DNA of 53,545 bases, taken from positions 1 through 53,545 of IMG/VR virus record IMGVR_UViG_3300001533_001828, one strand, 5' to 3'. This DNA comes from a virus. Positions 1 through 53,545 of the stretch are shown here, one piece after another. Within the stretch, counting starts at the first letter, position 1, and each line of letters begins with the position of its first letter. The notes beneath the pieces are model-generated. The model did not search any database and was not told the DNA's origin. It was given only the letters and a program-made list of their open reading frames with translations. The position numbers and the translations under genes are program-made.

Positions 1-1
1 A

Positions 2-130
2 AATCTTCTGCAACTTGCAAAGATTTATGGTCATGAAACTGGTAATTGTTCATTGTGTGGTCGCACTCTGAGCGATCCATTATCAATTCAAATGGGCATT
101 GGTCCTGTTTGTGCAAAAAGACTTTCTTGA
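2..130 (+). CDS. DUF6011-like zinc-finger protein, C-terminal part (5' end outside window)
   Basis: This frame is open from the window edge and stops at TGA 128-130, giving 42 residues. The visible part reads NCSLCGRTL, then MGIGPVCAKRLS. The paired C-x2-C followed by G-I-G-P-x-C is the pattern of DUF6011-type small zinc-binding domains, which occur at the ends of many phage and bacterial proteins of varied function. The start and any N-terminal catalytic domain lie upstream, so the role of the whole protein cannot be told. Its stop codon abuts a 75-base repeat that recurs 1000 bases downstream. The domain call rests on motif recognition only. Confidence 0.7.
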   Translation, partial: NLLQLAKIYGHETGNCSLCGRTLSDPLSIQMGIGPVCAKRLS

Positions 131-206
131 GTCTCATACAGTCCCAGACCACTTGTACAACTGGCACAATCATCACCCCAAACCCCTCCAAAATGCCCTA
201 CAATAC
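130..206 (+). repeat. Repeat copy A: dyad plus promoter-like element
   Basis: Bases 130-156 are identical to 1130-1156, and similarity continues with scattered differences to about 206. The element contains a near-palindrome, CCACTTG-TA-CAACTGG (149-164, one mismatched pair), and ends in a -10-like TACAAT (199-204). The preferred start of the next gene, ATG 193, lies inside the repeat's conserved AAAATGC. Its layout, stem-loop plus promoter between small genes, resembles the early-promoter stem-loop cassettes described in other T4-type phages; that parallel is inference. Confidence 0.75.
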
Positions 207-414
207 ACCTGTAGTCAATCAGAGCACTATGTACATCTCTTGTCCTTTAACATTTGATCTAGAAGATGCTGAATGGTTTGATGATTATCAAAATGCAGTA
301 GATAGTGCTCTTGATTGGAGTGTTGAACTAAATGGTGAAAATGTGATTGTTTATGAAGCAGTAGATGGTCCTTATGGTTATGACTTCTCTCCTATGAAGT
401 CTATTATTGCATAA
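193..414 (+). CDS. Hypothetical small acidic protein, 73 aa
   Basis: This is an unrecognised acidic protein with the core LTFDLEDAEWFDDYQNAVDSA and aromatic residues near both ends. The frame is open from position 46, but the upstream part is the out-of-frame shadow of the DUF6011-like gene and the repeat, so the start is placed at ATG 193. That ATG lies in a part of the repeat also present in copy B, so ATG 229 (residue M13, just before YISCPLTF) is a credible alternative. No clear ribosome binding site precedes either. No transmembrane segment or known motif is seen. Coding status is supported by composition and by neighbouring same-strand small genes; function is unknown. Confidence 0.6.
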   Translation: MPYNTPVVNQSTMYISCPLTFDLEDAEWFDDYQNAVDSALDWSVELNGENVIVYEAVDGPYGYDFSPMKSIIA

Positions 415-453
415 AGATAATTCTCCTTTCTCTCTCTCTATCTCTTCTATCTT

Positions 454-645
454 ATGAACAAACTCACTAAAGCACAAAAAGAAATCCTTCTTACTCTTGA
501 GAATGGTGATGAAGTTCTTAATTATACTCAACGTATGCGATCAATTCAACCACTCATTGATGCAGGTATTGTTTATATTAAAGAGACTAAAGATTCAAAT
601 GGTATTACAGAAGATGTAAGAGTTGCATTAGTTCTTACACAATGA
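454..645 (+). CDS. Hypothetical protein, 63 aa, possible helix-turn-helix
   Basis: This small charged protein begins MNKLTKAQKEILLTLENGD and continues QRMRSIQPLIDAGIVYIKE. The pattern of an amphipathic helix, a short loop, then a helix ending in an I-x-Y-I-K-E strand resembles a minimal winged-helix fold, but no family is recognised. The stop overlaps the next start in an ATGA arrangement (642-645), suggesting translational coupling. The upstream region is a CT-rich run (about 421-450) without a purine-rich ribosome binding site. Confidence 0.65.
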   Translation: MNKLTKAQKEILLTLENGDEVLNYTQRMRSIQPLIDAGIVYIKETKDSNGITEDVRVALVLTQ

Positions 646-803
646 CTACTGCTAAAAGAATGGAAAAGGCATTTCTTAAACAGTGCTTTATTCTTATCAA
701 TGAAGTACAAGATAAGAGCATGATACATAAAGAGTTTCAACCTTATCGTAAATCACTCTGGCAACCAAAGAATAGAGGCAAAAAAACAGTTAAAGTTAGT
801 TGA
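642..803 (+). CDS. Hypothetical small basic protein, 53 aa
   Basis: The reading frame starts at ATG 642, overlapping the preceding stop as ATGA, and ends at TGA 801-803. The product is basic, with a C-terminus rich in Lys and Arg (NRGKKTVKVS) and a hydrophobic stretch KAFLKQCFILINEV. No family is recognised. Support comes from the coupled overlap, its position directly downstream of another small gene and the hairpin that follows its stop. A basic tail of this kind can bind nucleic acid, but nothing here shows that it does. Confidence 0.55.
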   Translation: MTTAKRMEKAFLKQCFILINEVQDKSMIHKEFQPYRKSLWQPKNRGKKTVKVS

Positions 804-816
804 TAAGGTATAAAAA

Positions 817-848
817 AATACATTTATTCATTGTAGAATAAATGTATT
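817..848. terminator. Perfect 13-bp stem-loop after the small-gene pair
   Basis: AATACATTTATTC (817-829) pairs perfectly with GAATAAATGTATT (836-848) around a six-base loop. On the + strand the stem is followed by A-rich DNA rather than a T run. On the - strand the A run at 812-818 supplies a T tract. It may therefore terminate antisense transcription or act as an RNA-stabilising hairpin. The stem is AT-rich and weak. Confidence 0.5.
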
Positions 849-919
849 AAAAAATATACTTAAGTGATTGTTAAGTTGTGGAAAAACCTGTGGAAAACTT
901 GTTATATCTCTTAATATCT

Positions 920-1003
920 CTTATGTTAGTGTTTATATCTCTTAATGCTTGTAGTTCTTATCTTATGTGAGTGTTTATATCTCTTAATGTCTCTAGTTCT
1001 TGT
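920..1003. repeat. 42-bp imperfect tandem repeat, two units
   Basis: Units 920-961 and 962-1003 share an opening CTTATGT(T/G)AGTG followed by TTATATCTCTTAATG. Divergence is greater in the second half, where both retain TAGTTCTT. A further partial copy of the TTATATCTCTTAAT core lies just upstream at 902-915. Confidence 0.7.
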
Positions 1004-1129
1004 GGTCTTAGCCCGCATAATACCATAAGTCTCAAAAAATGTCAAGGGTATAAATTACTTCCCAAAGACTGAATTATTTATACAAGTTTTATTTTCTATA
1101 AGGGCATCAAATGTTTGAATCTCAACACA

Positions 1130-1204
1130 AGTCTCATACAGTCCCAGACCACTTGTGCAAGTGGCACAGTCACCTTCCCACGGACCCCAAAATGCGCTAT
1201 ACTG
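1130..1204 (+). repeat. Repeat copy B: perfect dyad plus promoter-like element
   Basis: This copy begins exactly 1000 bases after copy A. It contains a perfect inverted repeat, CCACTTG (1149-1155) and CAAGTGG (1158-1164), and an overlapping alternative hairpin TGTGC (1154-1158) with GCACA (1164-1168). Downstream, TTCCCA (1175-1180) and TATACT (1198-1203) are spaced by 17 bases, a plausible sigma-70-type promoter for the small paralogous genes that follow. Confidence 0.75.
1175..1203 (+). promoter_or_regulatory. Candidate sigma-70-type promoter in repeat copy B
   Basis: The -35-like TTCCCA (4 of 6 matches to TTGACA) and the -10-like TATACT (5 of 6 matches to TATAAT) are 17 bases apart and read toward the gene at 1281. 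The -10 position is partly kept in copy A (TACAAT, 199-204), which supports a functional role. Strength is unknown. Confidence 0.45.
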
Positions 1205-1280
1205 TAAGGGTGATGGGGAGAGAGTGAGAGTAAAACTTTCTCTTTATCATATTAACCAAACACGTTACTTTCTTTTTATT

Positions 1281-1457
1281 ATGCTCAATCGTCAGACTGT
1301 TATTGGTATGCTCCGTCAGGGAAAAACATCCAATCAGATTCTTGATATTCTTGATGTTATTGTGAATGATCTTCGGGAGAGTGTTTGTGAAGCACAAGGT
1401 ATTGCTAATTGCCCCGAGAATGAGGATGAAATTAGTGCTATGATGATCCTTAACTGA
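1281..1457 (+). CDS. Hypothetical small protein, 58 aa (tandem paralogue 1)
   Basis: The start is placed at ATG 1281 (MLNRQTVIGMLRQG) rather than further upstream in the same frame, because the upstream part runs through the promoter-like repeat. The core RQTVIGMLRQGKTSNQILDI is clearly related to the next gene's QRDVFVGMLRVGNTGEDVLS, so the two are tandem paralogues. The pattern suggests two short amphipathic helices with an acidic tail (NCPENEDEISAMMILN). I do not recognise the family. Such small modular proteins are common in the variable regions of T4-type phages and are often early-expressed host modifiers, but that role is inferred from context only. Confidence 0.65.
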   Translation: MLNRQTVIGMLRQGKTSNQILDILDVIVNDLRESVCEAQGIANCPENEDEISAMMILN

Positions 1458-1499
1458 TAAAAATTTTAAGTACCTTCTAAGTCCTTCTACATTCGTTCT

Positions 1500-1631
1500 A
1501 TGATGATTATTACTCGTTCTCAACGTGATGTATTCGTTGGTATGCTTCGTGTTGGAAATACTGGGGAAGATGTTCTGAGTATTCTTGATATCATCATTCG
1601 TGATGTTTCTGATAATCAAGATGATTCGTGA
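1500..1631 (+). CDS. Hypothetical small protein, 43 aa (tandem paralogue 2)
   Basis: This frame starts with two consecutive ATG codons (1500, 1503) and ends at TGA 1629-1631. The product matches the preceding gene along its length: VGMLR(V/Q)G, then VLSILDIIIRDV against ILDILDVIVNDL, with an acidic end (SDNQDD). Similarity to a neighbour in the same orientation is the main evidence that so short a frame is a gene. It lacks the longer tail of its paralogue. The function is unknown. Its stop is followed within 13 bases by the first of a second group of TGTGGAAAA sites. Confidence 0.6.
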   Translation: MMIITRSQRDVFVGMLRVGNTGEDVLSILDIIIRDVSDNQDDS

Positions 1632-1642
1632 TTGAGTTAAAC

Positions 1643-1666
1643 CTGTGGAAAAAAAGTTTTCCACAG
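1643..1666. repeat. Perfect inverted repeat of the TTTTCCACA 9-mer
   Basis: CTGTGGAAAA (1643-1652) and TTTTCCACAG (1657-1666) form a perfect 10-bp dyad around AAAG. The arms are two copies of the 9-mer that occurs seven times between 877 and 1803. The spacing suits either paired protein binding or a hairpin. Confidence 0.75.
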
Positions 1667-1822
1667 ATAATTGAACACTTTCCCCTATAGGAACCTAAAG
1701 AAATAACACTCAATAGTTTTCCACAGGTTTTATAAAAATCCTAGTATTTACAGTACTTTATGATTTTCGTCCTGTGGAAAACTATTCGTTATTCTGTGGA
1801 AAACTTATAATGTTCGTTATCT

Positions 1823-1945
1823 TATACCCTGGGTATAGTTTCTAATTATAATCCCTAGGCATCTGTTAGTCCATTATTCGTCCCCCAGTTCGTGTTAGTT
1901 TAACCCTAGATATAGTTTCTAATTATAACCCTGGGTATAGTTTCT
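1823..1945. repeat. Three-copy palindromic repeat (TATACCC-T-GGGTATA family)
   Basis: Copy 1 (1823-1848) has the perfect dyad TATACCC-T-GGGTATA followed by GTTTCTAATTATAA. Copy 2 begins near 1901 (TAACCCTAGATATAG, then TTTCTAATTATAA). Copy 3 begins near 1924 (TATAACCCTGGGTATAG, then TTTCTA). Copies 2 and 3 are almost adjacent. The shape suggests an operator-like binding site, but no binding protein is identified. Confidence 0.65.
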
Positions 1946-2080
1946 ATTATTATCATACAGTTCTATATGTAAAATAACATTTATTGTTCGTGTATAATAA
2001 TTAGTTCGTTATCGCAATCCCCAGTATATTATAATTGACAGTGTTTTCTGATTCTTATTGTTGATTATTATAAACCGATG

Positions 2081-2129
2081 CCCCCCCCCTATAAAGGTAT
2101 AAAGGTATAAAGGTATAAAGGTATAAAGG
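2081..2129. repeat. C9 run followed by five tandem TATAAAGG units
   Basis: Nine C residues (2081-2089) are followed by five perfect 8-bp units, TATAAAGG, at 2090-2129. The unit resembles the T4-type late -10 box TATAAATA in six of eight positions. Both tracts are prone to slippage, so copy number may vary between isolates or in assembly. Confidence 0.85.
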
Positions 2130-2326
2130 GGTTCTAAGGTTTTTTATAAACCCTAAAATAAAAAACACTAACTTCCCTAACCTACAACGAACCAAAAACG
2201 AGAGAGTGAATATGATTGATTTAAAATCAATTTTAGGTTTATCTTTATATAAAAAAAATTTCTGGGGGGAAAAATCGCCAAAAAGGTTTAATAGGATAAA
2301 TATAAAAAAATATAAGTATAATAAAA

Positions 2327-2479
2327 ATGCAGACATATATGATAGAAGTGAGGGGAAAGAAGATACTTTCACAAGTCTCACAAAAAGAATTACAGGACAA
2401 ATTAAAATTAATCAGAGGTCTTGTATGGACATCTGGTGGTGATGATAAGGATATCAAAGTAACACTAAATAAAGCATAA
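2327..2479 (+). CDS. Hypothetical small protein, 50 aa
   Basis: The frame ATG 2327 to TAA 2477-2479 encodes a balanced, soluble protein containing VRGKKILSQVSQKELQDKLK and later VWTSGGDDKDIKVTLNKA. A second ATG at 2339 (MIEVRGKK) is an equally good start. Composition looks far more protein-like than the overlapping frame that begins at 2206 and reads into a Trp-Trp stop. I do not recognise the family with certainty. The central helix and the GGDDKDI turn suggest a small folded protein. No clear ribosome binding site is visible. Confidence 0.6.
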   Translation: MQTYMIEVRGKKILSQVSQKELQDKLKLIRGLVWTSGGDDKDIKVTLNKA

Positions 2480-2542
2480 TCACCTTGCAGAATTTGGTTT
2501 GGGGTGATAGAATATCAACGTTAGTAAAACTATTAATTTTTT

Positions 2543-3298
2543 ATGGCTAAAGGATTTACTGTTAAAACTGTAGCACCAAAAAAGGATAAATCATCAGAAA
2601 ACATTTTTAATATTAATGAAGCAAAAGAAATGATTCGAGGTAAGACAGTTGTATTCTGTCTTCCTGGTCGAGGAGTTTCTTATACATTTCTTAAAAATTT
2701 TGTACAATTATGTTTTGATCTTGTACAATCAGGTGCAAGCATTCAAATTTCTCAGGATTATTCATCAATGGTGAATTTTGCTCGATGTAAAGTTCTTGGT
2801 GCAAATGTACTAAGGGGACCAAAACAAAAACCTTGGGATGGAAAGTTAAATTATGATTATCAATTATGGATTGATAGTGATATTGTATTTGATATTGAGA
2901 AATTTTATCGTCTTGTTGTAATGGATAAAGATATTGCAGCTGGATGGTATTGTACAGAAGATGGACACACAACATCAGTTGCACATTGGTTAGAAGAAGA
3001 TGACTTCCGCACCAATGGTGGTGTGATGAATCACGAAACATTGGAATCAATGTCCAAACGTAAAAAACCATTTACTGTTGATTATACAGGATTTGGTTGG
3101 GTACTTATTAAGAATGGAGTATTTGAGAATCTTGAATACCCTTGGTTTGCTCCTAAGATGCAAGTATTTGAATCTGGAGAAGTTCAAGATATGTGTGGTG
3201 AAGATGTATCATTCTGCCTTGATGCAAAAGAGGCAGGATATGAAATTTGGTGTGATCCAAAAATTCGTGTGGGGCACGAAAAGACTAGGATTATTTGA
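2543..3298 (+). CDS. Glycosyltransferase-like protein (GT-A fold)
   Basis: This 251-aa protein has the features of a GT-A sugar transferase. A Rossmann-like start (TVVFCLPGRGVSYTFLKNF) sits at about residues 35-55, and a DxD-type metal and nucleotide-sugar site, LWIDSDIVF, at about 108-116. The C-terminal GEDVSFCLDAKEAGYEIWCD (about 218-237) matches the acidic acceptor motif of such enzymes. A hydrophobic start after residue 30 is not a signal peptide. Sugar donor and acceptor cannot be told; modification of virion proteins, DNA or host surface are all possible. The next features downstream are a long stem-loop and a tandem repeat array, so the gene is probably transcribed on its own. Confidence 0.75.
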   Translation: MAKGFTVKTVAPKKDKSSENIFNINEAKEMIRGKTVVFCLPGRGVSYTFLKNFVQLCFDLVQSGASIQISQDYSSMVNFARCKVLGANVLRGPKQKPWDGKLNYDYQLWIDSDIVFDIEKFYRLVVMDKDIAAGWYCTEDGHTTSVAHWLEEDDFRTNGGVMNHETLESMSKRKKPFTVDYTGFGWVLIKNGVFENLEYPWFAPKMQVFESGEVQDMCGEDVSFCLDAKEAGYEIWCDPKIRVGHEKTRII

Positions 3299-3328
3299 TA
3301 ATATAATTCTCAGGCAAAAATATTATAA

Positions 3329-3402
3329 TATAGAGATTTTTTTATTTTTAGAGTTTATATCTTATATTCTCTATTATAATAAAAAATCTCTATAATTATT
3401 TT
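3329..3402 (+). terminator. Long stem-loop terminator after the glycosyltransferase gene
   Basis: TATAGAGATTTTTT (3329-3342) pairs perfectly with AAAAAATCTCTATA (3381-3394). The loop contains a smaller AGAG/CTCT hairpin. The stem is followed by ATTATTTTTT (3395-3404), so it could end + strand transcription after the gene that stops at 3298. Confidence 0.6.
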
Positions 3403-3460
3403 TTACCTACTAATATATTCTCTCTCTCTCACTCTCTCAGATCCTCTTGATCTTTTTACT

Positions 3461-3579
3461 ATTCTAGACCTTATTCTAGACCTTATTCTAGACCTTATTC
3501 TAGACCTTATTCTAGACCTTATTCTAGACCTTATTCTAGACCTTATTTAGACCTTATTCTAGACCTTATTCTAGACCTT
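3461..3579. repeat. Ten-unit 12-bp tandem repeat (ATTCTAGACCTT)
   Basis: Seven perfect units (3461-3544) are followed by one 11-base unit that lacks the C (3545-3555), then two more perfect units (3556-3579). Each perfect unit contains the palindrome TCTAGA. The near-perfect identity implies recent expansion by slippage. No gene overlaps it. Confidence 0.9.
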
Positions 3580-3643
3580 ATAATTTTCGCGCAAAAAACC
3601 CGCCAAAAACCGCTTTAAGAGAAAAAACTAGGAGAAATTTAAA

Positions 3644-3778
3644 ATGGCACTAAACAAAAAAGATGTAAAAATTGAAAGCAAACCAAAAACAACACTTCAA
3701 GGAAGTGGGAAAAATACAAAATATTCTGCAACTAGTAGAAATGCTGCTAGAAAAAAATATAGAGGACAAGGTAAATAA
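3644..3778 (+). CDS. Small basic Lys/Arg-rich protein, 44 aa
   Basis: ATG 3644 is preceded by a good ribosome binding site, AGGAG (3630-3634), nine bases upstream. The protein begins MALNKKDVKIESKPKTTLQG and ends NAARKKYRGQGK. It is strongly basic, rich in Ser/Thr/Lys and lacks hydrophobic segments, so it is probably disordered and may bind nucleic acid. Its stop is followed within six bases by a textbook terminator, making a self-contained transcription unit. I do not recognise a named family. Possible roles include a DNA-associated virion component or an early effector; neither is shown by the sequence. Confidence 0.75.
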   Translation: MALNKKDVKIESKPKTTLQGSGKNTKYSATSRNAARKKYRGQGK

Positions 3779-3783
3779 ATATT

Positions 3784-3809
3784 AAAAGATGCGTTTAGCA
3801 TCTTTTTTT
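3784..3809 (+). terminator. Rho-independent terminator
   Basis: AAAAGATGC (3784-3792) and GCATCTTTT (3798-3806) form a nine-pair stem with loop GTTTA, running into seven Ts (3803-3809). It separates the small basic protein gene from the baseplate cluster. Confidence 0.85.
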
Positions 3810-3826
3810 GTATCTTGGGTATCTTT

Positions 3827-4483
3827 ATGTCCTGTTTAATATCTAATCTACCCTCTCAAGAGGTATGGGTAAGGAAAGAATATCTTACAGATCACCAAAG
3901 TGGTCATGGAGAATACGAAAAAGGAATATGGGTTTCGGTAAAGTCTATACCAGGAAGAGCATTTTATTTTGAAACATATTTACCAGAATATGCAGCATTA
4001 TATGATAAATTACCTATTAGTGCATTTTTATCAGAACCAAAAAAACCAGATCCAGATATGACACTTCATAATCTCCAATTTTGGAATTGTATGGATTATG
4101 GTGTTGTTACTGTGCAAAAGCAATTCATAGGTTCTATGAATTATGAAGTTTATACTAGAGATTATGGATCAATTCGTGGTACTTATATTTGCACAATAGA
4201 TAACTATCATCAAGATCCAGATGTTATTGATTATGCAACAAGTGAAAATCCATCAGAACATAAATCACACAATCTAATTGAACTTGTTAATGGACAATAT
4301 GCACTATATCCAAATAATAGAATGCGTGTATATGATAATAGTTTGACACCACCAGAACCAAAAACTCCGGATTTTAAAGTATCTACAGAATACTATCAAG
4401 TTGAAAATGGTTACGATTTAATGGGACTAGGAGATCAAGAGTCTTATTTCTGGGAGACAAAAAAAGAAAGAGGAATTTCATAA
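3827..4483 (+). CDS. Conserved hypothetical protein preceding gene 25, 218 aa
   Basis: The start is set at ATG 3827 (MSCLISNLPSQEVWVRKEYL); a TTG twelve bases earlier is in frame but less likely. The protein is rich in Tyr, Trp and Pro and looks globular and soluble, with segments such as VWVRKEYLTDHQSGHGEYEK and LHNLQFWNCMDYGVVTVQKQ. I do not recognise a T4 counterpart. Its position immediately before genes 25, 6 and 7 makes a role in baseplate assembly or structure plausible; the place of T4 gp53 is one possibility that I could not confirm from sequence. Confidence 0.8.
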   Translation: MSCLISNLPSQEVWVRKEYLTDHQSGHGEYEKGIWVSVKSIPGRAFYFETYLPEYAALYDKLPISAFLSEPKKPDPDMTLHNLQFWNCMDYGVVTVQKQFIGSMNYEVYTRDYGSIRGTYICTIDNYHQDPDVIDYATSENPSEHKSHNLIELVNGQYALYPNNRMRVYDNSLTPPEPKTPDFKVSTEYYQVENGYDLMGLGDQESYFWETKKERGIS

Positions 4484-4521
4484 TAAAAAGTATTATAGAT
4501 ATATTAAAAGTGTATTTCTGA

Positions 4522-4923
4522 ATGTCAGTTAAAATCTCAAGGAGTTTTAAAGATATAAGTTTGTCTTTTACTAGACATCCAGTAACTAATGATATCACCA
4601 TTCTTAGAAATGAAGATGCAATTAAAAAATCTGTAATTAATTTAGTAAAAACAAATATTGGTGAAAGGTTTTTTAATCCAATTCTTGGATCAGGGGTTAT
4701 TAACTCTTTATTTGAACTTCAATCATCAGGAGTTGAATCATCACTAGAAGAAGAAATTACCACGCTGTTAAATAATTTTGAACCAAGAATAAGTTTAAAT
4801 AGTGTTATAGTTCAAATAATTGAAGATAGTAATGAACTCGAAGTTAAAATATCATATAATATTGTTGGATTACCAGTTCCAAACCAAAATATAGAATTTA
4901 TTTTACAACCAAGTAAAGTGTAA
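4522..4923 (+). CDS. 25: gp25, baseplate wedge subunit
   Basis: This 133-aa protein matches the GPW/gp25 family in length (T4 gp25 is 132 aa) and pattern. It has an N-terminal SLSFTRHPVTNDITILRNED, the family motif VKTNIGERFFNPILGSG (about residues 42-58), a central acidic helix (SSLEEEITTLLNNF) and a C-terminal strand pair. In T4, gp25 joins gp6 and gp53 to complete the wedge and forms the sheath-like start point at the baseplate. The gene abuts gene 6: the last A of its TAA is the first base of the gene 6 ATG, so the two are probably translationally coupled. Confidence 0.93.
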   Translation: MSVKISRSFKDISLSFTRHPVTNDITILRNEDAIKKSVINLVKTNIGERFFNPILGSGVINSLFELQSSGVESSLEEEITTLLNNFEPRISLNSVIVQIIEDSNELEVKISYNIVGLPVPNQNIEFILQPSKV

Positions 4924-6809
4924 TGTCTTTTAACCAATTTACAAACTTAGATTTTAATGATTTAAGAACTCAGATAAAAGACTATTTGAGAGCAAACTCA
5001 AATTTTACTGATTTTGACTTTGAGGGATCTAATTTTTCAATATTAATTGATACTCTTGCATATAATTCTTACATTACTGCATATAATACTAATATGGCAG
5101 TCAATGAATCATTCATTGATAGTGCCACTTTAAGAGAAAACATTATATCATTAGCAAGAAATATAGGTTATGTACCAAGATCAAAGAGAGCAGCAAGGGC
5201 ATTAGTTACTTTTTCTGTTAATGTTAGTGGTATTCAAGCAAAAAGCGTAAAATTAAGTGCTGGAGTGGTTGCTACTGGAGCAATACAAGGAGGAAATTAT
5301 ATTTTTTCAATTCCAGATGATATAACAGTAACACCTAACAGTAATGGAATTGCAACATTTGAAAATATTGAGATTTATGAAGGTACTTTATTAAAAAAAT
5401 CATTTATAGTTGATGATTCTCAAGTTGATGCAAAGTATATTTTGCCTAATTTGGGAATAGATACGACAACAATTCGTGTTTCTGTTAGATCCACCGCAGT
5501 AGAAACTTATGAACAATATGCAAATATTTTTGAAGTAAATTCAAGCTCAAGACTTTATCTAATTCAAGAGATTGAAGATGAAAAATATCAATTACTCTTT
5601 GGTGATAATGTTTTAGGAAAAAAACCAGAAAATGGAAGCACAATAGATGCTACTTATATTGTAACTAACGGTATAGATGGAAATAATGCATCAAATTTTA
5701 CTTTTTCTGGAAATCTAACTTATCAACAAGCAGGTGGTGAGGTACAAATAACATCTGGAATATCTCTTATTACAACCATACAAGCATCGGAAAATGGTGA
5801 TAATATTGAATCCATTGATAATATCAAATATCTTGCCCCAAGGGTATATTCATCGCAGTATAGAGCAGTTACATCAGAAGATTACATTAGCCTAATACCT
5901 TTTTTATATTCAAATGTAGAGTCGGTAAGTGCTTATGGTGGAGAAGAATTGGATCCACCACAATACGGAAAAGTTTTTATTACAATAAAACCAAAAAATG
6001 GAGAATTTTTATCAGAAGTTTCAAAAAATCAAATAAAAGAAAATTTAAAAAAATATACTGTTGCTGGCATTAAGCAAGAATTATTAGATCTTAAATATTT
6101 GTATGTAGAATATGATACTACAGTATCATATAATCCTTCATTAATTTCTAGTGAAGATGGATTGTACTCTAGAATACTAAAAACAATTGAAAATTACTCA
6201 AAAACATCTGATATAAACTCTTTTGGGGGAAGATTTAAATATAGTAAATTTGTTTCACTCATTGATAAGGTGGATACTGGAATAACTTCCAATATAACTA
6301 CTATAAAAATGAGAAGAAATTTAACTCCAGCATATAATGTATTAGCAAATTACGAAATTTGTTATGCAAATAAATTCCATTCGGATCTTGAAGGGTTTAA
6401 TGTGAAATCTTCAGCATTTAAAATTGATGGTGTTGATGGGGATGTGTATTTGACCGATACTCCACTTAGTAATGGCAGTAAAACTGGAGTAATTAAATAT
6501 TTTATTATGGAAAATAATGTTCTAAAATTTATTAATAATAATGCAGGAACAGTAAATTATGAAAAAGGTGAAATTATATTATACCCAATTGTAATTACAT
6601 CAACATCATTGGAAAATAAAATAGAAATAGAAGTAATTCCAGATTCAAATGATATTCTTTCAAGAGAAAACATTTATATTGTACTAGATAATACAGATGT
6701 TAGCAAATTATTATTAATTAAAGATACATTGTCATCTGGATCAAATCGTTCTGGTCTAAGTTATGTTCCACCATCAAGTTTTACAAACAATAAAAAATAC
6801 ACAAGATAA
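4923..6809 (+). CDS. 6: gp6, baseplate wedge subunit (J-like)
   Basis: At 628 aa this is close to T4 gp6 (660 aa). The N-terminus, FNQFTNLDFNDLRTQIKDYL, followed by NFSILIDTLAYNSYITAYNT and ESFIDSATLRENIISLARNIGY (part of residues 55-90), is the characteristic opening of gp6/baseplate J-like proteins. The middle, YLAPRVYSSQYRAVTSEDY (about residues 298-316), is the conserved J-domain signature. gp6 dimers link neighbouring wedges and form the inner baseplate ring. It overlaps gene 25 by one base and is followed two bases later by gene 7, consistent with one operon. Confidence 0.93.
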   Translation: MSFNQFTNLDFNDLRTQIKDYLRANSNFTDFDFEGSNFSILIDTLAYNSYITAYNTNMAVNESFIDSATLRENIISLARNIGYVPRSKRAARALVTFSVNVSGIQAKSVKLSAGVVATGAIQGGNYIFSIPDDITVTPNSNGIATFENIEIYEGTLLKKSFIVDDSQVDAKYILPNLGIDTTTIRVSVRSTAVETYEQYANIFEVNSSSRLYLIQEIEDEKYQLLFGDNVLGKKPENGSTIDATYIVTNGIDGNNASNFTFSGNLTYQQAGGEVQITSGISLITTIQASENGDNIESIDNIKYLAPRVYSSQYRAVTSEDYISLIPFLYSNVESVSAYGGEELDPPQYGKVFITIKPKNGEFLSEVSKNQIKENLKKYTVAGIKQELLDLKYLYVEYDTTVSYNPSLISSEDGLYSRILKTIENYSKTSDINSFGGRFKYSKFVSLIDKVDTGITSNITTIKMRRNLTPAYNVLANYEICYANKFHSDLEGFNVKSSAFKIDGVDGDVYLTDTPLSNGSKTGVIKYFIMENNVLKFINNNAGTVNYEKGEIILYPIVITSTSLENKIEIEVIPDSNDILSRENIYIVLDNTDVSKLLLIKDTLSSGSNRSGLSYVPPSSFTNNKKYTR

Positions 6810-6811
6810 AA

Positions 6812-9800
6812 ATGATTGAAAGAAAGGTTAAAATTTTAGATGTTTTAAGTAGTCAAATACCAAATTTTATTGAGGAAGAAAATCCTCTGTTTAAAGAATT
6901 TCTTCGTCAGTATTTTATTTCCGAACAACATCAATTTGGATCCACTTCTTTATCTGAGGATTTACCAAAATATAGAAATATTTCTACTTACTCTAATGTT
7001 AATCTTTCATTATTTCCAATATTTTTAACTGAAAATGTTAGTATATTTGATGATACAATTAATGTAAATACAACTGCTGGTTTTCCTGATAAGTACGGAC
7101 TTATTAAAATTGGCAATGAAATAATTACATACACAGAAAAAACAGCAAATACTTTTAATGGATGCATTAGAGGATTTAGTGGTATTGATCAAATAGAAAG
7201 CGAGTATAATCCAGAATTTTTATCATTTATTTCCACAAATTCTGAAGATCATTTATTAGGGGACTCTGTTGAAAATTTAAGCTTTGTATTTCTTGCAGAA
7301 TTTTATAAAAAGTATAAGTATCAATTCATACCAGGATTTGAAAATAGAAACTTTCAACAAAATTTATCAATAGAAAATATTTTAACAAGGGCAAGAGACT
7401 TTTATTCATCAAAAGGGACAGATACTGCATTAAAGATATTATTCAGTGTTCTTTTTGGAAAAAATATAGAAATAATAAAACCATTTGACAATACAATAGC
7501 ACCTTCAGATGCTGAATGGTTAGTAGCATATGAAATGATTGTTGATGCAATTGAAGGAAATCCATTAAATTTAACAAAATCAACAATTGTAAGTGATTCA
7601 TTATCAAACCCCTTAGCAAGTGGAGCAATTTCAAATGTAGAAGAAATATTTTTAGGAAATAAAAAATATTATAAGATTTTAATCTCTAGAGACACATTAG
7701 TTGGTAATTTCATTATTAATAACAAAACTGAAGTAATCGGCACAGGAACTACCACATCAGTAGTTACTGTAGATTCTACTATTGGTTTTTCTGATTCTGG
7801 GTCTTTTTATTATCTTGACTCTTTGGGAGAATATAATGAAGTAACATATCAATCAAAATCATATAATCAATTTTTTGATTGTTCTGGTTTAGATAATACA
7901 CTTCAAGAAAATACCAAAATTATTGGTAATCAATTTATCTATGGTTATGAAAATAATCAAGAAGACCAAATATGTATTATGAGGATTGTTGGATCCATTT
8001 CAGATGTAATTAATAAAGAAAATACAAAATATTTTACTCCAAATGATGAATTGTATTTAAAAAGTCTAGGAGAAAAAGCAAATTTAGATGATAAAAAGAA
8101 TAATAATTGGTTTTATAATAATGCATCAAAAAATTCTGTTTTATCAGTAGATCCATCAACAAACACAATAATAACAAAAGATTATCATTTTCTTTATGTT
8201 GGTGATAAAGTTGATATTATTGACTTATCTAATGGAGGAGTTGCAGTTAATAATGCTACAGTTTCTCAAGTTGTAAGTAAAATCCAATTTCAAATAAACT
8301 CTGGGGCATTAGAACTTGGAGCTAATTATATTGTTAAAAAAAGATTAAAATATGTTTCTAATAATTTAAATTTAAAAGGTTTAATGTCGGATATTCAAAA
8401 TTCATTTTTGGATCAGGATAAGAACACTTACATTGCATTTTCTGGGTTTCCCTCATATTCAGATTTAGAAACAACCAATAGATCGAAAACATTTACACAA
8501 AATAATATTTCTCCAAGTATAATTTCACTAAATGATCACAATTTTATAAATGGTGAAAAAATATATTATACTCCAGAATCTACTAGTGGTGAAATAGTTG
8601 GTTTATCTACTGGATTTTATTATGTGAAAAAAGTTGATAATAATAATTTATCTCTTTGTATTAGTAGAGAAAATGTTCATAGCAATTTAATAATACCGAT
8701 TAGTGGCATTGGTACAGGAACATATAGAATTACCCCAGCAAGTCTATCACAAAAAAGTTTAAAAAATCAAAATAACTTTAAAAGAATAAGGAAAGTTCCA
8801 AAAAATAAATCAAATGAACTAGAAATACGTGGTCCAATTGGGGTAACACTCAATGGTGTTGAGTTATATTCTCCAATATCTTTGAATTCTATCTATTATG
8901 GGCAATTAAACCGTATTAATATTCTTGATGGCGGCAATGGATATGATGTAATAAATCCTCCTGAAGTTTTAATTGAAGATGCTATAGGGTCTTCTGCACA
9001 AGCATATGCTTGTGTAGAGGGAGCAATCTCCGAAATTATTTTATCTTTTCCTGGATTTGATTATACCGAAACACCCTCAATTAATATAATTGGAGGAAAT
9101 GGCGTAAATTCAGAAGCTGAAGCAAAAACAAAAGCATTTATACATAATATTTCTTTTTCTGATAGATTTGTAAGCCTTTCAGAAAATGTAGTAAATCTAA
9201 ATACAGACCATAAATTTTTAGATGGGGAGGAAGTAGTCTATACTACTGATGGTTTATCGATTGGAATTGGAAGTACTAATGTTGGATATTCAACTTCAAG
9301 ATTATCAAATGGTGGAACTTATTTTATAGCAAAGATTGATGATTTCAAGTTTTCTCTTGCAACAACAAGAGAAAGAGCACTTCAAAAAACAAATTTAATT
9401 GATTTTTTATCTTTTGGTAATAGATCACATACAATTACTTCAAAAAAAGTAAGAAAAATAATTGATAGAATTGTATTAAAAAATTCAGGAAAAAAATATT
9501 CAAACAAAAGAGTTATTATAGATTCTAAAAATTATCCTCCACAAAATAGAGAAGATTTATTTAAATCTTTTGTTGGTATCAATACTTATGATAATTATAT
9601 TTTTGCAAAAAATCATAATTTTAAAGATGGTGAAGTTTTAGCATATTTCTGTGAAGGAATAGAAATATCTGGACTATCTACATCAAATTATTATAAAGTA
9701 ACAGTTCTTGATGAAAATAGATTTAAACTAAGTAATGCTGGAACAGCCTCAAGTGTATCAAGCACCAATTATAATAATAAAATATATGAAAATTTAGAAT

Positions 9801-12800
9801 CAATAGGAGTTGGGACTCATACATTTAGATATCCACCAATAACAGTAAATATAGTTGGATCTGTAGGAATTGGAAGCACACAAAAAGCAGACTATTATGA
9901 TGCAAGTGCTTATGTGAAAGTTAAAGGAAATATTGAAAATATTTTCTTAAAGGATGGTGGCGCAGGATATGGATCATCTGATGTTATAGATTATTTAAGA
10001 AACCCATCAATTACTTTAAAAACTGGAAGAAATGGGGCAGTAAAACCAGTTATTGATGAAAATGGTGTAATTGATAGCATTTATATTGTAAATCCTGGGG
10101 AAAATTATACATCTCCCCCTGAGTTAATTGTTTCTGGTCCAGGAAAATATGCAAAATTACGAGCAAGTGTTTTGGATGGAGAAATTGTTTCAGTTGAAAT
10201 AATTAATGGGGGAACTGGATATACTCAAGAAACTTATATAAGTGTTATTCCTAGCGGAAATGGTGCAAAATTTGGAGCAGATTTACAAGAATGGAAAATT
10301 AATACAGTAGAAAGGTACAAATCTATACTAAACGTTGAGGAATATAAAGATACACTACAGGTAAAATCAGAAACTAGGGAAAAAGAAAATAAAATATGTT
10401 CGTTTTATGCACCAAAAGAAATTAGAAAGTTATTAAATGATAATTTAGATCCAAACACATTTGAAGAGCTTGAAGAACTAGATACGCACTCTCCAATTAT
10501 TGGATGGGCATACGATGGAAATCCAATATATGGACCATATGGAAATGCAAAAAGTATCCCAGATACATCTGGAACTGGGGGACTTAAAAGAATTGAATCA
10601 AGTTATGAACTAAATCCTTTATCTGATAGTACATTAAGGCCAAATTATCCATCTGGATATTTCATTGAAGATTATGTATATACCGGAAATGGCGATCTTG
10701 ATGAATATAATGGTAGATTTGTCGTTAATGAGGATTTTCCCAATGGGTCTTATGCTTATTTTTCAACTTTAGATTCATTTAAAAACCCACAGTTTCCTTA
10801 TATTACATTTGAGCATAATAATGAGACAGATCCATTCAATTATGACCTAATTAGATCACAATCGGATGTGTATTTAAATACTGGAGAATATGTAAGAAAT
10901 ATAACACCATTGGGACTAGGAGAGGAAAATAGAAGCTATGATTTTCTATCAGATCCATTAAATTCTAATGTAAAATTAAAAGTAAAAAATACTAGAAAAT
11001 CTGGCATATCAACAGTTTTCGTAAATTTTCCTGGAAATTCCTATAATATTAATGATGAAGTTATATTTGATTCTAATGAAACAATTGATTGTTATGTTGA
11101 TGAAATTATTGGAAAAAATATAATTTCAATAGCTACAACAAGTATCGAAGTTAATAATTTAGTATTTTCCTTAATCGATAATAAAGTTACCGCATTCAGT
11201 ACTTCTCCACACGGTTTTTCTGACAATGATATTGTTTTCGTATCCGGAATAACATCTTCAACATACAAAAATATAGAAGGAAAAAGAGTTATTGGAGTTA
11301 ATACTATTTCTTCTACATTAAGTGTAGCAGTTGCAAGCACTACAGTAACTGGATATAGTACTTTTATATCTTTATCAGAACCAACATCTACTGGAAAATT
11401 TTATGCTGATGATTTAATTAAAGTTGGTAATGAGAAGATGTTAATTACTAATATTGATGACTATAATAATAGATATATTGTTATTAGATCCTATGACAAT
11501 TCGACTGGTTCTGCACATACTCAGGGAAAATTTGTAGAAAAATTACCAAAAAAATTTACATTTAATATTGATAAAAAGTTAAATAACTCTAATTTAAATG
11601 TTAATAAGTATTATTATTTTGATTCATCTTCATCTGTCGGTATTGGAAGTACCTACACAAGTGTCGTTGTTGGCACTTCAGGAAGTACAAATATAGTAAA
11701 ATCAATTCCACCAAGGGCAATATATCTTCCTGGGCATAGTTTTAATAGTGGAGACGAATTATCTTTAGTTTCTATTGATGGTACTATACTAGCGTCTAGA
11801 AATTCATCACTAACTCCATCTTTTTCACTTTCTAATATTGATCAATTATATTGTGTAAAATTAAATAGAGATTATATTGGAGTTTCTACAGAAAAGGTTG
11901 GATATACAACTTCTTATGTGTATTTTGTAAGTGCCAATGGAGATTCTCACAAGTTTGAAACAATCAAAAATCAGATAACTGGAACTGCAAAAAGAATAGA
12001 CTCAGTTATTACATTAGATGAAGAGCACAATATACAAAAAAATGAAAAAATTAGACTAAATGTAAATCCAAGTTATACTCAAAGCTTTAATTTCTTATTT
12101 AATGAAAATATTAAGAAATTAGTTGTGAATCCTGTCTCATTTGCATCTACATCAGTTGGTGTTGGTTCAACCTTATCTACAATATTGATTAATAATCACG
12201 ATTATGAGACTGGAGATTTGCTTTTATATTCAGCAAATGATCCTATTTCTCCTTTAACTAACAATCAAATATACTATGCTATAAAAATTTCAGACAATAC
12301 TATTAGACTTGCAACTAATAAATATGATTCAACAAAATATCCAAATGAATATATTGGTATCACTTCTTTTGGATCAGGAAATCACACATTATCAAAAGTT
12401 AATCCAAAATTAAACTTTTATACTGGAAATACAGTTTCTATTGCAACATCAGATTCTAGCATGTCTGGATATGATATTGTCTTCTATAGAGATCCAGAGT
12501 TTAAAGCAAGATATGATACTTCTTCAATTAAGAAACAAGGAGTTAATGGTGATGAAGATTTAAATACAAAAATTTTAATTTCTGTTGGAAGCTCTTTACT
12601 GAATACTTTTTATTACCGAGTAGAAGGTAAAGATTTAAATTATTTAAATACTTATCCATCATCAGTAAATGAAGAAGTTTCTAATTATTCCGAAATAAAA
12701 GTATTAGAGTCAAAATATAACAATATTCATAAAGTATCTGGAATAGGAAGTACCACTATTACATTAAATTTAGAAAATAATCCAGAAAGGTTATATTATG

Positions 12801-15800
12801 ATGCTCTTGGATTTAGTAGTGCATTTTACTCTACCGCATCAGTTAATGAATCTGGAGGAATATTTTCAATAAAAGTTTTAAATCCAGGAAAATCTTTGAA
12901 GAACCTTCCACCAATATTATCAGTTGGTTCTACAACTGGTTCTTTTGCTGAAGTTTCTGTAGAATCAGATGAAATTGGAAAGATAATTGATTTTGATGTT
13001 ATATCTCAGGGTTTAGAAATACCAAATGACAAAACATTAATACCTAAAGCTGATGCTTATACTATTTTAAAATTAAAAAATTACTACACATTAAATTCTA
13101 TTGGTGTGGATAGTGGAGGAAAAGATTATATTTCTGCTCCAAATACAATTGCTATAGGAAATTCTTCAATAATTACAAAAACTAGTATTGAGGGAAGTTC
13201 GGTTTCAAGTGTTGATATTTTAGTAAATGATAGTGGTATATCAAAAGATATTAGGTTTATTCCAACAATAAACACAAATGGTGTCAATGTAATTGGTGCA
13301 ACTTCCGCATTTGAAGTAAATACTCTTTCTTTAAGAGCACCAATTCTTGGATTTGATCCATTTCCATTTACTATCGGTGATGAAATATATGTAGAAAATG
13401 TAAAAATTACTGATAGTGCAGATGGGTATAACTCCAGTGATTATGAATATCAGTATTTTACAGTTACAGGAATTAATACTATATCTGGAACGGAAAGTAT
13501 TTCATACTCAATTTCTGGTTTAGGTTTGACTGGTGGAACTTTTGATGGTGCATATACTTATGGAAGGGTTATTAAAAAAAGCAACTTGGCACAATTTACT
13601 CCAACCTTTAGGGAAGTTGAATTTATTGAAGGAGAGTTAGTAAGCCAAATTGATGGATCCGCTTATGGATATGTTGCAAAAAATGGATGGGATCCAAATC
13701 TTGGAACTTTAAAACTTAGAAATGTAAATGGAGAATTTGATAGTGATAAAAAAATAATTGGATCCATAGGAAACTATAAATCAGAGGTTGATGAAAAATA
13801 TGAATTTGATTTAAACTTCTTAGTTAGTCCTTTATTTTTAAAGCCACAAAACTGGATTTCGGATAAAGGAAAATTAAACTTATCCGATCAAAGAATTCAC
13901 GATAACGACTATTATCAAAGATTCTCATATTCAGTTAGGGGTGAAGTTGATTATGAAACTTGGAAAGAACCAGTGAATAGCTTAACTCATGTTTCTGGAT
14001 TCAAGAATTTTTCAAATTATGAGATTATAAATGGAATTGGAAATACAGCAATAATCAAAAAAGAAGATTCTACAATTGATTTAACTGTTGAATTACTTGG
14101 AGAAGCATCTGTTTATGACAGATTTTATTATGATTTAGTATCAGAAGATACTGAAGATTCCTCATTATCCAAAATTATAAAATTTGATTCAAAAATTCTT
14201 ACAGATTATAATGAATCAAGAACTAATAAAGTTTTATTATTGGATGATATTAGTTCTCAATTTACTGGAATAGTTACTAGTTTGGGTGGAGGACTAATCG
14301 GTTTAAGTACTTTTGTACTATATTCTTCTACAAATAGAATTTTTTATAAAGAATTTGATCCATCTGGAATAAACACATCAACTTCTATAATATCAATAAA
14401 TGATCATGAATTTAATACTGGAGAAATATTAACGTATTCTGAAAATACTGGATATCCAATAGGAATTGCAAGTACTTATGTATCTGGTATTGGTTCAACT
14501 AGTATCTTACCAAACACTGTATATGCTATAAGAGTAACAAAAGATCAAATAAAATTAGCAATAGGAAGATCCGAAGCAATTGCAGGAAGCGCAGTATCAT
14601 TCACTTCTATAACTGGTATTGGTTCTACTCATTCACTATCTGTAGAGACTGATTTAGCAACTAGTAGAGCAGTTATATCTATAGATAATATTTTACAGAG
14701 TCCATTATCCAGAAAAGATATTATCGTTTCTCTTGCTTCTTCTGTTGGAATATCTTCTACTACAATTTATCTCAATGATATATCAAAAATAGAAGGTAAT
14801 TCTTTAATAAAAATTAACAATGAAATAATAAAAGTAAATTTGGTAGGTGTTGGATCTACTAATGTCTTAAATGTTGATAGAGGGTATATGGGATCAGTTT
14901 CTTCTGGTCATACAGTGGGAGCATCTGTAACTGTACTATCTGGAGATTATAGAATTAAAGATGGTATTTTATACTTTTCAGATCCTCCATATGGTCCTTC
15001 TGGTATTGGGTCACTTACAACAAAATCATCATTTCACGGAAGAGTATTTTATAAACTAAATTATGATACAAATTATATAATAGATGATATATCAGAGAAT
15101 TTTGATAGCTCCACATCTGATTTTGATTTGAAAAATAATGGTCAAACATTATCAGGTATTCAAACAAGTTTTGGATTTATTTTAGTTAATAACATATTCC
15201 AGAGACCATTTTATGGGGATGTTGGATCAATTTTGGAATCCGATTATGAAATTGTTGGTACTGGCCAAACAATCTCATTTACTGGTTCAGAAATAGATAG
15301 AGATTTACCAAAAGGTGGAATAATTAATGAGTTTTCAGTTGGAATTGGAAGTGGGTATCAAGTACAGCAAAGAGCATATGCTTATGCAGTTGTTTCTATA
15401 GCAGGAACTATACAATCAATTGGCATTTCAACTGGTGGATCTGGATATACAATAAATCCTAGAGTTTCTATTGCAGATACTCTTGGAGTTGGTTTTGGAG
15501 CTTCTGTTTTATCTTCCGTTAATAACGGAATAGTAACATCATTTACAATTTCAAATCCTGGAAGTGGTTATACATCATCAAATCCTCCTTTAGTTTTCAT
15601 AGATGAACCTACTCCTTATAAAAATTTACCTCTCAGTGGTGGAACTGGTAAAAACGCATCTATGAATGTTAATGTTGGAACAGGTGGAAGTGTAATATCT
15701 TTTGAGATTGAAAATGGGGGATATGGTTATTCTATTGGAGATAATTTATCATTAACTGGAATTCCGTATCAAGTAGGAATAGGAACTTCAGCATTCAATA

Positions 15801-17065
15801 TAACTGTTGAAAATAGATACCAAAATAAATTTTCTGGATGGACTTTTGGGCAACTTCTAGAACTTGATGATTTTAGCAATTTATTTAATGGATTTAGAAA
15901 GTCTTTCTTACTAACAAGAACTATAGTAACTAAAGAATATTATAGTGTTGTTGCTCAAGCGGACTCTGGTATAGTTCTTGCCAATAATCTTTTAATATTT
16001 TTAAATGATGTTTTACAAAAACCAAATATAGATTATATCTTTAATGGTGGAACTAGATTGTCATTTAGAGAAGCTCCAAAGAGCGGAAGTAAATTGAAAA
16101 TTTATCTCTATGTTGGATCTTCTGATGATTATATTGAAGTTGATGTTGATGAAACTATCAAACCAGGAGATAGATTAAGACTACAAAAACAAGATAATGT
16201 TCCTAGCCAAGAAGAAAGAACAATTTATGAACTAATTGCATCTGACACTTTAGAAACTCAAACATATGGTGGTATTGGAATTGTTACTGATAGTACATTT
16301 TTACGTCCAGTAGTTTGGTCTAAGCAAACTACAGATTTAATAATTGACGGTAATATTGTATCAAAGGAGAGAGATTATCTAGAGCCAGGAATATATCCAA
16401 GTACAAATATAATTACATCAATTGCATCTACAGATGCAAGATTATATGTAAAAAATGTTTATCCAATTTTTAAAAATATTGATGATTTGGGACAAGTATT
16501 AAATGATATAAGAATTGTTGGATTAGGAACTACTGCAGTAACTGAGACTATTGAAAGTGTATCATATAATGGAGATTATGGATTAATTGTTGGAATAGGG
16601 ACAAGTGCTACAGGAATAGGAACAGCAAGTCCAGTATTAATTTTTGATATTATACCAAATCCAAACATAGTCAATGATGTTTCTATTTCTGGTTTATCTA
16701 CAGGAGATTATTTTGTAGTGGAAAATACCATAATTGGAAGTGGGGTTACATCTATCAAAAATAATTTAAGTGAAATTGTTTCTATTGGAAATAGTTTTAT
16801 TGATAATGTTTATTATGCAAATCATATAGTTTCTATTGGTTCTTCAACTCTTCGTGTTTATTCAAATGTTTCATCAGTAGATGGAATAACTACATCAAAC
16901 TTACCATCTAATCTTTTAAATTATGGATCATATACTTGGGGGGCAATTGATGGATCGAGAGGTTTAAATGCTAAAGAATTTGAATTTTATAATCAAAATG
17001 GATTACTTGGAATAGAAACTTCTGCAAATATTTCTAGATTACTTCCACTAAGATTATCCTATTAA
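6812..17065 (+). CDS. 7: Giant gp7-like baseplate wedge initiator, 3417 aa, with YHYH-like domain
   Basis: The N-terminal 270 residues carry gp7 features: KVKILDVLSSQIPNFIEEEN at the start, and ILTRARDFYSSKGTDTALKI near residues 190-210. Position between 6 and 8 agrees. T4 gp7 is only 1032 aa; the extra length comes from many beta-rich modules. Repeated types are GG-x-GY-x(3)-P-x-V-x-I units (for example ILDGGNGYDVINPPEVLIED), frequent G(I/V)GST turns, and two NNEII...RG...GH(T) units. Around residues 1225-1340 lies a YHYH-like domain (SPIIGWAYDGNPIYGPYG, later LDEYNGRFVV and NGSYAYFST). The C-terminus ends SRLLPLRLSY. gp7 nucleates wedge assembly with gp10 and gp53 in T4; the insertions probably decorate the baseplate rim. 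A reading frame this long without interruption argues against sequence error. Confidence 0.88.
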   Translation: MIERKVKILDVLSSQIPNFIEEENPLFKEFLRQYFISEQHQFGSTSLSEDLPKYRNISTYSNVNLSLFPIFLTENVSIFDDTINVNTTAGFPDKYGLIKIGNEIITYTEKTANTFNGCIRGFSGIDQIESEYNPEFLSFISTNSEDHLLGDSVENLSFVFLAEFYKKYKYQFIPGFENRNFQQNLSIENILTRARDFYSSKGTDTALKILFSVLFGKNIEIIKPFDNTIAPSDAEWLVAYEMIVDAIEGNPLNLTKSTIVSDSLSNPLASGAISNVEEIFLGNKKYYKILISRDTLVGNFIINNKTEVIGTGTTTSVVTVDSTIGFSDSGSFYYLDSLGEYNEVTYQSKSYNQFFDCSGLDNTLQENTKIIGNQFIYGYENNQEDQICIMRIVGSISDVINKENTKYFTPNDELYLKSLGEKANLDDKKNNNWFYNNASKNSVLSVDPSTNTIITKDYHFLYVGDKVDIIDLSNGGVAVNNATVSQVVSKIQFQINSGALELGANYIVKKRLKYVSNNLNLKGLMSDIQNSFLDQDKNTYIAFSGFPSYSDLETTNRSKTFTQNNISPSIISLNDHNFINGEKIYYTPESTSGEIVGLSTGFYYVKKVDNNNLSLCISRENVHSNLIIPISGIGTGTYRITPASLSQKSLKNQNNFKRIRKVPKNKSNELEIRGPIGVTLNGVELYSPISLNSIYYGQLNRINILDGGNGYDVINPPEVLIEDAIGSSAQAYACVEGAISEIILSFPGFDYTETPSINIIGGNGVNSEAEAKTKAFIHNISFSDRFVSLSENVVNLNTDHKFLDGEEVVYTTDGLSIGIGSTNVGYSTSRLSNGGTYFIAKIDDFKFSLATTRERALQKTNLIDFLSFGNRSHTITSKKVRKIIDRIVLKNSGKKYSNKRVIIDSKNYPPQNREDLFKSFVGINTYDNYIFAKNHNFKDGEVLAYFCEGIEISGLSTSNYYKVTVLDENRFKLSNAGTASSVSSTNYNNKIYENLESIGVGTHTFRYPPITVNIVGSVGIGSTQKADYYDASAYVKVKGNIENIFLKDGGAGYGSSDVIDYLRNPSITLKTGRNGAVKPVIDENGVIDSIYIVNPGENYTSPPELIVSGPGKYAKLRASVLDGEIVSVEIINGGTGYTQETYISVIPSGNGAKFGADLQEWKINTVERYKSILNVEEYKDTLQVKSETREKENKICSFYAPKEIRKLLNDNLDPNTFEELEELDTHSPIIGWAYDGNPIYGPYGNAKSIPDTSGTGGLKRIESSYELNPLSDSTLRPNYPSGYFIEDYVYTGNGDLDEYNGRFVVNEDFPNGSYAYFSTLDSFKNPQFPYITFEHNNETDPFNYDLIRSQSDVYLNTGEYVRNITPLGLGEENRSYDFLSDPLNSNVKLKVKNTRKSGISTVFVNFPGNSYNINDEVIFDSNETIDCYVDEIIGKNIISIATTSIEVNNLVFSLIDNKVTAFSTSPHGFSDNDIVFVSGITSSTYKNIEGKRVIGVNTISSTLSVAVASTTVTGYSTFISLSEPTSTGKFYADDLIKVGNEKMLITNIDDYNNRYIVIRSYDNSTGSAHTQGKFVEKLPKKFTFNIDKKLNNSNLNVNKYYYFDSSSSVGIGSTYTSVVVGTSGSTNIVKSIPPRAIYLPGHSFNSGDELSLVSIDGTILASRNSSLTPSFSLSNIDQLYCVKLNRDYIGVSTEKVGYTTSYVYFVSANGDSHKFETIKNQITGTAKRIDSVITLDEEHNIQKNEKIRLNVNPSYTQSFNFLFNENIKKLVVNPVSFASTSVGVGSTLSTILINNHDYETGDLLLYSANDPISPLTNNQIYYAIKISDNTIRLATNKYDSTKYPNEYIGITSFGSGNHTLSKVNPKLNFYTGNTVSIATSDSSMSGYDIVFYRDPEFKARYDTSSIKKQGVNGDEDLNTKILISVGSSLLNTFYYRVEGKDLNYLNTYPSSVNEEVSNYSEIKVLESKYNNIHKVSGIGSTTITLNLENNPERLYYDALGFSSAFYSTASVNESGGIFSIKVLNPGKSLKNLPPILSVGSTTGSFAEVSVESDEIGKIIDFDVISQGLEIPNDKTLIPKADAYTILKLKNYYTLNSIGVDSGGKDYISAPNTIAIGNSSIITKTSIEGSSVSSVDILVNDSGISKDIRFIPTINTNGVNVIGATSAFEVNTLSLRAPILGFDPFPFTIGDEIYVENVKITDSADGYNSSDYEYQYFTVTGINTISGTESISYSISGLGLTGGTFDGAYTYGRVIKKSNLAQFTPTFREVEFIEGELVSQIDGSAYGYVAKNGWDPNLGTLKLRNVNGEFDSDKKIIGSIGNYKSEVDEKYEFDLNFLVSPLFLKPQNWISDKGKLNLSDQRIHDNDYYQRFSYSVRGEVDYETWKEPVNSLTHVSGFKNFSNYEIINGIGNTAIIKKEDSTIDLTVELLGEASVYDRFYYDLVSEDTEDSSLSKIIKFDSKILTDYNESRTNKVLLLDDISSQFTGIVTSLGGGLIGLSTFVLYSSTNRIFYKEFDPSGINTSTSIISINDHEFNTGEILTYSENTGYPIGIASTYVSGIGSTSILPNTVYAIRVTKDQIKLAIGRSEAIAGSAVSFTSITGIGSTHSLSVETDLATSRAVISIDNILQSPLSRKDIIVSLASSVGISSTTIYLNDISKIEGNSLIKINNEIIKVNLVGVGSTNVLNVDRGYMGSVSSGHTVGASVTVLSGDYRIKDGILYFSDPPYGPSGIGSLTTKSSFHGRVFYKLNYDTNYIIDDISENFDSSTSDFDLKNNGQTLSGIQTSFGFILVNNIFQRPFYGDVGSILESDYEIVGTGQTISFTGSEIDRDLPKGGIINEFSVGIGSGYQVQQRAYAYAVVSIAGTIQSIGISTGGSGYTINPRVSIADTLGVGFGASVLSSVNNGIVTSFTISNPGSGYTSSNPPLVFIDEPTPYKNLPLSGGTGKNASMNVNVGTGGSVISFEIENGGYGYSIGDNLSLTGIPYQVGIGTSAFNITVENRYQNKFSGWTFGQLLELDDFSNLFNGFRKSFLLTRTIVTKEYYSVVAQADSGIVLANNLLIFLNDVLQKPNIDYIFNGGTRLSFREAPKSGSKLKIYLYVGSSDDYIEVDVDETIKPGDRLRLQKQDNVPSQEERTIYELIASDTLETQTYGGIGIVTDSTFLRPVVWSKQTTDLIIDGNIVSKERDYLEPGIYPSTNIITSIASTDARLYVKNVYPIFKNIDDLGQVLNDIRIVGLGTTAVTETIESVSYNGDYGLIVGIGTSATGIGTASPVLIFDIIPNPNIVNDVSISGLSTGDYFVVENTIIGSGVTSIKNNLSEIVSIGNSFIDNVYYANHIVSIGSSTLRVYSNVSSVDGITTSNLPSNLLNYGSYTWGAIDGSRGLNAKEFEFYNQNGLLGIETSANISRLLPLRLSY

Positions 17066-17067
17066 TG

Positions 17068-17075
17068 TATAAATA
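17068..17075 (+). promoter_or_regulatory. Late promoter motif before gene 8
   Basis: This is an exact TATAAATA, the T4-type late -10 box read by gp55-programmed polymerase. It starts three bases after the gene 7 stop. The gene 8 ATG is only 13 bases downstream of the box, so a transcript from here would have a very short leader. Confidence 0.65.
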
Positions 17076-17088
17076 GTCAAAAAACATC

Positions 17089-18654
17089 ATGCCCGCTATA
17101 ATTACTGATCAATTTAGAATATTAAATGCAGAGACTTTTGTTCAAAGTTTCACTGGTATTGGAACTACTACTAATTATTATTACACATTTTTAGCTCACC
17201 CAAACCCATCAAATACAAATATTGAAAATTATGGGTCTTCAACTTGGAGCTCTGATCCACCAGAACCAAAAGACTCTTTTCAACAAGAAAATTTATACTT
17301 TGATAGTATGCTTTTTCTTAAAAGAGTTTATTTCAATGACGTGTCTAAAATTATTCCTAGGTATAACTGGCAGTCAGGTGTAACTTATGATATGTATAGA
17401 AATAATTATGATATTAATAATTCTGCACCTCAAACTAATTCAAAAACTTTGTATGATTCTAGATACTATGTTGTAAATTCTGAGTATAAAGTTTATATTT
17501 GCATTAATAATGGGGCAAATGCAGAATACCCAGAAGGTCAAAAATCCATAAGCGAACCAAATTTTGTTGATGTAAATCCTCAACAGGCAGGAGACGGTTC
17601 TGATGGTTACTTATGGAAATATCTTTATACCATTTCACCATCAGATATTATTAAGTTTTCTACTGAAAATTTTATACCAGTACCAAGATACTGGGGAGAT
17701 CCAATTACTGAAAATATAAAAAATTCTGCGGTTTCTGGAAAAATTGAAACTGCAATAGTAAAAAATAGGGGTTCTGGATATACAATATCTGGAGGAGTAT
17801 TTACTGGAACTGTATCAAATATTCCAATACTTGGAGACGGTTTTGGTGGATTTGCCTCTGTTACAATTAGTGGAGGAGAAATTGACACAATTCAAATTAC
17901 TAATGGAGGAACTGGATATACTAGAGCTTTTATTAATTTTGGTCCAGGATTGGAAGAAACACCAACAATAACTTCTGGATCGGGAGGACAGTTCGAAGTC
18001 ATAATTCCCCCTAAAGGTGGTCATGGATTTGACATCTACAGGGAACTTGGATCTTATAGAGTTATGGTTTATTCAAAATATGAATCAGAATCTGACTATA
18101 TTATTGGGAACAATTTTTCTCGTGTGGGAATAATAAAAAACCCAACATTATATGGAAGCGAAGAACAACCGATAAATACTTCTACAGCAACTAATCTTGG
18201 AGCATTAAAATTAAAACCAGTCGGTACTGGTAATACCTCTGATACATTTTATCCAAATAATGCTTTAATAACTCAAAGTGTCGGTGTCGGATCAACTGCA
18301 GTTGGATACGTTGCATCATGGGATCAAAATACTGGAATATTAAAATATTACCAACCAGTTGGACTTGCAACATTAAGTGCTTATGGTAATAGACTTTTTA
18401 ATTTTGTGGGGTCTGCATCTACCATAAATTGTTCTACAGTTGAAGGACAATCTCTTATTGTTGATACTAGTTTTTCCGGAAATACTATTCAAATTGGTGG
18501 AAGAATTATTAATTTAGGTCAAACATTTTCATCTGGCATATCAAATCCTGAAATTCAAAAATATTTTGGTGAAATAATTTACGTTGATAATAGGGCACCA
18601 ATTACAAGGTCATCCTCACAAAAAGAAGAAGTAAAAATTGTAGTAGAATTCTAA
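17089..18654 (+). CDS. 8: gp8, baseplate wedge subunit
   Basis: The 521-aa product opens MPAIITDQFRILNAETFVQS and has the gp8-type segments YYYTFLAHPNP, YFNDVSKIIPRYNWQSGVTY and SDGYLWKYLYTISPSDIIKF (about residues 175-200). T4 gp8 is 334 aa; the extra length includes an inserted pair of glycine-rich units at about residues 223-300 (KNRGSGYT and TNGGTGYT), of the same type as in gp7 and gp14. In T4, gp8 dimers bind gp7 and gp10 in the wedge. No ribosome binding site precedes ATG 17089, and a late promoter motif sits just upstream. Confidence 0.9.
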   Translation: MPAIITDQFRILNAETFVQSFTGIGTTTNYYYTFLAHPNPSNTNIENYGSSTWSSDPPEPKDSFQQENLYFDSMLFLKRVYFNDVSKIIPRYNWQSGVTYDMYRNNYDINNSAPQTNSKTLYDSRYYVVNSEYKVYICINNGANAEYPEGQKSISEPNFVDVNPQQAGDGSDGYLWKYLYTISPSDIIKFSTENFIPVPRYWGDPITENIKNSAVSGKIETAIVKNRGSGYTISGGVFTGTVSNIPILGDGFGGFASVTISGGEIDTIQITNGGTGYTRAFINFGPGLEETPTITSGSGGQFEVIIPPKGGHGFDIYRELGSYRVMVYSKYESESDYIIGNNFSRVGIIKNPTLYGSEEQPINTSTATNLGALKLKPVGTGNTSDTFYPNNALITQSVGVGSTAVGYVASWDQNTGILKYYQPVGLATLSAYGNRLFNFVGSASTINCSTVEGQSLIVDTSFSGNTIQIGGRIINLGQTFSSGISNPEIQKYFGEIIYVDNRAPITRSSSQKEEVKIVVEF

Positions 18655-18658
18655 AGAA

Positions 18659-21600
18659 ATGTCCCAAAAAACTAATCTAAACATATCTCCTTATTTTGAT
18701 GATTTTAGTGAGAATAGGAATTATAAGAAAGTTCTTTTTAAGCCTGGGTTCCCAATTCAGGCAAGAGAGCTTACAACTTTACAATCAATACTACAAAACC
18801 AAATAGAAAGATTTGGGCAACACTTCTTTAAAGATGGATCTGTAGTTATACCTGGAGGAACTTTTTATGATGAAAACTATACATCAGTAAAAATAAATTC
18901 TTATTTTTTGAATATACCAGTAAAAGAATATACAAAAATTTTATCTGATAATAAAATTGAAATCAGAGGAGAAACTTCTGGTGTAGTTGCAACAGTTGTT
19001 AATAGATTAACAAATTTAGAATCTGAGCAGGGATACGACACTCTTTATATTAAATATAAAAATTCTGGTAATAATGGAACAATAAGAACATTTCAAGATG
19101 GTGAAAATCTAATAACCTTATCAGATATCAATTATTCATTAGCAAATATTCCAGCAAATAGTTCTTTTGCACAATGTATTGATACAAATTCAACTGAAGT
19201 TGGATCTTCTGCTTCAATTAATGAAGGTATATACTTTATAAGGGGGTATTTCGTTAAAGTTGATAGTTCTGTATTAATTCTTGATCAATATTCAAATACT
19301 CCAAGTTATAAGATTGGATTATTAATTTCAGAAGAAATTATATCAGCATCTCAAGAAAATCAAGATTTATATGATAATGCTTTAGGTTTTTCAAATGAGT
19401 CGGCACCAGGAGCAGATAGATTTAAAATATCAACATCTTTACATAAAAAATTAATTTCAGATGTTAATGATGAAAACTTTGTAGAATTGTTAAGAGTTGA
19501 AAATGGAACTTTAAAAAAATTTATTGGTGATAGAACAGATTATAGTATTTTTAAAAATGAACTAGCAAGAAGAACTTATGATGAATCTGGAGATTACTAT
19601 GTAAAGCCTTTTGCAATTGATGTAAGGGAATCTTTAAACGATAGAATTTCAAATAGAGGATTATACTTTGAAAATCAATTGACTCAAAATGGAAATACTC
19701 CATCTGACGATATTTTCATTTTGCAGGTGTCTCCAGGAAAAGCATATGTAAGAGGTTTTGAAATTGATAAATTATCAACATCTTCAATAGATGTTCCTAA
19801 ACCAAGAACTACAAAATCTAAAAATAATATAAGTTTGCCCGTAGAACTTGGTTCTATTGCTAAAGTTGATAACGTTTTTGGATCACCGAAAATTGGTTTT
19901 TCTACAACATATACAGTAAGTCTTTTAGATAGAAGACTTACTGATAGGCAAATTGGGTCTGCAACAACTATAGGATTAGCTAGAGTATATGATTTTAATC
20001 AAAAAGTTATATCTGGTGTTTCTACTACGCAATATGAGCTAAGACTTTTTGATGTTCAAACATACATAAACTTAACAGTTGGATATGGAGTAACTGCTCC
20101 TGCAGATGCTCACATAAAAGGTCAATACAGTGGATCTGTTGGGTTTTTGAAAGATCCAGTTTCTAATGGATCATCTCTGATTGTTTATGATACTGAGGGA
20201 CAATTCCAAATAAATGAGCCACTAATAATAAATGGAATAAGTGTTGGTAGAAATATTTCATCTATAAGAGATTACGATATTACTGATATAAAAGCAGTAT
20301 ATAATAGTGTCGGAGTTACAACATTTGCTGCAGATTTAGTTTTAGATAGAAAGAAAAATTTATTTTCAAGTTCTAGCCAATTTACAGTTTCTTCTGGTGG
20401 AACTGTAACCTCTCCTAGTATATCTGATTTTAATTCACTAGTAAAAATTGGAGATATTGTAAGGTATTCTATTCCTGGTTTTAGTACATCAACTTATAAT
20501 AGAGTTGTTTCAGTAAATGCAAATGAATTAAACTTAGAAAGTGTTTCTACAATTTTAGGAGTTTGTGAAGGTGGTCTTCCAAGTACTGATCAAAATGTTA
20601 TAGATTTCGATGTTGTTACAAATTCTTTAGAAAAGAACGGAAATTCTGGATACAGAATAAAGCTGCAAGATAAATATATATCTTCAATAAATATTTTAGA
20701 TTCTAACTATATTGTAAGAAAACAATTAACAAAAAATATTACAGGAACTACTTTTACATTTTATTTAAGTGATTTAGGAGATACCAATATTTTCTTTGAA
20801 CCTTTTACTGAAAATAATTATGTTTTAGTTTGGAGAACTGGAGAAAGAGAATTAATAAGAGATTCTCAAGTTACATTTAATAATGATTTAAATGAAATGA
20901 CTATTTCTGGATTATCTAAAACTGGTTATGCAACTTTAACTGCAACAGTAAAAAGAAGCAGTCTTTCATCTAAAGAAAAATCTTTAATTAGATGCAGTTC
21001 TATAATTGTAAGTAATTCAAAATATCAAGGCTCAGGTATTGGATCTACATCATTTAATGATGGTTTATCATATAGTACAGTTTATGGTACAAGAGTACAA
21101 GATGAAGAAATCTCACTAAATGTTCCTGATATTTTTAGAGTTTTAGGTATCTTTGAATCAAATGATTCATCAGATCCAGAAGTACCATCAATAACAGTTT
21201 CTTCACAGACAGATTCATTTGTAAATAATGTAATAATAGGTGAGCAATTTATTGGGAATACTTCAGGAGCACTTGCTCGGGTAGTAAAAGTTGTAGGAAG
21301 TCAGCAACTAGAGTTTGTATATGAAAATCAAAAAACATTTGAAATTGGTGAATCTATTACATTAAAAACTTCTGGAATTGTTGCAAATATTAGCTCATTA
21401 GTTATTGGTGATAGAAATATTATTGATAATTATTCACTAGATAGTGGGCAAAGATTAGAATTTGTAGATTATGGAAGAATTATTAGAAAAAAATCTACAG
21501 CTGAACCAACAAGAAAATTAAAGGTAATATTTGATTATTATTTAAATAATGAAAGTTCTGGAACGATTGAAACAGTTAATAGCTATAATGCTTTAGATTA

Positions 21601-24600
21601 CTCTAAAGAGATACCATTTTCAATTAATACTAGAGCTTCTGATCTTTTGGATTTTAGACCAAGAGTGGGAACTTATTCCACATCAAGTACTCAATCACCA
21701 TTTTCATTTTCTTCAAGAAATTTTTTAAATTCTTCTTCAGAAACTTTAGTTTCAAAGAAAACTATCATTCTTGACTACGATTATTATCTTGGAAGAATTG
21801 ATAGATTATATTTAACTAAAGATGGAAATTTTGAATTAAAAGAAGGAGACCCCTCAGAAAATCCAAAAGCTTCAACCCCAAATGAAGAAGCTTTTGAGGT
21901 TGCTTCTATAAAAATGAATCCATATGTTCTAAATGCTTCTGTGGATTGCTACGTAAGTACAATTCCACATAAAAGATATACAATGAATGATATTGGAAGA
22001 TTGGAGAATAGAATAAAAAATCTAGAAAATTATACAACACTTTCTCTTCTTGAAACCGACACTAAAAATTTAAGTATTAAAGATCCAAATACTGGATTAG
22101 ATAAGTTTAAGTCTGGATTCTTTGTAGATAATTTTAGAAGTCACAATTATCACAATCTTACTGGGGAATCATATTTTGATATTGATTTAGAAACTGGAGA
22201 ATGCAGACCAAGAACTGCAGAGAGAAATGTTGGATTGATTTTTGAGACAGTTTCTTCTTCATTAAATCCAACAAATTCTGATTATAGATGGATTGATGAT
22301 TTTGATTCCTCAAATATTACGAGAAAGGGTTCTGGCCTTACATTAAACTATGATGAAGTTGAGTTTATATCACAACCATTAGCGACAAGGGTTGAAAATT
22401 TAAATCCATTTTTGGTAATAATATATATCGGAAACATTGAACTAAATCCATCTTCTGATTTTTGGATTGAAGAAGTTCCATTAAACACTCCAGATACAAT
22501 AAAAATTGATTCAGTTTATAATGCGATGGCTAGCCTTCTTGGAGTAGAAAATCGTGAGAATGGTGGAATGGCTGCAAGTTATTGGAATAGCCATGAAACA
22601 ACTTGGACGGGAAGAGATAAAATAGGAGAATCCGTAATTGGAACAGAAGTTCGTACTTTGGATACAAGAGTCTCCACAAACGTAGAAACTGATGCTTGGG
22701 CTAGAACTACTACAACCACTACATCAAGAGATCAAAGGGTAACTGAAGATTTGCTTGAAGTTTTTGAAGAAACTGGTATTGATAGGGAATTTGGACTTCA
22801 ACTTTCTTCAGGAGTTGATACTATAAGTTTAGGAAATAAAATTATTGGTACAGATGTTTTATATAATTGTAGATCCAGAAATATTGAAGTAGTTGGAAGA
22901 AGATTAAAACCAAATACAAAATATTATGTTTTTATGGAAAATGTTGATGTTACTGAATACTGTGTTCCAAAACTCATTCCAGTTACAATGAGGCGTGGTG
23001 CTTTTTCTACTTCAGATATTATTCAAACATCAGTATCTCCAACTGTTATAGGGACACCAAAAATAAAATTTAGAGCAGCACAAGCAAATCATAAATTTGG
23101 ACCATATAATTCCCCAACAGAAACATATAGTACAGAACCATACACATTAAGTAATTTGACATCTTCTTATTCTGGTTCTAGCAATATTATAAATGTAGAT
23201 ACTTTTGATCTTTCAAGTTTTACAAATCCAGATCGTATAGGTTGGATAAGATCTGGAATGATATTAGTAAATTCTCAAGGAACTGCTGAAGCATCTGTAA
23301 ATTCTTTAGAGTTGATAAGTGACGAGAAAGGCAATTTATTATTCTCATTACATATACCAGATCCAAAAATTGATAGTAATCCTAAATTTACTACTGGCCT
23401 AAACACTATTAGAATAACATCAAGCCAAACTAATAGTAATATTTTAGGTCCTGGTGAAAGTTCAGCAGAAGCTACTTATAATGCATCTGGTTTATCACAA
23501 AGCACTCAAGAGCAAGTTATTTCAATTAAAACTCCGGAAGTTGAAAGAATTCAGGTTGGTTCGGATCAACCAATAACTAGAATAGTACAAGAGCAGGATA
23601 GGAGGGTTTCTGATAGAACAGTAACTACATCAACAAGTAGAATTGAAAGATTTCCACCTCCACCCCCAGTTGTAAATATAACAAATATAACAAATGTAAC
23701 TCAAAATATAATTCAGCAACGTCCAGAACCTCCAGCAAGAGTAGATCCTTTAGCTCAATCATTCTTAGTACAAAGACAAAAACAAGATGGAATTTTTATC
23801 ACTGGAGGAGATCTATACTTTAAAACCAAGGATGATACTTATCCAGTAACAGTTCAAATTAGAACTATGCAAGATGGATCACCAACAAATACGGTAGTTC
23901 CATTTGGACAGACTATAATTGATCCAAATGACGTAGTTCTTTCAGATGATGGAAGTTCTGCGACTAGGTTTAATTTCTCTACACCAGTATATCTTCAATC
24001 TGGATATGAATATGCTTTAGTTTTACTTGCTGACACTGATAAATATTTGACTTTTATATCTAGATTGGGTGAAGAAGATTTAATTAGTGGATCAATTAAT
24101 AGCAGACAACCAACCTTAGGGTCTCTATTTAAATCTCAGAATGCTTCAACTTGGGATGCAAGTCAATATGAAGATTTAAAATTCAAATTATATAAAGCAA
24201 AATTTGTTATTGATACTCCATCAAGTGTTATTTTTTACAATCAAGAATTGCCTTTTGGAAATATTTTAAAAGAAAATCCCGCTGTTTCTTATTCAAAACG
24301 TCAATTTATTTCCATTGCAAGTACAACAAGATTTTTTGAGCAAGGAAATACTATCACGCAATCGACAAATACTGCAAATATATTCGCATCTGGTGGTCCC
24401 GTTGGTCTTGGTACAACTTCACTAACATTATCTTTCTCTGGAATAGGTTTAACTGATGGATCTTACTCTGGAATTGGATTTACTTCATTGACTGGTTTTG
24501 GAAATTCCTGCACTGCCAATATAACAGTTTCTAGTGGAGAAATCCAAGAATTTGATGTTACTGATGGCGGAGTTGGGTATTCAGTTGGCGATCTTTTACT

Positions 24601-26032
24601 TTCAAACCAGATAGGTAATACTGGAACTGGAGTAAGAGCAACAGTAGGAGTAGTAACACAAACTAATTTCATTGTTGTTGATGATGTTATTTCAAATATT
24701 AATACAGGAACTGGATTGACATATTATGATTCTATAGGAGCTTCATATGATATTCCTTCTCCAACTTCTGTCAATGATGATCCAATAAGAGATGGATATA
24801 CTATTTTATTTGATCATAGAAATCATGGTATGCATTCCAGCACAAATAAGTTAGAAATATTAAATTTTGCAAGTGATATTTCTCCAACATTTTTAACAGA
24901 AGAACTAACAGTAGATTCGACAACACTAAAAGTATCAAATTCTGGTATTTTTACATCGTTTGAAGGTGTATCTGTTAGTGCTGCGAATACTGGTTATTTA
25001 CAAATAGATAATGAAATTATTTCTTATAATTCAATTTCAAATGATATAATTACAATAACATCAAGAGGCATAGACTCTAGTATTATATCAAATCATAACT
25101 TAAATTCTTTGGTTTATAAGTATGAATTTAATTCAGTTTCTCTTAGAAGAATAAACAAAGAACATAATATAGATCCAAGAGAAAAAACTTTTGATAATTA
25201 TTATATTAATATAAATGATGGTGGAAGAACATTTGCCACAACTAAATCTGGTGGTGGAAAAAATCTGCAAATTTCTCAAAATATACCATTTGAAATTATT
25301 GATCCTAGAGTTAGTGCCATTACACCAACAGGAACAACAATTACTGCAAGGATAAAAACAACTTCTGGTACAAGTATAAGTGGATCTGAATCATCATTTA
25401 CTGATAAAGGATATGAAAATATCACTTTAAATAAATTAAATTATCTAGATGATCCCAGAATAGTCGCATCTAAAGTAAATGAGTATAACTTATTAAATAA
25501 TCAAAAATCATTTGCTTTAGAATTGACCCTTAATACAGATAATGAAGACGTTTCTCCTATAGTAGATTTGGATACTACAAATATAATACTGATGAGTAAC
25601 TTAGTTGATGACAAAGTTAGTGATTATGTGACTGATAGTAGAGTCAATATTCCAGGATTTGATCCCAATTCTGCGATTTATGAAACTAAAAAAATAAACT
25701 TAGAATTTCCATCAAATTCTCTTTATATACAATTTGATGGCCATAGAGATGCAGAGTCAGACATTAAAGTTTTCTATAAACTATACAGAGAAGATAGTTC
25801 AGAATATCAACAAATATATCTACCATTTAATGGTGATGGTTCTTCTAATAAATTGGTTCAACCAAATACATTAATTAATAATTTTAGTGAATATAAATAT
25901 ACTGCTGAAAATCTTCCACAATTTAATAGTTTTATGATTAAAGTAGTTATGACTTCAACAAATCAAGCAAAACCGCCAAGAATAAAAAATTTCAGAGCAA
26001 TAGCACTAAGATCATTTTTAATAAATGAATGA
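18659..26032 (+). CDS. DUF4815-containing giant virion protein, 2457 aa
   Basis: The N-terminus has the DUF4815 pattern: NISPYFDDFSENRNYKKVLFK in part, then PGFPIQARELTTLQSILQNQ and ERFGQHFFKDGSVVIPGGTF. Near residue 1120 is a helical segment, MNDIGRLENRIKNLENYTT, then FVDNFRSHNY, typical of the end of this domain. Later come a proline hinge, PPPPPVVNITNITNVTQN (about residue 1662), and DPLAQSFLVQ, a motif common in cyanophage structural proteins. A glycine-rich unit (TDGGVGYSVGDLLLSNQ) and a NNEII-type unit lie near residues 1965 and 2115. It occupies the place of T4 genes 9 and 10, so it probably forms the outer baseplate or fibre-attachment part. The exact role is inferred. Confidence 0.85.
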   Translation: MSQKTNLNISPYFDDFSENRNYKKVLFKPGFPIQARELTTLQSILQNQIERFGQHFFKDGSVVIPGGTFYDENYTSVKINSYFLNIPVKEYTKILSDNKIEIRGETSGVVATVVNRLTNLESEQGYDTLYIKYKNSGNNGTIRTFQDGENLITLSDINYSLANIPANSSFAQCIDTNSTEVGSSASINEGIYFIRGYFVKVDSSVLILDQYSNTPSYKIGLLISEEIISASQENQDLYDNALGFSNESAPGADRFKISTSLHKKLISDVNDENFVELLRVENGTLKKFIGDRTDYSIFKNELARRTYDESGDYYVKPFAIDVRESLNDRISNRGLYFENQLTQNGNTPSDDIFILQVSPGKAYVRGFEIDKLSTSSIDVPKPRTTKSKNNISLPVELGSIAKVDNVFGSPKIGFSTTYTVSLLDRRLTDRQIGSATTIGLARVYDFNQKVISGVSTTQYELRLFDVQTYINLTVGYGVTAPADAHIKGQYSGSVGFLKDPVSNGSSLIVYDTEGQFQINEPLIINGISVGRNISSIRDYDITDIKAVYNSVGVTTFAADLVLDRKKNLFSSSSQFTVSSGGTVTSPSISDFNSLVKIGDIVRYSIPGFSTSTYNRVVSVNANELNLESVSTILGVCEGGLPSTDQNVIDFDVVTNSLEKNGNSGYRIKLQDKYISSINILDSNYIVRKQLTKNITGTTFTFYLSDLGDTNIFFEPFTENNYVLVWRTGERELIRDSQVTFNNDLNEMTISGLSKTGYATLTATVKRSSLSSKEKSLIRCSSIIVSNSKYQGSGIGSTSFNDGLSYSTVYGTRVQDEEISLNVPDIFRVLGIFESNDSSDPEVPSITVSSQTDSFVNNVIIGEQFIGNTSGALARVVKVVGSQQLEFVYENQKTFEIGESITLKTSGIVANISSLVIGDRNIIDNYSLDSGQRLEFVDYGRIIRKKSTAEPTRKLKVIFDYYLNNESSGTIETVNSYNALDYSKEIPFSINTRASDLLDFRPRVGTYSTSSTQSPFSFSSRNFLNSSSETLVSKKTIILDYDYYLGRIDRLYLTKDGNFELKEGDPSENPKASTPNEEAFEVASIKMNPYVLNASVDCYVSTIPHKRYTMNDIGRLENRIKNLENYTTLSLLETDTKNLSIKDPNTGLDKFKSGFFVDNFRSHNYHNLTGESYFDIDLETGECRPRTAERNVGLIFETVSSSLNPTNSDYRWIDDFDSSNITRKGSGLTLNYDEVEFISQPLATRVENLNPFLVIIYIGNIELNPSSDFWIEEVPLNTPDTIKIDSVYNAMASLLGVENRENGGMAASYWNSHETTWTGRDKIGESVIGTEVRTLDTRVSTNVETDAWARTTTTTTSRDQRVTEDLLEVFEETGIDREFGLQLSSGVDTISLGNKIIGTDVLYNCRSRNIEVVGRRLKPNTKYYVFMENVDVTEYCVPKLIPVTMRRGAFSTSDIIQTSVSPTVIGTPKIKFRAAQANHKFGPYNSPTETYSTEPYTLSNLTSSYSGSSNIINVDTFDLSSFTNPDRIGWIRSGMILVNSQGTAEASVNSLELISDEKGNLLFSLHIPDPKIDSNPKFTTGLNTIRITSSQTNSNILGPGESSAEATYNASGLSQSTQEQVISIKTPEVERIQVGSDQPITRIVQEQDRRVSDRTVTTSTSRIERFPPPPPVVNITNITNVTQNIIQQRPEPPARVDPLAQSFLVQRQKQDGIFITGGDLYFKTKDDTYPVTVQIRTMQDGSPTNTVVPFGQTIIDPNDVVLSDDGSSATRFNFSTPVYLQSGYEYALVLLADTDKYLTFISRLGEEDLISGSINSRQPTLGSLFKSQNASTWDASQYEDLKFKLYKAKFVIDTPSSVIFYNQELPFGNILKENPAVSYSKRQFISIASTTRFFEQGNTITQSTNTANIFASGGPVGLGTTSLTLSFSGIGLTDGSYSGIGFTSLTGFGNSCTANITVSSGEIQEFDVTDGGVGYSVGDLLLSNQIGNTGTGVRATVGVVTQTNFIVVDDVISNINTGTGLTYYDSIGASYDIPSPTSVNDDPIRDGYTILFDHRNHGMHSSTNKLEILNFASDISPTFLTEELTVDSTTLKVSNSGIFTSFEGVSVSAANTGYLQIDNEIISYNSISNDIITITSRGIDSSIISNHNLNSLVYKYEFNSVSLRRINKEHNIDPREKTFDNYYININDGGRTFATTKSGGGKNLQISQNIPFEIIDPRVSAITPTGTTITARIKTTSGTSISGSESSFTDKGYENITLNKLNYLDDPRIVASKVNEYNLLNNQKSFALELTLNTDNEDVSPIVDLDTTNIILMSNLVDDKVSDYVTDSRVNIPGFDPNSAIYETKKINLEFPSNSLYIQFDGHRDAESDIKVFYKLYREDSSEYQQIYLPFNGDGSSNKLVQPNTLINNFSEYKYTAENLPQFNSFMIKVVMTSTNQAKPPRIKNFRAIALRSFLINE

Positions 26033-26249
26033 CAAATTACGAGTAAAAACAGATCATTCCTTAGTTAGGGATCTGAAATCAAATGCTATTATTAATAGCA
26101 ATAATAATGAATATGAAAAATTTTTAGAAATATCAAAAATAAAATATGAAGAAAAAAAGAAAATTGAAGATTTAAAAAAACAAGTTGAAGAAATGAAAAA
26201 TGACTTAACTGATATTAAAATTCTTTTAAAATCTATTGTAGATAAATGA
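26025..26249 (+). CDS. Small coiled-coil protein, 74 aa
   Basis: ATG 26025 overlaps the end of the DUF4815 gene by eight bases. The first part, NDKLRVKTDHSLVRDLKSNA, is polar. Residues 33-74 form a clear heptad coiled coil (KIEDLKKQVEEMKNDLTDIK) rich in Lys, Glu and Leu. It has no membrane segment. Coupling with the giant virion gene and the coiled coil suggest a small oligomeric tail accessory or chaperone. A second coiled-coil gene occurs after the fibre gene at 29580. No family name is recognised. Confidence 0.8.
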   Translation: MNDKLRVKTDHSLVRDLKSNAIINSNNNEYEKFLEISKIKYEEKKKIEDLKKQVEEMKNDLTDIKILLKSIVDK

Positions 26250-26251
26250 TT

Positions 26252-26259
26252 TATAAATA
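26252..26259 (+). promoter_or_regulatory. Late promoter motif before the small tail genes
   Basis: An exact TATAAATA lies three bases after the stop of the coiled-coil gene and 30 bases before ATG 26290, the usual distance for a T4-type late promoter with a leader that can hold a ribosome binding site. Confidence 0.65.
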
Positions 26260-26289
26260 ATTCTAGCAGAGTACTAATTAATTATAGTA

Positions 26290-26628
26290 ATGGCAGCATA
26301 TGTTAGTAATATAGTAATTGATATTGGAGCTGATTTTGAACAAGTATTTAATCTTGAGGATAGCTCAAACTCTCCATTAGATTTAAGTAATTACAGTGCT
26401 TCTTCAATTATGAAGAAGCATCCTGCATCATCAAAAGTATCTGCATTATTTAATGTATCATTTCCCAATCCTACATTAGGACAACTTAAAATATCTTTAG
26501 GTTCATCAATTACTTCTAGTTTAAAGTCTGGAAGATACTGTTATGACATATTAGTAAATGATGGTTCAGTGAGGACTAGAGTTGTTGAGGGTAGTGCTAT
26601 TGTTACTGCTGGAGTTACTACTAGCTAA
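26290..26628 (+). CDS. Predicted tail-associated beta-sandwich protein, 112 aa
   Basis: The protein starts MAAYVSNIVIDIGADFEQVF and continues LDLSNYSASSIMKKHPASSK, LGQLKISLGSSITSSLKSGR and YCYDILVNDGSVRTRVVEGS. The sequence of strands, with the SGRYCYDI turn and a closing VVEGSAIV strand, resembles the small beta-sandwich domains found at the N-terminus of phage receptor-binding and baseplate upper proteins. It has no membrane segment. It is the first gene behind a late promoter and is followed by two fibre-like genes, so a role as a virion adaptor is likely. The name of the family is not certain. Confidence 0.78.
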   Translation: MAAYVSNIVIDIGADFEQVFNLEDSSNSPLDLSNYSASSIMKKHPASSKVSALFNVSFPNPTLGQLKISLGSSITSSLKSGRYCYDILVNDGSVRTRVVEGSAIVTAGVTTS

Positions 26629-26633
26629 CCATT

Positions 26634-26861
26634 ATGTCAGAAATTAAAGTAAGAATTGGATCAAAAAATGCAATAAAAGTCCCTTCTTCTTTTTCTGGTG
26701 GTGGAGGAACTCTTGGTGGATTGACTGATGTTGATATAACAGGTGGGTTATCTAATGGAATGGTTTTAGTTTATAACACAGCAACATCTAAGTGGGAAGC
26801 AACTTTAAATTTAACGCCAGGTAATACTCAAAATTTGGACATCAATGGAGGTAACTTTTAA
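26634..26861 (+). CDS. Short tail-fibre-like protein, 75 aa
   Basis: A basic strand (MSEIKVRIGSKNAIKVPSSF) is followed by a glycine hinge and then GLTDVDITGGLSNGMVLVYN and TATSKWEATL. The pattern L-x-DVDI ... G-x-VLVYN-x-x-T-x-KW-x-A recurs in many phage fibre proteins. The C-terminus is NGGNF. The codons of this end (GGAGGT, 26848-26853) supply the ribosome binding site for the next gene, whose ATG lies ten bases further on. The size suggests an adaptor or trimerisation piece of the fibre rather than a full fibre. Confidence 0.75.
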   Translation: MSEIKVRIGSKNAIKVPSSFSGGGGTLGGLTDVDITGGLSNGMVLVYNTATSKWEATLNLTPGNTQNLDINGGNF

Positions 26862-26863
26862 CA

Positions 26864-29578
26864 ATGGCTAGTATCATCAGAGTAAAAAGATCTACAGGCA
26901 CTGTAGCACCACCAAGCTTAAACTATGGAGAACTTGGCCTTACTGTTGGAGTAGGAACTCACGGAAATAATGGCGGAAGATTATTTGCTGGTGATAATAG
27001 CTCAAATGTTCAAATTATTGGTGGTAGATATTATGCAGATCTTTTAAGTATTGCACCAGGATTGGTTGCTGGGCAATCAAATCCAACAACTCCATCAAAT
27101 GGTTTTGTTGCAATATTGGACCAAAATAGAAAAGTAGATGAATGGAATGTTGATAATATTACAATTGATGGCAATACATTATCATCTACTAATACTGATG
27201 GTGATATTAACATTGATCCAAATGGTTCTGGAGAGGTATCAATACCAGATGATACGTATCTTTCATTCGGAACAAGTAAAGATACAAAATTTAGATACGA
27301 TGAATCAACTAATGATAGATTTGAAGTAGAGGGTGCAGATTGGTATTATTCAAGTGGTGTTTCTATAACAATTGATGATACTACGGCATCAACAAGTCCA
27401 TCAACAGGAGCTCTTGTAGTCACTGGTGGTGTTGGTTTTGGAACAGATTTGAATGTTGGCGGAAGTGTAGATGTTGATTTAGACTTAAATGTTGATGGTG
27501 GAGATATTACAACAAATCAATCTACATTTAATCTTTTAGATACTAATGCTACAACAGTAAATGCTTTTGGTGCAGCAACAAGTATTGATATTGGTAATAC
27601 TACTGGAATTACTACTGTCCATAACAATTTAGATGTAGATCTGGATTTAAATGTTGATGGTGGAGACATCACAACAAATCAGACAGAATTTAATTTAATT
27701 AACACTAATGCTGCTACAGTAAATGCTTTTGGTGCAGCAACAAGTATTGATATTGGTAATACTACTGGAATTACTACTGTCCATAACCATTTAGATATTG
27801 ACTTAGACTTAAATGTTGATGGTGGAGATTTTACGTCAAACTCAAAGACATTTAATATTCTCAATAGTACTGTAGATACTTCTAATATTTTAGGCGCTGG
27901 TACAACTATAATCATTGGTGCGACTACTGGCGTAACTACAATTAGAAATGCTATAGTTGATTTAGATGGTGACTTAAATGTTGATGGTGGAGATATTACA
28001 ACAAATCAATCTACATTTAATCTTTTAAATACTAATGCTACAACAGTAAATGCTTTCGGCACTGCAACAAGCATTGAAATTGGTTCTTCATCTGGAACAA
28101 CTAACATTAATAATGATTTAGATGTTGATGGAGATGTTAATATTGATGGCGGAGACTTAACAGTTTCTTCTTCCACATTCAACATAGCAAACAATACGGC
28201 AACAAATATAAATGCTTTTGGTGCAGCAACTGATATTTTAATTGGTGCGACTACTGGTGTAACTACAATTAGAAATGCTATAGTTGATTTAGATGGTAAC
28301 TTAAATGTTGATGGTGGAGACATCACATCTAATTCTTTAACATTTAATTTTTTAAATACAAATGTAACATCCGCAAATATACTTGGTGCTGGAACAACAA
28401 TTGTTATTGGATCAACAAGCGGCATAACAACGATACAAAATGAAATTGTTAGTTTTAGCAATTCATCAAATTCTTCTTATGTTTCAGTTGCAGCTACAAC
28501 TGATGCAACTTCCACAACTACTGGTGCATTAAGAGTTGCTGGTGGAGCTGGAATTGGAGGAAACTTACATATTGGTGGAGATCTTTATGTTACTGGTGGA
28601 TCTTACATTGTTGGAGTCACTACATTTACAAATGATGTAGATATTACTCAAGATTTGACAGTAGATGGAAATGTCACTTTGGGTAATGGTGCAAGTGATG
28701 AAATTTTAATAACTGGTATTACAACATTTACTGGTGATATTAATCAAGTTGGTCAATTTGTAAATTCTGGCGGATTAATTATTGATAATATTGGAATATC
28801 TTCAAATGTAATTTCAACAAGAAGTGGTGGAGGCGATAAACTTTTCATTGACCCATATCCAGATGGATTAAGTAATGAAGGAATAGTAATTATTAAGGGC
28901 GATCTTCAGGTTGATGGAACCACGACTACTGTAAATTCAAGCACAGTTACAGTAAATGATCCCATCCTAGTTCTTGGTGATGTGACAAGTGCAAGAACCG
29001 TAATGGAAACGGTTCAAGTTGGAGTAACAACTATAAGATTAGATTCTGTTGTTGGGATTAATACTGGTGATACTGTTCAGGGGACAACTGCTCTTGGTAG
29101 CGGAGGAATTGCAACAGTAACTTCATATGATGACTCTGAAAAAATTATTACAATTGATTCAAATACTACTGCTGGAATTTCAACTCAAACTCAACTAACA
29201 ATAACTCATGCTTATAATACAAATACTGATCGTGGTGTTTCTTTTGATTATAATACAAGTTTTGGAGTATCAAATAATAAAACTGGATTTTTTGGTTATG
29301 ATGATAGCACTGGTTACTGGACATTTGTTCCAGATGCTACAATTACAAATAGCGTAGTATCTGGAATAAAAGGAACTTTAGACATTGGTGCTTTATTATT
29401 AGACTTTACTACTGTCGGAATTCACACTAGAGGTTCTGCTTATTTTGATTCAAATGGAAAGTTAATCAGTACAAATGAGCCAGAAGTTGGATATGCTAGC
29501 ACATCTAACTATATACTAACAACAGATGCTTCAAACACACCTGTTTGGACGGATACATTAGATGGAGGAACTTTCTGA
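26864..29578 (+). CDS. Tail fibre-like structural protein with six internal repeats, 904 aa
   Basis: The N-terminus, MASIIRVKRSTGTVAPPSLN followed by YGELGLT, is a common attachment segment of marine phage fibres. Residues about 207-532 consist of six repeats of 54-55 residues, each with DLNVDGGDIT, a T(F)N-L/I strand, NAFGAATSIDIG or an analogue, and TTGITT. They start near 27482, 27644, 27806, 27971, 28133 and 28298. Next come GALRVAGGAGIGGNLHIGG and TTTVNSSTVTVNDPILVLGD, typical of beta-helical or trimeric shafts. The C-terminus is DTLDGGTF. No catalytic or chaperone domain is visible. It probably forms a fibre shaft, with receptor contact in the C-terminal third; that is inference. Confidence 0.82.
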   Translation: MASIIRVKRSTGTVAPPSLNYGELGLTVGVGTHGNNGGRLFAGDNSSNVQIIGGRYYADLLSIAPGLVAGQSNPTTPSNGFVAILDQNRKVDEWNVDNITIDGNTLSSTNTDGDINIDPNGSGEVSIPDDTYLSFGTSKDTKFRYDESTNDRFEVEGADWYYSSGVSITIDDTTASTSPSTGALVVTGGVGFGTDLNVGGSVDVDLDLNVDGGDITTNQSTFNLLDTNATTVNAFGAATSIDIGNTTGITTVHNNLDVDLDLNVDGGDITTNQTEFNLINTNAATVNAFGAATSIDIGNTTGITTVHNHLDIDLDLNVDGGDFTSNSKTFNILNSTVDTSNILGAGTTIIIGATTGVTTIRNAIVDLDGDLNVDGGDITTNQSTFNLLNTNATTVNAFGTATSIEIGSSSGTTNINNDLDVDGDVNIDGGDLTVSSSTFNIANNTATNINAFGAATDILIGATTGVTTIRNAIVDLDGNLNVDGGDITSNSLTFNFLNTNVTSANILGAGTTIVIGSTSGITTIQNEIVSFSNSSNSSYVSVAATTDATSTTTGALRVAGGAGIGGNLHIGGDLYVTGGSYIVGVTTFTNDVDITQDLTVDGNVTLGNGASDEILITGITTFTGDINQVGQFVNSGGLIIDNIGISSNVISTRSGGGDKLFIDPYPDGLSNEGIVIIKGDLQVDGTTTTVNSSTVTVNDPILVLGDVTSARTVMETVQVGVTTIRLDSVVGINTGDTVQGTTALGSGGIATVTSYDDSEKIITIDSNTTAGISTQTQLTITHAYNTNTDRGVSFDYNTSFGVSNNKTGFFGYDDSTGYWTFVPDATITNSVVSGIKGTLDIGALLLDFTTVGIHTRGSAYFDSNGKLISTNEPEVGYASTSNYILTTDASNTPVWTDTLDGGTF
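27482..28459 (+). repeat. Six in-frame 162-165 bp repeats in the fibre gene
   Basis: Repeat starts are at 27482, 27644, 27806, 27971, 28133 and 28298, giving spacings of 162, 162, 165, 162 and 165 bases. Copies 1 and 2 share a long run of almost identical DNA (about 27553-27626 against 27715-27788), implying recent duplication or gene conversion. Every spacing is a multiple of three. Confidence 0.85.
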
Positions 29579-29579
29579 A

Positions 29580-29819
29580 ATGGGTAATGAAATTGATGTG
29601 AATGTTTTAATAAATTTATATAACCAAAAAATTTCACAATTGTCAAATCAAATTATTCTACTTGAAGCTAAGGTTCAATCTTTGGTTAATGATAGCGAAA
29701 AACAAAAAAAGGAACTTTTAATGATTAATTTAGAAATTCAGAAAAAATATGATGATCTATTAAAGTCAAGAAAAAGAACCAAAGAAGTAGAAAAATACGA
29801 AGAATCTGGAGTAGCATAA
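29580..29819 (+). CDS. Coiled-coil protein between fibre gene and gene 13, 79 aa
   Basis: The start is placed at ATG 29580 (MGNEIDVNVLINLYNQKISQ) because GGAGGAA (29564-29570) lies nine bases upstream. The in-frame ATG at 29562 would put that ribosome binding site inside the gene. The protein is a nearly continuous coiled coil (QIILLEAKVQSLVNDSEKQK) followed by a basic segment KSRKRTKEV. It is similar in design to the 74-aa gene at 26025. It ends as TAATG with gene 13. A fibre chaperone or fibre-attachment role would fit its place, but no family is recognised. Confidence 0.78.
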   Translation: MGNEIDVNVLINLYNQKISQLSNQIILLEAKVQSLVNDSEKQKKELLMINLEIQKKYDDLLKSRKRTKEVEKYEESGVA

Positions 29820-30634
29820 TGTCAAAACCATCTACAAGACAAGAACTAATTGATTATTGTTTGAGGAGATTGGGTTACCCTGTTCTTGAAATTAATGTGG
29901 ATGAAGACCAAATAGATGATCTTGTAGATGACGCAATACAATACTTTCAAGAAAGACATTTTGATGGAATTGAAAGAGTTTATTTAAAACATCAATTAAC
30001 TCCAGATAATAGAGAAATATTAAGAACTGGAATATCTACACATACTACTTCATCAAGTGTTGGAGTTACTACTGCCACATATACGGAAGGTGATAATTTT
30101 TTAAAACTTCCTGATTTCATAATAGGAGTTAATAATGTATTCAAAATAGACTCAAGTACTTTATCAAGTAATATGTTTAATATTGAATATCAATTATTTT
30201 TAAATGACCTATATTACTATGGTGCTCTTGACTTACTAAACTATGCTATGACTAAAACATATCTTTCAGATATAAGTAGATTAATAACACCAGATGTTCA
30301 AATAAGATTTAATAAAAAAAGTCATAAACTATACTTAGACATTGATTGGAGTGATATTGGAGATAATAAGTATTTAATTTTTGATTGTTATAGAATTGTA
30401 GATCCAGCAAATGCGGATGCGGTATATAACGATTTTTGGTTAAAAAAATATTTAACTTCACTAATTAAAAAGCAATGGGGACAAAATCTTATAAAATTTC
30501 AAGGTGTCCAATTGCCTGGGGGAATAACTTTAAATGGGAGACAATTATTTGATGATGCAGTAAAAGAAATTGAAGAAATCGAAAAACAATTAAAAGATGA
30601 ATATGAATTACCACCAATGGATATGATTGGTTAA
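29819..30634 (+). CDS. 13: gp13, neck protein
   Basis: At 271 aa it is somewhat shorter than T4 gp13 (309 aa). The N-terminus is diagnostic: STRQELIDYCLRRLGYPVLE, then INVDEDQIDDLVDDAIQYFQ and ERHFDGIERVYLKHQLT (residues 4-60). The C-terminal half includes WLKKYLTSLIKKQWGQNLIK and the acidic end KEIEEIEKQLKDEYELPPMD. gp13 forms the connector ring between portal and tail with gp14 and seals the filled head. It overlaps the upstream stop by one base (TAATG), and gene 14 starts four bases after its stop. Confidence 0.92.
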   Translation: MSKPSTRQELIDYCLRRLGYPVLEINVDEDQIDDLVDDAIQYFQERHFDGIERVYLKHQLTPDNREILRTGISTHTTSSSVGVTTATYTEGDNFLKLPDFIIGVNNVFKIDSSTLSSNMFNIEYQLFLNDLYYYGALDLLNYAMTKTYLSDISRLITPDVQIRFNKKSHKLYLDIDWSDIGDNKYLIFDCYRIVDPANADAVYNDFWLKKYLTSLIKKQWGQNLIKFQGVQLPGGITLNGRQLFDDAVKEIEEIEKQLKDEYELPPMDMIG

Positions 30635-30638
30635 TGTT

Positions 30639-32063
30639 ATGCCCCTTAATCCATTTTTTCTACAAGGTTCATCTAGTGAGCAAAGATTAATACAAGATAT
30701 TATTAATGAGCAATTAAAAATATATGGACAAGATGTTGTATATCTTCCTAGGAAAATTATAAACAAAAAATCAGTATTAAAAGAAATTGTATCTTCAAAG
30801 TTTGATGATTCTTATAGATTGGAAGCATATCTTTTGAATTATGATGGATTTGAGGGACAGGGAGATATTTTATCCAAATTTGGTGTGAAAACTACGGATT
30901 CTGCCACTTTTGTTATATCAAAAGAAAGGTTTGAAGATTTTATTACTCCATTTTTAAATGCATTTGATGAAAATATTGAACTAATAACAAGACCACAAGA
31001 GGGAGATTTAATATATTTACCTTTAGATAATACAATGTTTGAAATAAAGTATGTTGAGGGTAAAAAGCCATTTTATCAATTAAACAATCTTTATGTTTAT
31101 CAATTAAGTTGTGAAGTTATGGATTATGAACTTGATGATAATATTGATACAAGTATTGAAGAAGTAGATAAATCAGTTTCAGATTTTGGTTATATTGTAA
31201 AATTGGAAATGGTTGGTTCTGGTTCTATTACAGCATCCGCATCTGTACAATTAGCAAAAGAATTATCAACATTAACTTCTGGGAAATCTGTTTCAAAAAT
31301 TGATTTAATCAATGATGGAACTGGATATTTAACAACACCAATTGTTTCAATTTCAACAGCACCCTCATCTGGAATAAATGCATCTGCTGTTGCAATTATG
31401 ACTAGTCGTTCTGGACAAACTGGAAGTTCTATCGAAAGAATTCTAATTACAAATCCAGGATATGGATACACTATTCCTCCATTAGTTGTAATTAAGAGTT
31501 CTACTGGATCTGGAGCAATTGCAACAGCTATAGTTTCTGAAGGATCTTTAGGACAACCTTCAATTATTGATGGTGGAAACGAGTATTCGGTTTCTCCAGT
31601 AGTTTCAATATCTTCTGCTCCTTCTGGTGGAACTAATGCAGAAATAATTTCAATAATTAATTCTTCAGGAATTGTAACATCATTAAGATATATAAATGCT
31701 GGATCTGGTTATACTGTTGCTCCATCAATTACTTTTGAATCCCCAACAAGTAGTGGTTTAACTACTGATAATTATAAATTTAAAGAAGTTGTTAGGGGAG
31801 TATCAACAGGAACTACTGCAGTTGTAAATGATTGGGATTCTAGTGATAGAATTTTAAAAGTTACAGTTCTTGGTGGATATTTTACAGTTGGAGAAGCAGT
31901 GGTAGGTATTGGTACTACTTTAGGTGGATCAGATTCGAAGTACATTATAAAATCAATTTCCACATTTGATGAATATGATACATATGCAGAAAATATTTCA
32001 ATTGAGACAGAAGCAGATCAGATATTAGATTTTAGTGAGAGTAATCCATTTGGAGAATTCTAA
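30639..32063 (+). CDS. 14: gp14, neck protein with long C-terminal glycine-rich extension
   Basis: The start ATG 30639 (MPLNPFFLQG) is preferred over an in-frame TTG at 30627. Residues 1-190 match gp14: SEQRLIQDIINEQLKIYGQD, VVYLPRKII and a region ending YQLSCEVMDYELDD. T4 gp14 is 256 aa; this one is 474. The extra part (about residues 225-370) is built of repeated units such as INDGTGYLTTPIVSISTAPS, TNPGYGYTIPPLVVIKSS and INAGSGYTVAPSITFESP. The same unit type is found in gp7 and gp8. It would decorate the outside of the neck, perhaps replacing whiskers, since no wac-like gene is present; that role is inference. Confidence 0.9.
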   Translation: MPLNPFFLQGSSSEQRLIQDIINEQLKIYGQDVVYLPRKIINKKSVLKEIVSSKFDDSYRLEAYLLNYDGFEGQGDILSKFGVKTTDSATFVISKERFEDFITPFLNAFDENIELITRPQEGDLIYLPLDNTMFEIKYVEGKKPFYQLNNLYVYQLSCEVMDYELDDNIDTSIEEVDKSVSDFGYIVKLEMVGSGSITASASVQLAKELSTLTSGKSVSKIDLINDGTGYLTTPIVSISTAPSSGINASAVAIMTSRSGQTGSSIERILITNPGYGYTIPPLVVIKSSTGSGAIATAIVSEGSLGQPSIIDGGNEYSVSPVVSISSAPSGGTNAEIISIINSSGIVTSLRYINAGSGYTVAPSITFESPTSSGLTTDNYKFKEVVRGVSTGTTAVVNDWDSSDRILKVTVLGGYFTVGEAVVGIGTTLGGSDSKYIIKSISTFDEYDTYAENISIETEADQILDFSESNPFGEF

Positions 32064-32087
32064 ATAACTATAGTATAGTAAATTATT

Positions 32088-33140
32088 ATGTTTGGATCAT
32101 ATTCTTATCACGAGATAATTAGGAAAACTATTATATCTTTTGGTACGCTTTTTAATACAATCACCATTAAGCATAAAAAGCAAAATGGTGAGATTCATAG
32201 TGTTATGGAAGTTCCTATTGCATATGGTCCAGTAGAGAAGTTTTTAGCTAGATTAGAACAAAAACCAGATTTAAGAAATAGAGTTGCCATTGTTTTGCCA
32301 AGAATGTCATTTGAAATGACATCAATACAATATGATAGCTCAAGAAAAGTTTCAACAATGCAAACTTTTAACGCTGTAAATGTTTCTGGAGAAAAGTCTG
32401 CAAGAAAAGTTTTTATGCCTGTTCCATATAACATAGGATTTAGGCTTTCTATAATGGCTCAATATAATGAAGATGCGATTCAAATTGTTGAACAAATACT
32501 TCCATTTTTCCAACCATCTTTTAATTTAACTGTAGATTTGGTGGAATCAATTGGAGAAAAAAGAGACATACCAATGGTATTAAATAGTGTATCTTTTGAA
32601 GATAATTACGATTCTGGATACGAAGAAAAAAGAGTAGTAATTTATAATTTAGATTTTATAGCTAAAACTTATTTGTTTGGTCCTATTGATAATTCTACTA
32701 GTGGATTAATTAAGAAAGTACAAGTTGATTATTATACAAATACAAATACCAAAAATGCATCAAGACAATTAAGATATAAAGTAGAACCAAGGGCAATACA
32801 AGATTATAATAATGATGAGACTACATTTATAACATCAGATATTTCTACAGAAAAAACGCAGTTTGAAGTAAATGATACATCTACTTTAGTTTTGAATTCA
32901 TATATACAAATTAATGATGAGGTTATGTTTATAAAAGGTATTGAGGGAAATGTATTACTTGTAAATAGAGCACAAGAAGATTCATTAATAGATAATCACA
33001 TAAATGGTTCAAAAGTTAATGTTATAAATTCTACAGATGATGCTTTAGTGGAAGTTGGTGATGATTTTGGTTTTAGTGAATATCGTTATGACTTTGGTGA
33101 TGGAAAAATATATAGTCCAACTAAAGGTGTTGATGTATGA
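32088..33140 (+). CDS. 15: gp15, tail terminator and sheath stabiliser
   Basis: The start MFGSYSYHEIIRKTIISFGT and the segment VMEVPIAYGPVEKFLARLEQ (residues about 38-57), then RVAIVLPRMSFEMTSIQYDS, are characteristic of T4-type gp15. gp15 is a hexameric cap on the finished tail that joins the neck. T4 gp15 is 272 aa; the 350-aa product has an added C-terminal domain (about 255-325) with the pattern FEVNDTSTLV...INDEVMFI...RAQEDS...H, a module also seen in gp7 and the DUF4815 protein. Its stop overlaps gene 16 as ATGA. Confidence 0.92.
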   Translation: MFGSYSYHEIIRKTIISFGTLFNTITIKHKKQNGEIHSVMEVPIAYGPVEKFLARLEQKPDLRNRVAIVLPRMSFEMTSIQYDSSRKVSTMQTFNAVNVSGEKSARKVFMPVPYNIGFRLSIMAQYNEDAIQIVEQILPFFQPSFNLTVDLVESIGEKRDIPMVLNSVSFEDNYDSGYEEKRVVIYNLDFIAKTYLFGPIDNSTSGLIKKVQVDYYTNTNTKNASRQLRYKVEPRAIQDYNNDETTFITSDISTEKTQFEVNDTSTLVLNSYIQINDEVMFIKGIEGNVLLVNRAQEDSLIDNHINGSKVNVINSTDDALVEVGDDFGFSEYRYDFGDGKIYSPTKGVDV

Positions 33141-33577
33141 GTAAAGAATTTGAAAAAATAAATGAAACTTTAGATATTGAACCAACTTCAGTAGTGAAAG
33201 AAATTATTAAAGATACAAAAAAAGAAATTAAAAAAATTGAAAATTTAAAAAATAAAGAAGAACCGGAAATTGATTATGAATATGTTAGGGGAACACTTTA
33301 TAGTTTAATTGAAAAAGGTCAAGAGGCTGCATCTAGTTTATTGGAACTTGCACAAGATGGTCAGCAACCAAGAGCTTATGAAGTATTTGGACAATTAATA
33401 AAAAATGTTGCAGATTCTACTGATAAATTAATGGATATACACCAAAAAATGAAAGAATTAAAAAAAGAAGATTCAAATAATCCGAAAAGCGTCACAAATG
33501 CTCTTTTTGTTGGATCAACAGCAGAACTTCAAAAACTTTTAAAAAATGGACTCCCATCTTCAGATAATTCTAAATAG
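33137..33577 (+). CDS. 16: gp16, small terminase subunit
   Basis: The 146-aa length and position between 15 and 17 fit T4 gp16 (164 aa). The protein is largely helical, with a charged N-terminal helix (KEIIKDTKKEIKKIENLKNK) and a central core YVRGTLYSLIEKGQEAASSL, LELAQDGQQPRAYEVFGQLI. The conserved C-terminal segment is NALFVGSTAELQKLLKNG. gp16 rings recognise viral DNA and stimulate the gp17 motor. The start overlaps the gp15 stop. A small gene (33593) is interposed before gene 17, unlike in T4. Confidence 0.88.
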   Translation: MSKEFEKINETLDIEPTSVVKEIIKDTKKEIKKIENLKNKEEPEIDYEYVRGTLYSLIEKGQEAASSLLELAQDGQQPRAYEVFGQLIKNVADSTDKLMDIHQKMKELKKEDSNNPKSVTNALFVGSTAELQKLLKNGLPSSDNSK

Positions 33578-33592
33578 TTTAAAAAAGAAGAA

Positions 33593-34462
33593 ATGAAAAC
33601 TTTTAAATCTTTTTTATCAGAAGCAAGAAAATCTAAAGATTATTCTCTTCGTGATTGGTTTTCTAAAAGTAAATCTTCGGATGGAACTCCTGGTTGGGTG
33701 CAACTAGGAGGAAAGTATGCAGGAAATCCTTGCGCTAAGCAACCAGGACAAACCACAAAGCCAAAATGTGGTAGTTCAAAAATGGCTTCAGAAATGAGTA
33801 AAGAAGAAGAAGATTCTGCAGCAAGAAGAAAAAGAAAAAAAGATCCAAACCCAGAAAGATCAGGAAAAGCAAAATTTGTAGCAACTGAAGAAAAGAAAGA
33901 TCATGAGTACTCTATGGCTCGTTCTGAATTGAAAATAATTGACAATGCAAGTAAGCGTCTAAAGAAAAAAATGGGTAAATCTGGTGAGGGTAATTTGAGA
34001 TCTTGGGTACAATCAAAAATAACTAAAGCAGCGGATTATATAGATACTGCTGCAGATTATGTAACCAATGAAGAAAAGGATGCTTGCTACCATAAAGTAA
34101 AATCTCGTTACAAAATTTGGCCAAGTGCTTATGCTTCCGGTGCTCTTGTTAAATGCCGTAAAGTTGGTGCTAAAAAATGGGGAAGTAAAACAAAAAATGA
34201 AGAATATTTAGAAGATAATTTAATTGAAAAATATTTAAGAATTCAAACTCGTGGAACTACATATACAATAATTTTGAATTGGAGAGGAAAAAATATAACA
34301 TCTCAGATGTTTTTTCAGAAATTTACTAGACCAACAAAAGAAGAAATAAGAAAAGAAATTAATAAAATTTATCCTGGATCTATAGTTTTATATTATTACC
34401 CATCAGCACAGGATCCAACTAAACCATTACTTTTTACTGGAGATGCTAACGGACTTAAATAA
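33593..34462 (+). CDS. DUF5872-like protein with capsid-targeting N-terminus, 289 aa
   Basis: The N-terminal ten residues, MKTFKSFLSE, closely match the capsid-targeting sequence of T4 internal proteins (MKTYQEFIAE in IPII/IPIII, from memory). They end in L-S-E before Ala, the consensus cut site of the gp21 prohead protease. Next comes DYSLRDWFSKSKSSDGTPGW, then QLGGKYAGNPCAKQPGQTTK and KPKCGSSKM (residues about 39-64), a Lys-rich linker, and YHKVKSRYKIWPSAYASGAL with VKCRKVGAKKWG (about 164-195), a DUF5872-type pattern with possible Cys-based metal sites. The basic protein may be packaged in the head and injected. An earlier role in head assembly is another possibility. Confidence 0.82.
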   Translation: MKTFKSFLSEARKSKDYSLRDWFSKSKSSDGTPGWVQLGGKYAGNPCAKQPGQTTKPKCGSSKMASEMSKEEEDSAARRKRKKDPNPERSGKAKFVATEEKKDHEYSMARSELKIIDNASKRLKKKMGKSGEGNLRSWVQSKITKAADYIDTAADYVTNEEKDACYHKVKSRYKIWPSAYASGALVKCRKVGAKKWGSKTKNEEYLEDNLIEKYLRIQTRGTTYTIILNWRGKNITSQMFFQKFTRPTKEEIRKEINKIYPGSIVLYYYPSAQDPTKPLLFTGDANGLK

Positions 34463-34494
34463 TTTTAATTTAGATTTGGTTAAGGAAAATAAAT

Positions 34495-36144
34495 ATGAGT
34501 AGTGATCAGTATCTTGGGAACCCTTTGCTTAAAAAAGCAAATACTCCCATAGAATTTACAGAGGAACAAATAAAACAATTTATATTATGTAAGAATGATC
34601 CTGTATATTTTGCCAAAAATTATATAAAAATTGTTTCGCTTGATCATGGTTTAGTGCCATTTAAAATGTATAAGTTCCAAGAAAAACTTATCAATAATTT
34701 CCATGATCACAGATTCAACATTTGTAAAATGCCCCGACAGTCTGGTAAATCTACCACTGTCGTTGCTTATTTGCTACATTATGCGCTATTTAATGATAAT
34801 GTCAATATTGCGATTCTTGCTAATAAAGCATCTACTGCTAGAGACCTTCTTGGAAGACTTCAATTAGCTTATGAAAATTTACCAAAGTGGATGCAACAAG
34901 GTGTTTTAATATGGAATAAAGGGTCTTTAGAGTTGGAAAATGGATCAAGAATATTAGCAGCATCTACTTCAGCTTCTGCAGTTCGTGGTGGATCTTATAA
35001 TGTAATATTTCTTGATGAGTTTGCATTTGTACCAAATCATATTGCTGATGAATTTTTTAGCTCAGTTTATCCGACAATATCATCTGGTCAATCTACAAAA
35101 CTAATAATTGTTTCAACCCCACACGGGATGAATCATTTTTATAAAATTTGGCATGATGCAGAAAGAAAAAAGAATCAATATATTCCAACAGATGTTCATT
35201 GGTCTGAAGTTCCAGGAAGGAATGAAGAATGGAAAAAACAAACCATAGAAAATACAAGCGAACAACAATTTCAGGTAGAATTTGAATGTGAATTTCTTGG
35301 GTCTGTAGGAACTTTAATAAATCCATCAAAATTAAAATCTTTAGTGTATGATGAACCATTAAGAAAAAATGCTGGTTTGGATGTATATGAAAATCCAATA
35401 GATGATCATACTTACATTATGACTGTAGATGTTTCTAGAGGGACAAATAACGACTATTCTGCTTTTATTGTATTTGATATTTCATCATTTCCTTATAAAA
35501 TAGTAGCAAAATATAGAAACAATGAAATAAAACCAATGCTTTTTCCAAACATAATAATGGATGTTGCTAATGCATATCATAAAGCATTTGTTTTAGCAGA
35601 AGTAAATGATATAGGTGAACAAGTAACTAGTATTCTTCATTTTGATTTAGAATATGATAATATTTTAATGTGTGCTATGAGGGGAAGAGCTGGACAACTT
35701 GTTGGTCAAGGGTTTTCTGGTAAAAAAACCCAACTTGGAGTAAAAATGTCAAAGACTGTTAAAAAAATTGGATGTTCAAATTTAAAAACAATAATTGAAG
35801 ATGATAAGTTAATCTTCAATGATTATGAAATTATTAGTGAGCTTACTACTTTTATTCAAAAAAATCATTCATTTGAAGCAGAAGAGGGTTGTAATGACGA
35901 CCTTGTTATGTGTTTGGTCATATTTTCTTGGTTAATTGTTCAAGATTATTTCAAAGAAATGACCGATAATGATGTAAGAAAAAGAATATATGAGGACCAA
36001 AAAGAACAAATAGAACAAGATATGTCTCCATTTGGCTTTATCGTTGATGGAATGGATGAGGAAAGAACGTTTGTTGATATGGATGGAGACAGATGGTTTA
36101 CTGATGAATACGGAGATGTTTCTTACATGTGGGAATATAGATAA
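34495..36144 (+). CDS. 17: gp17, large terminase subunit (ATPase-nuclease)
   Basis: The motor that pumps and cuts DNA. Visible motifs are the Walker A PRQSGKST (residues 80-87), the Walker B VIFLDEFAF (about 170-178) and the nuclease acidic motif TVDVSRGTNNDYSAF (about 308-322). The late acidic CNDDLVM (about 465) probably closes the RNase-H-like active site. At 549 aa it is shorter than T4 gp17 (610 aa) but complete. The C-terminus is acidic and aromatic (DGDRWFTDEYGDVSYMWEYR). It follows the interposed DUF5872-like gene after 32 bases. Confidence 0.95.
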   Translation: MSSDQYLGNPLLKKANTPIEFTEEQIKQFILCKNDPVYFAKNYIKIVSLDHGLVPFKMYKFQEKLINNFHDHRFNICKMPRQSGKSTTVVAYLLHYALFNDNVNIAILANKASTARDLLGRLQLAYENLPKWMQQGVLIWNKGSLELENGSRILAASTSASAVRGGSYNVIFLDEFAFVPNHIADEFFSSVYPTISSGQSTKLIIVSTPHGMNHFYKIWHDAERKKNQYIPTDVHWSEVPGRNEEWKKQTIENTSEQQFQVEFECEFLGSVGTLINPSKLKSLVYDEPLRKNAGLDVYENPIDDHTYIMTVDVSRGTNNDYSAFIVFDISSFPYKIVAKYRNNEIKPMLFPNIIMDVANAYHKAFVLAEVNDIGEQVTSILHFDLEYDNILMCAMRGRAGQLVGQGFSGKKTQLGVKMSKTVKKIGCSNLKTIIEDDKLIFNDYEIISELTTFIQKNHSFEAEEGCNDDLVMCLVIFSWLIVQDYFKEMTDNDVRKRIYEDQKEQIEQDMSPFGFIVDGMDEERTFVDMDGDRWFTDEYGDVSYMWEYR

Positions 36145-36155
36145 AAATAGCATTT

Positions 36156-36163
36156 TATAAATA
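36156..36163 (+). promoter_or_regulatory. Late promoter motif before gene 18
   Basis: An exact TATAAATA lies 12 bases after the gene 17 stop and 37 bases before the gene 18 ATG. The leader contains an AGAGGG-type ribosome binding site (about 36189-36194). This would give gene 18 strong late expression. Confidence 0.75.
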
Positions 36164-36200
36164 ATATTAGACTAAATGAAACTTCTTTAGAGGGAAAGAC

Positions 36201-38588
36201 ATGTCGCTAAATTTAGTATCTCCGGGAGTCAAAACAAGAGAAGTTGACTTAACAATTGGAGGAGTAACTGCATCTAATGAGCAAATCGGTGCAATTGCTG
36301 GCCCATTTGAAAAGGGGCCTATCAATTTTCCAATTTTGATAGAAAATGAGCAAGATTTATTAAGAGTTTTCGGAAAACCAATATCTACAGATGCACAATA
36401 CGAATATTGGATGAGTGCATCATCCTTTCTCTCTTATGGTGGTATTTTAAGAGTTATTAGATGTGATGGAGATACTCTTAATAATGCAAACTCCGGAGTT
36501 GCATCATCTTCAACTACTGTTCAAATTAATTCTTACGAAGATTACGTAAATAATCACCAAACATCAACTGATTGGTATTATTCTGCAAAAAACCCAGGAA
36601 GATGGGCAAATGAATTAAAAGTATGTGTCATTGATAATTTTGCAGACCAAACAATATCTGGTGTTTCTACTTCTGGATTATCTGTTGGTTTGGGAGTAAC
36701 ACAATCAATTAGCGGAAGAGTTGTTGCTGGTTCCGGAACTACATCTTCGTCTGAAGGATTTATTAGAGGTGTTATTACTGGACTTGGTGTAAGTGAAATA
36801 TATGTAAAAGTTACTGATAGAGTATCTACAGCAGGAACTTCATACTCTACTGATTATATTGAAGGTGGTACATATGAATTTAAAGTTCCAGAGGTAACTT
36901 CATCAACAACCACTGTTGGGGTTGCTACAACATCTGGTTTCCTTAGTGAAATATATGACGTTTCAATTACTGGAATTGTTACCACAGGAATTCAACTTGG
37001 AGACATAGTTTCTGGAACAAGTGTTTCTGCTGGAACAACTGTTGTATCTATTGGTGCAAGTACAATTTATGTTGATAAGGCAATTACTGCTGGAATAGGA
37101 ACAACAACTTTCACATTTACTAGAAGTACAAGCACAACTTCAATTTCAAATCCAATTGAAGTTGTAACAACTTCCGGATTAACAACATCAACTATTGGTT
37201 CTTCTTCAGTTGTTATTGGAGATTGGTACAATCAGCAAACTCTAGGATTAACAAATACTACAATATATTGGAAATCTATTGCAGAAAAACCAAAAACATC
37301 AGAGTATGCAACTCAAAGAAATTCTAAAAATGATGAAATTCATATTGTCGTTGTAGATGATACTGGATCAGTAACTGGAGTTTCTGGAAATATCGTAGAA
37401 AAGCATACATATCTATCTAAATCTTTAGACGGAAAACTTTCACCATCAGAATCTGTTTATTATAAAGATTACATTGCAAGAAATTCTGAATATGTTTTCG
37501 CTGGATATTCTCCAACTGGGGAGTCCTCTGGAATTGTCGGTACTTCTTCAAGTATTGCATTTACAACAACTGGTGTTGGAAACTGGGGAGCAAATGCACA
37601 AAATGTTACTTTTTCTGTTTTAGGAAATCAAATTTATAATTTAACAGGTGGTGAAAATTATACTTCTTCTGGTGGTTATTCTGCTAGTAATTCAGATGTA
37701 TTATCATCTTATGAGTATATAAGAAATCCAACAGAATATCAAATTAATTTCTTGATTAATGGTCCTTCTGGCGGAAATGCTATTTATGATGCACAAGCAA
37801 AAGCTAATAAGTTAATTGAAATTGCAAATGAAAGAAAAGATTGCATTGCTTGCATTTCTCCTTACAGACAAGGGGTAGTAAATATAACAAATTCTGATAC
37901 TCAAACTACAAATGTTATTAGTTTCTTTGATCCTCTAACATCTTCTTCTTATGCAGTTTTTGATACTGGATACAAATATACATTTGATAGATTTAATAAT
38001 GAGTTTAGATATATTCCCTGCAATGCTGATATTGCAGGTCTAATGGCTAGAACATCAATAAATCAATTCTCTTGGTTCTCTCCTGCAGGTTCTGCAAGAG
38101 GGGCAATCAATGGAGCAGTAAAACTAGCATATAATCCCTCACAAGGACAAAGAGATCTTTTATATCCAAAGAGAATTAATCCTATTATATTCTCACCTGG
38201 TTCTGGAATTATTTTATTTGGAGACAAAACAGCTCTTAGTTATGCATCTGCATTTGATAGAATTAACGTTCGTCGTTTATTCTTAACAATTGAATCTACA
38301 GTTGAAAGAGCAGCAAGAGCACAGTTATTTGAATTTAATGATGTAATAACAAGGACAAATTTTATTAATATTATTGAGCCATTCCTTCGTGACATTAAAT
38401 CAAAGAGAGGTATTACCGATTTCTTAGTTATTTGTGATGAAACAAATAATACTCCAGATATTATTGATTCTAATCAATTTAGAGCTGATATTTTTGTTAA
38501 ACCTGCAAGATCAATTAACTTCATAGGACTTACCTTTGTCGCAACTCGTACAGGAGTAAGTTTTGAAGAAGTTGTTGGAAACGTTTAA
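36201..38588 (+). CDS. 18: gp18, tail sheath protein with surface insertion
   Basis: The start SLNLVSPGVKTREVDLTIGG and the C-terminal region (SINQFSWFSPAGSARGAING, INVRRLFLTIESTVERAARA, KSKRGITDFLVICDETNNTP) are typical of T4-type sheath proteins. Hexameric rings of gp18 contract to drive the tube into the host. At 795 aa it exceeds T4 gp18 (659 aa). A Ser/Thr/Gly-rich stretch, about residues 150-330, contains a separate module (ITGIVTTGIQLGDIVSGTSV then GIGTTTFTF) and probably forms a domain on the outer sheath surface. A late promoter precedes it. Confidence 0.93.
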   Translation: MSLNLVSPGVKTREVDLTIGGVTASNEQIGAIAGPFEKGPINFPILIENEQDLLRVFGKPISTDAQYEYWMSASSFLSYGGILRVIRCDGDTLNNANSGVASSSTTVQINSYEDYVNNHQTSTDWYYSAKNPGRWANELKVCVIDNFADQTISGVSTSGLSVGLGVTQSISGRVVAGSGTTSSSEGFIRGVITGLGVSEIYVKVTDRVSTAGTSYSTDYIEGGTYEFKVPEVTSSTTTVGVATTSGFLSEIYDVSITGIVTTGIQLGDIVSGTSVSAGTTVVSIGASTIYVDKAITAGIGTTTFTFTRSTSTTSISNPIEVVTTSGLTTSTIGSSSVVIGDWYNQQTLGLTNTTIYWKSIAEKPKTSEYATQRNSKNDEIHIVVVDDTGSVTGVSGNIVEKHTYLSKSLDGKLSPSESVYYKDYIARNSEYVFAGYSPTGESSGIVGTSSSIAFTTTGVGNWGANAQNVTFSVLGNQIYNLTGGENYTSSGGYSASNSDVLSSYEYIRNPTEYQINFLINGPSGGNAIYDAQAKANKLIEIANERKDCIACISPYRQGVVNITNSDTQTTNVISFFDPLTSSSYAVFDTGYKYTFDRFNNEFRYIPCNADIAGLMARTSINQFSWFSPAGSARGAINGAVKLAYNPSQGQRDLLYPKRINPIIFSPGSGIILFGDKTALSYASAFDRINVRRLFLTIESTVERAARAQLFEFNDVITRTNFINIIEPFLRDIKSKRGITDFLVICDETNNTPDIIDSNQFRADIFVKPARSINFIGLTFVATRTGVSFEEVVGNV

Positions 38589-38607
38589 TTCCTAGAGGTA
38601 ATCCAAA

Positions 38608-39249
38608 ATGGCTAACATCAACCCAATAAAAACAAATCAAAGAACATTAGATACCTTTAAAGGTAAAATGATTGGAGGTGGGGCAAGATCAAATTTATTT
38701 GAATGTGAATTATTTTTTCCAGATGATGTATTTTCTGCAGGAGTAACAAAAGATCAAATTTCCGACAAAACTAGATTTTTGGTAAAGTCTGCAAACCTTC
38801 CAGCTTCTAATATTAATGTAATTAGTGTTCCATTTAGAGGAAGAAATTTAAAGGTTGCTGGGGACAGAACTTTTGATCCTTGGACAATTACTGTCATTAA
38901 TGATGCTGATTTTTCGATAAGAACTGCATTTGAAAGATGGATGAATTTAATTAATAAGCACGAAGATAATGCAGGTAAAACAAATCCAAATGATTATCAA
39001 CAAGATGTTTTTGTAAGACAACTTGGTAGAGCCCAAACTAACGGATCATCACCAACATCAGATACTGATTTACCAGTTCTTAAACAATATAAGTTTTATG
39101 GTGTTTTCCCAACAGCAGTAAGTGCTATTGATATTTCTTACGATCTTGCTGATACAATTGAAGAATTTACTGTAGATCTTCAAGTTCAGTGGTGGGATGC
39201 TCTTGATTCTAATGGATCTACTCAACTTGGTACAAATCAAACAGCATAA
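38608..39249 (+). CDS. 19: gp19, tail tube protein
   Basis: The 213-aa product contains the tube signature FLVKSANLPASNINVISVPF, GRNLKVAGDRTFDPWTITVI and AFERWMNLINKHEDN (residues about 53-118), matching T4 gp19 (163 aa) in order. The closing strand EEFTVDLQVQWWDA is also typical. It forms the hexameric rings of the inner tube through which DNA passes. GAGGTAA (38594-38600) precedes ATG 38608 at good spacing. The N-terminal extension of about 20 residues and a GSSPTSDTD loop account for the extra length. Confidence 0.94.
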   Translation: MANINPIKTNQRTLDTFKGKMIGGGARSNLFECELFFPDDVFSAGVTKDQISDKTRFLVKSANLPASNINVISVPFRGRNLKVAGDRTFDPWTITVINDADFSIRTAFERWMNLINKHEDNAGKTNPNDYQQDVFVRQLGRAQTNGSSPTSDTDLPVLKQYKFYGVFPTAVSAIDISYDLADTIEEFTVDLQVQWWDALDSNGSTQLGTNQTA

Positions 39250-39252
39250 ATA
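39245..39252 (+). promoter_or_regulatory. Late promoter variant before gene 20
   Basis: CATAAATA differs from TATAAATA only in the first base. It overlaps the gene 19 stop and lies 24 bases before ATG 39276. It is weaker evidence than the exact motifs. Confidence 0.45.
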
Positions 39253-39275
39253 GTAGAAAGTTTATTATTTTATTG

Positions 39276-40940
39276 ATGGCTAAATTATTTGGTTTTAAAA
39301 TACAAAAAACTGGAGATGAAAAATCCAAAAAGGATTTTATATCTCCAGTTCCCCCCAATGATGAAGATAAGTCAAATTTTTATGTAGAAAGTGGTTTTTT
39401 TGGCCAATATGTTGATATTGAAGGAGTATATAAGAACGAACAAGATTTAGTAAGAAGATATAGAGAAATGTCGCTCCATCCGGAGTGTGATAGTGCTATA
39501 GAAGACGTTGTAAATGAAGCGATAGTATCAGATTTAAATGATTCTCCAGTAGAAATAGAACTTTCAAATTTACCAGCTACAGATAAATTAAAAAGTATAA
39601 TAAGAGAAGAATTTAAGACAATAAAAGAAATTATGGACTTTGATAGAAAGTCCCACGAAATTTTTAGAAACTGGTATGTTGATGGTAGAATTTATTACCA
39701 CAAAGTAATTGATTTAAAAGATCCATCATCAGGAATTCAAGAAATAAGATATATTGACCCACTAAAAATTAAATTTATTAGAAAAGTAGAAAAAGATAAA
39801 TTAGATCAAAAATATTTTATATCTAATAAATTATCTAATAGTGTAGAAAATTACGATCATCCAGATATTGAAGAATACTATCTTTATGATCCAAATCCAA
39901 CTGTTAATATTGGTGCAACTTTTTCAAAAAGCAAAAAAACAGTTAAATTAACTAAAGATTCTATAACTTATATAACTTCTGGTCTTGTAGATAGAAATAG
40001 GCAAACTGTTTTATCATACTTACATAAAGCAATTAAAGCACTTAATCAGCTTCGTATGATTGAGGATTCTCTAGTCATCTACAGATTATCTAGAGCTCCT
40101 GAGCGTAGAATTTTCTACATTGATGTTGGTAATCTTCCCAAAATTAAGGCGGAGCAATATCTTCGTGATGTTATGAATCGTTATAGAAATAAGTTAGTCT
40201 ATAACGCAGATACGGGAGAAATCCGTGATGATAGAAAATATATGGCGATGTTAGAAGATTTTTGGCTTCCTAGACGTGAAGGAGGAAGAGGAACAGAAAT
40301 TACAACATTACCTGGCGGCCAAAATCTCGGAGAATTAGCAGATATTGAGTATTTTCAGAAAAAACTTTACAAATCTTTAAATGTTCCATCTAGTAGAATT
40401 GATGTTGGTGGTGGTGGATTTAACCTTGGACGTTCTTCAGAAATTTTAAGAGATGAACTAAAATTCACTAAGTTTGTTGGAAGACTTAGAAAAAGATTTT
40501 CTGAAGTTTTTAATGATATGTTAAAAACTCAACTTATATTAAAAAATATAGTAACTCCAGAAGACTGGGAAAAATTAAAAGAACATATTCAATATGATTA
40601 TGTTTATGATAATCATTTTTCAAATTTGAAAGAAAATGAATTATTAAATGACCAACTTGGAGTTGTTGCTGCAATGGAACCATACATTGGTAGATATTTT
40701 TCTGCAAAATATGTAAGAGAAAAGGTATTAAGACAATCAGATACAGAAATGATTGAAATAGATAAACAAATAGAAAAAGAAATAAAAGAAGGTATTATTC
40801 CAGACCCAAATCAGCAAATGGATATGACTGGAGAAACTGGTTCTAATGGATTTGATCTAGGGAAACCAATTATGGAACCAGATATTGAAAAAGATGGAGA
40901 TTCTACTCAGGCTGAAATGCCTAAAGGTGGAGAAATATAA
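39276..40940 (+). CDS. 20: gp20, portal vertex protein
   Basis: The start is at ATG 39276 (MAKLFGFKIQ); an in-frame TTG one codon earlier is unlikely. The 554-aa length is close to T4 gp20 (524 aa). Conserved portal segments include YREMSLHPECDSAIEDVVNE (about residues 63-82), HKAIKALNQLRMIEDSLVIY followed by RLSRAPERRIFYIDVGNLPK (about 248-290), LPGGQNLGELADIEYFQKKL and NVPSSRIDVGG. gp20 forms the twelve-part ring through which DNA enters and leaves, starts head assembly and docks gp17. Its end overlaps a late promoter for the prohead genes. Confidence 0.95.
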   Translation: MAKLFGFKIQKTGDEKSKKDFISPVPPNDEDKSNFYVESGFFGQYVDIEGVYKNEQDLVRRYREMSLHPECDSAIEDVVNEAIVSDLNDSPVEIELSNLPATDKLKSIIREEFKTIKEIMDFDRKSHEIFRNWYVDGRIYYHKVIDLKDPSSGIQEIRYIDPLKIKFIRKVEKDKLDQKYFISNKLSNSVENYDHPDIEEYYLYDPNPTVNIGATFSKSKKTVKLTKDSITYITSGLVDRNRQTVLSYLHKAIKALNQLRMIEDSLVIYRLSRAPERRIFYIDVGNLPKIKAEQYLRDVMNRYRNKLVYNADTGEIRDDRKYMAMLEDFWLPRREGGRGTEITTLPGGQNLGELADIEYFQKKLYKSLNVPSSRIDVGGGGFNLGRSSEILRDELKFTKFVGRLRKRFSEVFNDMLKTQLILKNIVTPEDWEKLKEHIQYDYVYDNHFSNLKENELLNDQLGVVAAMEPYIGRYFSAKYVREKVLRQSDTEMIEIDKQIEKEIKEGIIPDPNQQMDMTGETGSNGFDLGKPIMEPDIEKDGDSTQAEMPKGGEI

Positions 40941-40943
40941 ATA
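40936..40943 (+). promoter_or_regulatory. Late promoter motif overlapping the gene 20 stop
   Basis: An exact TATAAATA includes the TAA stop of gene 20 (40938-40940). The next ATG (40970) is 27 bases downstream, a usual late-leader distance. Confidence 0.7.
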
Positions 40944-40969
40944 ATATATAGTTGTTATATTTTATTAAA

Positions 40970-41167
40970 ATGGACGAATTAGTAGATATGATGGTTTCTG
41001 ATGAATCACCAACAAAAATATCCGACAAAATTAAAGAAATTCTTTTTTCAAAGAGTGCAGAAAGTATAGATGCTGCAAGACCATATGTTTCATCAAGTCT
41101 TTTTGGTGAAAATGAGTCAGAATTTGAAGATGAAAATGGGGAAGATTTTTCCGATGAGGAAGAATAA
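40970..41167 (+). CDS. 67: gp67-like prohead core protein, 65 aa
   Basis: The product starts MDELVDMMVSDESPTKISDK, has a helical middle with LFSKSAESIDAARPYVSSSL, and ends in a strongly acidic tail (SEFEDENGEDFSDEEE). T4 gp67 is a similarly small prohead core protein with an acidic C-terminus located directly after gene 20, so position, size and charge agree. Sequence similarity is too short to be decisive. The likely role is a minor scaffold component that is destroyed by the gp21 protease during maturation. The stop overlaps the next start as TAATG. Confidence 0.7.
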   Translation: MDELVDMMVSDESPTKISDKIKEILFSKSAESIDAARPYVSSSLFGENESEFEDENGEDFSDEEE

Positions 41168-41433
41168 TGCAAAGAACCAAAGTTTTAAGTACTGAAGTAT
41201 CTTCTCCAACTACTGCAGGGGCTGCTTCAAGTATATCACAAGCAACTTGTGTAAGAATATGTAATGATACTGGAGGATCAGTTATTGTTGCTGTTTCTAC
41301 TTTTGTTGGTGCAGCATCATCTATTTTTTTTACTGTTCCTGATGCAACAGTAGAATTTTTAGAAAAAGCACCAAACGATGTTATTTGGTCTGCTTCAGCA
41401 TTAAAAGTAACAAAAGTAGGTTTTACAAACTAA
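41167..41433 (+). CDS. Hypothetical beta-rich protein between genes 67 and 21, 88 aa
   Basis: This protein does not resemble T4 gp68, whose position it holds. It is rich in Ser, Thr, Val and Ala, with strands TKVLSTEVSSPTTAGAAS, ATCVRICNDTGGSVIVAVST and FFTVPDATVEFLEKAPNDVI, and ends ASALKVTKVGFTN. The pattern suggests a compact beta-sandwich. Location within the prohead operon and translational coupling to gp67 suggest a head protein, possibly a surface decoration or small core protein. I recall similar short proteins in other marine myoviruses, but cannot name the family. Confidence 0.75.
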   Translation: MQRTKVLSTEVSSPTTAGAASSISQATCVRICNDTGGSVIVAVSTFVGAASSIFFTVPDATVEFLEKAPNDVIWSASALKVTKVGFTN

Positions 41434-41438
41434 AAGAA

Positions 41439-42089
41439 ATGAAACTTATTACAGAAGAAATACAAAAAGTAGAATTTATCACTGAAGGAAAAGGTTCTGC
41501 AAAAAAGTTTTATATTGAGGGAACATTTCTACAGGGTGAAACTGTTAATAGAAATGGAAGAATGTATCCAGTTTTTATTTTGGAAAAAGAAGTCAATAGA
41601 TACAATGAATCATTCATTCAGAAAGGTCGTGCTCTTGGGGAATTAGGCCATCCTGATGGTCCTACAATAAACCTTGATCGAGTTTCTCATAAAATTCTTT
41701 CCCTTGTTCGTGAAGGAAATAATTTTAGAGGTAAAGCACAACTTCTTTCCACCCCAATGGGAAAAATTGCATCTTCACTTATTGGTGAAGGAGTAACTCT
41801 TGGAGTTTCCTCTCGTGGTGTTGGTTCTCTTCGTATGACCAATGAGGGACACAAAATTGTTGGTGAAGATTTTATGCTTGCAACTGCTGCAGATATTGTA
41901 GCAGATCCATCTGCTCCCGATGCCTTTGTTCAAGGGATTATGGAAGGTAAAGAGTGGGTTTTCGTAAATGGAGAACTTACTGAGCAATTAGTAGATAAAA
42001 CATATAAAAGAATAAATACATTAGTTGATCAAAAAATGCTCGAAGAGCATAAACTAAATCTTTTTCAAAATTTTCTTTCAAATCTCTAA
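41439..42089 (+). CDS. 21: gp21, prohead core scaffold protease
   Basis: The start is at ATG 41439 (MKLITEEIQKVEFI), five bases after the upstream stop; a longer frame from 41385 reads through the previous gene. The 216-aa length matches T4 gp21 (212 aa). Conserved motifs are EGTFLQGETVNRNGRMYP (about residues 27-44), GRALGELGHPDGP with catalytic His71, and GVTLGVSSRGVGSLR with the nucleophile Ser124 or Ser125. The protease cuts after (L/I)-x-E in scaffold and capsid proteins. Probable substrates in this window are gp22, gp23 (after FLSE, residue 54), gp67 and the DUF5872-like protein (after FLSE, residue 10). Confidence 0.94.
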   Translation: MKLITEEIQKVEFITEGKGSAKKFYIEGTFLQGETVNRNGRMYPVFILEKEVNRYNESFIQKGRALGELGHPDGPTINLDRVSHKILSLVREGNNFRGKAQLLSTPMGKIASSLIGEGVTLGVSSRGVGSLRMTNEGHKIVGEDFMLATAADIVADPSAPDAFVQGIMEGKEWVFVNGELTEQLVDKTYKRINTLVDQKMLEEHKLNLFQNFLSNL

Positions 42090-42091
42090 AT

Positions 42092-42099
42092 TATAAATA
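42092..42099 (+). promoter_or_regulatory. Late promoter motif before gene 22
   Basis: An exact TATAAATA lies two bases after the gene 21 stop and 36 bases before ATG 42136. The leader has a CGGAGAG ribosome binding site (42124-42130). It probably drives 22 and 23. Confidence 0.75.
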
Positions 42100-42135
42100 A
42101 ATATAGATTTAATAAAGATAAATCGGAGAGTACAA

Positions 42136-43410
42136 ATGTCCCGTGGTAAAAATTTACAAGAAATGGAAGTAGGCACTACACAATCTAAAACTGCAGTAAA
42201 TGCTAATGCATCTGCAGCAGATCCAATGCAAACTGGAAATGCCTCTGGTGTTTTAACTCCAGGTCAAACTGGTAGTTGGGAAGACTTGGGCGGACCTACT
42301 CCCGAAAATTATCGTTCTGATGATGATTCTGCAAAATTAAAGGAACCATCTGCAACACTTAAGCAAGTTAAAGATGTTGTAAATAAAAATGCATCTGCTG
42401 CAGATGCAATGAAAAAAATGAAAGAAGAAATTGAAGATGAAGAAGGGGAAGAAGTAAATGAAGAGGATGAGTTTAGATCTGCCTTAGAAAAGCAAAGAGC
42501 AAAAAGAAAAGCAGAAAAAGATAGTCAGAAAAAATCTATTAAAGATAGAATGTCTGCTGCAGCAGAAAGAAACAAATTAGGAGAAGAAGCAGAAGAAGAA
42601 TATGATGAAGAATATGATGAAGAATATGATGAAGAAGATGAAGTAGAAGGTGAAGATGAATTTGTAGAAGAAGAAAATAATTTAAATTTAAATATCGAAG
42701 AAGATGTAAATGCTCTTCTTGAAGGTGAAGATCTTTCTGAAGAGTTTAAAGAAAAGGCAAAATTAATTTTTGAAACTGCAATTAATGCAAAAATTGAAGA
42801 AATTCACGAATCTCTAGAAAAACATTATGAGCAACAACTTCTAGAAGAAGTTGAAGCAATGAAAGAACAACTTGTTGAAAGAGTTGATTCTTACTTAGAA
42901 TATGTTTCTGAAGAATGGTTAAATGAAAATGCTCTAGTTGTAGAGCAAGGTCTTAAGTCTGAAATGACTGAATCCTTCCTCTCAGGAATGAAGGATCTTT
43001 TTGAAGCACATTATGTATCAATCCCTGAAGATAAATATGATGTACTTGAAAGTATGGTAGAAAAACTTGATGATATGGAGACTAAACTCAACGAGCAAAT
43101 TGATAAAAATATTGCTCTAAATAGAAGATTAGCAGAATCAGTTTCTGATGTAATTTTTTCAGAAGTAACTGAAGGTTTAGCACTTTCACAGAAAGATAAA
43201 CTTGCTTCTCTTGTTGAAAATGTTGAGTTTGATGGTGAAGAAGACTATCGTGAGAAGCTAGTAACCCTGAGGGAATCTTATTTCCCCAAAAATACTAAAT
43301 CTCCAAGAGATTTTTCTGAGACTCCTCTTGAAGGACAAAATATCCAGGAAGAAGTTTCTGGAGTAATGAGTACTTATCTTCAAAGTCTAAGAAGAGTTTC
43401 TAATAAGTGA
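42136..43410 (+). CDS. 22: gp22, prohead scaffolding core protein
   Basis: At 424 aa this is longer than T4 gp22 (269 aa). The N-terminal third is disordered and rich in Ala, Asn and Pro. A run of EEYDEEYDEEYDEE-type residues (about 154-170) is encoded by a 12-bp tandem repeat near 42598-42640. The rest is highly helical and acidic with long coiled-coil segments (HYEQQLLEEVEAMKEQLVER, EWLNENALVVEQGLKSEMTE) typical of the scaffold core. The conserved C-terminal region includes SLVENVEFDGEEDYREKLVT, LRESYFPK and SGVMSTYLQSLRRVSNK. The protein shapes the prohead and is then degraded by gp21. Confidence 0.92.
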   Translation: MSRGKNLQEMEVGTTQSKTAVNANASAADPMQTGNASGVLTPGQTGSWEDLGGPTPENYRSDDDSAKLKEPSATLKQVKDVVNKNASAADAMKKMKEEIEDEEGEEVNEEDEFRSALEKQRAKRKAEKDSQKKSIKDRMSAAAERNKLGEEAEEEYDEEYDEEYDEEDEVEGEDEFVEEENNLNLNIEEDVNALLEGEDLSEEFKEKAKLIFETAINAKIEEIHESLEKHYEQQLLEEVEAMKEQLVERVDSYLEYVSEEWLNENALVVEQGLKSEMTESFLSGMKDLFEAHYVSIPEDKYDVLESMVEKLDDMETKLNEQIDKNIALNRRLAESVSDVIFSEVTEGLALSQKDKLASLVENVEFDGEEDYREKLVTLRESYFPKNTKSPRDFSETPLEGQNIQEEVSGVMSTYLQSLRRVSNK

Positions 43411-43419
43411 TTTTTACGT

Positions 43420-43427
43420 TATAAATC
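43420..43427 (+). promoter_or_regulatory. Late promoter variant before gene 23
   Basis: TATAAATC, one base off TATAAATA, lies 30 bases before ATG 43458. Its spacing and the AAAGAGG ribosome binding site (about 43443-43449) suit a very strongly expressed gene. Confidence 0.5.
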
Positions 43428-43457
43428 AAACTAACAATTTCAAAAGAGGTAATTCAA

Positions 43458-44855
43458 ATGCAAATGTTCAATGCAGAGCATCTGCAGGAAAAGTGGGCAC
43501 CACTTCTAGACTACGAGGGTCTTGATAACATTAAAGATTCCCATCGTAGAATGGTGACTGCTGTCCTGCTAGAAAATCAAGAAAAGTTTTTAAGAGAAGA
43601 AAGTCAGTTTCTTTCTGAAACACCAACCAACGCTGCTAACGCTTCTGGTGCTTCTGGCGGTTTCAGTGGTTCTGCAACTCCTACTGGTCCAGTTGCTGGT
43701 TTTGATCCCGTTCTAATTTCCCTAATTAGACGTTCAATGCCCAACTTGGTTGCATATGACCTTGCTGGTGTTCAACCAATGAATGGTCCTACTGGACTTA
43801 TCTTCGCAATGCGCTCTCGCTACACCAATCAGAGTGGAACTGAAGCACTATTCGACGAAGCAGATAGTGCATTCTCTGGACAAGACTCTGGACGCGATGA
43901 AACTGCAGGATTTACCGATACCGCTGCTGGTATGGGTACAGCTTCACAGTCTGGAAGTAATCCTGGTCTTCTCAATCCTGTTGGTACTGCATCCTCTACC
44001 GGATATAATGTCGGTCAGGGTATGGTTACTGGAGATGCCGAGAATCTCGGATCTGGTGCAGGTGATCAATTCAACGAGATGGCTTTCTCAATTGAGAAAG
44101 TTACTGTAACTGCAAAGTCTAGAGCACTCAAAGCAGAATACAGTTTAGAACTTGCACAGGACCTTAAGGCAATTCACGGTCTAAATGCTGAAGCTGAACT
44201 CGCAAACATTCTCTCTACAGAGATTCTTGCTGAGATCAACCGTGAAGTTATTAGAACCATCTATAAGGTCGCTGAGCAAGGTGCTACTGCTAACACTGCA
44301 ACTTCTGGTATCTTTGACCTTGATATTGATTCTAATGGTCGTTGGTCTGTTGAGAAGTTCAAAGGTCTTCTTTTCCAAATCGAGCGTGATGCTAACGCAA
44401 TCGCACAAAGAACTCGTAGAGGGAAGGGCAATATGATCCTTTGCTCCGCTGATGTTGCTTCTGCACTCACAATGGCTGGAGTTTTGGATTATACCCCTGC
44501 ACTTAATGCTAACCTTAACGTTGATGATACTGGAAATACCTTTGCTGGTGTTCTCCAAGGTAAGTATCGTGTTTATATCGATCCTTATTCTGCTAACGTA
44601 TCTGCTAACCAGTATTACGTTGTTGGTTATAAAGGTTCTTCACCTTATGACGCAGGTATCTTCTACTGCCCCTATGTTCCTCTCCAAATGGTTCGTGCCG
44701 TTGGTGAGAACACCTTCCAGCCAAAAATTGGATTCAAGACTCGCTACGGAATGGTAGCTAATCCATTTGCTGAAGGTACTGATCAAGGTTCTGGCGGTCT
44801 TCGCATCAATGCAAACCGTTATTACAGAAGAGTTCGTGTTAATAACCTAATGTGA
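43458..44855 (+). CDS. 23: gp23, major capsid protein
   Basis: The 465-aa product has the order of T4-type gp23: an N-terminal propeptide with LLENQEKFLREESQFLSE, the probable gp21 cleavage after Glu54 (FLSE, then TPTNAANA), and mature-domain segments PVLISLIRRSMPNLVAYDLA, GVQPMNGPTGLIFAMRSRY, EMAFSIEKVTVTAKSRALKA and EYSLELAQDLKAIHGLNAEA. Near the C-terminus are PYDAGIFYCPYVPLQMVRAV and FKTRYGMVANPFA. T4 gp23 is 521 aa. The gene uses more C-ending codons than its neighbours, as often seen for very highly expressed genes. It is closed by a strong terminator. Confidence 0.97.
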   Translation: MQMFNAEHLQEKWAPLLDYEGLDNIKDSHRRMVTAVLLENQEKFLREESQFLSETPTNAANASGASGGFSGSATPTGPVAGFDPVLISLIRRSMPNLVAYDLAGVQPMNGPTGLIFAMRSRYTNQSGTEALFDEADSAFSGQDSGRDETAGFTDTAAGMGTASQSGSNPGLLNPVGTASSTGYNVGQGMVTGDAENLGSGAGDQFNEMAFSIEKVTVTAKSRALKAEYSLELAQDLKAIHGLNAEAELANILSTEILAEINREVIRTIYKVAEQGATANTATSGIFDLDIDSNGRWSVEKFKGLLFQIERDANAIAQRTRRGKGNMILCSADVASALTMAGVLDYTPALNANLNVDDTGNTFAGVLQGKYRVYIDPYSANVSANQYYVVGYKGSSPYDAGIFYCPYVPLQMVRAVGENTFQPKIGFKTRYGMVANPFAEGTDQGSGGLRINANRYYRRVRVNNLM

Positions 44856-44876
44856 TTTAGAGTTACAACTCATTAT

Positions 44877-44904
44877 AAAAGACCCCAAATGGGGTCTTTT
44901 TTTT
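44877..44904 (+). terminator. Strong rho-independent terminator after gene 23
   Basis: AAAAGACCCC (44877-44886) and GGGGTCTTTT (44891-44900) form a ten-pair stem with loop AAAT and end in eight Ts (44897-44904). It separates the head operon from the following tail and replication genes. Confidence 0.93.
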
Positions 44905-44906
44905 GT

Positions 44907-44914
44907 AATAAATA
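44907..44914 (+). promoter_or_regulatory. Late promoter variant directly after the terminator
   Basis: AATAAATA is one base off TATAAATA. It lies between the gene 23 terminator and ATG 44929. The leader would be short, as before gene 8. Confidence 0.4.
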
Positions 44915-44928
44915 AAAATAAAACCACA

Positions 44929-45480
44929 ATGGCGAGCAATTCACCTTGGTCAAAACAAATATCAAATAGAAATTATCTTTCTCCAGTAGGATTTAAATTT
45001 TTAATTACAAAAATACCAAAGGTTGAATTTTTTTCAAACTCTGCCGAGATACCTGGTATTAATTTGGGCATTTCTGCTCAACCTTCTTATTTAAAAAGTA
45101 TTCCAGTTCCTGGTGATAATATTACATATGAAGATCTTTCTCTTGAGTTTTTTGTTGATGAAAATTTAGAAAACTATATAGAAGTTCATAATTGGATAAG
45201 AGGTCTTGGATTTCCATATAGTGTTCAAGAATTTATGGATTTAAAAAAAGATGATGAATATTATCCAGATAATGATTCTAGAAATCCATACAATGAATAT
45301 TCTGACGCTACTTTATTAATATACAATAGTAGTTTTAACATCATATCAAAAATTAACTTTAAAGATGTTTTTCCTATAAGTTTATCTCCAGTTAGATTTA
45401 ATGCAAAAGAGGAAGATATAACTTATGTGACTGCTAATGTCACTTTCAAATATACAATTTATGATATAGAAGTTTATTAA
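44929..45480 (+). CDS. Tail-tube-fold virion protein in the position of gene 3
   Basis: In T4-type cyanophages the gene between 23 and uvsY is usually given as gene 3, the tail tube terminator. This 183-aa protein (T4 gp3 is 176 aa) has a tube-like architecture: FKFLITKIPKVEFFSNSAEI, PGINLGISAQPSYLKSIPVP, GDNITYEDLSLEFFVDENLE and NYIEVHNWIRGLGFPYSV. The run of strands, the PG-x-N turn and the E-x-H-NWI helix are reminiscent of gp19 (ANLPASNI ... FERWMNLI). It may cap the tube or be another tube-associated protein. The gene 3 name is positional, so no symbol is assigned. Confidence 0.8.
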   Translation: MASNSPWSKQISNRNYLSPVGFKFLITKIPKVEFFSNSAEIPGINLGISAQPSYLKSIPVPGDNITYEDLSLEFFVDENLENYIEVHNWIRGLGFPYSVQEFMDLKKDDEYYPDNDSRNPYNEYSDATLLIYNSSFNIISKINFKDVFPISLSPVRFNAKEEDITYVTANVTFKYTIYDIEVY

Positions 45481-45482
45481 TT

Positions 45483-45911
45483 ATGAATCTTGACGAAATA
45501 CAATCATTATGGGAAAAAGACTCAATAATTGACCAAGATAACTTACATAAAGAGTCGATTAAAATACCAGCTCTTCACTCAAAATATTATAAAATTTATA
45601 ACAATATTTTATTACTAAAGAAAGTAGAAGAGAATAAATTTAATATATTAAAAAAAGAAAAATGGTTATATTATTCTGGAAAATCAGATCCAGAAGTATA
45701 TAAAGAAAATCCTTTTGATTATAAGGTATTAAGACAAGACATAGATAAGTATATGGATGCAGACGAAGAAATTATCAAGTCTTTATCTAAACTTGAATAT
45801 TATCAAACTATGTTAAATTATCTTGATAGTATTTTAAAAACAATATTAAACAGAACATATCAAATAAAAAACTCAATTGAGTTTATAAAATTTACCGCTG
45901 GTTATGGCTGA
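45483..45911 (+). CDS. uvsY: UvsY, recombination mediator
   Basis: The 142-aa length (T4 UvsY is 137 aa), helical lysine-rich composition and position before uvsW identify it. It starts MNLDEIQSLWEKDSIIDQDN and continues LHKESIKIPALHSKYYKIYN, a typical UvsY opening. Later are EKWLYYSGKSDPEVYKENPF and the C-terminal helix LNRTYQIKNSIEFIKFTAGY. UvsY loads UvsX recombinase on gp32-coated single-stranded DNA during recombination-dependent replication. The gene overlaps uvsW by eight bases. It begins three bases after the tail gene, so it may also be read from upstream late transcripts. Confidence 0.93.
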   Translation: MNLDEIQSLWEKDSIIDQDNLHKESIKIPALHSKYYKIYNNILLLKKVEENKFNILKKEKWLYYSGKSDPEVYKENPFDYKVLRQDIDKYMDADEEIIKSLSKLEYYQTMLNYLDSILKTILNRTYQIKNSIEFIKFTAGYG

Positions 45912-47367
45912 TATTACTATACAAAAGAAAAACGAAATCTATTTAAAAGTTCAAACTGAGCCACATATTCACCAAGAGTTATCTGAATATTTTACTTTTG
46001 AGGTTCCTGGTGCAAAGTTTATGCCTCAATACAGAAACAAATATTGGGACGGAAAGATAAGACTTTATAGTAACTATAATGGAGAAATATATGTTGGTCT
46101 TTTAGATAAAATCATATCTTGGGCGAAAAAAGCAAACTATACAGTTGAGTTTAAACATAATAAGTTTTATGGAGATCCTTTTGAACAAAATGAACTAATT
46201 TCATTTGAAGGTGTTTCAGATTATATGAAAAAAATATGCAAATATCAACCAAGAGATTATCAACTAAATGCAGTTTATGATGCATTAAAGTATAACAGAA
46301 AACTTTTAATATCTCCCACTGCTTCTGGAAAATCTTTAATGATTTATACTATAGTACGATATTTTACAGAAAAAGATAAAAAAATACTTTTAGTAGTACC
46401 AACAACCTCTCTTGTAGAGCAAATGTACAAAGACTTTGAAGAATATGGATGGGACTCTGATTTTTATTGTCATAAAATATATTCAGGAAAGGATAAAGAA
46501 ACAAATAAAAATGTAGTAATTACAACTTGGCAGTCAATTTATAACTTAAACAAAAGTTTTTTTGAAGATTATGATGTTGTAATTGGAGATGAAGCGCATC
46601 AGTTTAAGTCAAAGTCCTTAATAGGGATTATGACCAAGCTACATAGTACAAAGTACCGTTATGGATTTACTGGAACTTTAGACGGGTCACAGACGCATAA
46701 ATGGGTGCTTGAAGGTCTTTTTGGCCCATCATATAAAGTAACTCAAACAAAAGAATTAATTGATAAAGGTCATTTATCAAAATTAAATATAAAAATTTTA
46801 CTTCTTAAACATAATGAACATAAATTTGATGAATATGAAGAAGAAATACAATATCTAATCAATCATAATAAAAGAAATAAATTTATAAAAAATTTAGTTA
46901 TAGATTTAAAAGGAAATAGTTTGGTATTGTTTAATAGAGTAGAGTCTCACGGATATCCACTATATGAACTTATAAATAATTCAGTTGAAGACAAAAGAAA
47001 AGTATTTTTTGTCTATGGTGGTGTAAAAGCAGAAGAAAGAGAAAAAGTAAGAGAAATTACAGAAAAAGAAAATAATGCAATTATTGTTGCATCTTATGGA
47101 ACTTTTTCCACAGGTATTAATATTAAAAACTTACATAATGTAATCTTCGCTTCTCCATCTAAATCAAAAATTAGAAATCTCCAATCTATTGGTAGAGTTC
47201 TTAGAAAAGGAAAAGATAAAACAAAAGCAGTATTGTATGATATAGCAGATGATATTACATACAAATCTAGAAAAAATTATACTCTTAATCATTTGATAGA
47301 AAGAATAAAAATATATAATGAAGAAAATTTTAATTATGATATTATTCAAATAAATTTTAAAGAATAA
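45904..47367 (+). CDS. uvsW: UvsW, ATP-dependent RNA-DNA and DNA helicase
   Basis: This 487-aa superfamily 2 helicase shows RDYQLNAVYDAL (Q-like motif), Walker A PTASGKS (138-144), DEAH box VIGDEAH (about 226-232), motif III GFTGTLDG and motif VI QSIGRVLRKG (about 426-435). The N-terminal 100 residues (FMPQYRNKYWDGKIRLYSNY) correspond to the UvsW N-terminal DNA-binding domain. UvsW unwinds R-loops and branched DNA and helps switch the phage from origin-based to recombination-based replication. It is shorter than T4 UvsW (502 or 587 aa depending on the annotation). It overlaps uvsY and ends one base before the next gene. Confidence 0.95.
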   Translation: MADITIQKKNEIYLKVQTEPHIHQELSEYFTFEVPGAKFMPQYRNKYWDGKIRLYSNYNGEIYVGLLDKIISWAKKANYTVEFKHNKFYGDPFEQNELISFEGVSDYMKKICKYQPRDYQLNAVYDALKYNRKLLISPTASGKSLMIYTIVRYFTEKDKKILLVVPTTSLVEQMYKDFEEYGWDSDFYCHKIYSGKDKETNKNVVITTWQSIYNLNKSFFEDYDVVIGDEAHQFKSKSLIGIMTKLHSTKYRYGFTGTLDGSQTHKWVLEGLFGPSYKVTQTKELIDKGHLSKLNIKILLLKHNEHKFDEYEEEIQYLINHNKRNKFIKNLVIDLKGNSLVLFNRVESHGYPLYELINNSVEDKRKVFFVYGGVKAEEREKVREITEKENNAIIVASYGTFSTGINIKNLHNVIFASPSKSKIRNLQSIGRVLRKGKDKTKAVLYDIADDITYKSRKNYTLNHLIERIKIYNEENFNYDIIQINFKE

Positions 47368-47368
47368 A

Positions 47369-47761
47369 ATGGAAAAAGATTTTTATGCATCAATAAAAAT
47401 AATTTCTGGTGAAGAAATATTTTCAAAAGTCTGTTCTTATGATGAGAATGATAGTAATATTTTAATGATTGAAAATCCTGTAGTAATTGAAGAAATAAGT
47501 ATAAAAGAGTTTAAAAAAACTGCACTTAGATTTGAACCTTGGTTTAAATTTTCTACTGAATCTATTTTTATTTTAGATATGGATAAAATTGTAACAATAA
47601 CAGAAGTTGATGAGCCTATATTAATAAATCTTTATAATAAATATCTTAGAGAAAAAGATAGAGTTACAACTAAATCTGAATTGAACTCTGATATGGGATA
47701 TATTTCTTCAGTATCTAAAGCAAGAGAACTTTTAGAAAAGCTCTATAATTCTAGTACCTAA
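47369..47761 (+). CDS. Conserved hypothetical protein after uvsW, possible Sm-like fold, 130 aa
   Basis: The N-terminal half (YASIKIISGEEIFSKVCSYD, then NILMIENPVVIEEISI) shows the short curved-strand pattern of Sm-like small beta barrels: strand, G-E-E-x-x-x-x-V strand, and an ENP turn. The middle, RFEPWFKFSTESIFILDMDK, continues with strands and the C-terminal third is helical (VSKARELLEKLYN). It follows uvsW by one base. The Sm-like idea suggests RNA binding, but no family was confirmed and the function is unknown. Confidence 0.8.
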   Translation: MEKDFYASIKIISGEEIFSKVCSYDENDSNILMIENPVVIEEISIKEFKKTALRFEPWFKFSTESIFILDMDKIVTITEVDEPILINLYNKYLREKDRVTTKSELNSDMGYISSVSKARELLEKLYNSST

Positions 47762-47809
47762 AATATATCTTGAAAACCCACAGAGTTATTTTAGTCATTA
47801 TTTGAGGAC

Positions 47810-47839
47810 TTGTCAAGTATTTAATTTATGTGGTATAAT
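47810..47839 (+). promoter_or_regulatory. Sigma-70-type promoter before gene 55
   Basis: TTGTCA (47810-47815; 5 of 6) and TATAAT (47834-47839; 6 of 6) are separated by 18 bases. The gene 55 ATG is 23 bases downstream of the -10 box. This is the best host-like promoter in the window and would allow the late sigma factor and the downstream recombination genes to be made before late transcription begins. Confidence 0.75.
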
Positions 47840-47862
47840 CTTAACAAAGTAAAATATAAAAG

Positions 47863-48330
47863 ATGAGTAAATCAAAAAAGAATCCACATTATGTAAATAA
47901 TAAAGATTTTCACGATGCATTAGTTGCATATAAAAAGAAAGTTGATAGAGCAAAAGAAAAAGGAGAGAAAAAACCAAGAATTACTAACTATCTTGGTGAT
48001 TGTTTTTTAAAAATTGCTACACACCTTTCATATAGACCAAATTTTGTTAATTATATGTTTAGGGAAGATATGATTAGCGACGGTGTTGAAAATTGTGTTC
48101 AATACATAGATAGGTTTGATGTAAATAGAACAAATCCTTTTGCATACTTTACTCAAATTGTTTATTATGCATTTTTGCGTAGAATACAAAGAGAGAAAAG
48201 ACAGATGGAGATAAAAGAAAAAATTATTGAGCGTAGTGGTTTTGAAGAAGTTTTTTCTTCTGATGAAAGTGGATTTAATTCTGACTATAATACAATCAAA
48301 GAAAACGTTCATATTAAACTTTATCAATGA
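47863..48330 (+). CDS. 55: gp55, sigma factor for late transcription
   Basis: This 155-aa protein (T4 gp55 is 185 aa) starts with a basic helix and has the conserved core KPRITNYLGDCFLKIATHLS, YRPNFVNYMFREDMISDGVE and NCVQYIDRFDVNRTNPFAYF, followed by TQIVYYAFLRRIQREKRQME, which parallels sigma region 2. gp55 directs host RNA polymerase to TATAAATA promoters, which are visible before several genes in this window, with the gp45 clamp as activator. It has its own host-type promoter and overlaps gene 47 as ATGA. Confidence 0.95.
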   Translation: MSKSKKNPHYVNNKDFHDALVAYKKKVDRAKEKGEKKPRITNYLGDCFLKIATHLSYRPNFVNYMFREDMISDGVENCVQYIDRFDVNRTNPFAYFTQIVYYAFLRRIQREKRQMEIKEKIIERSGFEEVFSSDESGFNSDYNTIKENVHIKLYQ

Positions 48331-49370
48331 AACTTGGGTTAATTACAGATACTCATTATAATTTTAAAAAAGCTAATAAATCTTTTCACGAATATTTTGC
48401 AAAGTTTTACAGTGAAATATTTTTTCCTATTTTAGAAGAAAGAAATATTGAAACTGTTATTCATCTTGGAGATGCTTTTGATAATAGAAAAGGTATTGAC
48501 TATTGGGCTCTTGAATGGGCGCAAAGAAATGTATATGATAAATTTAATGAATTGGGAATTGCTGTTTATAATATAGTTGGAAATCATGATGCATATCATA
48601 AAAATACAAATTTTATCAATTCTGTAGATTTATTACTTCAAGAATATAAGAATGTAATACCAATATCCAAACCAAAAGAAATATGTATTGATGGTTTAGA
48701 TACTTTAATGTTACCTTGGATATGTGAAGATAACCAAAAAGAAATAGATAATTTAATTAAAAACTCACAAGCAAAGGTTGTTTTTGGACATTTAGAGCTT
48801 TCTGGGTTTGCTGCTTATCCAGGACACATCCAAATCGAAGGAATGGATCCTTCTGGACTTAAAAAATTTGATAGAGTATTTTCTGGACATTATCATACAA
48901 AGAGCAATATCGGATCTATTCATTATCTTGGAAACCCATATCAAATGTTTTGGAATGATGTTAATGATACTAGAGGGTTTCATATATTTGATACTTCAAC
49001 TTATGAGTTAGAATACTTTAAAAATTATTTTAATATGTTTGAAAAGATATATTATGATGAAGATAAAGTATTTGGTGTTGATTATTCTTATGTTCGGGGA
49101 AAAATTATTAAAGTAGTTGTTCATAAAAAAACAAAACAAATTTTATTTGATAAGTTTATTGATGATCTTTTAAAGATTGGACCTTTAGATTTAAAGGTGG
49201 TTGAAATTATTGATATTGATGATGGTACGGTGGATGTTAGTGAAATTACATCAGAGGACACTATTTCCATTTTAGATAAATATGTAGAAGAATCTGATTT
49301 TGATCTAAATAAAGATATGGTAAAAAAAGTACTTAGAGAAGTTTATAAAGAAGCTTTAGAATTGGAATAA
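48327..49370 (+). CDS. 47: gp47, recombination endonuclease subunit (Mre11-like)
   Basis: All phosphoesterase motifs of the Mre11/SbcD family are present: ITDTHYN (Asp8, His10), HLGDAFDN (Gly-Asp at 48-49), VGNHDAYHK (85-88 region), VFGHLELSG and FSGHYHTKSN (about 187-194). The 347-aa length is close to T4 gp47 (339 aa). With gp46 it resects DNA ends to give single strands for UvsX. It overlaps gene 55 at its start and the next gene at its end (TAATG). A DUF3110-like gene lies between it and gene 46. Confidence 0.96.
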   Translation: MKLGLITDTHYNFKKANKSFHEYFAKFYSEIFFPILEERNIETVIHLGDAFDNRKGIDYWALEWAQRNVYDKFNELGIAVYNIVGNHDAYHKNTNFINSVDLLLQEYKNVIPISKPKEICIDGLDTLMLPWICEDNQKEIDNLIKNSQAKVVFGHLELSGFAAYPGHIQIEGMDPSGLKKFDRVFSGHYHTKSNIGSIHYLGNPYQMFWNDVNDTRGFHIFDTSTYELEYFKNYFNMFEKIYYDEDKVFGVDYSYVRGKIIKVVVHKKTKQILFDKFIDDLLKIGPLDLKVVEIIDIDDGTVDVSEITSEDTISILDKYVEESDFDLNKDMVKKVLREVYKEALELE

Positions 49371-49657
49371 TGTACATACTTGCAATAAAAGGAAAGGAAG
49401 AGGAAGGTGCTTATGCAGTAACAGACGCGGACGGAGAGAAAGCTTTGTATCTATTTGACGATGAGGATGATGCTGTAAGGTATGCTGGACTATTAGAAGC
49501 AGAAGATTATCCCTTAATGTCGGTTGTAGAGGTTGAAGATGAAGTTGCAATAAAGACTTGTGAAATGTATGGATATCATTATGTTATAATTAATCAAGAT
49601 GAACTTGTAATACCTCCTAGAGAATATGATTTTATTCAAACGAATAGCTTATCGTAA
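49370..49657 (+). CDS. DUF3110-like protein, 95 aa
   Basis: The segment ALYLFDDEDDAVRYAGLLEA followed by EDYPLMSVVEVEDEVAIKTC and EMYGYHYVIIN is the DUF3110 pattern, a family I know from cyanobacteria and plastids, where the function is unknown. This is one of the best signs of a cyanobacterial host. The protein is strongly acidic, with a short N-terminal strand MYILAIKG. It lies between the two subunits of the recombination nuclease, starting on the gene 47 stop and overlapping gene 46 by 32 bases, so it should be made together with them. It may have come from a host gene, but its role in phage infection is not known. Confidence 0.85.
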   Translation: MYILAIKGKEEEGAYAVTDADGEKALYLFDDEDDAVRYAGLLEAEDYPLMSVVEVEDEVAIKTCEMYGYHYVIINQDELVIPPREYDFIQTNSLS

Positions 49658-51341
49658 CTTTTTATCTTCTGGAAATACTCCAACGGAAATTTTTTTGAAT
49701 GTAAGCGAAAATACATTAATTGTTGGTCACAATGGATCTGGTAAAAGCACTTTACTTGATGCATTATGTTTTGTTTTATTTAATAAAGCATTTCGTAAAA
49801 TTAACAAATCCCAATTAGTTAATACTATTAATGAAAAAGATTGTGTAGTAGAAGTTGAGTTTTCCATATCAAATAAAGAATATAAAGTTATTCGTGGTAT
49901 TAAACCAACTATCTTTGAGATATGGATTGATGGTGTTCTTCAAAATCAAAGTGCTTCATCAATGGATCAACAAAAATATCTTGAAGATATAGTACTTAAA
50001 CTTAACTACCGATCATTCACTCAAATTGTTATTTTGGGAAGTGCATCTTTTGTTCCATTTATGCAATTATCAACTTCTCATAGAAGAGAAGTTGTTGAAG
50101 ATTTATTGGATATTAAAATCTTTTCTTCAATGAATGTTATATTAAAGGAAAAAATTAAGAAGGTAAATGAAAAGATAAAAGAATTAGAAATTATTGATAC
50201 CTCAATTAAAGAAAAAATTTCAATGCAAGAAAAATTCATTGAAGAATTGGAAAAACGAGGCAAAAATGATATAGATCAAAATAACAAAAAAATTAAAACA
50301 TTATTAGATGAAATTGATTCATTCATTAATATTAATTTGGACTTGGATGAAAAGGTTAAAAATATAACAGAAGAACAAAAAAAAATTTCTGACGCATCAA
50401 ATAAACTTAAAAAGTTAAATAATCTGAAGGGAAAAATTACACAAAAAGCATCACAAGTATCAGAGCAATGTAATTTTTTTGCTAATAATACGGTTTGCCC
50501 TACTTGCACCCAAAATATTGATGAAAAAACTAAATTAAATAAAATTGAAGAACTTAATGTTAAAAAGAATGAATTTGAAAATGGAATTCGGAATATAGAA
50601 ACAACGATTATAGAAGAAGAAAAAAATCAAAAAAAGTTTTTAAACCTCTCTGATACTATTATAAAAATAAGTAATGAAATTACTCAAAACAATACTAAAA
50701 TATCATTTAGCCAAAGACATATCAAAGAACTTGAATGTGAAATTCAAAAGACTTCCGAAAAACTTAAAAATAAAAATATTGAACACGAAAATTTAGAAAA
50801 GTTAAAAAAAGAAAAAGAACTTCTATTTAAGAAAAAATCAAAATATAAAGAAGCAATTAATTACTTGGATTTTTCTCAATTTTTAATGAAAGATGGTGGA
50901 GTTAAAGCAAAGATAATTAAAAAATATATTCCATTAATGAATCAGCAGGTCAATAAGTATTTGCAAATGATGGATTTTTATATTAATTTTACCTTTGATG
51001 AAGAATTTAAAGAAAATATAAAATCTCCAATGCACGATGACTTTAGTTATGATAGTTTTAGTGAGGGTGAGAAAATGAGAATTAATCTTGCAATACTTTT
51101 TACTTGGAGAGAAATTGCAAAAATGAAAAATTCTATCAATACAAATCTTTTAATTATGGATGAAGTTTTTGATAGTTCTCTTGATATGAGTGGGACTGAT
51201 TATTTCACTAAAATTATAAAATATGTAGTAAAGGATTCTAATGTATTTGTAATATCTCACAAAGTTGATGAATTGACTGATAAATTTGATTCCGTTATAC
51301 AATTTAAAAAAGTTAAAGGTTTTAGTAAAATTATATCTTGA
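49626..51341 (+). CDS. 46: gp46, recombination endonuclease subunit (Rad50-like ATPase)
   Basis: This is a 571-aa SMC/Rad50-type ATPase (T4 gp46 is 560 aa). Motifs are Walker A VGHNGSGKST (33-42), a Q-loop region FTQIVILGSASFVPFMQLS, two long coiled coils flanking a zinc hook CPTC (about residue 291), the ABC signature SFSEGEKMRINLA (about 476-488) and Walker B NLLIMDEVFD (about 505-514), with a following SHK switch. It partners with gp47. The start ATG 49626 lies inside the DUF3110-like gene. The stop TGA overlaps the -35 box of the next promoter. Confidence 0.96.
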   Translation: MILFKRIAYRNFLSSGNTPTEIFLNVSENTLIVGHNGSGKSTLLDALCFVLFNKAFRKINKSQLVNTINEKDCVVEVEFSISNKEYKVIRGIKPTIFEIWIDGVLQNQSASSMDQQKYLEDIVLKLNYRSFTQIVILGSASFVPFMQLSTSHRREVVEDLLDIKIFSSMNVILKEKIKKVNEKIKELEIIDTSIKEKISMQEKFIEELEKRGKNDIDQNNKKIKTLLDEIDSFININLDLDEKVKNITEEQKKISDASNKLKKLNNLKGKITQKASQVSEQCNFFANNTVCPTCTQNIDEKTKLNKIEELNVKKNEFENGIRNIETTIIEEEKNQKKFLNLSDTIIKISNEITQNNTKISFSQRHIKELECEIQKTSEKLKNKNIEHENLEKLKKEKELLFKKKSKYKEAINYLDFSQFLMKDGGVKAKIIKKYIPLMNQQVNKYLQMMDFYINFTFDEEFKENIKSPMHDDFSYDSFSEGEKMRINLAILFTWREIAKMKNSINTNLLIMDEVFDSSLDMSGTDYFTKIIKYVVKDSNVFVISHKVDELTDKFDSVIQFKKVKGFSKIIS

Positions 51342-51366
51342 CCTTTTTTCTGAAAGATGCTATTCT
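51338..51366 (+). promoter_or_regulatory. Sigma-70-type promoter before the DUF3310 gene
   Basis: TTGACC (51338-51343; 5 of 6) and TATTCT (51361-51366; 4 of 6) are exactly 17 bases apart. The -35 overlaps the gene 46 stop codon. The downstream ATG is 51397. It could start an early transcript carrying DUF3310, 45, 44 and 62. Confidence 0.6.
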
Positions 51367-51396
51367 AGTTTTGAGAGTTTATTGTTTTTGATTAAA

Positions 51397-51807
51397 ATGG
51401 ATGAATATCCTTATAGCGGAGTAGAATATACATTCTCTATAAATGAGAATAATATGATCAATATAGATAAAAAAAATATTTCAAAAAAATATGAAATAAC
51501 AAATCAAAATGGATTTTGGAAATATAATGAAGATAAAATCCTAAAAGAAATCAAAGAATATCTTGGAAGTACTTATAAATCTCATTATACTTCTCAAGAA
51601 TCTAAAACTCAAACTCTTGATCTGATTGAGAGTATTGGCGATGCAGAACCATTTTGTCGCAGTAATGCAATTAAATATCTTTCTCGTTTTGGGAAGAAGA
51701 ATGGTAAATCAAAGATGGACATTCTGAAGGCAATCCATTATTGTATTCTTCTTTACCATTTTGCTGGACTTTGTAATGAAACTAAGAACCCCTATGAAAC
51801 TTTCTGA
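51397..51807 (+). CDS. DUF3310-like protein, 136 aa
   Basis: The start is placed at ATG 51397 (MDEYPYSGVEYTF), downstream of a promoter-like site; a longer frame from 51286 runs back into gene 46. The C-terminal half, TQTLDLIESIGDAEPFCRSN and AIKYLSRFGKKNGKSKMDIL followed by KAIHYCILLYHFA, is the DUF3310 pattern found in many phages, sometimes annotated as a nucleotide kinase without firm evidence. I see no P-loop. The N-terminal half is variable. The gene overlaps gene 45 by 14 bases. A role in nucleotide metabolism or replication is suggested only by context. Confidence 0.85.
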   Translation: MDEYPYSGVEYTFSINENNMINIDKKNISKKYEITNQNGFWKYNEDKILKEIKEYLGSTYKSHYTSQESKTQTLDLIESIGDAEPFCRSNAIKYLSRFGKKNGKSKMDILKAIHYCILLYHFAGLCNETKNPYETF

Positions 51808-52456
51808 TAAAACACTTTCCATTTTAAAAAACTTTTCTAGTATTAATCAATCAATTTTGGTTAAATCTGGAAATAAAATTCGTACAATGTCTATAATGAA
51901 GACTATTCTTGCAGAAGCAGAAGTTGATGAGCATTTCCCAAAAGATTTTGCTGTTTATGATTTGAATCAATTTTTGAATGGTCTTTCTCTTCATCAAGAT
52001 CCAGATTTAGATTTTGATAACGATAAGTATGTAATTATTAGAGAAGGAAAAAGAAAAGTAAAATATTTCTTTGCAGATCCTGAAGTTATTGTTTCTCCAC
52101 CCGATAAAGAAATTTCACTTCCAAGTAAAGATATTTGTTTTCAACTTGAACACTCACAATTAGATAAAATTAAAAAAGCTGCAGCGGTATATCAATTGGA
52201 TGATTTTTCTGCTATTGGTGAGAATAAAACAATTCGTTTAGTTGTTCGTAATAAAAAGAATGACTCATCTACTGAATACTCAATTGATGTAGGAGAAACT
52301 GATAGAGATTTTATTTTCAATTTTAAAGTTGAAAATTTGAAGATTATTCCTTCTTCTTATGATGTTGTAATGTCTTCAAAGTTGATTTCTCAATTTACAA
52401 ACGAAAATTATAAATTAAACTATTTTATTCCAATGGAGCCAGATTCAACTATTTGA
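51794..52456 (+). CDS. 45: gp45, sliding clamp
   Basis: The start is set at ATG 51794, giving MKLSDKTLSILKNFSSINQS, which parallels T4 gp45 (MKLSKDTTALLKNFATINSG). An in-frame ATG at 51761 would add eleven residues that are absent from the family. The 220-aa length matches T4 (228 aa). Other conserved parts are FAVYDLNQFLNGLSL, KYFFADPEVIVSPP and the closing strand YKLNYFIPMEPDSTI. The trimeric clamp tethers gp43 polymerase and, in T4, also activates gp55-dependent late promoters. It overlaps the DUF3310 gene. Confidence 0.95.
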   Translation: MKLSDKTLSILKNFSSINQSILVKSGNKIRTMSIMKTILAEAEVDEHFPKDFAVYDLNQFLNGLSLHQDPDLDFDNDKYVIIREGKRKVKYFFADPEVIVSPPDKEISLPSKDICFQLEHSQLDKIKKAAAVYQLDDFSAIGENKTIRLVVRNKKNDSSTEYSIDVGETDRDFIFNFKVENLKIIPSSYDVVMSSKLISQFTNENYKLNYFIPMEPDSTI

Positions 52457-52500
52457 TATTGTTATTTGTTCTATAATAATAAAATTATATTTACTTTGCT

Positions 52501-53460
52501 ATGGAAATTACTGAAAATAAGCCTTTTTTATGGGTAGAGGAGTGGGCACCAAAATCTGTTGAAGATTTGGTATTAAATAAAAACATTAAAGAATTTTTTC
52601 TTAAGGTTGAAAGAGATGGACAACTCAATCAAAATTTGATCCTTCAAGGAAGCCAAGGATGCGGTAAAACACAAACAATTAAAACATTATGTAATATTAC
52701 CAAACAAGATGTTTTGTTCCTTAATGGTTCTTCCGAGGGTAGATATCTTGATACTATTCGTAATCAAGTTATTAATTTTGGAACAACTGTTTCAATGTTT
52801 AGTGATAAAAAGAAAGTTATATTCTTTGATGAGTTTGATGGAACAACGAATGATGTAATGCTTTGTCTTCGTGGAGTTATAGAGCAACTTCATAAAAATG
52901 TTTGTTTTATTTTTACTTGCAATAATCTTAATAAAATTATTGATCCAATTAAGTCTAGATGTGCTGTTTTAAAATATACTCCGATTTCAAAAGAAGAAAA
53001 ACCTCAAATGATGTCGGATATTTTTAAAAGAGTTTGTTATATATTAGATCAAGAAAAAGTAGATTATGAAAAAAAAGTAATTCTTGAATTAGTTAAAAAC
53101 CATTTTCCTGATATTAGAAGTTTATTAAATGTTTTACAACACTATTCTACTATTGGTAAAATTGATACTGGTATTCTTTCTACTATTTCTGATATTAGGA
53201 TTGAGCCTTTAATTAAAAATCTTAAAGATAAAAACTTTTCAGAAGTTAGAAGTTGGGTAGCATCTAATATTGATAATGACCCAGAAAAAATGTTAAGGTT
53301 GGTTTATGATTCTCTTTACAAATATTTGGATGGACCAAGCATTGCTGCTTGTGTTTTAGTAATTGCAAAGTATCAATATCAGTCTGCATTTGTTTGTGAT
53401 CAAGAAATTAACCTCTTAGCAGCATTAACAGAGTTAATGGTTGAGTGTAAATTCCGATGA
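52501..53460 (+). CDS. 44: gp44, clamp loader ATPase subunit
   Basis: This 319-aa AAA+ protein has exactly the length of T4 gp44. Motifs are WVEEWAPKSVEDLVLN (N-terminal), Walker A GSQGCGKT (50-57), Walker B VIFFDEFDG (Asp110-Glu111), sensor 1 FIFTCNN and the SRC arginine-finger motif (152-154). Four copies join gp62 to open and load the gp45 clamp. A 44-base gap with a TATAAT-like box (52472-52477) but no good -35 precedes it. Its stop overlaps gene 62 as ATGA. Confidence 0.97.
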   Translation: MEITENKPFLWVEEWAPKSVEDLVLNKNIKEFFLKVERDGQLNQNLILQGSQGCGKTQTIKTLCNITKQDVLFLNGSSEGRYLDTIRNQVINFGTTVSMFSDKKKVIFFDEFDGTTNDVMLCLRGVIEQLHKNVCFIFTCNNLNKIIDPIKSRCAVLKYTPISKEEKPQMMSDIFKRVCYILDQEKVDYEKKVILELVKNHFPDIRSLLNVLQHYSTIGKIDTGILSTISDIRIEPLIKNLKDKNFSEVRSWVASNIDNDPEKMLRLVYDSLYKYLDGPSIAACVLVIAKYQYQSAFVCDQEINLLAALTELMVECKFR

Positions 53461-53545
53461 GTTTTTATAAAATCGATTACAAATCTCTAAAGGAGATGCC
53501 AGTCAAGACAACTCCTGAGAATGTGAAAGAGGCAAATGAAGGTCT
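53457..53545 (+). CDS. 62: gp62, clamp loader small subunit (start only, cut by window end)
   Basis: ATG 53457 overlaps the gene 44 stop, and the visible residues are MSFYKIDYKSLKEMPVKTTP followed by ENVKEANEG. The frame is open to the window edge. Gene 62 follows 44 in T4-type phages, and the short visible peptide is compatible with cyanophage gp62. The assignment rests mainly on position and coupling. Confidence 0.75.
   Translation, partial: MSFYKIDYKSLKEMPVKTTPENVKEANEG

Follow-up and report, generated by a model that had tools for sequence, protein, structure and literature searches.

A gene lying between the two terminase genes of a T4-like cyanophage encodes a protein that probably enters the virus head by means of a ten-residue address tag and is then trimmed by the phage protease. 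We give a probability of roughly 0.68 to the whole account, by which the gene product is a precursor of internal head cargo: the leader would dock in the prohead, gp21 would cut, and the body would be ejected. For this protein, packaging and leader cutting are well-supported predictions, and cutting between modules is a possibility that we infer from relatives. Sequence or published data provide the leader, the pattern of cut sites, the protease and the detection of relatives in virions; from these we infer targeting, cleavage and ejection.

The gene, its locus and its family

The source virus record of 53,545 bases, analyzed here at its full length as the window, is a fragment of a T4-like cyanophage that also encodes gp21, gp22 and gp23. 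At the DNA level, its closest isolates are Synechococcus phages, with about 75% identity across part of the region. An open reading frame on the plus strand (33593-34462, ATG start) encodes 289 amino acids, the protein beginning MKTFKSFLSEARKSKDYSLRDWF. As an earlier sequence-only reading of this DNA had stated, the gene sits between genes 16 and 17: gp16 ends at 33577 and gp17 starts at 34495. Most relatives occupy the same locus; the family gene lies between gp15 and gp16 in P-SSM2, and S-CREM2 gp160 is encoded far away from it. The features used below are as follows, with a slash marking a predicted cut here and throughout.

33137..33577, +: gp16, terminase small subunit, upstream neighbour (DNA_Packaging, E 2e-7)
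33593..34462, +: putative precursor of internal head cargo, 289 aa, member of PHROG_727 / T4-GC119 (ORF and profile match)
33593..33622, +: CTS-like leader MKTFKSFLSE, residues 1-10, predicted gp21 cut after Glu10, before Ala11 (comparison with the T4 capsid-targeting sequence, CTS)
33623..33886, +: module 1, residues 11-98, ARKSKDYSLRDWF...PCAKQPGQTTKPKC..., two invariant Cys (alignment, junction alignment)
33887..34072, +: module 2, residues 99-160, KDHEYSMARSEL..., predicted helical (alignment, model)
34073..34207, +: module 3, residues 161-205, EKDACYHKVKSRYKIWPSAYASGALVKCRKVGAKKWG, two invariant Cys (alignment)
34220..34228, +: second strict [LIVMF]xE site, LIE212/K, in the linker before module 4 (sequence)
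34229..34459, +: module 4, residues 213-289, beta-beta-alpha-beta (model)
34495..36144, +: gp17, terminase large subunit, downstream neighbour (Terminase_6)
41439..42089, +: gp21 prohead protease (Peptidase_S77, E 1e-35; equivalents of the T4 catalytic residues His85 and Ser140 conserved)
42136..43410, +: gp22 scaffold, with the top [LIVMF]xE excess of all larger genes in the window (z 4.9)
43608..43619, +: gp23 FLSE/T site, residues 51-54, counterpart of T4 gp23 FLTE/A (sequence)

The scaffold protein gp22 is a known substrate of gp21, and its [LIVMF]xE excess is as expected of one. The FLSE site was said to be common to the window's gp23; the motif is indeed present there, followed by Thr and not Ala. 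The T4 counterpart, FLTE, is a gp21 cut site.

The body of the protein matches PHROG_727 (profile match, residues 8-222, E 1.4e-74), which corresponds to T4-GC119 in isolates and has members in 378 phage records, almost all from cyanophages; the two Cys modules are almost restricted to cyanophages. Relatives are modular and reach up to 831 amino acids, being built from small interchangeable modules that include DUF6321, DUF3008 and DUF5661, and module content varies strongly between phages. Where longer relatives carry DUF6321, it is their final module (E 3e-22); its Pfam profile did not match the window protein. The earlier description of a basic protein with two Cys-bearing domains agrees with a mature part of pI 9.8 and net charge +26 that carries four Cys in two modules. 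Its designation as DUF5872-like is unsupported, because the protein has no Pfam-A family at E<=1. DUF5872 was called neither here nor in 15 aligned members, using a Pfam copy that may or may not include this model, and the sole paper naming it in our literature search concerns an algal virus.

A leader shared with virion proteins

The internal proteins of T4 are a classic subject. Compared with the start of IPIII and IPII (MKTYQEFIAEA, translated from AF158101), the first 11 residues of the window protein are identical at M1, K2, T3, F7, E10 and A11, the differences including Y/F at position 4 and I/L at position 8. Residues 4 and 7 of the T4 CTS matter for targeting, and residues 8 and 10 for processing (PMC9026906). 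The proposed ten-residue likeness to the CTS thus extends to the aromatics at 4 and 7, Leu8, Glu10 and the small residue that follows, and FLSE stands immediately before Ala11, placing the end of the leader at a gp21-type cut site as originally described.

The regular expression M..[FYWL]..[FYWL][LIVMF].E matches one start in the window, that of this ORF, against 0.02 expected by composition (4.9e-4 matches per start times about 45 genes). When four phage sequences were pooled, the motif occurred at 7 of 542 predicted starts versus 2 of 2854 internal Met (p 7e-5); the annotated starts matching in the first 150 kb of T4 are those of IPII, IPIII and the 54-residue gp61.1. Across IMG/VR, a DNA pattern encoding F4-F7-L8-E10-A11 gave at least 120 matches, at least 118 of them in open frames and at least 115 without an upstream in-frame ATG, compared with 37 matches in the entire collection for a control with the second Phe moved one residue (14 open, 8 plausible starts). 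On the expectation in the window and this shifted control, we rejected a chance origin of the leader. Among the IMG/VR matches listed, the leader-bearing genes are varied, mostly of cytidylyltransferase type with several unrelated families besides. A literature search, with subscription journals mostly outside it, found no paper on a capsid-targeting leader in cyanophages. T4 gp61.1 (L092 18966-19130, 54 aa) has a CTS-like start, MKTFKEFIKE/DMVAGDSGGNPENISIGTTSGAVVNK, and resembles a segment of T4 gp23 past that protein's own cut.

Looking for the same leader on other genes, as had been proposed, recovered it in S-CREM2, S-SM1 and S-SCSM1. The virion proteome of S-CREM2 comprises 52 detected proteins out of 219 (PMC10665884), among them five of the six with motif starts:

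gp6, SAM hydrolase: MKDFDSFLEE, virion-detected
gp13: MKDLHSFLTE, virion-detected
gp14, APH-like kinase: MKRFDAFLTE, GTG start, virion-detected
gp136: MQTFSMFFSE, virion-detected
gp154, cytidylyltransferase: MKNFSSFLTE, virion-detected
gp175, 55 aa: motif start, absent from the virion list

Counted on annotated starts, the motif is present in 5/52 detected proteins versus 1/167 others (Fisher p 0.003). The SAM hydrolase and the APH-like kinase (L085 3837-5081 and 10579-12846) thus combine leader and virion detection, and a packaged SAM hydrolase could counter restriction on entry. In the part of S-SM1 that was scanned, the virion-relevant motif start is that of the GC190 cytidylyltransferase (MKKFSAFLNE), a protein that Sullivan et al. 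found in virions (PMC3037559). S-SCSM1 has motif starts on ORF91, an NMNAT (MKSFLQFLKE) detected in virions (PMC9602691), and on ORF30, which has no virion label; 48 proteins are labelled 'virion' by count in this record versus 45 by mass spectrometry in the paper. In marine T4-like phages, the leader seems to work as a label for head-packaged proteins, and since it is also carried by head-packaged proteins of related viruses, cargo may be predictable from sequence.

Other proteins show variants of this arrangement. S-CREM2 gp12 (L085 7704-10313), virion-listed and annotated as Cas9/Csn1, has an offset leader, LRFASFMAE/A, followed by AERLGLVSDGHGSYMDPNTNK; its N-terminus looks closer to how members of the leader-bearing cytidylyltransferase/kinase family begin than to Cas9. 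Module-4 relatives follow a CTS leader in stand-alone proteins of L214, S-SCSM1 (ORF30) and DSL-LC03. Stand-alone leader proteins in L123, L148, L155 and L181 start MKTFSQFLLEATDPKGPIKKYMSPEEIAKKHK or near it, a DUF5661-type start, and these loci also encode a module-4 unit, a start-and-end plan as in the window protein.

Cut-site linkers and packaged relatives

As far as sequence comparison can tell, the leader is one case of a putative cut-site linker that divides small modules across the family, a wider pattern that the earlier reading had not noticed. We analyzed 92 non-redundant linkers, each a 12-residue stretch preceding a module, for the gp21-type site [LIVMF]xE (HxE), with expectations obtained by shuffling each linker. 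HxE occurred in 78/92 linkers compared with 32.1 expected, a 2.4-fold excess, and after strict redundancy removal in 37/45 compared with 16.6; its density per position was 0.095 in linkers versus 0.005 in modules. The controls HE (25 vs 34.8), HxD (9 vs 9.4) and ExxH were at chance, whereas HxxE (44 vs 29.5) and ExH (42 vs 32.2) were raised, though far less than HxE; part of the linker pattern may therefore reflect short amphipathic segments. In T4, gp21 cuts at sites of the [L/I]xE type, among them ITE and LTE in Alt.

The junction before module 1 recurs in different surroundings. It reads FLSE/ARKSKDYSL in the window and FLYE/ANKSGDSSL in L007, and lies inside longer proteins as GILE/ANKSGDSSL (P-RSM1), AVLE/GNKSGDSSL (S-SM1), GMSE/GTKSGDSSL (S-P4), EIQE/ASKSGDDSL (L010) and KLSE/ARDGKSAKDKGYSL (S-CREM2 gp160). 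In the junction alignment, the cut junction is kept while the upstream part is swapped. P-SSM2_123 starts M-ANKSGDSSLHDWF (M/ANKSGDSSL), at the predicted mature end, and many IMG/VR members also begin exactly at a junction. Linker sites and recurring junction together suggest that the family consists of head polyproteins cut up by gp21; this string-of-modules organization with cut-site linkers is new here. Some linkers (L039, L002-L081) contain internal leader-like motifs, such as KTFGQFVE/DWQKVNK and FSDWRxELxE/, which suggest that leader-plus-module genes may have been fused end to end.

It is possible, if on the unlikely side, that the protein is packaged and trimmed only, the leader being removed, the body persisting as one chain and the E-rich linkers serving as flexible spacers. 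This is a narrower form of our explanation and compatible with its first half. The window protein itself lends it some weight: LIE212 is its only further strict HxE site, and the linkers before module 2 (VATEE) and module 3 (VTNEE), E-rich as they are, have no strict motif and fall outside the T4 rule. Flexible spacers alone, however, fit poorly with a family-wide HxE excess at exact gp21 spacing while HE and HxD are unenriched, or with members in P-SSM2 and IMG/VR that begin right at a junction.

Several family members have been found in virions. S-CREM2 gp160 was listed among the virion proteins on 7 peptides and has both Cys modules, preceded by the junction KLSE/ARDGKSAKDKGYSLHDWF; gp137, with end modules in common, is listed on 4 peptides at 4.1% coverage only. 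In S-SCSM1, ORF29 is a family member with a virion protein label, and the virion-labelled ORFs 89, 92 and 93 have other family modules. Proteins with family modules are enriched in virions in S-CREM2 (3/3, p 0.013; p 0.056 with the two strong matches only) and S-SCSM1 (5/6, p 6e-4; 4/5, p 0.003, without a low-complexity match), the virions being CsCl preparations in which co-purification is possible. The Gly/Asn-rich match in S-SCSM1 ORF226 was discounted as homology. With relatives sharing its modules in virions and its leader marking virion proteins of S-CREM2 and S-SM1, the packaging half of the proposal that this is an internal head protein has gained support as a prediction. S-CREM2 gp137 and gp160 and S-SCSM1 ORF29 are packaged without an N-terminal leader; the leader is therefore not required for packaging within the family, which rules it out as the sole targeting signal.

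Two further observations concern these virion proteins. S-CREM2 gp160 (L084 33343-34236) contains GATGFTGAAAPEGPVAGYDPLM, compared with GADGFTGAAAPGGPVAGYDPLL in gp23 (PHROG major head protein, E 5e-10), and is one of several cargo-like proteins with a copy of the mature gp23 N-arm, together with S-SCSM1 ORF97 (L252 13121-13306), L137 from 339 and L205; these copies are possibly a second route of binding the capsid interior. S-SCSM1 ORF93 (L252 11626-11835, 70 aa, virion-labelled) has a C-terminal leader-like RTFKEFLEYIE on a DUF3008-like body that also occurs as a module inside a long family protein of L012.

Somewhat more doubtful is a core or scaffold helper like T4 gp67, gp68 or gp22, whose fragments would act in assembly only and never be injected as effectors. 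The gene adjoins head and packaging genes, the family is rich in cut sites, and fragments of T4 gp22 and gp67 do remain in heads; yet module content is strongly variable among phages, and the leader is also found on a SAM hydrolase and a cytidylyltransferase, enzymes more plausibly explained as delivered cargo. That the product is no virion protein at all, but a DNA-packaging accessory made with gp16 and gp17 whose CTS-like start arose by chance, is very improbable: its location between these genes in most relatives is offset by the shifts of locus in P-SSM2 and S-CREM2, by the low motif expectation in the window and by the virion detection of relatives. An external or neck protein is hardly to be expected either, despite the entry 'structural protein' in the S-P4 and S-B68 records (S-P4 note: 'structural protein, T4 GC0119'), since a CTS leader and gp21-type sites are sensible only within the prohead and the structural matches, from a poor model, included no fold of a fibre or decoration protein.

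For the internal-cargo reading, we propose the following course. Like the T4 CTS, the leader would attach to the prohead core, and the precursor would be enclosed as the gp23 shell forms. Cutting by gp21 after Glu10 would leave the basic, Cys-bearing body alongside the DNA inside the head. Across the family, the [LIVMF]xE linkers are probably gp21 targets as well, which would yield separate modules of about 30-90 aa; in the window protein, a cut at LIE212, the one strict internal site, would release the C-terminal module 4 from a piece made of the other three. The body most likely exits with the DNA at infection.

Module 4, implications and known systems

The model of the whole protein has a mean pLDDT of 53.9, and the C-terminal module alone is therefore usable. 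Module 4 is modelled with confidence (core pLDDT about 90) as a beta-beta-alpha-beta unit, and its top structural match is T7 Gp2 (4lk0_M, Z 5.1, rmsd 2.1, 50/51 aligned; also 4llg and 2wnm), with RNA polymerase epsilon (YkzG, 4njc) at Z 4.6 and ribosomal proteins and phi29 p6 closely trailing. Gp2 and epsilon both bind RNA polymerase and have been described as related in structure. As matches within 1 Z are tied, the likeness is a lead rather than a result: module 4 weakly resembles Gp2 in the model, sharing a similar beta-beta-alpha-beta arrangement over 50 residues with Gp2 and epsilon, with no sequence similarity found and at Z values where a common arrangement suffices. A sequence search of solved structures gave no credible match. 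In the whole-protein model, residues 95-162 also matched Mical bMERB and other helical proteins at Z values of up to 7.2, which look like generic long-helix matches. It is a speculative and improbable extension that cyanophage heads carry gp21-processed polyproteins whose shuffled small, mostly Cys-bearing modules, each preceded by a cut site, are freed one by one in the capsid and injected, with module 4, by its Gp2/epsilon-like fold, reaching host RNA polymerase at time zero as a cyanophage counterpart of T4 Alt.

If the internal-cargo reading is right, a ten-residue rule tells which proteins travel in the heads of common marine T4-like phages, and covers the SAM hydrolase, APH-like kinase and cytidylyltransferase/NMNAT proteins that are repeatedly found in virions and unexplained. 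It would also offer a means of loading proteins into cyanophage heads, and modular, protease-released head cargo, carried toward marine photosynthetic microbes, becomes a testable idea.

With T4-GC119 / PHROG_727 proteins (S-SM1 SSM1_115, S-SCSM1 ORF29, S-CREM2 gp160), the window protein shares sequence family, modules and usually locus, but it is short and leader-first, whereas most others are longer, start with other modules and in many cases end in DUF6321. T4 IPII and IPIII (and IPI and Alt) likewise have a ten-residue CTS with aromatics at 4 and 7, a hydrophobic residue at 8, Glu10 and Ala11, a basic body, and a gp21 encoded by the same phage. Unlike theirs, the body here is multi-module with paired Cys and was matched to none of them in our searches, and its relatives have cut-site-like linkers and may be leaderless. 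For T4 gp67, gp68 and gp22, several gp21 cuts inside the prohead leave internal peptides, as we propose here; those proteins are scaffold or core, whereas the predicted pieces of this family are conserved, mostly Cys-bearing, basic modules.
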